The notes beneath the pieces were generated by a model. It was given only the letters and a program-made list of their open reading frames with translations, did no database searches and was not told where the DNA came from. Shown piece after piece: positions 1-36,232 of a stretch of DNA of 36,232 nt. Source of the stretch: an uncultured Clostridia bacterium (GTDB taxonomy: Bacteria > Bacillota > Clostridia > Oscillospirales > Ruminococcaceae); NCBI GenBank assembly GCA_947627465.1, contig CANQWD010000027.1, positions 1-36,232 on the forward strand, in the 5' to 3' direction. A program made the translations under genes and the position numbers. Position 1 is the stretch's first letter; each line of letters starts with the position of its first letter.

Positions 1-933
1 GTCCAGAAAGCCCTCGGAGTTCACTTTAGAGAGCACCGCAAGACCGCCCGCGCAGCTTATGGGATTTCCTCCGAACGTCGAGCCGTGAGTTCCGGGTGTG
101 AGCACTTCGGCGCACTTCTTGCCCGCCAAGCAAACGCCGATAGGAACGCCGCCCGCCAAGCCTTTAGCAAGTGTTGTAAGATCGGCTTTTTTCTTGTAAT
201 GCTCTCCGCAGAGGAATTTTCCCGTTCTTCCGACGCCCGTTTGAACCTCGTCCGCTATCGTCAGCACGTCTTTTTCTTTACAGAGCTTAAATATCTCGTT
301 CACAAATTTTTTGTCGAGAGCCATAACGCCGCCCTCGCCTTGAATATATTCAAACATAACGGCGCATACGGTATCATCTAGCTTCGCGCGCAGATCTTCT
401 ATGTTGTTTGCTTCAACGTTGATAAAGCCGTCCACAAAAGGGAAGAAGTAGTTGTGGAAAACGTCCTGTCCCGTAGCCGACAGCGTACAAAGCGTTCTGC
501 CGTGGAAAGAGTTTACAAGCGTTATAATGTTATGGCGACCCTTGCCGTATTTGTCAAAGCTGTATTTGCGGGCGATTTTAATAGCACACTCGTTAGCTTC
601 AGCGCCCGAATTTCCGAAAAACATAGCGTCGTAGCCCGTTGTTTTGCAGAGTTCTTTAGCGAAATCCGCCTGAACCTTAGTGTAATAGTAATTGGATGTA
701 TGCTGAATTTTATGCGCTTGATCGCATATCGCGTTCACCCAGTCCTCGTTGCAGTAGCCCAGCGAGTTTGTGCCGATGCCCGAGCCGAAATCTATGTATT
801 CCTTGCCCGAATCGTCAACGGCTGTTTCGTGTTCGCCCTTGTTCAAAACAACATCGTATCTGCCGTAGGAATGCATTACGAATTTATTAAATTGTTCTAT
901 TGTTTCATTTTTATTTGGTATTTTTGAAAGCAT
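1..933 (-). CDS. argD: Acetylornithine aminotransferase ArgD (C-terminus beyond window)
   Basis: PLP-dependent aminotransferase converting N-acetylglutamate semialdehyde to N-acetylornithine in arginine synthesis (cytosolic). I translated 311 codons from an ATG at 933 preceded by GAGGTG at 6-nt spacing; the frame stays open to position 1, so about the last quarter (family length about 390-400) lies outside. Class-III aminotransferase marks are visible: FFGNSGAEANE near residues 105-115, SFHGRT near 142-147, the cofactor-binding IADEVQTGVGRTG at 226-238, and the Schiff-base lysine in TTLAKGLAGGVP (Lys257). It lies 10 nt downstream of argB and is the last arg gene seen in this leftward operon. 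A related omega-aminotransferase could look similar, but the arg context decides the call. Confidence 0.95.
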   Translation of the reverse strand, partial: MLSKIPNKNETIEQFNKFVMHSYGRYDVVLNKGEHETAVDDSGKEYIDFGSGIGTNSLGYCNEDWVNAICDQAHKIQHTSNYYYTKVQADFAKELCKTTGYDAMFFGNSGAEANECAIKIARKYSFDKYGKGRHNIITLVNSFHGRTLCTLSATGQDVFHNYFFPFVDGFINVEANNIEDLRAKLDDTVCAVMFEYIQGEGGVMALDKKFVNEIFKLCKEKDVLTIADEVQTGVGRTGKFLCGEHYKKKADLTTLAKGLAGGVPIGVCLAGKKCAEVLTPGTHGSTFGGNPISCAGGLAVLSKVNSEGFLD

Positions 934-943
934 TTTATTCACC

Positions 944-1798
944 TCATGCAACTATCATTGTTCCCGCGCCCAAATCGGTGAGCAGCTCTATTAAAATCGA
1001 GTGCGGCATACGTCCGTCTATTATATTTGCCTGACTTACTCCGCGGCGCACCGCTTCAACGCAGCAGTCGATTTTCGGAATCATACCGCCCGAAATTACG
1101 CCTTGTTTTTTAAGATACGGTACTTCGGATACTCCCATCTCACGGATAAGCGTGCTCTCATCATCCTTATTCTCCAAAAGACCTTTGATATCGGTAAGAA
1201 GAATAAGATTAAGCGCCTTTATTTCCGCGGCAATACGCGCCGCCGCGGTATCGGCGTTGATGTTGTAAACGGTGCCGTCTTTTCCTCTGCCGACCGTTGA
1301 AATTACGGGAATGTAACCGCAGTCAAGCGAGTTTTGGATTATTTCGGGGTGAACGGCTGTTATCTCGCCTACATAACCCATATCGGGATTAAGCTGCTCC
1401 GCCTCGATTAAATTTCCGTCAATTCCGCACAATCCGACAGCTTTTCCACCGTGTGTTTCGAGCAGCGAAACAAGACTTTTATTCACCTTACCCGCGAGAA
1501 CCATTTGAACTATGTCTATGGTTTCCTCATCGGTGTAGCGCAATCCGTTAATAAACTGGCTCTTTTTTCCGACTTTATCCAGCATATCGTTAATTTCGGG
1601 ACCGCCGCCGTGCACCAGCACGACTTTTATCCCGACGGTAGTCAGCATTACGATATCGCGCATTACGGCTTGCTTCAAGTCCTCGTTAGTCATCGCGTTG
1701 CCGCCGTACTTTATCACGACTACCTTGTTGTTGTATTTTTGAAGATAGGGCAGAGCCTCTATCATCACGTTTGCTCTTACGTCATAATCTATCTGCAT
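944..1798 (-). CDS. argB: Acetylglutamate kinase ArgB
   Basis: Phosphorylates N-acetylglutamate, the second step of arginine synthesis. The 284-residue product has the amino-acid-kinase fold signatures: VVIKYGGNAM near residues 26-35, VLVHGGGPEIN near 60-70, and the C-terminal nucleotide site with GGMIPKI. An N-terminal helix of about 20 residues precedes the KYGG strand. In the family such an extension (as in the Thermotoga enzyme) goes with hexamer formation and arginine feedback inhibition, so allosteric control by arginine is inferred. ATG at 1798 has GAGGTG at 7-nt spacing. The start lies 17 nt inside the upstream small gene, suggesting translational coupling. Followed by argD after 10 nt. 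Confidence 0.96.
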   Translation of the reverse strand: MQIDYDVRANVMIEALPYLQKYNNKVVVIKYGGNAMTNEDLKQAVMRDIVMLTTVGIKVVLVHGGGPEINDMLDKVGKKSQFINGLRYTDEETIDIVQMVLAGKVNKSLVSLLETHGGKAVGLCGIDGNLIEAEQLNPDMGYVGEITAVHPEIIQNSLDCGYIPVISTVGRGKDGTVYNINADTAAARIAAEIKALNLILLTDIKGLLENKDDESTLIREMGVSEVPYLKKQGVISGGMIPKIDCCVEAVRRGVSQANIIDGRMPHSILIELLTDLGAGTMIVA

Positions 1799-2105
1799 TT
1801 TTCTGCACCTCTGTTATTTCTTTTATGAAGTTCATATTGTCGTCGACGATGCCGACAGTAAAACCTACCGGACTTTCTTTGAGCAGACGACATACGTCTA
1901 TTGCGTCATTCTCTTCCGAACCGCTTGTGAAATAGCAGTCATAGCGGTCTGGCAAATCATTTGGAAAATCCATACAATCGAATTTCAGTGAGGGTATTTT
2001 TATAATTAACCAATCTTCGATACACATATTTTTCGTAAAATCGCGCTCTAAAAGAGCACAAACGTCGTCCGACGGATTTTTTGAAAAAAAGCTGACTTTT
2101 ATCAT
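1782..2105 (-). CDS. Hypothetical small protein between argJ and argB
   Basis: A 107-residue protein I do not recognise, beginning MIKVSFFSKNPSDD and ending in a charged tail. No membrane segment or signal peptide is seen. Four cysteines are scattered without a metal-binding spacing. An in-frame ATG at 2162 would add 19 residues but overlaps the upstream gene by 55 nt; the ATG at 2105 is preferred because it falls 2 nt after that gene's stop. No clear ribosome binding site precedes it, which fits coupled translation. Its 3' end overlaps argB by 17 nt. The region SFFSKNPSDDVCALLERD followed by YDCYFTSG could be a small alpha/beta domain, but function cannot be assigned. Possibly an immunity-type or accessory gene carried in the arg operon. 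Confidence 0.7.
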   Translation of the reverse strand: MIKVSFFSKNPSDDVCALLERDFTKNMCIEDWLIIKIPSLKFDCMDFPNDLPDRYDCYFTSGSEENDAIDVCRLLKESPVGFTVGIVDDNMNFIKEITEVQKNADRL

Positions 2106-2107
2106 TT

Positions 2108-2626
2108 TTACGCCAATTCGATATTCACAAAATCCTTTAGCACCTTGCCGCTTTTCGCGCATTTTAAGTTGATAACCACCCAGCTCCAGATATTAACGCG
2201 GTCGTCGGGAGTAAAATTCATTCCCTCGGGCGGGTCGTCGACGACTTCTTCGATGAATTGCTCCTCGTCGTCAAACTCGATAGATATTTCAACTTCAAAA
2301 TCGTGTTCTTCACCCGCAACTGCGGTAACGAGCTTTTCTTCGGGAACAGAAACGCCGTCCTTACAGATAAACCCGTCATAGCCGTGCTTTGAGTAGTCGA
2401 ACAGTTCCCATTCCTTGCCGCAGTCACAGCAAACGGCTTTGACAACGCAAGCGTACCTGTTTTCGTCCATTGCCCGAGTCCCAATGATATGCGGTGGATA
2501 AATGTCGCCGAAATACTTGATACCAAATTTTTCGCATCCGCATTCGCAGACGATTATTCCGCTCATAGTACCGCGGTCGTCAAATTCGGTCACGCGCAGT
2601 ATTTTTTCAAGATGTTTGGGTTTCAT
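2108..2626 (-). CDS. Hypothetical protein with paired CxC / CCxC cysteines
   Basis: A 172-residue soluble acidic protein that I do not recognise. The N-terminal third carries cysteine clusters CECGC (near residue 27) and CCDCG (near 66), which together could bind one zinc ion as a ribbon or knuckle. The C-terminal half is very acidic (EISIEFDDEEQF) and ends in KSGKVLKDFVNIELA. ATG at 2626 has AGGAG at about 6-nt spacing, a good site. It lies 9 nt after argJ and 2 nt before the next small gene, so it is co-transcribed with the arginine genes although nothing in it suggests an arginine enzyme. Function unknown. Confidence 0.75.
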   Translation of the reverse strand: MKPKHLEKILRVTEFDDRGTMSGIIVCECGCEKFGIKYFGDIYPPHIIGTRAMDENRYACVVKAVCCDCGKEWELFDYSKHGYDGFICKDGVSVPEEKLVTAVAGEEHDFEVEISIEFDDEEQFIEEVVDDPPEGMNFTPDDRVNIWSWVVINLKCAKSGKVLKDFVNIELA

Positions 2627-2635
2627 ATCCGCTCC

Positions 2636-3871
2636 TTATGATCTGTACTCCGCGTTGATCTTAACGTAATCGAACGTCAGATCGCAGCCCCAAGCAACAG
2701 CGTTTTCATGACCGCAATGCAGGTCAACGAGAATTTTTATCTCTTCTTCGGATAGAATTTCTTTCGCGACAGCCTCGTCAAAACTGATCCCCGCGCCGTC
2801 TACGCATACTGTCATTTTGCCTTTTGCGCTCGCAAGTTCAACGGAAGTCTTGTTTATCTCAAAATCACCCTCCGCGTAGCCGATAGCACAAAGAATTCGT
2901 CCCCAGTTCGCGTCCGCCGCGAAAAGCGCCGCCTTTACAAGGCTCGACGAAATAACGGATTTCGCAACCGAACGCGCAATATCTTCGGTCGGCGCGTTGT
3001 TTACGATACATTCTATAAGTTTAGTCGCGCCCTCGCCGTCGCGTGCCGTCTCGCGCGCAAGGTTCATCATAACCGCGTAAAGCGCGTTCTCGAAAAGCTC
3101 GTAATTCTTATCTTCGCAGATGATCTCGGGATTTTTCGCAAGCCCCGAACTCATCAAGAAAAGACTGTCGTTTGTGGAAGTATCTCCGTCCACGCTTACC
3201 ATATTGTAAGTCAAACGGTTGACTTTGCGGAGCGCCTTGTCAAGCAGCTCCTGAGCGATAGCAACGTCTGTGGTTATAAAACCGAGCATTGTCGCCATAT
3301 TGGGATTTATCATTCCGCTGCCCTTTGACATTCCGCCGACGTGACATTTTCTGCCGTCTATCTCAAATTCTACCGCAACTTCCTTTTTGCGGGTGTCTGT
3401 CGTCATAATTGCTTCGACCGCGTCGCCGCTGTGCTTTTTTGAGAGTGACTTCGCAAGAGTCGGTATCATAATCCTGATAGGTTTGATATCGAGCTTCTGC
3501 CCGATAACTCCCGTAGAAGCCACAAGAATATCGCTTTCGTCAATGTCAAGCGCTTCAGACGTAAGAGCGCACATTTCGTTGGCTATCTCAACGCCATCGG
3601 GATTGCAAGTGTTGGCGTTGCCGCTGTTTACGATTATCGCCTGAGCGTAACCGTCCTTTAAGTGCTCCTTTGAAACGATTATCGGAGCGCCCTTTACCTT
3701 GTTTTGCGTGAACAGCGCCGCCGTTTTGCAGCGTTCCGCGCAGTAAATCATAGCGAGGTCGCGCTTGGTGACGTTGCCCGCCTTGATGCCCGCGATAACG
3801 CCGCCCGCTGTAAACCCTTCTGCGGCGCAAACGCCGCCATCCACGAATTCATAACCTTTAAATTTAACCAT
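2636..3871 (-). CDS. argJ: Glutamate N-acetyltransferase / ornithine acetyltransferase ArgJ
   Basis: Recycles the acetyl group from N-acetylornithine to glutamate; the bifunctional form can also make N-acetylglutamate from acetyl-CoA. At 411 residues it is full length. Seen: the N-terminal GFTAGGVIAGIK, the oxyanion region STGVIG near residues 119-124, and the autoproteolysis site NMATMLGF, where cleavage between Ala193 and Thr194 would yield alpha and beta chains with Thr194 as nucleophile. No argA homologue is visible in the window, so this enzyme probably supports the cyclic pathway (inference). ATG at 3871 has AGAGG upstream. Placed between the MmcQ-like gene (33-nt gap) and the unknown cysteine-rich gene. 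Confidence 0.96.
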   Translation of the reverse strand: MVKFKGYEFVDGGVCAAEGFTAGGVIAGIKAGNVTKRDLAMIYCAERCKTAALFTQNKVKGAPIIVSKEHLKDGYAQAIIVNSGNANTCNPDGVEIANEMCALTSEALDIDESDILVASTGVIGQKLDIKPIRIMIPTLAKSLSKKHSGDAVEAIMTTDTRKKEVAVEFEIDGRKCHVGGMSKGSGMINPNMATMLGFITTDVAIAQELLDKALRKVNRLTYNMVSVDGDTSTNDSLFLMSSGLAKNPEIICEDKNYELFENALYAVMMNLARETARDGEGATKLIECIVNNAPTEDIARSVAKSVISSSLVKAALFAADANWGRILCAIGYAEGDFEINKTSVELASAKGKMTVCVDGAGISFDEAVAKEILSEEEIKILVDLHCGHENAVAWGCDLTFDYVKINAEYRS

Positions 3872-3904
3872 TTTGTAAACCTCTCTAAATCAAAATCGGA
3901 AAAG

Positions 3905-4273
3905 TTACTCGTTTTCCAATTCTTTTTGAACCTTTTTAGTCAGCTTGCTCACAACATATTCGTATGAACCGTCTATCATACGGAATATTTCCTCGTCGGG
4001 AACACTGCCGTTCAGATTTACCGTATTAAAATACGGCTGCTGAACGGGCGGGCAATGATAACCTCGCTTTACATCGCCGGGGTACGTTTTGCGGTAAAAG
4101 TCTCCCGTAAGCGCGTCGCCGTTAAATGTGAACATCGGCTCTCCGTTCAGACAAAAAAGCTGCGCGAATATTCGCTTTTTGACTTTAACAACTATCGACT
4201 TGTCACCGAAAGGACAGTCTTGATACGCGCCCTTTTTCGCGAGACAGTACTCCAATATTTCTTTGTGCGACAT
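3905..4273 (-). CDS. MmcQ/YjbR family protein
   Basis: A 122-residue protein matching the MmcQ/YjbR family: opening helix with KEILEYCLAKKGAYQDCPFGD, then VKVKKRIFAQLF, YHCPPVQQPYFNTVNLNG and a C-terminal YEYVVSKLTKKVQ. Members adopt a CyaY-like (double-wing) fold and are often annotated as DNA-binding, but their biochemical role is poorly defined. Its ATG shares one base with the argC stop codon (TAATG), a tight coupling within the arginine operon, while argJ follows after 33 nt. Why such a gene sits here is unknown; a regulatory or housekeeping passenger are both possible. Confidence 0.85.
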   Translation of the reverse strand: MSHKEILEYCLAKKGAYQDCPFGDKSIVVKVKKRIFAQLFCLNGEPMFTFNGDALTGDFYRKTYPGDVKRGYHCPPVQQPYFNTVNLNGSVPDEEIFRMIDGSYEYVVSKLTKKVQKELENE

Positions 4274-5205
4274 TATATCAAGCCCGATTTCTCGTCAATG
4301 CCCATCATAATGTTAAGGCATTGAACCGCCGCGCCGCTTGCGCCCTTGCCGAGGTTGTCGAGCCGCGAATTGATGATAAGCCGCTCATCATTGCCGTTTA
4401 CGAATATTTCCATAAAATTCGTACCGCTAAGGTTATTCGCGCCGATAAAGCCGTCCTGCGGCTCGTCCTCGGGCTTGACCATTACGAAAAAGCTGTCGGC
4501 ATAGTATTCCGTTAATTCTTTGCGAATATCGTCCGCGCTGTATTTTTTTGTAAGCAAACGCGTATGAAGCGGCAGCGATACCACCATTCCGCTGAAGTAA
4601 TCGCACACCAGCGGATTGAACGTCGGCGCGTATTCCAAACCGCATATCTTCTGCATTTCGGGAAGATGTTTGTGCTGTTGAGTAAGCGCGTATTGCCGAG
4701 GACTGTCGAAATCGGCGGGTCTGTCTGCGCTTTCGTAGACCGCGATAGCTTTCTTTCCCGCGCCGCTGTAACCCGAAACCGCGTGAGCCGAAACGGGATA
4801 ATCTTTAGGTAATATTCCCAATTTCACAAGCGGATAAACCATTGAAATAAATCCGCTGGCGTAGCACCCCGGAACGGCAACTCTGTTGCTTTTCGCTATC
4901 TTTTCGCGAAAATCCTTACCCAGTTCGGGAAAGCCGTAAGCCCAATCGGGATTTGTTCTGTGCGCCGTGGAAGCGTCGATAATTCGGACTTTGTCGTCCG
5001 CCATTGCGACGGCTTCTCTTGAAGCCGCGTCGGGTAGGCAAAGAAACGTAAAATCGGATGAGTTTATCATCTTTTTTCTCTCATCGTTATCTTTTCGCTT
5101 GTCCTCGTCAATTCGGAGAAGCTCGATGTCGTTTCTGTTTTTGAAACGTTCGAGAATTTTCAAGCCCGTTGTGCCCTCTTGTCCGTCTATATATACTTTA
5201 AACAT
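4273..5205 (-). CDS. argC: N-acetyl-gamma-glutamyl-phosphate reductase ArgC, type 2
   Basis: NADPH-dependent reduction of N-acetylglutamyl phosphate to the semialdehyde. The N-terminus FKVYIDGQEGTTGLKI is the Rossmann turn typical of the short type-2 AGPR family, and the catalytic cysteine is in VPGCYASGF (Cys114). Later blocks SAHAVSGYSGAGKKA and HKHLPEM are also present. Length 310 residues, as in type 2; the type-1 enzyme common in Bacilli is about 345. The open frame can begin at a GTG at 5214, but ATG at 5205, with GGGTG upstream and matching the family start, is chosen. It overlaps the argH end by 8 nt, and its stop overlaps the next start by 1 nt. Confidence 0.94.
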   Translation of the reverse strand: MFKVYIDGQEGTTGLKILERFKNRNDIELLRIDEDKRKDNDERKKMINSSDFTFLCLPDAASREAVAMADDKVRIIDASTAHRTNPDWAYGFPELGKDFREKIAKSNRVAVPGCYASGFISMVYPLVKLGILPKDYPVSAHAVSGYSGAGKKAIAVYESADRPADFDSPRQYALTQQHKHLPEMQKICGLEYAPTFNPLVCDYFSGMVVSLPLHTRLLTKKYSADDIRKELTEYYADSFFVMVKPEDEPQDGFIGANNLSGTNFMEIFVNGNDERLIINSRLDNLGKGASGAAVQCLNIMMGIDEKSGLI

Positions 5206-6583
5206 AAATTTCACCCAGTTTCTTTTCCGTAATTTCTATCTGCGCCAAAACGCTTTCGGGCGAGGGACCGCCGAAAGATTTGCGCTCTTTAACGCAGGTC
5301 ACAAGATTTATCGCCTTGTAAACGTCCTCGTCGAAAAGCTCGCTTGCCGCTTTGTAATCGTCGAGCGGAAGTTCCTCGAGAGTTGTGTTCTTATTAATGC
5401 AATGAGCGACTAAGCCGCCCGTTATCTTGTACGCCGTTCTGAACGGCATACCTTTCTTGACGAGATAGTCCGCGCAGTCCGTGGCGTTAATAAAACCTTT
5501 CGCCGCCGCTTTCCGCATATTATCTTTGAGAACTTTCATAGTATTGAGCATTGGAATAAACGTCACCAAACAGAGCTTGATATTGTCCACCGCGTCGAAA
5601 ATCGCTTCCTTGTCCTCTTGCATATCCTTGTTGTAGGCAAGCGGAAGTCCTTTCATCATTGTGAGCAGCGTCATATTGTCGCCGATAACCCGCGCGGTCT
5701 TTCCGCGGATAAGCTCCGTAACGTCGGGGTTTTTCTTTTGCGGCATTATCGAAGAACCGGTTGAGAACGCGTCGTCAAGTTCGATAAACTTAAACTCCCA
5801 CGAGCACCACATAATAATTTCCTCGGAGAACCGCGACAAATGCATCATGCAAATGGAAATTGCGCTTGCGAGTTCTATACAGAAATCGCGGTCGGAAACA
5901 CCGTCCAAGGAATTAGCCATAGGTTCGCGCATTTCCAAAAGGGAAGAGGAACGCTGTCTGTCAATGTTATAGGTAGTTCCCGCCAAAGCGCAGCTTCCGA
6001 GCGGGCAGACGTTCATACGCTTTTCGGTATCGTTCAGCCGCTCGATATCGCGCAGCAGCATTTGCGCGTAAGCCATCAGATGATGACCGAACGTAATGGG
6101 CTGCGCTCTCTGCAAATGCGTGTAGCCCGGCATGATCGTGTCGGCATGTTCCTTTGCTATCTTGCAGAGCGTGTCTATTAACTCTTTTATCAGCTTTTTT
6201 ATTTCTTTTATCTCATCGCGGAGATACAAACGAATGTCGAGCGCTACTTGGTCGTTGCGGGAACGCGAGGTGTGAAGCCGCTTTCCCACGTCTCCGAGAC
6301 GTTTGGTAAGCTCCGCTTCGATAAACATGTGAATATCCTCGGCATTGGGGTCGAATACAAGAGCACCGCTTTCGATATCGGCGAGTATCTCTTTAAGACC
6401 GCCGATAAGCGTTAAACTGTCCTCCATAGAAATTATGCCCTGTTCGCCGAGCATAGTCGCGTGCGCGATACTGCCCGCGATATCCTGTTTGTACATTCTC
6501 GCGTCAAACGCTATCGACGAGTTGAACGCGTTTACTTTGCTGTCAACTTCCTTGGAAAATCTTCCAGCCCACATCATTGCCAT
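5198..6583 (-). CDS. argH: Argininosuccinate lyase ArgH
   Basis: Cleaves argininosuccinate to arginine and fumarate, the last step of the pathway. The 461-residue length is normal for the fumarase/aspartase superfamily. Seen: the N-terminal MWAGRFSKEVD, the substrate loop HTSRSRNDQVALD near residues 106-118, TIMPGYTHLQRAQP near 154-167, and the family signature GSSIMPQKKNPD near 278-289, whose first serine region holds the catalytic base. ATG at 6583 follows AAAGGAAAG. Downstream argC overlaps it by 8 nt; upstream lies the last DUF3592 gene after an 18-nt gap, so the membrane-protein trio appears to be on the same transcript. Confidence 0.97.
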   Translation of the reverse strand: MAMMWAGRFSKEVDSKVNAFNSSIAFDARMYKQDIAGSIAHATMLGEQGIISMEDSLTLIGGLKEILADIESGALVFDPNAEDIHMFIEAELTKRLGDVGKRLHTSRSRNDQVALDIRLYLRDEIKEIKKLIKELIDTLCKIAKEHADTIMPGYTHLQRAQPITFGHHLMAYAQMLLRDIERLNDTEKRMNVCPLGSCALAGTTYNIDRQRSSSLLEMREPMANSLDGVSDRDFCIELASAISICMMHLSRFSEEIIMWCSWEFKFIELDDAFSTGSSIMPQKKNPDVTELIRGKTARVIGDNMTLLTMMKGLPLAYNKDMQEDKEAIFDAVDNIKLCLVTFIPMLNTMKVLKDNMRKAAAKGFINATDCADYLVKKGMPFRTAYKITGGLVAHCINKNTTLEELPLDDYKAASELFDEDVYKAINLVTCVKERKSFGGPSPESVLAQIEITEKKLGEIYV

Positions 6584-6601
6584 AGTTATCTTTCCTTTCT
6601 T

Positions 6602-7072
6602 TTACGGATCGCCGTTTATGTAGCCGAACGCGGATATTATCGAGTCGGCGAGCATTATCAGAATGCTGATAACGATATTCACGATAACGTTTTTCATTTG
6701 GTAGTTTTCGCCGAATTTATCGTTAAATTCTTCTATATAAGCCTGCTCGGGGTCGTCGCCGTCGCAGAGAAGCGTAAGCTTTTGCCCAATGCGCAGAGCC
6801 TGTTTGTTTACCAGAATAAAGTCTTTGTAGAATTTTTGATACCCGACCTCGTAGTAGAGTTTAACGTCGTATTCCGTGTCCAATTTGTCCAGCGGCTTTG
6901 TTTGTATCGCGATTATTTCCGCTTCCACGCTTATCGCGTTATAACTGTTTCGGGCGCGCTTTATTTCGTTAATGCGCTTTATCATCGGGCACAGTCTTTT
7001 TATCGCGCTTATCAGATCAAGCAAAGCGCCGAGAAACACGCCGAGCAAAACTATTCTTAGAATAGGCGACAT
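6602..7072 (-). CDS. DUF3592-family membrane protein, copy 3
   Basis: A 156-residue protein of the DUF3592 type: an N-terminal hydrophobic segment (ILRIVLLGVFLGALLDLISAI), a central beta-rich soluble domain with the family-like turn LLCDGDDPEQAYIE, and a C-terminal membrane segment (IVNIVISILIMLADSII). The frame extends to a TTG at 7093, but ATG at 7072 with GGAGG at 6-nt spacing is chosen. The initiation stretch GAGGTGCGTTATG is identical to that of the next gene upstream. Predicted to sit in the cytoplasmic membrane with both ends anchored. Function of DUF3592 is unknown; here three paralogues separate argG from argH. Confidence 0.85.
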   Translation of the reverse strand: MSPILRIVLLGVFLGALLDLISAIKRLCPMIKRINEIKRARNSYNAISVEAEIIAIQTKPLDKLDTEYDVKLYYEVGYQKFYKDFILVNKQALRIGQKLTLLCDGDDPEQAYIEEFNDKFGENYQMKNVIVNIVISILIMLADSIISAFGYINGDP

Positions 7073-7089
7073 AACGCACCTCCAACATG

Positions 7090-7578
7090 TCAATCGTCCG
7101 GCAAACCGTATTCACATAAACCGTAAAACACCGCCAAAACAATTACGAAAAATACCAAAACGCCGATGAAGATACGCACCCAAAATCCCGCAGTGCCTTT
7201 GCTTTCGCGATTGTCGGCAGTCATTATAACGGACGGGTCGCCACGGCTGTAAATAACGTCGATTTTTTCCCCGACGCGCGCGGTCGGCTCTTTCACAAGA
7301 AAGACGTCAGCGTGTTCAACTCCGCGAAACTCTTTTTCAGCGCGGTATTGAACCCGTATCACATAGAGCTTGCCAATATCCAATTTAAGTCCGCTTAAAT
7401 TGCGTGTTTCTACGTCGATGATTTCCGCAGTCGTTTGAACAAGGTCGGAACGCTCTTTGAGACGGTTTATATTGTGCGCTTGACGAATAAACGGCTTTAG
7501 GTTTTTAAAGTGCATAAAGCAGTAAGCCAATGTCACGGCAATCGTCAAGAAAAGCGCAGCGTATTCGTCAAATCCCAT
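7090..7578 (-). CDS. DUF3592-family membrane protein, copy 2
   Basis: A 162-residue paralogue of its two neighbours: N-terminal membrane segment (YAALFLTIAVTLAYCFMHF), central domain with TTAEIIDVETRNL, the turn IDVIYSRGDPSVIM near residue 110, and a C-terminal membrane segment (IFIGVLVFFVIVLAVFYGL). ATG at 7578 is preceded by AGAGGTGCG. The stop lies 17 nt before the start of copy 3. The central pattern of a parameter-like D-P turn preceded by V-x-I/V-x-Y/C is shared by all three copies, supporting a common fold despite low overall identity. No enzyme motif is visible. Confidence 0.85.
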   Translation of the reverse strand: MGFDEYAALFLTIAVTLAYCFMHFKNLKPFIRQAHNINRLKERSDLVQTTAEIIDVETRNLSGLKLDIGKLYVIRVQYRAEKEFRGVEHADVFLVKEPTARVGEKIDVIYSRGDPSVIMTADNRESKGTAGFWVRIFIGVLVFFVIVLAVFYGLCEYGLPDD

Positions 7579-7660
7579 AACGCACCTCTAAATAAGCATA
7601 AGCGGGCGAAAAAACTCACGCCGAATTCGTACAGTTTGTAAAGATATGTAACCGTTTATA

Positions 7661-8134
7661 TCATATCAAATTGAAATTAAGTCCCGCGACAAAGAACACC
7701 ACAAGCGCGACTATCAGCGCACAGCAAATGTATGCTATATCGTAATTTCGCAGCATTTTCAAGGTTTCTTGTTCTTTATTGCCCTTTAATATAGCCATGT
7801 TGGGATCGTTTTGATCATAAATAATCGTCACTTTTGATCCGACCGATATATTGGCTATGGTATTTGGCGGATAGTACAGACTGAGTTCTTTTGAATATTC
7901 CGTTCCGTTCACAGCGTATGACAGCATAAGCAAAAACTCTTTATCCCTTGACCGTGACATATTTCTGAAAGCGGCTGCCTTAACTTCCGCTTCTACTTCT
8001 GCCATATCGGAAAAGCTCCGTACTTGCATAACCTTTTTCAGCTTCTGACTCAATTTAACGATATCAACGATCAGCAGAACTATGAAAACAGTCAGCGCAG
8101 TATAAACGATCGCGGAAAAAACAATATTCAGCAT
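7661..8134 (-). CDS. DUF3592-family membrane protein, copy 1
   Basis: A 157-residue member of the same family and the first of the three after argG. The N-terminal membrane segment is IVYTALTVFIVLLIVDIVKL; the central domain has AEVEAEVKAAAFRN and the family turn VTIIYDQNDPNMAILKG near residue 110; the C-terminal segment is IAYICCALIVALVVFFVAGL. ATG at 8134 follows a run of six G. It is 81 nt downstream of argG and 82 nt upstream of copy 2, looser spacing than the rest of the operon, so an internal promoter or RNA processing is possible. Function unknown. Confidence 0.85.
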   Translation of the reverse strand: MLNIVFSAIVYTALTVFIVLLIVDIVKLSQKLKKVMQVRSFSDMAEVEAEVKAAAFRNMSRSRDKEFLLMLSYAVNGTEYSKELSLYYPPNTIANISVGSKVTIIYDQNDPNMAILKGNKEQETLKMLRNYDIAYICCALIVALVVFFVAGLNFNLI

Positions 8135-8176
8135 AGAACCCCCCTATTTTAAAACAGAACCGCTATAAATATTGAA

Positions 8177-8196
8177 GCGGGAAAGCCGATTCCCGC
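8177..8196 (-). promoter_or_regulatory. Hairpin between argG and the DUF3592 genes
   Basis: Perfect 7-bp stem GCGGGAA / TTCCCGC with a 6-nt loop, 20 nt after the argG stop on the minus strand. No U-run follows, so it is more likely a transcript-stabilising or processing hairpin, or a partial terminator, than a full stop. Confidence 0.4.
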
Positions 8197-8215
8197 CCCA
8201 ACTTGCTTATTTCAA

Positions 8216-9439
8216 TTACTTGTTTCTCTCCGCGTCAAGAAGAGCCTTTACCTTGATAGGCAGACCGAACAGGTTGATAAAGCCCGCGCTGTCTTTCTGG
8301 TTGTAAACGTCGTCCTCGCCGAACGATGCAAAGTCCTCACTGTACAAGGTGTACGGAGAGGTTACGCCTGCGTTAATGATATTGCCCTTGTAAAGCTTCA
8401 GCTTAACGTCGCCCGTAACCGTCTCTTGGGTCTTGTCAACGAATGCGTCCATAGCCTCGCGCAGGGGAGTGTACCACTGACCGTTGTAAACAATATCCGC
8501 GTATTTCTGAGCGAGACCCGCTTTGTAGTGCTGAGTTTCCTTGTCAAGACAGATAGTTTCAAGCACCTCGTGAGCGTGATACAAAATCGTGCCGCCGGGA
8601 GTTTCGTAAACGCCGCGCGATTTCATACCGACTAAGCGGTTTTCAACAACGTCAAACAAACCGATACCGTTCTCGCCGCCGAGCTTGTTCAAGGTCTTGA
8701 TGAGTTTAACGCCGTCCATTTTCTCGCCGTTGAGAGCGGTCGGGATACCTTTCTCAAAGTGGAGAGTGATGTATGTGGGTTTGTCGGGAGCCTGTTCGGG
8801 AGAAACGCCAAGCTCCAAAAAGCCCTCTTTGTTGTACTGCGGCTCGTTCGCGGGGTCTTCAAGGTCAAGACCCTCGTGCGAGAGGTGCCACAAGTTCATA
8901 TCCTTGGAGTAGTTGGTCTCGCGGGTGATCTTAATGGGAACATTGTGCTCCTCCGCGTAAGTGATCTCTTGGTCGCGCGATTTGATGTCCCAAATTCTCC
9001 ACGGCGCGATAATTTCCAACTCGGGAGCCAGCGCCTTTATCGTCAGCTCAAAGCGGACTTGGTCGTTGCCCTTGCCCGTGCAGCCGTGGCAGATAGCGTC
9101 CGCGCCTTCTTTCTTCGCGATCTCAACCAATCTCTTCGCGATAGGAGGACGCGCGAACGACGTGCCGAGAAGATAGCCCTCGTATTTTGCGCCCGCTTTC
9201 AAGGTCGGGAAAATGAAGTCGTTCACGAACTCGTCCTGAATGTCCTCTATATAGAGTTTGGAAGCGCCCGTTTTCTTAGCGCGTTCCTCAAGACCTACGA
9301 TCTCCGCGTCCTGACCTACATTACCCGCAACGCATATAACCTCAACGCCCGGATATGTTTCTTTCAGCCACGGAATGATGATAGAAGTATCAAGACCGCC
9401 CGAATATGCCAAAACTACCTTTTTAATTTCCTTAGCCAT
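8216..9439 (-). CDS. argG: Argininosuccinate synthase ArgG
   Basis: ATP-dependent condensation of citrulline and aspartate to argininosuccinate. At 407 residues it is the normal length. The N-terminal PP-loop [17 protein letters not shown] (residues 9-25) binds ATP; further blocks include [15 protein letters not shown] near 116-130, [15 protein letters not shown] near 144-158 and the citrulline/aspartate-binding [14 protein letters not shown] near 177-190. ATG at 9439 has AAGGAG at good spacing. It is the first gene of the leftward unit, with a consensus promoter 39 nt upstream. ArgG and ArgH being separated by three membrane-protein genes is unusual. Confidence 0.97.
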
Positions 9440-9477
9440 TTTAGTGTCTCCTTAATAAAATAATAATTACAAATTCT

Positions 9478-9505
9478 ATTATACACCTTTTTTGGCAAAT
9501 GTCAA
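9478..9505 (-). promoter_or_regulatory. Sigma-A promoter for argG / arg operon
   Basis: On the minus strand, TTGACA (9500-9505) and TATAAT (9478-9483) separated by 16 nt, both perfect consensus. The expected start site leaves a short leader of roughly 30 nt before argG, so no room for a riboswitch or T-box. Confidence 0.85.
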
Positions 9506-9549
9506 GCAAAAATATTCAGAATGAGAGATATTATTCATATTTTGTGAAT
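9506..9549. promoter_or_regulatory. Candidate operator region between divergent promoters
   Basis: Minus strand reads TGAATATTTTTGC at 9506-9518, immediately upstream of the argG -35 and resembling an ArgR/AhrC half-site pair (TGAATA then TGC/TTCA). A second inverted repeat, ATTCA-N7-TGAAT at 9533-9549, lies between the two promoters. Which factor binds (ArgR or the adjacent XRE protein) cannot be told from sequence. Confidence 0.3.
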
Positions 9550-9574
9550 TTTCTCAATATTTTTTCAAAAAGCC

Positions 9575-9603
9575 TTGACAAATCATGCGTTCATTGGTAT
9601 AAT
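9575..9603 (+). promoter_or_regulatory. Extended -10 sigma-A promoter for the XRE-ImmA unit
   Basis: TTGACA at 9575-9580, 17-nt spacer, TATAAT at 9598-9603, with TG one base before the -10 (extended -10). This is a full-consensus promoter driving the XRE gene that starts 50 nt downstream, which implies strong transcription unless repressed. Confidence 0.88.
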
Positions 9604-9652
9604 ATAATTGTGAATGTATTAAAACAACACGTAAAATCGGAGGGTCAAAACT

Positions 9653-10045
9653 ATGAAAATCAATGAAAAAATGGACATCTTACTTACGAGAAAGAACATG
9701 TCCCGCGTTAAATTCGCCGAGAAAGTGGGCATTACCTACCGCGCGTTCGCTTATTATATGAGCGAGACGCGCAAACCGCGTAAAACCATTCTTGATAAAA
9801 TAGCAAAGGAACTTAACGTAACGCCGGAATTTCTTTTGGACGATAATCAGGAGATTCAGCTTACGCAGGAAGAAAAATTCATAAAGGGGCTTGCTCAAAG
9901 CGGCGGCAGCACATGTGAAGCGGCAAAGTTTTTGTCGCAGTCAAAAGGACTTTTTGCGGGCAACTCGCTTAGCGACGAAGATAAATATAACCTTATGCGC
10001 TGCCTTACCGAAATTTATGAGGATTCCCGCAAGGGCAAGAAATAA
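9653..10045 (+). CDS. XRE-family helix-turn-helix regulator
   Basis: A 130-residue protein with an N-terminal Cro/CI-type HTH: residues about 5-60, including SRVKFAEKVGITYRAFAYYMSETRKPRKTILDKIAKELNV. After a short linker (FLLDDNQEIQLTQEEK) comes a helical C-terminal part with no recognised domain. ATG at 9653 follows GGAGGG. The stop and the start of the metalloprotease gene share one base (TAATG), so the two are translationally coupled. By analogy with ImmR/ImmA pairs, this is probably a repressor whose level is controlled by the downstream protease; its likely target is its own very strong promoter, perhaps also argG. This is inference. Confidence 0.88.
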   Translation: MKINEKMDILLTRKNMSRVKFAEKVGITYRAFAYYMSETRKPRKTILDKIAKELNVTPEFLLDDNQEIQLTQEEKFIKGLAQSGGSTCEAAKFLSQSKGLFAGNSLSDEDKYNLMRCLTEIYEDSRKGKK

Positions 10046-10536
10046 TGCGCCGAATTATCGAAACTGCCGCGTTGGTTCTTGAGAAATACGGCGGCAGGGA
10101 TATTTTTGAAACTGCCGAAAATTCGGGTGCGAATGTCTGGCAGCGAAAGCTCGGCGGTTTAAAGGGCTTTTATATCTGCGAAAACGGGGTAAGATATATT
10201 GTGATAAACGAGGAACTGGACGCCGCATCGAAAAAGGTGGTGTGCGCTCACGAGTTTGGACATGATATGCTTCACCGAGAGCTTTCGACGGGCGGTATTC
10301 GCGAAAACACCTTGTTTCTCGATAACAACAAAACCGAGCGTGAAGCGAATTTATTCGCGGCGTGCGTGCTTATTTCGGACGATGATATATTGGACGCGGC
10401 AAGCGGTTCGGATATCGCGGGCATTTCGGCAAGTCTTAATTTGCCGCCCGATATCGTTAATTATAAATTGTTGGCGATGAATTATAAAGGTTATAACTTT
10501 AATATCGGCGATATCAAAAATGATTTTTTGAAATGA
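10045..10536 (+). CDS. ImmA/IrrE-family metallo-endopeptidase
   Basis: A 163-residue protein with a zinc-protease signature HEFGH at residues 69-73 and a downstream EREAN (third ligand candidate) typical of the ImmA/IrrE (M78-type, DUF955) family. In known cases these proteases cleave a partner HTH repressor to relieve repression (ImmA with ImmR in ICEBs1; IrrE with DdrO in Deinococcus). Here the partner is the XRE gene that overlaps it by one base. No integrase, relaxase or phage gene is nearby, so the pair seems to be a chromosomal switch, not part of a visible element. It may respond to stress, but the signal is unknown. Confidence 0.9.
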   Translation: MRRIIETAALVLEKYGGRDIFETAENSGANVWQRKLGGLKGFYICENGVRYIVINEELDAASKKVVCAHEFGHDMLHRELSTGGIRENTLFLDNNKTEREANLFAACVLISDDDILDAASGSDIAGISASLNLPPDIVNYKLLAMNYKGYNFNIGDIKNDFLK

Positions 10537-10567
10537 TCGGCGGCAATCGGCGGGGGAGGAATTTTGT

Positions 10568-11590
10568 TTGGATATAAAATCGGCTTTGAAAGAGTTGACG
10601 GAACGCGTTGGCGTTTCGGGCGATGAGTTCGCGGCTTCAAACGCTGCGGCGGATTTTCTGAAGCAATATGTCGAAGAGGTTTCGGTTGACGCTTTCGGAA
10701 ATGTTACGGGTTTTGTGAGGTCGCACCGTGAAAACGCGAAACTTCTTATGCTGGACGCTCACATCGATCAAGTGGGCTATATCGTAACCTATATTGACGA
10801 CAAAGGCTTTTTGAGCGTGGGTTCGTGCGGCTCGCCCGATGTGAAAACGCTGTTGGCGCAGTCGGTGACGGTTCACGGAAAACGCGCCGTGCGCGGCGTG
10901 GTTTCGACCTTGCCGCCGCACGTTCAAAAGGAAAGCGGCGCGCCCGAGATCGCCGATATATCGATCGACGTCGGTTTGACAAAAGGACAAGCAGAGGAAG
11001 CGATATCGCTTGGCGACCGCGTTACCGTAAATTCGGAGTTTAAGGAGCTTTGCGGCGATACGGTATCATCGTCCGCGATTGACGACAGAAGCGGCGTTTG
11101 CGCGATTTTGGCGGCGCTTGATATGCTGAAAGGCAAGGACTTGGCTTACGATCTCGCCGTATGTTTTTCGGCGCAGGAGGAAACCGGAGAACGCGGCGCG
11201 AAGCAAGCCGCTTTTCGCATTAAACCCGATGAATGTATCGCGGTGGACGTGTCTTTCGGCAGAACGCCCGACGGAGACCCAAAGGAAACAGTGCCGCTCG
11301 GAAGCGGCGTTATGATAGGATTTTCGGCGGTTTTGGACAAAAAGATGTCGAACTCTCTGCGAAAACTCGCGCGTGAAAAGAATATTTCGTTTACCGAGGA
11401 GATTATGCCCGACAGTACGGGGACGAACGCTGACGCTATCGGCGTTTCGGGAAGCGGAGTTAAGTGCTGTACGCTTTCTTTTCCTATAAGATATATGCAC
11501 ACTCCCGTTGAAGCCGTAAATTTAAACGACATAAAATCAACCGCAAAATTGATCGCCGCGTATGCCGAGGGAGGATCCGAAAATGATTGA
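10568..11590 (+). CDS. M42-family aminopeptidase, first copy
   Basis: Cytosolic dinuclear metallo-aminopeptidase of the M42 (glutamyl/deblocking aminopeptidase, TET-like) family, 340 residues. Metal ligands are in LDAHIDQVG (His65, Asp67), SAIDDRSG, the catalytic pair in SAQEETGERGA, AVDVSFG, and IRYMHTPVE near the C-terminus, all in the expected order. The start is a TTG at 10568 with GGAGG at suitable spacing; no ATG fits. It is 31 nt after the metalloprotease gene and overlaps the second M42 copy by 8 nt. Such enzymes usually trim peptides released by larger proteases. Some members were once called cellulases, which is not supported here. Confidence 0.92.
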   Translation: MDIKSALKELTERVGVSGDEFAASNAAADFLKQYVEEVSVDAFGNVTGFVRSHRENAKLLMLDAHIDQVGYIVTYIDDKGFLSVGSCGSPDVKTLLAQSVTVHGKRAVRGVVSTLPPHVQKESGAPEIADISIDVGLTKGQAEEAISLGDRVTVNSEFKELCGDTVSSSAIDDRSGVCAILAALDMLKGKDLAYDLAVCFSAQEETGERGAKQAAFRIKPDECIAVDVSFGRTPDGDPKETVPLGSGVMIGFSAVLDKKMSNSLRKLAREKNISFTEEIMPDSTGTNADAIGVSGSGVKCCTLSFPIRYMHTPVEAVNLNDIKSTAKLIAAYAEGGSEND

Positions 11591-12596
11591 GAATTTAAAG
11601 GAACTTTGCCTGATTAACGGTTCCTCGGGCGATGAAAGCCGCGTCCGCGATCATATAATTTCACGTATAAAAGCGGACGATATCGTTACCGATAATCTCG
11701 GAAATTTGCTTGTGTTTAAAAAGGGAAGAAAAACGCCGAAAAACAAGATAATGTTCGCGGCGCATATTGACGAAGTCGGCTTTATGATAACCGATGTCTC
11801 CGAGGACGGCTTTTTGAGTTTCGGCGCGGTTGGCGGTATAAATCCCGCAGTCGTTCTCGGCAGAACGTTAAGGCTCGAAAGCGGAGCCGTCGGAGTTGTC
11901 GGCACAAAAGCCATTCATCAGCAATCCAAGGACGAGCGCAAACAAATGCCGAATTTTGACGAGCTGTATCTCGATATCGGCGCAGGCTCCAAGGAAGAAG
12001 CGGAAAAGCTCGCGCCGCGCGGAAGCTATGCTTATTTTGACGCGGATTTCTTTGAGTTCGGCGACGGTTTTATAAAGGGAAAAGCTATCGACGACCGCGC
12101 GGGTTGTCTTATTATGATGAATATGATAAACGGCGACCCCGAATATGATGCGTGGTACGCGTTCACGGTTCAAGAGGAGATCGGTACGCGCGGCGCAAAG
12201 GCGGCGGCATTCTCGATAGCGCCCGATATTGCGTTTGTGCTTGAAACGACGACCGCATGCGATATCGCGGGCGTTTCGGGCGGCAAAAAGGTTTGCGAAC
12301 TCGGAAAAGGCGCGGTAGTATCGTATATGGACAGAGGGACGGTTTACGACAGGGCGCTTTACGGTCTCGCGTTTGAGACCGCCAAAGCGAATGGAATTCC
12401 CGTTCAAACAAAAACTTTGATAGCGGGCGGCAACGACAGCGGTTCTATTCACGTAAGCCGCGGAGGAGTGCGTACCTGCGCGATCTCCGTGCCGTGCAGA
12501 TATCTGCACTCGCCGTCCTGCATCATAAAAGAAAGCGATTACAGAGCGGTGAACGACCTCGCCGAGAAAATGCTTTCGGCGGCGGGAGAGTTATGA
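11583..12596 (+). CDS. M42-family aminopeptidase, second copy
   Basis: A 337-residue paralogue of the preceding gene, clearly diverged. Seen: FAAHIDEVGFM (metal His/Asp), AIDDRAGCL, VQEEIGTRGAKAAA (catalytic Glu pair), VLETTTACDIAG and CRYLHSPSC, so all metal ligands are kept. The frame opens upstream at 11562, but ATG at 11583 with GGGAGG at 8-nt spacing gives the expected family start. Overlaps of 8 nt with the first copy and 4 nt (ATGA) with the GNAT gene mark a tight operon. Two M42 subunits from neighbouring genes may form hetero-oligomeric TET particles, as in some archaea; here this is inference only. Confidence 0.92.
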   Translation: MIENLKELCLINGSSGDESRVRDHIISRIKADDIVTDNLGNLLVFKKGRKTPKNKIMFAAHIDEVGFMITDVSEDGFLSFGAVGGINPAVVLGRTLRLESGAVGVVGTKAIHQQSKDERKQMPNFDELYLDIGAGSKEEAEKLAPRGSYAYFDADFFEFGDGFIKGKAIDDRAGCLIMMNMINGDPEYDAWYAFTVQEEIGTRGAKAAAFSIAPDIAFVLETTTACDIAGVSGGKKVCELGKGAVVSYMDRGTVYDRALYGLAFETAKANGIPVQTKTLIAGGNDSGSIHVSRGGVRTCAISVPCRYLHSPSCIIKESDYRAVNDLAEKMLSAAGEL

Positions 12597-13297
12597 TAAA
12601 GCGCGTAAACTCTCCGGAAGAACTGCTTTTACCCGAAAAGGGCGTTGAAGCGCAAAAAATACGTGCATTGCTCCTCGCCTACGGAACAGGATACGATTTC
12701 TGCCGTTTTTACACTTCGGAAAACCTTGCGTTTTGCGAAATGAACGGCAGTTTCGTGTTGTGTGAAAACGGGAATTGTGATTTTGAGGAATTGGCGCGGT
12801 TTCTCGCTTTTCACGGATTTTCGGAGATATTCTGCTCGAAAGAGTTTGGCGAACGTCTGGCGGCGTTTTTAAATTGCGGCTTTAAAGCTGTAAATTTAAT
12901 GATTTTCTGCGGAAGTTCTCTTGAATGCTCCGACGTTGAAAAAAATCCGCCGCTTGGCGAGATCTACAAAATACTCTCCAAAGCGTTTGCCTTTGACTAC
13001 GAGCCGTGGTATGTCGATATGTCGCACAGAATTCGGCACGGTATCGCGCAAGTCAGAAAGCTGGACGGCTCCGCGCTGACGATTCAGCATAATTTAAACG
13101 AAGAAGCGCTGCTTTCGCAAATCGCGACAGTACCCGAAAAGCGCGGACGCGGCACGGCTTCAAGGCTTATTCTGTCAGCGTGCGCGGAATTGTCTCTTAG
13201 CAAGGTTTTCGTTATCTGCGAAAACGGGTTATTGCCGTTTTACGAAAAAATCGGTTTTGAGAAAATTGACGAAAAAATTGTTTTAACAAGGAATTAA
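12593..13297 (+). CDS. GNAT-fold N-acetyltransferase
   Basis: A 234-residue protein whose C-terminal half carries the GNAT acetyl-CoA pyrophosphate loop, IATVPEKRGRGTASRLI near residues 178-194 (R/K-x-x-G-x-G/A pattern), followed by VFVICENGLLPFYEKIGFEK, the usual last strand and helix. The N-terminal half is a second, degenerate domain without a visible loop, so a tandem-GNAT arrangement with one active site is possible. ATG at 12593 overlaps the M42 stop by 4 nt, giving translational coupling. Substrate unknown; given the aminopeptidase neighbours an amino-terminal or amino-acid acceptor is conceivable but unsupported. Confidence 0.8.
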   Translation: MIKRVNSPEELLLPEKGVEAQKIRALLLAYGTGYDFCRFYTSENLAFCEMNGSFVLCENGNCDFEELARFLAFHGFSEIFCSKEFGERLAAFLNCGFKAVNLMIFCGSSLECSDVEKNPPLGEIYKILSKAFAFDYEPWYVDMSHRIRHGIAQVRKLDGSALTIQHNLNEEALLSQIATVPEKRGRGTASRLILSACAELSLSKVFVICENGLLPFYEKIGFEKIDEKIVLTRN

Positions 13298-13299
13298 CA

Positions 13300-13659
13300 A
13301 TGAAGAAAGAGAATATCGAGGAAGAATACAAGCATTATGTAATTCAGGATATCGGGCTGGTTAAGGGTTATCGGCTGGTTAACGAAACTAATGAGAACGA
13401 CAACATAATCATTAACGACATCAAGATCGAGATAAATCTGAACAGCGAGATCGGAAAGGAGTTTTGGGAAACTATCAAGGGAAAGTTCAATCCCGAAGCG
13501 CTGCCGCCGAAGTACGCGACCGCCGCGAACTACATATACTCCGAAAACGAGCGTAACGGCATTATGAACGTCGCTATCAAGATACTGACCGACAAGCGCA
13601 ATCCCGACGAAGTCAAGGCGAAGCGCAAACTTCTGCATAAGATCAATAAGTACACATAA
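13300..13659 (+). CDS. Hypothetical acidic/charged protein
   Basis: A 119-residue protein I do not recognise. It is rich in Glu, Asn, Ile and Lys, with no cysteines, no membrane segment and no signal peptide. A central part (INDIKIEINLNSEIGKEFW) looks amphipathic beta/alpha and the C-terminus (NPDEVKAKRKLLHKINKYT) is a basic helix. ATG at 13300 has AAGGA at 7-nt spacing and comes 2 nt after the GNAT stop, so it is the last gene of the M42-GNAT unit before a strong hairpin. Real coding is supported by position, the ribosome binding site and lack of overlap; function is unknown. Confidence 0.7.
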   Translation: MKKENIEEEYKHYVIQDIGLVKGYRLVNETNENDNIIINDIKIEINLNSEIGKEFWETIKGKFNPEALPPKYATAANYIYSENERNGIMNVAIKILTDKRNPDEVKAKRKLLHKINKYT

Positions 13660-13662
13660 AAG

Positions 13663-13705
13663 CAGCCCCGTACAAAATCCGCAGCGCGATTTTTGTACGG
13701 GGCTG
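13663..13705. terminator. Bidirectional hairpin terminator
   Basis: Perfect 15-bp inverted repeat (13663-13677 with 13691-13705; CAGCCCCGTACAAAA and its complement) with a 13-nt loop, lying between converging genes. The A-rich/U-rich ends of the stem and the TTTTA following it on the minus strand fit an intrinsic terminator working for both. Confidence 0.85.
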
Positions 13706-13712
13706 TATTCAT

Positions 13713-15110
13713 TCAAATTGCCATTTTGGAATTGACCGGAAAAATAAGCATAGCTTCTATTTCGTTTGCGGGGCGCGGTTTGCTGTAGTAATATCCTTGC
13801 GCCAAGTCGCAGCCGAGATCCGTAAGAAGCTTACATTGCTCGTTTGTTTCAACGCCTTCGGCGAGAACCACCATTTTAAGAGCTTTACCCATTGCAACTA
13901 TCGCGCTTGTAATACGTTTCGAGGTGTCGTTGTCGTTTACATCGCAAACCAAGCTCCTGTCTATTTTCAGCACGTCGAAAGGAATGGTTTTAAGCGAAGC
14001 CAGCGAAGAATAACCCGTGCCGAAGTCGTCCATTGAAATAGAAACGCCCAGACCGTGAATTTTATTCAAAACGTTTACTGTATGCTCAACGTCCATCATA
14101 GCCATTGTTTCGGTTACTTCGATCTCTAAATATTTCGGGTCGAAGCCCGTTTCTTCCAACGCGTGAACGACAGTTGCGAAAACATCAGTTCTCACAAATT
14201 GAGCCTGCGACATATTCACTGAAATAACAACCGGATGTAAGTCCATATCCTGCCACTTTTTTCCCTGACGGCAAGCCGTCATAAGCCCCCACTCGTCAAT
14301 TTTTGTGATAATGCCGAACTGCTCCGCGAGAGGAATAAAATCGCACGGCGGAACAAAGCCTTTAACGGGATGATGCCAGCGTATAAGCGCTTCAACGCCC
14401 ACGATCTCACCGCTTTTAAATGAGACCTTCGGCTGATAATACAGCTCAAATTGCCCGTTTTTGAGAGCCTCCAGCATTTCCGAACGCATAATTTCGTTTT
14501 CCACCATACGGCTTTCCATATCGCTGGTAAACTCCGAAACGCGCTGATTTTCCGAATGCGTCAAAAGACAAAGATTAGCCTTGTTAAACAGCGTGTAAAT
14601 ATCGTCATGTCCGTCATATACGCAAACGCCCGCATAAAAGTTCAGCTGTTCGTACAAAGCTCCGTTCGCGATAAGCGTGGGAAGCACCTTGGCGAAATTG
14701 TCAATTATCTCCGACGGTTGTTTACCGTGGAGCTTTGCCAAAAGCGCAAAATCATCGGTGTCAACGCGCCCGAAAACGTCGCCTTTGCCGGCGATGTGTT
14801 TTACCGCTTCCGCAAAAGCGCATACCACCTTGTCGCCCTCTTCGGTGCCGAAAAGCGTGTTTATCAGCCGCAGTTTATCCACGTCGAAAACAATGAGCGC
14901 GATATCTCCGTCGGAACGGCTGTGAGAATGCTCCAATGTTTCTCTTCCCGCGCGCATAAAGCCGTCGCGGTTGTATACCCCCGTCATTTCATCAATATTT
15001 AGGTTGTGTTTAGCCTCTTTTTCCATTAAAACTATTTTGTAAAAAGCAAAAATCAAAGCCGCCAAGAAAGCCGCGGAAAGTACACCTAATAATATAACCG
15101 CCAATTTCAT
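13713..15110 (-). CDS. Membrane GGDEF/EAL protein, probable c-di-GMP phosphodiesterase
   Basis: A 465-residue protein with one N-terminal membrane helix (residues about 4-28), a GGDEF domain (about 35-195) and an EAL domain (about 205-460). The GGDEF signature reads R-V-D-T-D-D-F (115-121): both glycines are replaced, so cyclase activity is unlikely. The EAL domain keeps VEALIRW (Glu239), NMSQAQF, EVTET, MDDFGTGYSS and LAEGVET, the expected metal and catalytic residues, so hydrolysis of c-di-GMP is likely. The degenerate GGDEF may bind GTP or act as a regulator. ATG at 15110 follows AAAGGAG. A single-gene unit with its own promoter; convergent with the preceding operon. Confidence 0.92.
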   Translation of the reverse strand: MKLAVILLGVLSAAFLAALIFAFYKIVLMEKEAKHNLNIDEMTGVYNRDGFMRAGRETLEHSHSRSDGDIALIVFDVDKLRLINTLFGTEEGDKVVCAFAEAVKHIAGKGDVFGRVDTDDFALLAKLHGKQPSEIIDNFAKVLPTLIANGALYEQLNFYAGVCVYDGHDDIYTLFNKANLCLLTHSENQRVSEFTSDMESRMVENEIMRSEMLEALKNGQFELYYQPKVSFKSGEIVGVEALIRWHHPVKGFVPPCDFIPLAEQFGIITKIDEWGLMTACRQGKKWQDMDLHPVVISVNMSQAQFVRTDVFATVVHALEETGFDPKYLEIEVTETMAMMDVEHTVNVLNKIHGLGVSISMDDFGTGYSSLASLKTIPFDVLKIDRSLVCDVNDNDTSKRITSAIVAMGKALKMVVLAEGVETNEQCKLLTDLGCDLAQGYYYSKPRPANEIEAMLIFPVNSKMAI

Positions 15111-15169
15111 TAAATCGGACTCCTTTCAAGACTTTCCCCAATAATTTTTTTATATTTATATCTAGTTTA

Positions 15170-15198
15170 ATTATACCACTCTTTTACCAAAATTACAA
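15170..15198 (-). promoter_or_regulatory. Sigma-A promoter for the GGDEF/EAL gene
   Basis: On the minus strand TTGTAA (15193-15198), 17-nt spacer, TATAAT (15170-15175). The start codon is about 60 nt downstream; that AU-rich leader shows no c-di-GMP riboswitch pattern. Confidence 0.7.
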
Positions 15199-15360
15199 CT
15201 CTTTTTTTAATATTTTTATTAAAACCATACAAATTTGTTACTTTGTCATTAAAGCTAAGCCAATTTCCGAGAGTAAAGTTACGGAAATTTGTGCATAATG
15301 CCCAATTTTAAGTTGAGCAAATATCACGACAAAATACAATTTAAAAATAGGGAACCGAAA
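15199..15360. other. AT-rich intergenic stretch with one inverted repeat
   Basis: Non-coding, AT-rich DNA upstream of the GGDEF/EAL promoter. The only structure I see is a perfect 8-bp inverted repeat AATTTCCG / CGGAAATT (15262-15269 and 15282-15289, 12-nt loop), about 65 nt upstream of the -35. It could be an operator or a small hairpin; nothing more can be supported. Confidence 0.4.
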
Positions 15361-15390
15361 AGCGCGAAGCTGTTTATAAAGCTCCGCGCT
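15361..15390 (-). terminator. Terminator-like hairpin after the COG2509 gene
   Basis: On the minus strand AGCGCGgAGCT / AGCTtCGCGCT form a stem with a single mismatch around a short AT loop, 5 nt after the stop codon and followed by TTTT. Probable end of the cdaA-cdaR-COG2509 transcript; the short U-run lowers confidence. Confidence 0.65.
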
Positions 15391-15395
15391 TAACA

Positions 15396-16988
15396 TTATT
15401 TGTTTGAGAATTTCTCCATGATCCGCACGGCGGTCTTAATTCCGTCTACAGCCGCCGACATTATCCCTCCCGCGTAGCCCGCGCCCTCGCCGCAAGGGAA
15501 GAGGTTTTCGCATGAAACGGCTTCCCCCAACTCTCCGCGCGGAATTCTAACGGGCGAGGAGCTTCGCGTTTCGATAGCGGTGAGAACGCTGTCGCTGTCC
15601 GAAAAACCGTGAATTTTGCGCTCAAATTGACTTATGCCTTTAATAAGGTATTCATTAACAAAATCGGGAAACAGCTCTTTAAGATCGCAAGGCTGTACCC
15701 CGAGCGGATAAGTCGGAACAACGCGTCCAGGTGAAAACGCGCTGCCGCCGCTTAAAAACTCGCGCGTCATCATTGCGGGAGCGGAGCCGTTTGCGCCGCG
15801 TTTTGCGCCCAAATCAAAGGCTTTTGTTTCCAAGCCGTGAATAAAATCAATTCCCGAAAGCGGTTTATTGCCAAAATCATTCGGCGAAACGGATACCAGT
15901 ACCGCGCTGTTGGCGTTTTCGCCCGAGCGTTCAAAGTAACTCATTCCGTTTGTGACAATGCTCCCGTCAGAGCTTGCGGAAGCCACCACAAATCCTCCCG
16001 GACACATGCAAAACGTATAAACGCCGCGGTCGTTTTCACGGTAAGAGAGCGCGTATTCCGCGGGAGGAAGCGCGGGATGCCCGGCATATTTCCCGTAAAG
16101 CGCCTTGTCGATATCGGATTGCAGATGTTCAATTCTGGCGCCTACCGAAAAAGGCTTCGGGATAAGTTCCACGCCTTTTTTGAGGAGCATTTCAAAGGTG
16201 TCGTGCGCCGAATGCCCGATCGCGAGAATCAGCGCTCCGCATTTTATCTCGCCGCCGTTTGTTTTGACCGAGCAAAGCCGCCCGCCGCTGATGTTAACGT
16301 CTTCGACCGCCGACAAAAAACGCACTTCGCCGCCAAGCTCGATAACGCGTTTCCGCAGTTTTTTCACAACGCCGCGCAGCTTGTCCGTGCCGATATGCGG
16401 CTTCGCGTTTGTGAGAATATCTTTCGGTGCGCCGAATTCGCAGAGCTTTTCAAGAACTCGTGAGCAAAGCGGGTCGTTAATGCGCGTCGTAAGTTTGCCG
16501 TCCGAAAACGTGCCCGCTCCGCCCTCGCCAAACTGAACGTTGGTCTGCGTATCGAGCACGCCGCTTTTCTGATATTTATCAACGGCGGTTATTCTTTCGT
16601 CCATAGCCGCGCCGCGCTCCAGAACTATCGGTTTGTAGCCGAATTCGCACAAGGTAAGCGCGCAGAACATTCCCGCGGGACCGAAGCCCGCGATCACAAT
16701 GTCTCCGTCAAGCGGTTTGTCGCCGAATTTCACGGAAAGCTCTTTGCGTTCAAACCGCTTGACGTTCGCGAATTTTTCCGCAAGCCGCCGTTCTTTTTCA
16801 GCGCTTGCAAGCTCCAGATAAACCGAGCTTACAAACGTAATTTCGCGCCGCGCGTCAACCGAGGTTTTAAATATCTTTGCGGTCCTTATCTCATTTTGGG
16901 AGATTTTTAGTGAAGAAACCGCCTTTTTTATCGCGTGGTCTTTCGGCTTTTCCAACCCCGTTTTGATTTGAGAAACGATGATCGCCAT
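15396..16988 (-). CDS. FAD-dependent dehydrogenase of the COG2509 type
   Basis: A 530-residue flavoprotein of unknown substrate. An N-terminal domain of about 90 residues (beta-alpha with KISQNEIRTAKIFKTSVDARR) precedes a Rossmann FAD-binding motif DIVIAGFGPAGMFCALTL near residue 95; then LERG, NVQFGEGGAGTFSDGKL near 150-166, ILAIGHSAHDT, and a C-terminal FAD-contact region PCGEGAGYAGGIMSAAVDG. No membrane segment. Its ATG shares one base with the cdaR stop (TAATG). In many Clostridia this gene travels with cdaA-cdaR, often followed by glmM; here it is followed by a terminator and no glmM is seen. A link to cell-wall precursor or redox control is speculative. Confidence 0.88.
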   Translation of the reverse strand: MAIIVSQIKTGLEKPKDHAIKKAVSSLKISQNEIRTAKIFKTSVDARREITFVSSVYLELASAEKERRLAEKFANVKRFERKELSVKFGDKPLDGDIVIAGFGPAGMFCALTLCEFGYKPIVLERGAAMDERITAVDKYQKSGVLDTQTNVQFGEGGAGTFSDGKLTTRINDPLCSRVLEKLCEFGAPKDILTNAKPHIGTDKLRGVVKKLRKRVIELGGEVRFLSAVEDVNISGGRLCSVKTNGGEIKCGALILAIGHSAHDTFEMLLKKGVELIPKPFSVGARIEHLQSDIDKALYGKYAGHPALPPAEYALSYRENDRGVYTFCMCPGGFVVASASSDGSIVTNGMSYFERSGENANSAVLVSVSPNDFGNKPLSGIDFIHGLETKAFDLGAKRGANGSAPAMMTREFLSGGSAFSPGRVVPTYPLGVQPCDLKELFPDFVNEYLIKGISQFERKIHGFSDSDSVLTAIETRSSSPVRIPRGELGEAVSCENLFPCGEGAGYAGGIMSAAVDGIKTAVRIMEKFSNK

Positions 16989-18259
16989 TATTGTTCATCA
17001 TCCTTTGGCTGCGCACTGATCGTTATCTTGTAGTCGCCCGAAGCCCAACACGGCTGTTTGCTGCCTTTTATCTGCACGGATACCGAAACGTCCTGCGAGC
17101 CTTCGTGCAGCTGCGTTCCAAGCAGATTTGCCGTAACGGTGATATCGGACGCTGTGATGTTGGAAATTCTGTTGCTGGGTCCTATGACCGTTATATTTAG
17201 AGAGTTGGTGATGAGGGAGACATCAAAGTTATTGGGTTTGTTGTTTATTTTGATGTTCTCGTCGGAAACGGTAAAATCAAGCTTTCCGTAGTCGTCTATT
17301 TGCCATTCGATTCGCGCATTGTTGTTGCCCGAAAGGTTTTTATAGCCCTCGGGCAGCACTATCGGGATATAAGAGGTGCTGTTGAGAGTGAGGTTGGAAA
17401 GGTCGATAGTGCCGATGTCAAGCTCGGAGATGTTGTTTATGGAATCGTCGGGCGCGGCAACGGTCAGCTTTTCAGGTTGGATAGTGTATTTTAGGCTGTT
17501 GATATCAAAATTCTCCGGATAGTTGATAATGGAGAACTTGAGGGGAAGTTCCTTTTGCTTGAATATCGGAATATTTACCAGAATGTTGTCTGTGGAGAAT
17601 TTTATATCGTCTGCGGCGATCGGAACGCTGCCCGCTTCGTAAAGAAATATCTCGCTGCCCGTCTGTTCGGTTTCGGCAATCTCTCCGTGACGCGTGCTTC
17701 GTGCCTCGACTTTTGTTATCTTGTTTAAAGTGCTTGAAGAACCCGTAAGAGTGACCGTCGCGGGAGACGTGGTGATATCTCCGGGGTAAAAGCCTTCGGG
17801 AAGACTGATATCGGCGGTTCCCTCAACGGGAAATTCTTTGGAGATTATCTCATCCAGGGTAAGCGATATCCTTGCGGGTTCCGTATCCGTGATCGTGACT
17901 TTGCGGTCGTTTTTTGAAGTTACGACAAGCGGCAGCGTATATTCTCCCGCGGAACGCACGGTCGACAAATCAACGGAAGCGAGAAAGTCTGTCGCTTTAA
18001 GGTCGCTTATATCATAGCGCTTGCCTTGAATTTTGATATTCACTTTGTCGTTAAGTTCGCTTACTATCTGCAAATTATTCTGCGACATAAACTCGGTGGG
18101 CTGAGCTTCGATCGAAATACCGCTTATGCGGTTGTCAATGGTATCGAAAACCAGCACGGAAACAACTATCCAAAGCACGCACGCGATAAAAAAAGCAAGG
18201 ATAAGCGTTTTGTAATTTTTTTTGATGCCGTCGAAAATTTTACCGAAAAGGTTTTTCAA
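16988..18259 (-). CDS. cdaR: CdaR-like YbbR-domain membrane protein, regulator of CdaA
   Basis: A 423-residue protein with a single N-terminal membrane helix (about 17-40) and an extracytoplasmic part built of repeated YbbR domains (about four, starting near residues 45, 135, 225 and 320). In Bacillus and Listeria, CdaR/YbbR controls the membrane diadenylate cyclase CdaA. The start is TTG at 18259 with AGGAGG at 7-nt spacing. It lies 12 nt after cdaA, and its stop overlaps the COG2509 start by one base, so the three are coupled. YbbR repeats are inferred from recurrent blocks such as LPVVV/SLPEGFYPGDI and VVLPEGYKNLSGN. Confidence 0.9.
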   Translation of the reverse strand: MKNLFGKIFDGIKKNYKTLILAFFIACVLWIVVSVLVFDTIDNRISGISIEAQPTEFMSQNNLQIVSELNDKVNIKIQGKRYDISDLKATDFLASVDLSTVRSAGEYTLPLVVTSKNDRKVTITDTEPARISLTLDEIISKEFPVEGTADISLPEGFYPGDITTSPATVTLTGSSSTLNKITKVEARSTRHGEIAETEQTGSEIFLYEAGSVPIAADDIKFSTDNILVNIPIFKQKELPLKFSIINYPENFDINSLKYTIQPEKLTVAAPDDSINNISELDIGTIDLSNLTLNSTSYIPIVLPEGYKNLSGNNNARIEWQIDDYGKLDFTVSDENIKINNKPNNFDVSLITNSLNITVIGPSNRISNITASDITVTANLLGTQLHEGSQDVSVSVQIKGSKQPCWASGDYKITISAQPKDDEQ

Positions 18260-18271
18260 AGCTGTTCCTCC

Positions 18272-19129
18272 TTATTCCGCTTCAGCGCGTTTTTTTCTCT
18301 TTTTGGCGGATTCCGCTCCGGGCATATATTTTCGCATTATTGTGATAAGGCTCTCGCGGGTCTGATCTCGTGAGAGCTGTCCGTCGAGAGCGACGGATAT
18401 GTTGCCCGTTTCCTCGGAAACCACGATAACAAGCGCGTCGGAGTTTTCGCTCATACCCACGGCGGCTCTGTGGCGCGAACCAAGCTCCGTTGAAAGGTAT
18501 TGATCCTTTTGAGTGTTCGGCAAAAAGCACCCCGCCGCATAGATCCTGAAGTTGCGGATAATGACCGCGCCGTCGTGCAGCGGCGCTTTGTTGTAGAAAA
18601 GGTTGCAGAAAAGCTCCGGTTCGCATTCCGCGTTGATAACGCTTGTGGTCTCCTTTTCGATGATGTCGCCAAGGCGCGTTTCACGCTCGATAACGATAAG
18701 CGCGCCTGTTTTGCTGTCATGAAGCCGAGAGCAAGCCTCCGCGATTCCCAAGATCGCTTTGTCGCGTGCGGAAACGTTTTTGTCGGAGGAGCCGCCGAGC
18801 GTCGATACTTTAGCTCTGCCGACTTTTTCAAGAATTCGCCGAACCTCGGGCTGAAAGACGATGATAAGCGCGATAATTCCCACTTGTGTAAAGTTGTCGA
18901 TAAGATATCCCATAACCTTAAGGTCAAAGGATTTAACGAAAATGAAAACCAACACAAGCAGGAAAATTCCCTTTAAAAGCTGCATTGCACGCGTTTCGCG
19001 CATAAGCTTTATCAGCGCGTATATCAAAATGGTAAGCAGGAAAATATCCAAAATGTCAAATATCGTGACGGATTGGATAATTCTGATAAAGTTGCCGAAA
19101 ATATCTTGAATATATTTAAAGCCGCCCAA
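18272..19129 (-). CDS. cdaA: Diadenylate cyclase CdaA
   Basis: Makes c-di-AMP from two ATP at the cytoplasmic membrane. The 285-residue product has three N-terminal hydrophobic helices (about 22-43, 50-68, 76-95) and a C-terminal DAC domain with the catalytic DGA (186-188, in LHDGAVIIRNFRIYAAGC) and the RHR motif (219-221, in GSRHRAAVGMSE). Start taken as TTG at 19129 with GGGAGAG upstream; no ATG fits the N-terminus. Followed by cdaR after 12 nt, the conserved pairing. c-di-AMP in Firmicutes controls potassium/osmolyte uptake and wall homeostasis; that role is assumed here. Confidence 0.95.
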   Translation of the reverse strand: MGGFKYIQDIFGNFIRIIQSVTIFDILDIFLLTILIYALIKLMRETRAMQLLKGIFLLVLVFIFVKSFDLKVMGYLIDNFTQVGIIALIIVFQPEVRRILEKVGRAKVSTLGGSSDKNVSARDKAILGIAEACSRLHDSKTGALIVIERETRLGDIIEKETTSVINAECEPELFCNLFYNKAPLHDGAVIIRNFRIYAAGCFLPNTQKDQYLSTELGSRHRAAVGMSENSDALVIVVSEETGNISVALDGQLSRDQTRESLITIMRKYMPGAESAKKRKKRAEAE

Positions 19130-19212
19130 TGTTACTCTCCCTGTAAATCAAATATCAATTAAGGAACTCAAATTGTCGTTTTTTCTCCTCATACGGCGTG
19201 TCGCTAAATGTT

Positions 19213-20100
19213 TCAGTCGGCGCTTGCTTTATCGCGTTCCTGTCCTCTGATAAACACCGCCACGCTTTGCGGACCCGCGTTACAGCTTACTACCACGCCC
19301 ATTTTTTCGACCATTGTCGGAGGATATCCGATTTTCTTGGTAAGCTTATCGATGAATTCCTTTTCTTGTTCGGGTTTTGTGGTGGTGATAACGGAGTAAG
19401 GGGTCTTGGGTATCATTTTTGAAGCCACAGTCTCAACAGCCGCGTCGATTACGGCTTTTTCGCCGCGCGCTTTTTTAACAACCTCGGTAATTCCGTCGTA
19501 CAGCACTATCAAAGGCTTCAAGCCCATGAGTTCGCCGAGGAAAGAAGCAGCCGCCGAAATTCGCCCCGATTTTTTCATGTGGCGCAGATCGAAGCCGATG
19601 AGATAAGCCTCAACGTGACTTGCCCAGTCTTCGAGATAGCTTACCACGCTGTCGACGCTTTGACCCTCGGATATTTTTTTGCACGCTTCAAGAATGGGAT
19701 AGCCGTATCCGAGCGAGTAGTTGCGCCCGTCTATTACGCGCACGTCTAAATCGGGCAGGTCGTCTTTTACATTTTCCGCGGCTATTTTCGCCTGTGAATA
19801 TGTCTGCGAACCGTGAGCGTTGATAACGTCGACTATAACGGCTCGCACGCCCTGTCTGTAAAGCTCGCGGAACTTGTCCTCGAACTGAATTTGCGTTATC
19901 TGCGAGTGCTTCGGGATCTCATCGTTTTCTTTAAGGATCTTATAGAATTCATCGTCGTCGATCTCCACTCTGTCAAGTCTTGTCTCACCGTTTATTGTAA
20001 CGGCAAACGGCATGACTTCCAAAAGACCCTTCCATTCCTTTTCCGCCTCCGCTGAAATATCACAGCCGCTGTCGGTTATAATTCTGATCGTTTCGTTCAT
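19213..20100 (-). CDS. DegV-family fatty-acid-binding protein
   Basis: A 295-residue protein with the DegV signature: opening IRIITDSGCDISAEA, then IPKHSQITQIQFEDKF near 80-95, and VDVINAHGSQTYSQAKIA near 107-124 and the C-terminal-domain LRHMKKSGRISAA near 180-192. In Staphylococcus the equivalent FakB proteins present fatty acids to the kinase FakA; no FakA (DAK-type) gene is in the window. Soluble, no signal peptide. ATG at 20100 follows AAAGGA. Located 39 nt downstream of trmL, probably on the same transcript, and 83 nt upstream of cdaA. Confidence 0.92.
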   Translation of the reverse strand: MNETIRIITDSGCDISAEAEKEWKGLLEVMPFAVTINGETRLDRVEIDDDEFYKILKENDEIPKHSQITQIQFEDKFRELYRQGVRAVIVDVINAHGSQTYSQAKIAAENVKDDLPDLDVRVIDGRNYSLGYGYPILEACKKISEGQSVDSVVSYLEDWASHVEAYLIGFDLRHMKKSGRISAAASFLGELMGLKPLIVLYDGITEVVKKARGEKAVIDAAVETVASKMIPKTPYSVITTTKPEQEKEFIDKLTKKIGYPPTMVEKMGVVVSCNAGPQSVAVFIRGQERDKASAD

Positions 20101-20139
20101 AATTTTTCCTTTCTCTGATTACATAAGTAAGAATTGTTA

Positions 20140-20643
20140 TCAATCGGCATTGCTCCAATCGAATTTTGTCAGATTTCCGAAGTTTTGAAGCTCGGGGAAA
20201 TCCCATTGCCGCAGCACCTCATACGCTGCTATCGCGACGCTGTTCGAGAGGTTAAGACTGCGAAGCGTTGGCATCATCGGGATACGCACGCAATCGCGTT
20301 TGTGCTTAAAAAGCAGATCCTCGGGAAGTCCCGCGTCCTCTCTGCCGAAAACTATGAAGCATTTGTCGGGATATTTCACGTCGGTATAGCGGTTTTGCGC
20401 TTTTGTCGTAAAGAAAAAGCACTGCCCGTCTATTTTGGAGAAGAAATCCTCAAAGCCCTCGTAATATGAAATATCCAAAAAATGCCAGTAATCCAGACCC
20501 GCGCGTTTAAGCTGCTTGTCGGTCGGGGAGAAGCCCATGGGCTTTATGATATGGAGGCGCGCCCCCGTGACCGCGCAGGTTCGCGCTATATTTCCCGTGT
20601 TCTGTGGTATCTGAGGTTCCCCGAGAACGATGTTAAGCTGCAT
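20140..20643 (-). CDS. trmL: tRNA (cytidine/uridine-2'-O)-methyltransferase TrmL
   Basis: SPOUT-class enzyme that 2'-O-methylates the wobble base (position 34) of some leucine tRNAs. The 167-residue length from ATG 20643 is normal. Seen: NIVLGEPQIPQNTGNIARTC at the N-terminus, GFSPTDKQLKRAGLDYW near 38-54, FGREDAGLPEDLL near 96-108, and the knotted SAM-binding end IPMMPTLRSLNLSNSVAIAAYEVLRQ. The frame extends upstream to 20709, but ATG 20643 with GGGGAT upstream matches the family. It begins a leftward unit with degV, from a promoter divergent to the ASKHA gene. Confidence 0.93.
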   Translation of the reverse strand: MQLNIVLGEPQIPQNTGNIARTCAVTGARLHIIKPMGFSPTDKQLKRAGLDYWHFLDISYYEGFEDFFSKIDGQCFFFTTKAQNRYTDVKYPDKCFIVFGREDAGLPEDLLFKHKRDCVRIPMMPTLRSLNLSNSVAIAAYEVLRQWDFPELQNFGNLTKFDWSNAD

Positions 20644-20680
20644 AAAGGTATCCCCGCTTTCTTTTGCGTAATACCTTATT

Positions 20681-20709
20681 ATTATATCATAAATCCAAGC
20701 GATTTTCAA
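20681..20709 (-). promoter_or_regulatory. Sigma-A promoter for trmL
   Basis: Minus strand TTGAAA (20704-20709), 17-nt spacer, TATAAT (20681-20686), ending about 38 nt before the trmL ATG. It would also rule out the longer trmL open frame that begins at 20709. Confidence 0.8.
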
Positions 20710-20728
20710 GGGCTTTTTATAAATTTAC

Positions 20729-20757
20729 TTGAAAAAATGAGCGGTTTGTGTTATAAT
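20729..20757 (+). promoter_or_regulatory. Sigma-A promoter for the ASKHA-domain gene
   Basis: TTGAAA (20729-20734), 17-nt spacer, TATAAT (20752-20757). Back-to-back with the trmL promoter; the leader of about 70 nt before ATG 20833 shows no clear structure. Confidence 0.8.
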
Positions 20758-20832
20758 TTAAGTAAAGGCAACGCTGCGCAAAACCGTGCGCTTTGGATGG
20801 CGTTACCGTAAAGTACGAAAAACGAGGTAAAA

Positions 20833-21909
20833 ATGCTTTCGGAAAAACACATTCTACATGAAAAATACCGCGCTGAACGCAGCACCGAGCTTGCCGCCGC
20901 GTGCGACATAACCCGGAATTCCATAGCGGTGATATTTTACGACTTGGCGTTGGAACGGCGCTTTGCGCGGTCTGTGGCGTTCGGGGTTGAAATAACTCCG
21001 CAAAATGCCGCGAGCGAGCTTTCAAAGCTGTTTATAACCGCGCTTCGCGAATATTCCGTAAAGCCCGCCGCGATAAAACGCGTCGGTATCGCCGCGCCCG
21101 TTTCATCGGAGAGCGCGTTGGAGCGTTCGCTGACGACAAATTCACTCGGACTTGAAAACGTGTGTGAAATTTTGTACGTGCCGTTTATATCGGCGGGAAT
21201 AAGCGGACGTTTTACCGCTTCGCTGCTGACATTGCCGGAGGACGGCGACTTTGCGGCGGCGGATTTCGGGAGATCGTTCTGCATAGCTCACAAAAAAGAC
21301 GGAGAGCTGCACTGCGCCGCGTTCGAGCTGCTCGGAGCGTTCGACGGAACGGCGCTGATGAGCGGAATGCCCGCCGAAAAAGGCGCTGTCGATGCGGTGC
21401 GCCAAGATGACAACGGCACCCGCTCTTATGAAGTTGTGGGAGACTGCGAAAGCGTGGGCGTTTCGCCCTGCGGCGCGCTGATGTCAGCGGCGGCAATGCA
21501 GCGCGTCGGGATCATTGACAGCGACGGCATTATGACCGACCGCGACTACTATTATATAGGTGAGGATTGTTTCGTTTCGCAGAACGACGTCCGCGCGATA
21601 CAGACCGACAAGGCAAGGACTGCGGCGGCTTTCGAGCTTCTTCCGAACTTCGGCGGACGGATGTTCTTTTCGGGCGAGCCGTTTTCCATACCCGACGGCT
21701 TCCGAGCGCTGCTGGAACTCGGAGCGATCCCCAAACGCTTCAGGGAAGCCGCGTTTTGCCGTAACTCCGCGGAACAGGGAATCATCGCGTTTCTTGAGGA
21801 CGAAAAGGTTCGTGAACGCGCTTTTGAGATATCGCGTTTGGCTAAGGATTTTTCAAGGGATAATTTACTTAAATTTGATAAAGAATACTTAAATAACTTA
21901 AATTTTTAG
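20833..21909 (+). CDS. DUF4445 / RACo-type ASKHA-domain protein without ferredoxin domain
   Basis: A 358-residue protein whose central and C-terminal parts match the ASKHA ATPase domain of RACo/RamA corrinoid-protein activators: FAAADFGRSFCIAHK (phosphate-loop region), AFDGTALMSGMPAEKGAVDAV (family FEG...GM...GAI block), VSPCGALMSAAAMQRVGIIDSDG (family CGSG-like block) and FVSQNDVRAIQTDKARTAAAFELL (family TQKDVRELQLAKAAI block). The usual N-terminal [2Fe-2S] domain (about 90 residues) is absent; instead there are about 70 residues starting EKHILHEKYR. Several family glycines are altered (DFGRS for DIGTN, SPCGA for CGSG), so ATPase activity is uncertain. ATG at 20833 with GAGG upstream. Monocistronic; no corrinoid enzyme lies nearby. 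Confidence 0.78.
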   Translation: MLSEKHILHEKYRAERSTELAAACDITRNSIAVIFYDLALERRFARSVAFGVEITPQNAASELSKLFITALREYSVKPAAIKRVGIAAPVSSESALERSLTTNSLGLENVCEILYVPFISAGISGRFTASLLTLPEDGDFAAADFGRSFCIAHKKDGELHCAAFELLGAFDGTALMSGMPAEKGAVDAVRQDDNGTRSYEVVGDCESVGVSPCGALMSAAAMQRVGIIDSDGIMTDRDYYYIGEDCFVSQNDVRAIQTDKARTAAAFELLPNFGGRMFFSGEPFSIPDGFRALLELGAIPKRFREAAFCRNSAEQGIIAFLEDEKVRERAFEISRLAKDFSRDNLLKFDKEYLNNLNF

Positions 21910-21961
21910 CGGGCGTTATATAAATTTGCAAAAAAAATTGTATATTTTTGATAAAAAGCCC

Positions 21962-21990
21962 TTGATTTTTTCTACGGATAGTGTTATAAT
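21962..21990 (+). promoter_or_regulatory. Sigma-A promoter for the rplS leader
   Basis: TTGATT (21962-21967), 17-nt spacer, TATAAT (21985-21990). It predicts a start near 21997, giving a leader of about 237 nt before rplS. Confidence 0.8.
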
Positions 21991-21996
21991 AAAAAA

Positions 21997-22233
21997 GCAT
22001 TTAGTATCCGCGGTATAACTATGCCCAAAATTCGGCGGCGGAATTTGTCCGCCGCTTTACTAAGGTATAGAATACGGCGTGTGTTAATGCGAGAACGATC
22101 GGACGGAAAACTGCCGGTCATCTTCACATTAAAAACGGGTAGTCCGCTGAGAGCGCGTGAAAAAACACGCGGCGCGATATAAGCGCTCGGAGAAGCCGAA
22201 CTCAAGAATATTCGAAAAGTTTAGGAGGAAAAA
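21997..22233 (+). promoter_or_regulatory. Long structured 5' leader of rplS
   Basis: Non-coding leader rich in potential helices. Helix A: CTATGCC (22019-22025) pairs with GGTATAG (22064-22070) and encloses a perfect hairpin GCGGCGGA / TCCGCCGC (22035-22042, 22048-22055). Helix B: TTAATG (22084-22089) with CATTAA (22127-22132), enclosing GATCGG / CCGGTC (22097-22102, 22114-22119). Helix C: CGCGTG / CACGCG (22154-22159, 22166-22171). A perfect AGGAGG follows. Ribosomal-protein leaders often act in autoregulation, here possibly by L19; I do not recognise a described motif. No U-run terminator is seen. Confidence 0.6.
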
Positions 22234-22575
22234 ATGGACGCATTAAAACTTATTGAACAGAGCAGTATGAAGGAAGCCGCACCTCAAATCGAGATCGGCG
22301 ATTACGTAAAGGTTTATGTAAGCATCAAGGAGGGCGATAAGAGCCGTATCCAGATGTTTGAGGGCACCGTTATCTCCAAGAAGCACGGCGGCATAAACGA
22401 GACCTTTACGGTAAGACGCGTAGCGCACGGCTGCGGCGTTGAAAGAGTATTTCCGCTCCACTCTCCGTCCGTTGATCACGTTGACGTGGTAAGAAACGGT
22501 AAGGTTCGCAGAGCTAAGCTTTACTATCTGCGCGACAGAGTCGGCAAGGCTGCAAAGGTCAAGTCCAAGGTTTGA
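22234..22575 (+). CDS. rplS: 50S ribosomal protein L19
   Basis: Large-subunit protein at the 30S/50S interface. 113 residues, the normal length, with [29 protein letters not shown]-type SH3-like barrel segments (in two short blocks [15 protein letters not shown] and [21 protein letters not shown]) and the basic C-terminus [25 protein letters not shown] at 22234 follows a consensus AGGAGG. First gene of the housekeeping series rplS-lepB-rbgA-rnhB-yraN, a conserved Firmicute order. Confidence 0.98.
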
Positions 22576-22584
22576 TCCTTTATT

Positions 22585-22617
22585 TCCCCGAAATCCCCTT
22601 TTGGGGAGCTTTGGGGA
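22585..22617 (+). terminator. Hairpin between rplS and lepB, possible attenuator
   Basis: TCCCC...ATCCCC then TTTT then GGGGA...GGGGA can form a GC-rich stem with internal mismatches just after the rplS stop. There is only a weak U-rich tail (ATTTTAAG), so partial termination between abundant L19 and lower-level lepB is the likely role. Confidence 0.5.
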
Positions 22618-22641
22618 TAATTTTAAGAAAAGAGAGCTGCT

Positions 22642-23331
22642 ATGAACGATTTTGATGAAAACGAAAACAACGAGCTTGAAAGCGCCGAATTATCTGAATT
22701 AGCGGAGACCGATATCGGAGTGGCAAACGATCCCGCAGAGTCTGACAGATCCGAGGGCGAGACCGAGGAACCGAAAAAGCCTTTTGCGGATATCCTCGAT
22801 TGGACGTCTTGCTTTGTTTTTGCTATCGCTGCGGTACTTGCGCTGAATTTGTTCGCGTTTCGTTCAATTACCGTTTCGGGCAACTCTATGAATAATACAT
22901 TGGTTAATAAGGACAGGGTCATCGCGACTAATTTCGCGTATACTCCCGATTACGGCGATATCGTGATAGTCGAAGCCGATAAGCTGCACCTGCACGGAAC
23001 CACTATCTATGGCGAGACTATTATAAAAAGAATTATTGCCAAGGCGGGGGACACTATCCGCGTCGATTTTGAAAACGGAGAGGTTTACCGCAACGGCGAA
23101 AAGCTTGAGGAAGATTACATCAAGGAAAAGGTTCACGATCATTACGCGGGCTGGATGGATAGCAACAAGGAGTATACCGTTCCGGAAAACTGCGTTTTCG
23201 TAATGGGCGATAACCGCAACAATTCCAATGACAGCCGAAATCTTGCGGATGTCGGATTTATCGATACCAATTACATTATGGGTAAAGCGTTTGTGCGCTA
23301 TGCTCCCATAAAGAGCTTTAAGTGGTTGTAA
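22642..23331 (+). CDS. lepB: Signal peptidase I
   Basis: Membrane serine protease that cleaves signal peptides. The 229-residue product has an acidic cytosolic N-terminus (1-48), one membrane helix (about 54-74), the catalytic serine in SGNSMNNTL (Ser82) and general base lysine in ETIIKRIIAKAGD (Lys129), and box E MGDNRNNSNDSR near 190-201. The long, strongly acidic N-terminal tail (about 20 Asp/Glu in 45 residues) is unusual in length for this family. Followed by rbgA with one base between stop and start. Confidence 0.95.
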   Translation: MNDFDENENNELESAELSELAETDIGVANDPAESDRSEGETEEPKKPFADILDWTSCFVFAIAAVLALNLFAFRSITVSGNSMNNTLVNKDRVIATNFAYTPDYGDIVIVEADKLHLHGTTIYGETIIKRIIAKAGDTIRVDFENGEVYRNGEKLEEDYIKEKVHDHYAGWMDSNKEYTVPENCVFVMGDNRNNSNDSRNLADVGFIDTNYIMGKAFVRYAPIKSFKWL

Positions 23332-23332
23332 A

Positions 23333-24214
23333 ATGGGCGAGGTACAAAACATTCAGTGGTTTCCCGGGCACATGACCAAAACGCGGCGGCTTATCGAAGC
23401 CGATCTGAAAATGGTGGACGCGGTGGTGGAAGTCACGGACGCGCGTATTCCCGAAAGCAGCAGAAATCCGATTTTGGACGAACTGCTTGGAAATAAGCCG
23501 CGAATAATGATAATGAATAAGTGCGACGTTGCTGACGAAAAGGCGACGGCGGCATGGAAAAAGCATTACGAGAGCCGCGGCATATTCGTAATAGTCTGCG
23601 ACTGCCGCTCCGGAAAGGGAATAAACAGGTTTCTGCCGTCCGTGAAGCGGCTGCTCTCGGACGTTATCGAGCGCCGCAAGGCTCGCGGAATGATCGGAAA
23701 AGCGCTGAGACTTATGGTAGTGGGTATTCCGAATGTGGGAAAATCGTCGTTCATAAACCGAATGGCGAACTCCAAGAAAACCAAAGTCGGCGACCGCCCC
23801 GGAGTTACGCGCGGCAAACAGTGGGTGACGATTGATAAGGACGTTGAATTGTTGGATATGCCGGGAATTTTGTGGCCGAAATTCGACGATAAGGAAGCCG
23901 CGCAAAGGCTTGCGTTTACGGGTGCGGTCAAGGACGAGGTCGTTGATACCGCGGCGCTTGCGCGGAATTTGGGAGAGCTTTTGCTGAAAGACTATCCCGA
24001 GCTTATCAAGGCTCGTTACAAAATAGCGGGCGAGGGCGACGTTTTAGAGGAGATAGCACGCAAGCGAGGCATGCTTGTTTCGGGCGGAGAACCCGATATC
24101 GAACGCGCGGCGGCAACGCTGTTGGACGAGTTCCGCGGCGGGAAGATAGGACGGATAACTCTCGACGAGCCGCCGACGGCCGGAGGTGTCGAAAATGGCA
24201 GGCAAACATCATAA
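23333..24214 (+). CDS. rbgA: Ribosome biogenesis GTPase RbgA (YlqF)
   Basis: Circularly permuted GTPase for late 50S assembly. 293 residues. Motifs run in permuted order: opening NIQWFPGHMTKTRRLIEADL (family signature), G4 MNKCDVAD near 61-68, G1 VGIPNVGKSSFINRM near 129-143, and G3 LLDMPGILWPKF near 172-183, followed by the C-terminal RNA-binding part. Its 3' end overlaps rnhB by 20 nt. Conserved position between lepB and rnhB. Confidence 0.96.
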   Translation: MGEVQNIQWFPGHMTKTRRLIEADLKMVDAVVEVTDARIPESSRNPILDELLGNKPRIMIMNKCDVADEKATAAWKKHYESRGIFVIVCDCRSGKGINRFLPSVKRLLSDVIERRKARGMIGKALRLMVVGIPNVGKSSFINRMANSKKTKVGDRPGVTRGKQWVTIDKDVELLDMPGILWPKFDDKEAAQRLAFTGAVKDEVVDTAALARNLGELLLKDYPELIKARYKIAGEGDVLEEIARKRGMLVSGGEPDIERAAATLLDEFRGGKIGRITLDEPPTAGGVENGRQTS

Positions 24215-24905
24215 AAGCAAGGAAACGCTCCTTAAAATAGAGGGCGCGGACTTAGACAATATAAATGATCTGCGCGAGTTTGACAGAATCGTATCTGAAA
24301 AATTTGGCGCAGTCTGCGGAATTGACGAGGCGGGCAGAGGTCCGATAGCAGGTCCCGTTTACGCGGCGGCGGTTATTCTCGATCCGAAAAATCCGATTGA
24401 GGGTTTGAACGACAGCAAAAAGCTCACGCCGAAAAAGCGTGAAAAGCTGTATGAGGAGATCTGGGATAAGGCATTGTCGTGTTCAGTCTCTTGCTCTCTT
24501 GCCTCCGAAATTGACAGCACCGATATTCTGTCGGCTGATCTGCTTGCGATGACACGGGCGTTTGACGGCTCGTGTATAAAGCCCAAGATAGTTCTTGTTG
24601 ACGGAGACGTTCTGCCAGAGCTTAACGATCCGCTTAATTCCGAAAAACGGTTTGGCGGGGTCGTTAAAAACGTGATAAAGGGCGACGCTAAGTCCGAAGC
24701 TGTTGCGGCGGCTTCCATAATCGCGAAAGTTACGCGTGACAGGCACATGTGCGAAATGGCGGAGAAGTATCCCGAATACGGCTTTGAAAAGCACAAGGGA
24801 TACGGTACGAAAGCGCATTACGCCGCCATTGACGAGCACGGGCTTTGCCCCGTTCACCGAAAGACGTTTTTGAAGAAATATTTCGCTAAAAAAGATGAGC
24901 GATAA
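24195..24905 (+). CDS. rnhB: Ribonuclease HII
   Basis: Cleaves RNA in RNA/DNA hybrids and removes misincorporated ribonucleotides. 236 residues from ATG 24195. Catalytic Asp-Glu in CGIDEAGRGPIAGPVYAAAV (Asp44, Glu45), a further acidic site in VDGD, and the C-terminal block KSEAVAAASIIAKVTRDRHM. A GTG at 24186 is in frame but lies inside the GGAGG that serves ATG 24195 (8-nt spacing), so the ATG is chosen. Overlaps rbgA by 20 nt and yraN by 11 nt. Confidence 0.95.
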   Translation: MAGKHHKSKETLLKIEGADLDNINDLREFDRIVSEKFGAVCGIDEAGRGPIAGPVYAAAVILDPKNPIEGLNDSKKLTPKKREKLYEEIWDKALSCSVSCSLASEIDSTDILSADLLAMTRAFDGSCIKPKIVLVDGDVLPELNDPLNSEKRFGGVVKNVIKGDAKSEAVAAASIIAKVTRDRHMCEMAEKYPEYGFEKHKGYGTKAHYAAIDEHGLCPVHRKTFLKKYFAKKDER

Positions 24906-25296
24906 GCAAGTCAAAGGAAAACTCGGCGAGGATGCGGTGTGCGAGGAACTGAAAAAACGCGGTCATACGATAATCGCGAGAAATTTTCACAAGCGCGTCG
25001 GTGAGATCGACATAATCTCCGCAACCGGAAATTACATAGTATTTACGGAAGTCAAAACGCGAAAGCTCGGCGCTATGGTGTCCGGCTTGGAAGCGGTGGA
25101 CTTCAAAAAACAAAAGAAGATCGTGCTGACGGCGGACGCGTATCTTACGGAAAATCCCGAGATACTGCAAAAATATCCGTTCGCGCGGTATGATATAGCC
25201 GAGGTGTGGATAACGCGCGGGAAGGAACCGCGGATAACGCGTATTAACATAGTTGAAAACGCGTTTGACACCGAGGGCATTTATACGGTAAACTAA
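24895..25296 (+). CDS. YraN / UPF0102 family protein
   Basis: A 133-residue protein with the Holliday-junction-resolvase-like (restriction-endonuclease fold) pattern: KGKLGEDAVCEELKKRG, then GEIDIISATGNYIVFTEVKTR, giving the E...D...E-x-K metal site of that fold. Family members normally lie next to rnhB, as here, and are about 120 residues. Biological role unknown; nuclease activity inferred from fold. Begins 11 nt inside rnhB, so translation is coupled. Confidence 0.92.
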   Translation: MSDKQVKGKLGEDAVCEELKKRGHTIIARNFHKRVGEIDIISATGNYIVFTEVKTRKLGAMVSGLEAVDFKKQKKIVLTADAYLTENPEILQKYPFARYDIAEVWITRGKEPRITRINIVENAFDTEGIYTVN

Positions 25297-25316
25297 TTGA
25301 AAGGATGAGCGTATTT

Positions 25317-26810
25317 ATGAATTACGCAAGCACAAGAAACAAGTCGCTTAAAACAACGAGCGCACACGCTATCGTTAAAGGATTGTCGGACGAGGGCGGT
25401 CTGTTTGTTCCCGAAAGCATTCCGAAGCTTACAAAGGACGAGATACTGGCGCTTTGCGATAAGTCCTATGTTGACAGAGCGTTTGACGTTTTCTCTAAGT
25501 TTTTAACGGATTTTACTCCCGAAGAACTGCGCCGCTGCGTCGAGGGAGCGTACAACGACAAGAATTTTGACACGAACAATATCGCGGAGATAGCGAAACT
25601 AAAAGAGGGACGTTATATTCTTGAATTGTGGCACGGTCCGACCTGCGCGTTCAAAGATATGGCGCTGCAAATTCTGCCGTATCTGCTGACGACTTCCGCG
25701 AAAAAGACGGTCGACGGCAAGCATATTTCCATTTTGGTGGCGACTTCGGGCGATACGGGCAAGGCGGCTCTGGAGGGCTTCAAGGACGTTGAGGGAACTT
25801 CTATTTCCGTGTTCTATCCCGAGGACGGCGTTTCTCCCATGCAGAAGCGCCAGATGACCACTCAAGAGGGAAACAACGTTAATGTCTGCGCGATAAAGGG
25901 CAACTTCGACGACTGTCAAAACGGCGTTAAGGCGATCTTTACCGATAAAAATATCGAGCAAAAACTCGCGGAGAAGAACGTTCTTTTGTCGAGCGCAAAT
26001 TCCATAAATTGGGGCAGACTTGCGCCGCAGATAATTTACTACGTTTCGACTTACGCGCAGCTAATCAAGGATAAGGAGATAGAGTACGGCGAAAAGGTGA
26101 ATATCGTTGTTCCCACGGGCAATTTCGGAAACATCTTGGCGGCTTATTACGCAAAGCTTATGGGTATCCCCGTAAACAAGCTGATCTGCGCGTCAAACGC
26201 AAACAACGTGCTTACAGATTTCATAAACACGGGCGTTTACGACAGAAACAGACAGTTCTACACCACGATCTCGCCGTCGATGGATATACTTATTTCCTCG
26301 AACTTGGAGCGTTTGTTATATCATCTCACCGGGGAAAACGACGCGCTTATCAACGAGTGGTTCGGTAAACTGAAAACGGACGGCAAGTACGAGGTGAATG
26401 CTGATGTAAAGGTAAAACTCGGTGAGCTGTTTTGGGCGGGCTGCTGTTCCGACGACGAGACCAAAGCGGAGATACGCAAGACGTTTGAGGAGGAACATTA
26501 CCTGCTTGATACTCACAGCGCGGTAGCCGTTAAGGTTTACGACGATTACAAGAAAGCTACGGGCGATAACACAAAGACGATAATCGCTTCCACGGCGAAT
26601 CCGTATAAATTCGGCAGAGCCGTGTTTGACGCGGTTGACGGCGGTTTCCAGCCCGAGGACGAGTTCGATCTTATCGCGGAGCTTGAAAAGGCGACGGGTA
26701 CAAAAATGCCCGCGCCGCTTGCCGCTACTCAAAACAAACCTATCCGCTTCAAGGAAGTTGTTGAAAAGCAGGCGATGGGCGAGGTAGTTTTGAACTTCCT
26801 AAATAAATGA
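25317..26810 (+). CDS. thrC: Threonine synthase
   Basis: PLP enzyme converting O-phosphohomoserine to threonine. 497 residues, the long (type I) form. Family start NYASTRNKSLKTTSAHAIVKGL; the PLP lysine is in HGPTCAFKDMALQ (Lys113), with VATSGDTGKAALEGF near 144-158 and the phosphate-binding VPTGNFGNILAAYYAKLMG near 266-284. An ATG at 25305 is in frame but has its GAAAGG directly against it; ATG 25317 matches the family start, with the same purine run 12 nt upstream. Preceded by yraN, followed after 30 nt by a phosphoesterase. Not part of a visible threonine operon. Confidence 0.94.
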   Translation: MNYASTRNKSLKTTSAHAIVKGLSDEGGLFVPESIPKLTKDEILALCDKSYVDRAFDVFSKFLTDFTPEELRRCVEGAYNDKNFDTNNIAEIAKLKEGRYILELWHGPTCAFKDMALQILPYLLTTSAKKTVDGKHISILVATSGDTGKAALEGFKDVEGTSISVFYPEDGVSPMQKRQMTTQEGNNVNVCAIKGNFDDCQNGVKAIFTDKNIEQKLAEKNVLLSSANSINWGRLAPQIIYYVSTYAQLIKDKEIEYGEKVNIVVPTGNFGNILAAYYAKLMGIPVNKLICASNANNVLTDFINTGVYDRNRQFYTTISPSMDILISSNLERLLYHLTGENDALINEWFGKLKTDGKYEVNADVKVKLGELFWAGCCSDDETKAEIRKTFEEEHYLLDTHSAVAVKVYDDYKKATGDNTKTIIASTANPYKFGRAVFDAVDGGFQPEDEFDLIAELEKATGTKMPAPLAATQNKPIRFKEVVEKQAMGEVVLNFLNK

Positions 26811-26840
26811 TATCAAGAGGGGAGAGCGAGGGGGGAGCGC

Positions 26841-27539
26841 ATGATTTATACGATAGGCGATCTTCATCTCTCGTTCGGCTGCGATAAGCCGATGGATATA
26901 TTTTCGGGCTGGACGAATTATGTGGAACGGCTTCAGAATAATTGGAACGGCAAAATAACCGACGGCGATACGGTGATTTTGCTCGGAGATCATTCGTGGG
27001 CGATGAAGCTTGAGGACAGCCGAAACGATATGGAATTTATTGACAAGAAGCTTAAAGGTAAGAAGATCCTCGTTAAAGGCAACCACGATCTGTGGTGGTC
27101 TACGATGAAAAAAGTCACGGATTTTACAAGCGAAAACGGGTTTTCCACACTGAGCTTTTTGTTTAATAACGCGTATTTGTGCGAGGATATCGTGATATGC
27201 GGCACGCGCGGCTGGATCCGTGAAAACGGCGAGCCTGCCGATCAAAAGGTGCTGAACCGCGAGGCGGGGCGATTGGAAATGTCGCTTCGTGAGGGCGTGA
27301 AGCTCGCCGAGGACGGGAAGCGCGAAATAGTTGCGTTTATTCATTATCCGCCCATTTACGGAACTGAAGAAAACGCGCCGATAATCGAACTTCTGCACAA
27401 ATACGGCGTGAAACGCTGTTACTACGCGCATCTGCACGGTTACAGCATAAAAGGAGCGCTGAACGGTGAGCGCGACGGGATAAATTATAAGCTGGTATCT
27501 GCCGACGGCGTTGGCTTTGATCCGGTTAAAATTAATTAA
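26841..27539 (+). CDS. Metallophosphoesterase, COG1768 type
   Basis: A 232-residue cytosolic phosphohydrolase with the calcineurin-like motif series: TIGDLHLS (Asp/His), VILLGDHSWA, VKGNHDLWW, FIHYPPIYG and AHLHGYSI. In the second motif His follows Asp (GDHSWA) where GDxxD is more usual; this is common for this subgroup. Substrate unknown. ATG at 26841 follows a purine-rich GAGGGGGGAGCG. It sits between thrC (30 nt) and tig (24 nt) on the same strand. Confidence 0.9.
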   Translation: MIYTIGDLHLSFGCDKPMDIFSGWTNYVERLQNNWNGKITDGDTVILLGDHSWAMKLEDSRNDMEFIDKKLKGKKILVKGNHDLWWSTMKKVTDFTSENGFSTLSFLFNNAYLCEDIVICGTRGWIRENGEPADQKVLNREAGRLEMSLREGVKLAEDGKREIVAFIHYPPIYGTEENAPIIELLHKYGVKRCYYAHLHGYSIKGALNGERDGINYKLVSADGVGFDPVKIN

Positions 27540-27563
27540 ATTTAAAACAGGAGAGGAATTGAA

Positions 27564-28847
27564 ATGGAAATTATTTCACAGAACAACACGGCGACAAATA
27601 CTTACGCCATCGAAGTCAAATTCAGCGCGGAGGAGTTTGATACCGCTGTAAACGTGGTTTACAACAAGCAGAAAAGCAAAATAACCATTCCGGGCTTCCG
27701 TAAGGGCAAGGCTACCCGCAAGATGATAGAAACTCACTATGGCGAGAACGTTTTTTACGAAGACGCCGTAAACTCGCTTTATACCGATAAGATCGAGGAG
27801 ATAATCGATAAAACGGGTCTTGAGGTCGTTGGTATCGACAATATTGAAGTCAACGAGGTAAGCAAGGAAAACGGCGTTTCGATAAAAGCCGACCTTATCA
27901 CCAAGCCCGAGGTGGAAATTTCCGACTATAAGGGAATAAGCGTTAAGAAAACCGTCAAGACTGTAACCGATGAGGACATTGACAAGGAGATCGACAAGCT
28001 CCGCGACAGAGTATCGAGAATGGTGACCGTTGACGACAGAGCCGTACAGGAGGGCGACACCGCTGTTATCAATTTCGAGGGCTTTGCGGACGGCGTGGCT
28101 TTCGAGGGCGGCAAGGGTGAGAAATTCCCGCTGGAGATAGGCTCTCACACCTTTATCCCCGGCTTTGAGGAGCAGGTAATTGGCAAGAACACGGGCGACG
28201 AGTTCGACGTGAACGTGACTTTCCCCGAGGATTACCAAGCTGAAAACCTTAAGGGCAAGCCTGCGGTTTTCAAGTGCAAACTGCACGAGATCAAGGCTAA
28301 AGAGCTGCCCGAGCTTGACGATGATCTCGTTAAGGACGTTTCCGATAAGGATACCGTAGACGAGCTTAAAGCCGATATCCGTGAAAATCTTGAAAAGAGA
28401 TTTAAGATCGACGCGGACGAGAAGTGCGACGGCGATATTATGGATAAACTCATCGACAGCCTTAAGGCGGAGATCCCCGACGTTATGTATGAGCGCCGCA
28501 TTGACGAGATCGCGCGCGAGTGGTCGGCAAGAAGCCGCATTTCCATCAGCGATTACCTCAAGTACACAGGCGTTACCGCGGAGCAGTTCCGTGCAAACTT
28601 CAAAGAACCCGCGACCCGCCAGGTAAAGCTTCGTTTGGCTCTTGAAAAGATCGCGAACCTTGAAAATCTCGAGGTCACCGAGGACGACATCAACAACGAG
28701 TTCAACAAGCTTGCCGAGGAATACAAGATGGACGTTGAGAACGTAAAGAAGGCTATTCCCGAGGAGACTCTGAAAACAGACCTCAAAATTGAAAAGGCAA
28801 TAGATTTTGTTAAGGACAATGCCAATATAGAGGAAGTAAACGAGTAA
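27564..28847 (+). CDS. tig: Trigger factor
   Basis: Ribosome-bound chaperone and peptidyl-prolyl isomerase. 427 residues in three parts: N-terminal ribosome-binding domain with the tip FRKGKATRKMIE near 47-58 (signature variant of GFRKGK), the FKBP-like PPIase about 155-240 (VQEGDTAVINFEGFADG, FIPGFEEQVIGKNTGDEF), and the C-terminal helical arms. ATG at 27564 follows GGAGAGG. Followed by clpP and clpX, the common tig-clpP-clpX order. Confidence 0.97.
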   Translation: MEIISQNNTATNTYAIEVKFSAEEFDTAVNVVYNKQKSKITIPGFRKGKATRKMIETHYGENVFYEDAVNSLYTDKIEEIIDKTGLEVVGIDNIEVNEVSKENGVSIKADLITKPEVEISDYKGISVKKTVKTVTDEDIDKEIDKLRDRVSRMVTVDDRAVQEGDTAVINFEGFADGVAFEGGKGEKFPLEIGSHTFIPGFEEQVIGKNTGDEFDVNVTFPEDYQAENLKGKPAVFKCKLHEIKAKELPELDDDLVKDVSDKDTVDELKADIRENLEKRFKIDADEKCDGDIMDKLIDSLKAEIPDVMYERRIDEIAREWSARSRISISDYLKYTGVTAEQFRANFKEPATRQVKLRLALEKIANLENLEVTEDDINNEFNKLAEEYKMDVENVKKAIPEETLKTDLKIEKAIDFVKDNANIEEVNE

Positions 28848-28886
28848 TTTCCTCTTTGCGCGGCGTCACAAAGAAAGGAGCTTTTG

Positions 28887-29486
28887 ATGGCTTACATTCC
28901 TTATGTTGTAGAACAGAGCAGTCACGGTGAGCGTTCGTATGATATTTTCTCGCGCTTGCTCAACGATAGAATTATTTTGCTGCACGATGAAGTAAACTCA
29001 GCAACGGCAAGCGTTGTTGTGGCGCAGCTTTTGTATCTTGAGGGTCAAGACCCCGACAAGGATATATTCCTTTATATTAACAGTCCGGGCGGCTCCGTAT
29101 CGGACGGTATGGCGATCTACGACACAATGCAGTATATAAAGTGCGACGTATCCACTATTTGTATGGGTATGGCGGCTTCAATGGGCGCGTTTTTACTGTC
29201 AAGCGGCGCAAAGGGCAAGCGTATCGCGCTGCCGAACAGCGAGATAATGATCCACCAGCCGCTTATTTCGGGCGGCGGAATTTCGGGACAGGTCACCGAT
29301 ATCCAAATCCGCAGTGATTATCTGCTCCGCACCAAAGAACGTCTTAATCACATTTTGAGCGAGAATACGGGCAAGGACTACGAAACTATCTGCCGCGACA
29401 CGGAGCGCGATAATTTTATGACCGCTGATGAAGCTTTGAAATACGGTTTGATAGACAAGGTGTTCGACAGCCGCGATAAGAAGTAA
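28887..29486 (+). CDS. clpP: ATP-dependent Clp protease proteolytic subunit ClpP
   Basis: Serine protease core of ClpXP. 199 residues. Catalytic triad: Ser98 in GMAASMGAF, His123 in MIHQPL, and Asp near 172 in RDTERDNFM. The N-terminus [19 protein letters not shown] is typical, and a TTG directly before the ATG is ignored because AAAGGAG is spaced for ATG 28887. Followed by clpX after 20 nt. No CtsR site is evident just upstream. Confidence 0.97.
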
Positions 29487-29506
29487 TTTTGGAGGAGCGT
29501 TAAATT

Positions 29507-30820
29507 ATGGTTTGTTCGTTTTGCGGTAAAAATGAAAATCAGGTTACACGTCTGCTTTACGGCGGGTTAAATCAAAGCGCCGTAATTTGCAGCGACTGCA
29601 TTATGACGTCTTACAGCATGCTGCTTGAAAGCGGCGATATAAAGGCATCCAAGCCTGTGAAATCGCCGCGCGGCAAAAATTCCGCGTTTCTCACCGACCC
29701 CGACGAGCTTATGACTCCCGAGGAAATAAAGTCGTATCTTGACGAATATATCGTCGGTCAGGAGGAAGCGAAGAAAGTCCTCTCCATTTCCGTTTACAAC
29801 CACTATAAACGCACGTTTTTAAACGGCAGCGAAGTCGACGACGTGGAGCTTCAAAAGTCAAACGTTCTGCTTTTGGGACCCACGGGCGTAGGTAAAACAA
29901 TGCTCGCGCAGACGCTCGCAAAGATTTTGAACGTGCCGTTCGCTATCGCGGACGCTACCACGCTCACTCAAGCGGGCTACGTCGGCGAGGATGTGGAAAA
30001 CGTTCTGTTGAGACTGGTTCAGGCGGCGGACTATGATATTGAAGCTGCTGAGCGCGGTATCATCTACATTGACGAGATAGATAAAATAACACGAAAAAGC
30101 GAGAACACATCAATAACGCGCGACGTAAGCGGCGAGGGCGTTCAACAGGCTTTGCTGAAGATCGTCGAGGGCACTGTGTCGAACGTTCCTCCGCAGGGCG
30201 GCAGAAAACACCCTCATCAGGAGTTTATTCAGGTGAACACAAAAAATATACTGTTCATTTGCGGCGGCGCGTTCGAGGGCATTGAGAAGATAATCGCGCA
30301 GCGCGTTTCAAGCTCGGCTATGGGCTTCGGCGCGGACGTTAAATCGCCTAAGGACAAGGAAAGCGCGGATCTGCTTAAGCTTGTGTCGTCACAGGATCTG
30401 GTGAAATTCGGAATAATCCCCGAGCTTATCGGTCGTTTGCCGATAGTAACGCCGCTTGAGTCGCTTGACGAGGACGCGCTCGTGCGTATCCTGGGCGAAC
30501 CGAAAAACGCGCTTATTAAACAGTATAAGGTGTTGTTCAAGGCGGACGACATAGATTTGGAATTCGACGATGACGCGCTTCGCGAGATCGCCAAGAAAGC
30601 TATCGAGGCTAAGACGGGCGCGCGCGGCTTGCGTTCCATTGTCGAGGACACGCTTCGCGATATTATGTTTGAAGCACCGAGCGACCCGACGATCTCAAAG
30701 ATAACCATTACGGTGGACTGCGTAAACGGCACCGGAAAGCCGCTTATCGTTCATGAGAAGAACAAGGTGAAAACGGCGGTCAAAACTGCCGCGAAAAAGC
30801 CGGTCAAGAAAACAGGTTGA
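29507..30820 (+). CDS. clpX: ATP-dependent Clp protease ATP-binding subunit ClpX
   Basis: AAA+ unfoldase feeding ClpP. 437 residues. N-terminal C4 zinc-binding domain (Cys3, Cys6, Cys28, Cys31), Walker A GPTGVGKT near 125-132, Walker [10 protein letters not shown] near 190, and pore/sensor regions [23 protein letters not shown] and [11 protein letters not shown]. The zinc domain begins almost at the start codon, a shorter N-terminus than usual. The C-terminal tail is Lys-rich ([15 protein letters not shown]), an extension not needed for the AAA+ fold. ATG at 29507 follows GGAGG. Confidence 0.97.
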
Positions 30821-30827
30821 TAAATTG

Positions 30828-30850
30828 GGCAGCGTTTCGGCGCTGCCTTT
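30828..30850 (+). terminator. Hairpin terminator after clpX
   Basis: GGCAGCG (30828-30834) / CGCTGCC (30841-30847) with a 6-nt loop, then only TTT. It directly abuts the ATG at 30851, so that ATG would be poorly placed for initiation. Weak terminator or attenuator. Confidence 0.6.
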
Positions 30851-31834
30851 ATGTTAGGAGAGGACAGTATTCCGCGATACAAATCAGCGCGGGATAAGGT
30901 CTGCATAGAATTTCAGAGAGGGCTTATGGGAAAAGTTTACAGACAGCAAAGGGTAGAGGGCGTAACTATCCCCGCAATTATCAAAAACGGCAATTATTTT
31001 TGGCATAGTATGGCGGTCTACGAGGACGGCGCGGTGAGTGTTTGGGAAAAGGTCGATTTGGACGCTGTTCCGCAAAAGATTGCGAATAATAAGCTCTGTT
31101 TTCAAGTGCCCGTCGGCGCGGAACTGAGCGTTTTCGAGCTTTGCCGTCTTAAAATTACGTCTGCCGAGTGGAATTTTAACGAGCAGAGCTTTTATGAACA
31201 TATTGTCGATACGGTGAAGTCAATGAACCCAGAAATGGAAAATATTTACAAGACTACGCCGCGCGAGCACTCAAAATGGAAAGAGCACCACATTTGTTTT
31301 TCCGCATCTCCCACGCCTTGCAAACTCGGCGCGAGTTTTGGTTATGAACTGCTAAAGGGCGACAGCGCTCACATTTTTTTGCGGAAGGACGGCAAACTGC
31401 TTTTGACGGAACTGTATTGTTACAAGGACGAAACGTTCTCAATAGACGGCTTGGACGACTTTTTCGCGTTTGAGGATATTGAGCGTATGTTTAACGACAA
31501 AATACTTACTACAAAGCCGAAAAAGGGTGAGAAGATAACGCTGGGCGATTTGGGAACGGTCGGAGCGGAAGCGGACTGCGTTGTTTCGACAAACAACAAG
31601 CTTGCGGAACTCAAAAACAAGAGTTTGCGCGTTCAAGGAAAGCCCGACGCTCACGAAGCCGCGATAAACGCTTATCATGCGTATCTTGTCGAGCCGAACG
31701 ATTTTTATAAGGAACGTCTCCGCGAAGCGTATGAAGCCGTTCCCGAACACGAACGCTGTTATCTCGGCGATATGGACACGCGCGACGGCGATTTCCGCAG
31801 AATTTTGTATTCCGACGAAAAGAGGGAAGTATGA
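30851..31834 (+). CDS. Hypothetical protein upstream of the alkyltransferase-like gene
   Basis: A 327-residue (or 321) soluble protein I cannot assign. The N-terminal part (YKSARDKVCIEFQRGLMGKVYRQ) and central block IPAIIKNGNYFWHSMAVYEDGAVSVWEKVDL look like a beta-rich domain; the C-terminal part ends in PEHERCYLGDMDTRDGDFRRILY, a motif I recall from uncharacterised Firmicute proteins. The ATG at 30851 touches the terminator hairpin and has no ribosome binding site, while AGGAGAGG at 30856-30863 lies inside the frame, 5 nt before an in-frame ATT at 30869. True initiation may therefore be at ATT. Overlaps the next gene by 4 nt (ATGA). Confidence 0.8.
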   Translation: MLGEDSIPRYKSARDKVCIEFQRGLMGKVYRQQRVEGVTIPAIIKNGNYFWHSMAVYEDGAVSVWEKVDLDAVPQKIANNKLCFQVPVGAELSVFELCRLKITSAEWNFNEQSFYEHIVDTVKSMNPEMENIYKTTPREHSKWKEHHICFSASPTPCKLGASFGYELLKGDSAHIFLRKDGKLLLTELYCYKDETFSIDGLDDFFAFEDIERMFNDKILTTKPKKGEKITLGDLGTVGAEADCVVSTNNKLAELKNKSLRVQGKPDAHEAAINAYHAYLVEPNDFYKERLREAYEAVPEHERCYLGDMDTRDGDFRRILYSDEKREV

Positions 31835-32136
31835 CGACGTTCGAGAAAATCTACGAGGTGGTGAAGTGCATACCGCGCGGCAAAGTCGCGACTTACGGGC
31901 AAATAGCGCGGCTTGCGGGCAACGAAAAGTGGACCAGGGTAGTGGGCTACGCGCTCCACGCCAATCCAAAGCCCGATGAGATACCGTGCTTCCGCGTGGT
32001 GAACCGCTTTGGGAAGTTAGCTCCCGCGTTCGCGTTCGGCGGCATTAACGAACAGGCTAAGCTGCTTCGCGCGGAGGGCGTTGAGGTCGAGGATAACACG
32101 GTCGATTTGGAAAAGTATCTGTGGAACGGGTTATAA
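31831..32136 (+). CDS. MGMT/alkyltransferase-like protein with PCFR active-site variant
   Basis: A 101-residue single-domain protein of the Ogt/MGMT DNA-binding family: FEKIYEVVKCIPRGKVATYGQIARLAG, RVVGYALHANP, then IPCFRVVNRFGKLAPAFAFGG. The canonical motif is PCHRVV; here Cys53 is kept but the His is Phe (Phe54). The arginine finger/HTH region is retained. In the true enzymes this His activates the Cys thiol; the alkyltransferase-like (ATL) group instead loses the Cys. So alkyl-guanine recognition without efficient transfer is plausible. It lacks the N-terminal domain of Ogt. ATG at 31831 overlaps the upstream stop (ATGA). Confidence 0.9.
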   Translation: MTTFEKIYEVVKCIPRGKVATYGQIARLAGNEKWTRVVGYALHANPKPDEIPCFRVVNRFGKLAPAFAFGGINEQAKLLRAEGVEVEDNTVDLEKYLWNGL

Positions 32137-32180
32137 AGCGCCGTTTTGCCGTGCCGCTTTTGAAAAAACGCTTTAATGCG

Positions 32181-32211
32181 ATCTCCCTCAATGCGGTTGG
32201 GGGATTTTTTT
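32181..32211 (+). terminator. Rho-independent terminator
   Basis: ATCTCCC... pairs with ...GGGGGAT (32181-32187 with 32199-32205, one G-T pair), followed by a run of seven T. It ends the transcript of the alkyltransferase-like gene. Confidence 0.85.
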
Positions 32212-32241
32212 CAATAAATTTAACGAAATTTGTAAAACCAC

Positions 32242-32270
32242 TTGATTTTTTGACGAAAATATGAGATAAT
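32242..32270 (+). promoter_or_regulatory. Promoter for the pseudo-ATPase / PopT pair
   Basis: TTGATT (32242-32247), 17-nt spacer, GATAAT (32265-32270). A start near 32277 would leave only about 6 nt before the ATG at 32283 and about 36 nt before ATG 32313, which favours the latter. Confidence 0.7.
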
Positions 32271-32312
32271 AAAAGAGAGTGTATGCTCATATTATATGAA
32301 AGAAGAAAATTT

Positions 32313-34784
32313 ATGGCGTATTTTTTTGATTTTGAACAGGACTACACGGGGCTGGATTCTAAAAAAACAGATAAAATGCTCTCGATGTACGGTCTGAATA
32401 CATATACGAAAGCTCCGGAAACTATCTTCAGTTCGTCTTACGCGGACGTTCTGTTGTCGCCGTCCGTGATTTTGATGTTCGTTGCGGGTGTTTTGAGCTT
32501 TTTCGCTATCGGTACGGGCGCGGCGATAGTTACGCTGCTTATCGATCTTATATATATTTTCGCCGAGGCATATTTCCGAAAAAAGTCCGACGAACAGCTT
32601 GATGAGATCGAAGCGTCTACGGCTATGAAATTCCGCGTTATCCGCAGCGGAAAGCTGGAGCTTGTTGAAAAGGAATTCATAGTTCCCGAAGATCTGATAG
32701 TCATTCAGGAGGGCGAGCGTGTCCCTGCGGACGCATTTATTCTCGAATCCCGCGATCTGACTGTGGACGAGAGTATTTTCACGGGAAGCAAAGATCCTGC
32801 GCCGAAATATGCGGGCGCTATTTCCAAAAACAGCATTAAGCCGACCTTCGTTTACAGCGGCTCATCTGTTTTAAGCGGAATAGCGATATGCAAAGTAAGC
32901 GCGACGGGTGTTGATACAAAGCTTTATCAGCTTCATGGAGAAATTCCCGAACGTCATCCGTATTACACCAAGCTGGAAAAATATGTTAAATCAAATGTTC
33001 CGATATGCAGTGCGGTGGGAGTTGCACTAATTCTGTTGCTTACAATTATGAAAGCCGCAAACGGCGGAGACGTTGTGCCGTCCGCTATAAGCGCTATCAC
33101 GGTAGGTCTTTGCTTTATCCCGACGGGTATAGCGTTTATAATAAGACTTTATTACACCAAAGGCGCTATGCAGATAATCAAAAACGGCGCGCTGATGAAA
33201 TCATTCGCCGACATAGAAAAACTGAATTCGCTGAGCGTTCTTTGCGTTGAAAAAGAGGGCGCGATATCTAAAAATTCCCTTGAGGTGCGCGGAGTTTACG
33301 CAAAAAGCGAGGAACTCCTTTATAAAGTTGCCGCGCTTGCTTTCGACCGAAATACGGTTGACCCCGCCGAGCGTGCGTTTATGGTAAAGGCGACGTTTTT
33401 TGATGAAAACATTGCGGACGTTTACAGAAACAACGAGCTGCTCGAGAAAATTCCCGACAGAGGAAACTCGATAAGCGGCGCGGTGTGGAACGTTGGCGGC
33501 GAGAAGATATGCTGTGTAAAGGGCACTCCCGAGCAAATTCTTCCGCTTTGCAGAATTAGTAGCGACGCGCTTTATAAGGCCCGTCAAAAATACGAAAGCT
33601 ATTATGCGAACGGGTGCAGCGTTATGGCGATAGCGTGTGTGGACGCCGAAAACAACGGCACGGATTTTACCGCCGGATTTTCCTACACGTTTGTCGGAAT
33701 GATAGCGTTTTCCGCGCCGCTGCGCGATTCGGTGTCCTCGGCGGTAAAAACCTGTCACCGCGCGGGAGTGCGGATCGTAATGCTTACCGAGGATAACCCC
33801 GGCGCGGCGGCTTCAACGGGCGCGATGATAGGTCTTTCCGTGAAGAACGTCGTTACGGGCGAGCAGATAGATGAAGCGCTTAAATTGGGCAGTGATCTTG
33901 ATTTGGACGCGGAGATCTACGCAAAAGCAACTCCCGAACAAAAGGTTTATATTATAAACAGACTTAAAAGCGAGGGCGAGGTCGTCGCAATGACGGGAAC
34001 GCGCACGAGCGACGCGGAAGCGCTTGAAGCCGCCGACGTGGGCATTACGATAGCTCAGCATGCTTCGGGCAGCGTCTACGAAACCGCAGATATCATAATG
34101 AACGACGACAATTTCCTGACCATTGCCGATATGATATCCCGCGCAAGACAAATTCACCGCAACATTAAACGCGCGGTATCCGTACTTTTTTCGGGCTATA
34201 TCGGAATGCTGCTCATAACAGTCATAAACATTTTCCTAGGGGTCGGGCTTATGCTTACTCCCGCGGTTATCGCCGCTCTAACAATGATAATCCTGCCGCT
34301 TGCCGCTTCGGAATATTTCGGCGGCAATGCGGATATTCGGTCGAATATGCCGCCGTCGGGCTTCGTTGCGGAACACCGTATAAACTTCGGCTATGTAGGT
34401 CAGACCGCGTTTTTCGGCGCGGCTGCGGGCGGAGCGGCTGCCGCTTCATACGGCTTTATGTATAATGTAATGCCAATTGGCGTTGCGAGAAGCTGTTCGT
34501 TTATTTCGTTTATGATCTGTACAATGGCGTTTGTCATACTGCGTTTTTCGGACGCCGAACCGCTGAAAACCTTTTGGAACGCTCCGCGGCTGCAAAAGAT
34601 AATTGCTTTGGCTTTGACGGTACTGCCTTTTTTGATGATCTACGTTCCTCCGTTCAACAGGGCGTTCGGGTTCTCGGCGATCGATCCTCTTGCGCTGTTG
34701 ATAAGCATTGCCACGGGCATTTTGATACCCGCGATATATTTCTTTGTAAAGCGTTTCTTTAAAACAAATGCTGATTTCCAATAA
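32313..34784 (+). CDS. Catalytically degenerate P-type ATPase homologue
   Basis: An 823-residue protein with full P-type (P2/cation-pump-like) architecture: N-terminal GLDSKKTDKMLSMYGLNTY, TM1-2, actuator domain, TM3-4, P and N domains, then TM5-10 (first pair about 595-640). Catalytic motifs are altered: the phosphorylated Asp of DKTGT is Glu313 (VEKEGAISKN); TGES is TGSK (157-160); the TM4 PEGL is PTGI (270-273); GDGVND is GTRTSD (562-567) with only the second Asp kept. KGTPE and the HAD core are retained. The frame is intact, so this is a maintained pseudo-pump, not decay. ATG 32313 is preferred over 32283 on promoter and homology grounds. popT follows after 12 nt. Confidence 0.88.
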   Translation: MAYFFDFEQDYTGLDSKKTDKMLSMYGLNTYTKAPETIFSSSYADVLLSPSVILMFVAGVLSFFAIGTGAAIVTLLIDLIYIFAEAYFRKKSDEQLDEIEASTAMKFRVIRSGKLELVEKEFIVPEDLIVIQEGERVPADAFILESRDLTVDESIFTGSKDPAPKYAGAISKNSIKPTFVYSGSSVLSGIAICKVSATGVDTKLYQLHGEIPERHPYYTKLEKYVKSNVPICSAVGVALILLLTIMKAANGGDVVPSAISAITVGLCFIPTGIAFIIRLYYTKGAMQIIKNGALMKSFADIEKLNSLSVLCVEKEGAISKNSLEVRGVYAKSEELLYKVAALAFDRNTVDPAERAFMVKATFFDENIADVYRNNELLEKIPDRGNSISGAVWNVGGEKICCVKGTPEQILPLCRISSDALYKARQKYESYYANGCSVMAIACVDAENNGTDFTAGFSYTFVGMIAFSAPLRDSVSSAVKTCHRAGVRIVMLTEDNPGAAASTGAMIGLSVKNVVTGEQIDEALKLGSDLDLDAEIYAKATPEQKVYIINRLKSEGEVVAMTGTRTSDAEALEAADVGITIAQHASGSVYETADIIMNDDNFLTIADMISRARQIHRNIKRAVSVLFSGYIGMLLITVINIFLGVGLMLTPAVIAALTMIILPLAASEYFGGNADIRSNMPPSGFVAEHRINFGYVGQTAFFGAAAGGAAAASYGFMYNVMPIGVARSCSFISFMICTMAFVILRFSDAEPLKTFWNAPRLQKIIALALTVLPFLMIYVPPFNRAFGFSAIDPLALLISIATGILIPAIYFFVKRFFKTNADFQ

Positions 34785-34796
34785 TTGGGAGGGTAT

Positions 34797-35648
34797 ATGA
34801 AAAAATTTTCGGAGTATCTGAAATATTTTGTCTGTGGAGTCGTGTTTGGAATAGCAAATGTCATTCCGGGAGTAAGCGGCGGCACTATGCTGGTGGTTTT
34901 CGGAGTGTTCGACAGGCTTACCGAAGCGATCTCGGGGATAAAAAAGATAATACACAATTTAGCGTTTCTTGTGACGTTCGCGGTCGGCGCGGGCGCGGGT
35001 ATCTTGCTTTCGGCAAAGGTAATAGGCTCGTTGTTCAAAACCTACGCCGTGCAGACGAATATGTTTTTTATAGGGCTTATTTTGGGCGGAGTTCCTCTTA
35101 TCATAAAACTGGGAACGGCGGAGAAAAAAGTAAAGCCGCTGTGTATAGTGCCTTTTTTAATATCAATGGCGTTGGTGGTGGGGCTTTCCGTGCTCGAAAA
35201 GCTGGACATTCTCTCTATGAATGTGGAAAACGTCACGGGCTTTGACGCGGTTTTTTCGCTGAAAATGATAGCCTGTGCCGCAATCGCCGCAGTTACAATG
35301 ATAATCCCTGGCATTTCGGGTTCGTTTATGATGATGCTTTTGGGAGTTTACGAAACGATAATCGGTGCGCTGAACGATATGAATTTTTATGTTATCATTC
35401 CTTTTGCGGTAGGAGCTGTGATCGGAATAATCTTCGGCGCGAAGCTTATATCTCTGCTTATTGAGAAGAACAAGCTTATGGTGTATTCGGCAATATTGGG
35501 AATGGTTATCGGTTCTGTATACGCGATTTTGCCCGAGGGCTTCGGGTTTAACTTGCAAACCGGTTACGGCTTTGCTTTTATGCTTATCGGTATGCCGCTG
35601 TCCGCTCTTATTGAAAAACTGGGCGGCTCGGAGGGCGACGCAAATTAG
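34797..35648 (+). CDS. popT: DUF368 undecaprenyl-phosphate translocase, PopT family
   Basis: A 284-residue polytopic membrane protein (about eight helices) with the DUF368 signature near the N-terminus, VVFGIANVIPGVSGGTMLVVFG, and its internal-repeat counterpart MIIPGISGSFMMMLLGVYE near residue 170. DUF368 proteins (PopT) were recently shown to return undecaprenyl phosphate, the wall-lipid carrier, to the inner leaflet. The frame begins at a TTG at 34785, but ATG 34797 with GGGAGGG at 5-nt spacing is chosen. It is cotranscribed with the degenerate P-type ATPase, 12 nt upstream, and is followed by a terminator. Confidence 0.9.
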   Translation: MKKFSEYLKYFVCGVVFGIANVIPGVSGGTMLVVFGVFDRLTEAISGIKKIIHNLAFLVTFAVGAGAGILLSAKVIGSLFKTYAVQTNMFFIGLILGGVPLIIKLGTAEKKVKPLCIVPFLISMALVVGLSVLEKLDILSMNVENVTGFDAVFSLKMIACAAIAAVTMIIPGISGSFMMMLLGVYETIIGALNDMNFYVIIPFAVGAVIGIIFGAKLISLLIEKNKLMVYSAILGMVIGSVYAILPEGFGFNLQTGYGFAFMLIGMPLSALIEKLGGSEGDAN

Positions 35649-35675
35649 TGATCAACGTATAGACTAACATTAAAA

Positions 35676-35702
35676 GGCGCGATCGGTTTCGCGCCGTTTT
35701 GT
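35676..35702 (+). terminator. Rho-independent terminator after popT
   Basis: GGCGCGA (35676-35682) / TCGCGCC (35689-35695), 6-nt loop, followed by GTTTTGTT. Good intrinsic terminator 28 nt after the stop. Confidence 0.8.
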
Positions 35703-35836
35703 TAGGAAAATATACAAAACAAGATATTTAAATACATTGTGTTTCCACGTCGCATGTGAGGAAAATTAGATAAAGCCTTTTTATCCGATTTTGAACAATT
35801 CGTTTTGCATAAAATCTAACGCAAAATCCGTCCACA
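35703..35836. other. Intergenic spacer before the repeat array
   Basis: No gene or promoter can be supported. AT-rich DNA with two small inverted repeats: GATAAA-gcct-TTTATC-type near 35769-35785 and TTTTGC / GCAAAA near 35803-35826. These may belong to the edge of the repeat array. Confidence 0.4.
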
Positions 35837-35998
35837 AGCCGCTTTTGAAAAGAAGATCAACCTCACGTCGTTTTTGCGGTATTTCGCGCAAAGCGCGAAA
35901 TCGCGGACGGCAGTCCGCGAGCAAAAATGATGCAAGCAATAAGTGCTCGTCAAGCCGCGAAGCGGCGCAGACGAGCGCTATTGCGTTGTACAAATAAG
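35837..35998. repeat. Structured direct repeat, copy 1 (162 bp)
   Basis: Direct repeat of the unit at 36071-36232 (period 234 bp, no indels, seven differences, all transitions). It consists of consecutive perfect inverted repeats: TTTCGCGC/GCGCGAAA (35882-35900, loop AAA); TCGCGGAC/GTCCGCGA (35901-35920, loop GGCA); and a nested stem at 35936-35984 with three helices, GCAATA/TATTGC, GCTCGTC/GACGAGC and GCCGC/GCGGC around loop GAA. Only short spacers remain unpaired. It has no coding features of its own. Either a structured RNA, a transcribed BIME-like element, or a miniature mobile element. Confidence 0.9.
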
Positions 35999-36034
35999 CC
36001 CCCGCGCAAAAAGCGCAAGGGCTTATTTGTACAA
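35986..36034. repeat. Long hairpin at the junction of the repeat units
   Basis: A perfect 16-bp arm pair TTGTACAAATAAGCCC (35986-36001) and its complement (36019-36034), enclosing a second stem GCGC/GCGC around AAAAA. The left arm overlaps the 3' end of repeat copy 1, and copy 2 ends with the same arm at the window edge, so the hairpin probably recurs beyond 36232. Confidence 0.85.
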
Positions 36035-36070
36035 TTGTGATATCGTTACCCAAAAGATTTTTTGTAAAAC

Positions 36071-36232
36071 AGTCGCTTTTGAAAAGAAAATCAACCCCGC
36101 GTTATTTTTGCGGTATTTCGCGCAAAGCGCGAAATCGCGGACGGCAGTCCGCGAACAAAAATGATGCAAGCAATAAGTGCTCGTCAAGCCGCGAAGCGGC
36201 GCAGACGAGCGCTATTGCGTTGTACAAATAAG
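36071..36232. repeat. Structured direct repeat, copy 2 (162 bp, reaches window end)
   Basis: Second copy of the 162-bp unit. Compared with copy 1 it differs at seven sites (36073, 36089, 36097, 36099, 36103, 36104, 36155), all transitions, and none falls within the three main hairpins. The unit is still matching at the last base of the window, so the array likely continues. The 36-nt stretch between the hairpin and this copy is not repeated at the left side of copy 1. Confidence 0.88.

Follow-up and report, generated by a model that had tools for sequence, protein, structure and literature searches.

A P-type ATPase-fold gene followed by a DUF368 gene

The window, a stretch of 36,232 nucleotides from an uncultured Clostridia bacterium, carries at 32313..34784 on the forward strand a gene for a P-type ATPase-fold protein of 823 aa. 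The frame is open up to its stop codon, and the ATG at 32313 is the conserved start, as orthologues from the same genus open with MA.FF.F or MA.FL.F at that point. Profiles place the protein in the P-type superfamily (Pfam PF00122, 3.1e-28; NCBIfam TIGR01494, 155.1 bits at a cut-off of 62.3), and it stays under the cut-off for all other NCBIfam models listed, including the more specific ones. The AlphaFold model (pLDDT 85.5) shows A, P and N domains together with ten membrane helices, the latter count being taken from this prediction, with 7 clear segments in a plain hydropathy scan, and its best Foldseek match is Na,K-ATPase (E 4.8e-45). By descent, as read from its domains, M1-M10 fold and superfamily profile, the protein is thus a P-type ATPase. 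The uninterrupted frame and intact P-type fold with about ten membrane helices claimed in the original prediction, which had proposed structure modelling as a check, are borne out by these results. The same genome contains four other PF00122 matches, and the three aligned by BLAST keep DKTGT.

The next gene, at 34797..35648 (+) and with GGGAGG upstream of its ATG, encodes a PopT-like protein of 283 aa belonging to the undecaprenyl-phosphate translocase family DUF368 (PF04018, 3.9e-41; 141.7 bits at a gathering cut-off of 26). It shares its DUF368 assignment with known PopT/DUF368 systems, but its score with the PopT equivalog model NF052563 (125.9 bits) is below the cut-off of 400. Consensus scans of the forward strand gave a terminator-like hairpin with a 9-bp stem and a T run between the pair and the upstream gene (32184..32204), a promoter-like site TTGATT-17-GATAAT with a TG before the -10 element (32242..32270), and a further terminator-like hairpin after the popT-like gene (35676..35695). 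These consensus matches would frame the two genes as one unit.

Other features were found on either side of the pair. A protein with DUF7638 and DUF7639 domains is encoded at 30851-31834, followed at 31831-32136 by a short Ogt/alkyltransferase-like protein (PF01035) with PCFRV at the position of what we take to be the expected motif, PCHRV; this may be a changed DNA-repair protein. At the contig end, a repeat of ~160 bp occurs twice (35838-36000 and 36074-36232, 96% alike). It has 9 matches in its own genome, two of which touch contig ends, so a break of the assembly here is possible.

Catalytic and ion-site residues of the window protein

Sequence and alignment show that most motifs of the P-type cycle are altered (all coordinates on the forward strand). 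The DKTGT motif is replaced by E313-K-E-G-A (33249..33263), with Glu in place of the phosphorylated Asp, and T157-G-S-K stands in place of TGES (32781..32792), with S159 at the position of the actuator Glu. In the membrane domain, P270-T-G-I replaces PEGL (33120..33131), removing the ion-site Glu of M4. T492-E-D-N is found instead of TGDN (33786..33797), and G562-T-R-T-S-D instead of GDGVND (33996..34013), where the first Asp is lost (T563) and the second, D567, is kept. Also retained are K544 and the nucleotide-domain motif K403-G-T-P-E (33519..33533). The replacement of the catalytic Asp by Glu313, the changed TGES, PEGL and GDGVND motifs, and the preserved KGTPE had all been noted in the original prediction. 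A sequencing error in this genome can be excluded, since Glu is found at position 313 in 31 tabulated genus orthologues besides the window protein; named genome records from this group, where they extend over the position, have it too. Thus, the phosphorylated Asp, the Glu of TGES and the first Asp of GDGVND, which mark the enzyme, are all missing, as are the M4 ion-site Glu and the M6 Asp of P2-type cation pumps. Judged from its sequence, the window protein has almost certainly lost the P-type cycle.

A family found in three genera

We obtained 224 loci with a match and kept from them 150 distinct proteins that cover 700 or more profile positions. Shorter proteins (L077, L092, L093, L211, L212, L219 and L220 among others) were left out of this set. 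Proteins missing at least one of E183, D351, T355, D703 and D707 (SERCA numbering) were assigned to the family, and those with all five were regarded as intact, which gave 102 and 48 proteins, respectively. L095, a protein from Patescibacteria that has TGKS but whose other motifs are intact, was set aside by hand, leaving a family of 101.

Among 61 genomes of relatives, 37 (counting that of the window) belong to the same genus, and 35 of these encode an orthologue, in some cases as a contig-end fragment; the two genomes lacking it are 73% and 80% complete. The phosphorylation site reads EK[E/K/Q]GA in all 32 tabulated genus proteins, and the DKTGT motif that, if present in close relatives, would have argued against the original prediction is absent from them. 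Frames are open over the full length in the large majority of genomes and broken in two genomes of the genus (G019 and G028), perhaps as a result of assembly. A recent loss private to this genome can be ruled out, as the same residues recur across genus genomes and named records.

A second group of ten loci among the named genome records (31.5-34% identity, EK[S/T]GT) was assigned by profile searches to a sister genus of the same family (g28), in which a match at 1e-120 is found for 66 of the 71 genomes. Most of the distinct g28 proteins retain the Asp and have lost other motifs (DKTGV with GIGAAD, DKSGM with GETASD, DKSAV with GYSDSD), and a few have GKDSV, DINSV or LSHDS at the phosphorylation site. 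One genome of a further genus (G885) encodes a protein with NKAGG. Family members were found only in these three genera (g1, g28 and g462), which belong to one family of uncultured gut bacteria, and the other matches retrieved were all intact PEEFP pumps. No others were found in the genome samples of the family (n = 247), order (n = 394), class (n = 391) and phylum (n = 299), which were searched at cut-offs of 1e-140 or 1e-130 with 2 to 4 candidates scored per genome, so that very degenerate relatives could be missed (the protein of genome G1030 scores 1.4e-136). A pseudo-pump widespread in bacteria is thus not supported.

The closest intact proteins are the PEEFP-type cation ATPases (L038, L139-L148 and L151-L155), which have the same A/P/N layout and a similar length and are 26-31% identical to the window protein but, unlike the family, have intact DKTGT, PEEFP and GDGVND motifs and the Glu of TGE. 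In a tree of 66 of the 150 proteins, calculated with the motif columns masked, the sampled family members including those of g28 form one clade (SH-aLRT 100), sister to the PEEFP pumps. The suggestion that homologues be tested for conservation of the altered motifs as a clade is thus answered in favour of a common origin.

Residue loss, selection and newly conserved positions

Within the clade, the five catalytic residues have been lost to very different extents. D707 is kept in 94 of the 101 members and D351 in 45, and the remaining three are rare (T355, n = 13; D703, n = 7; E183, n = 1). The M4 ion-site Glu and the M6 Asp are absent throughout (0/101 for both), compared to their presence in 47/48 and 96% of the intact pumps, respectively, and a Glu at position 272, beside the lost M4 Glu, is retained in 33/101. 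At the position of K544, 81 members have Lys and 19 Arg. The nucleophile position holds E, D, G, N or S, with phosphorylation-site variants differing by lineage (EKEGA, EKSGT, DKSAV, GKDSV, NKAGG), and D351, D703 and D707 are jointly kept in six members (L168, L170, L175, L196, L198 and L199).

Parsimony on a second tree (85 rows) required three changes for Glu at position 313, five for the loss of Asp and one for an Arg in M4 (R278, see below). A single Asp-to-Glu event is disfavoured by these three changes, which were counted on a tree that was built quickly, includes long rows (L150, L138) and has open forks at its base. Provisionally, the ion-site and actuator residues were the earliest to be lost, at the base of the clade or close to it, and the phosphorylation site decayed later and by separate routes; this order is provisional because of the open basal forks and some long rows. 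Loss of pumping near the base of the clade would have left the phosphorylation site free to decay separately in each lineage.

The family shows no general decay of the kind (dN/dS near 1) that would have spoken against the original prediction. Nei-Gojobori dN/dS ratios were 0.033-0.162 over 33 family pairs and 0.087 for the window protein and its nearest relative (L045), in estimates that take in up to a dozen pre-start codons and many dS values above 1. For pairs of intact pumps, ratios of 0.072-0.133 were obtained in 3 of 6 cases that were measurable, the other 3 being saturated and giving no ratio.

Conservation at several positions is specific to the family and not shared by intact pumps, most clearly at R278 in M4 (33144..33146, +). 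All 101 members have Arg here, whereas none of the 48 intact proteins does (Thr in 46, Ala in 2). Its location follows from the alignment, in which it stands opposite T316 of SERCA2. E222 and D201 are likewise present in 101/101 members and not conserved in intact pumps. Conserved charged positions in the helices are few: besides R278, an acidic residue at position 85 in M2 (82/101) and positions near helix ends such as 222, 612, 615 and 619.

Conservation along the protein also differs between the two groups. In family subgroups A, B and C, the actuator domain has the highest within-group identity (0.71, 0.77 and 0.54, respectively) and the membrane helices are the least conserved part (M3-4: 0.47, 0.60 and 0.34), compared to 18 intact PEEFP pumps in which M1-4 (0.68, 0.67) are better conserved than the actuator (0.58) and M5-10 (0.56) are about equal to it. 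The lower conservation of the family's helices relative to the head does not favour a route for lipid through the helices.

Linkage to PopT-like genes

The popT-like gene is a nearly constant companion of the family. In 50 loci (49 named and that of the window), it follows the ATPase gene in 44, and the remaining six have a contig end 0-480 nt away. Over the whole set, a PopT-like gene is located downstream on the same strand within 1.6 kb in 92 of 94 family members (92/95 before L095 was set aside) and in none of 43 intact P-type ATPases, as determined with four PopT queries (tblastn, 1e-6), a search that a very divergent DUF368 gene beside an intact pump could escape. The 94 are the members for which a match was found or 600 nt or more of sequence was available; 7 more have no such room. 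None of the PEEFP pumps with sufficient room has a PopT-like gene behind it. The gap between the two genes, measured to the tblastn edge (n = 92), is below zero in 20 cases, 0-100 nt in 61 and longer in 11. Clustering of the flanking genes recovered the PopT-like gene at 90 of 100 family loci as the sole neighbour common to all three subgroups, shadow frames aside; small frames were discounted as such by their position. Neighbours common to two subgroups exist, for example an upstream frame at 4 A and 4 C loci that looks like an ABC exporter.

Eleven genomes of the window's genus contain a second, free-standing DUF368 gene (L230-L240), which has no family pseudo-pump beside it. In the PopT tree, paired copies form a group apart from the free-standing ones of the same genus (modest support, 86-90). 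Three free-standing copies sampled from the order (L242, L247 and L248) fall on the paired side with long branches. Distances among paired ATPases and PopT-like proteins are correlated (r 0.80 over 87 pairs, 0.66-0.75 within subgroups; no control gene), a value that shared descent alone could produce.

The loci vary in further ways. The PopT-like proteins are longer in subgroup B, part of C and a few members of A (L063, L064, L067 and L080), with an insert between the two halves. They reach 361-396 aa in named loci (L064:12470-13657, L083:12548-13666, L089:11446-12576), and a Pfam search with the insert gave only a weak CBM_2 match (E 0.49). At three subgroup B loci, a gene for a calcineurin-like phosphoesterase (PF00149, tested in L090) is located between the pseudo-pump and popT genes (L089:10476-11381, L090:12459-13277, L091:12468-13292), and a phosphotransferase-like gene (PF01636, tested in L083) follows popT at L083:13718-14476 and in 7 further loci of this subgroup. 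These two genes and the ABC-exporter-like frame were set aside as lying outside the core.

The pairing is strong, not absolute. No DUF368 gene was found in genomes G1030 (96% complete) and G1023 (86%), though both keep a family member; the proteins concerned (L213 and L249 in G1030, L212 in G1023) are very degenerate (DINSV, DIDSI). R278 is kept in the G1030 protein, one of the most degenerate, and thus does not depend on PopT. In G885, DUF368 fragments are found on contigs other than that of the family member, and in G1034 and G1057 DUF368 is present and no family member reaches E 1e-120. G1030 and G1023 represent a natural test for the role of the pseudo-pump without PopT.

Possible functions of the pseudo-pump

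The loss of pumping in the family is strongly supported by sequence comparison. As the fold is kept under selection while the phosphorylation residue varies between D, E, G, N and S, it has a use other than pumping. The P-type pseudo-ATPase with a non-pumping role that the original prediction proposed is therefore supported by the clade-wide residue loss, the low dN/dS and the modelled fold, and a role as regulator, scaffold or sensor may be suggested.

We consider it somewhat better than an even chance that the window protein is a pseudo-pump working as a partner or regulator of PopT, a partnership to which the gene linkage points. Having descended from a cation-pumping P-type ATPase, the protein would have neither a phosphorylation cycle nor binding of the transported ion, and would be retained as a folded membrane protein for work with the neighbouring PopT-type undecaprenyl-phosphate (C55-P) translocase. 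The ten-helix body and the actuator-like cytoplasmic head could join PopT in a complex or gate such a complex, and R278, which lies in the cytoplasmic half of M4, could hold the lipid phosphate or stabilise this complex, so that C55-P return would be assisted or regulated. Gene linkage is not contact, and the 92 linked cases have common ancestry; physical contact with PopT, the direction of regulation, lipid binding and movement of C55-P by the neighbour are what we infer. Binding of the lipid phosphate by R278 is speculative. The more specific proposal of a dedicated C55-P recycling subunit, a dead pump that binds PopT, holds or senses the lipid phosphate through its M4 Arg and gates the translocase with its actuator-like head, is tentative and has perhaps one chance in three.

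DUF368 proteins were described as C55-P translocases in 2022, and their energetics and directionality are left open in the parts of the article considered here (Sit et al., PMC9876793), which also contain no mention of a P-type partner. A search of the open-access literature found no paper naming both DUF368 and a P-type ATPase, and none on a bacterial pseudo or inactive P-type ATPase by title and abstract, although such absence is weak evidence; the portions covered of a review of P-type ATPases (PMC10654040) likewise do not list such a bacterial class. A comparable protein is human TMEM94, which in the sections considered of PMC12134183 has a P-type-like ten-helix fold without TGES, no ATPase activity found, and a phosphatidic-acid-shaped lipid by M3, M4, M5 and M7. 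Another group reports it, in the part of PMC13322241 considered, to be a real Mg2+ ATPase. By description, the fold, the ten helices and the lack of TGES are shared with the family, but TMEM94 is a eukaryotic ER protein. LMCA1, SERCA and Na,K-ATPase are active pumps with catalytic residues, unlike the family. A non-functional fused pump domain (FUPA24) reportedly figures in a survey that Saier's group made of the P-type ATPases of prokaryotes.

Among the alternatives, the one that survives best and is still unlikely is a membrane protein that acts on its own as a sensor or scaffold for lipid, ion or nucleotide, makes no contact with PopT, and has its gene in the popT operon only through a common envelope role. 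It would explain why the protein is kept in G1030 and G1023 without detected DUF368, and R278 in the former, but not readily why the PopT-like gene alone among the clustered neighbours spans all three subgroups or why paired PopTs differ from free-standing ones of the same genus. We regard as improbable a passive pump, in which a channel or leak would supply or sense the ion gradient that PopT uses. M4 and M6 have lost their ion-binding acidic residues and the ten helices persist, and the part of PMC9876793 considered here suggests that DUF368 transport, if energy-dependent, may use sodium or another non-proton gradient; the scarcity of conserved charged helix positions and the low conservation of the helices argue against such a channel. 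Less probable again is retained enzyme activity, with the protein working as a phosphotransferase or ATPase, slow or altered, through Glu, another nucleophile or the Asp where this is kept. The 45 members with D351, the six that combine it with D703 and D707, and the Lys or Arg at the position of K544 would fit such an activity, but no member has all five catalytic residues (the definition of the set), the ion-site residues are missing in all 101, and the variety at the nucleophile position fits no shared chemistry. Finally, a decaying pseudogene, frameshift or assembly error, suggested by the several lost motifs and the broken frames in G019 and G028, has a negligible probability and is refuted for the family as a whole by full-length open frames in most genomes, dN/dS far below 1, invariant new residues, and the same residues in separate assemblies.

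An aspartyl-phosphate is what defines P-type ATPases, and in this bacterial clade of 101 distinct sampled proteins the residue concerned is D, E, G, N or S. The link of the family to popT-like genes makes it testable in laboratory strains whether PopT needs a partner and what a pump fold does without pumping.
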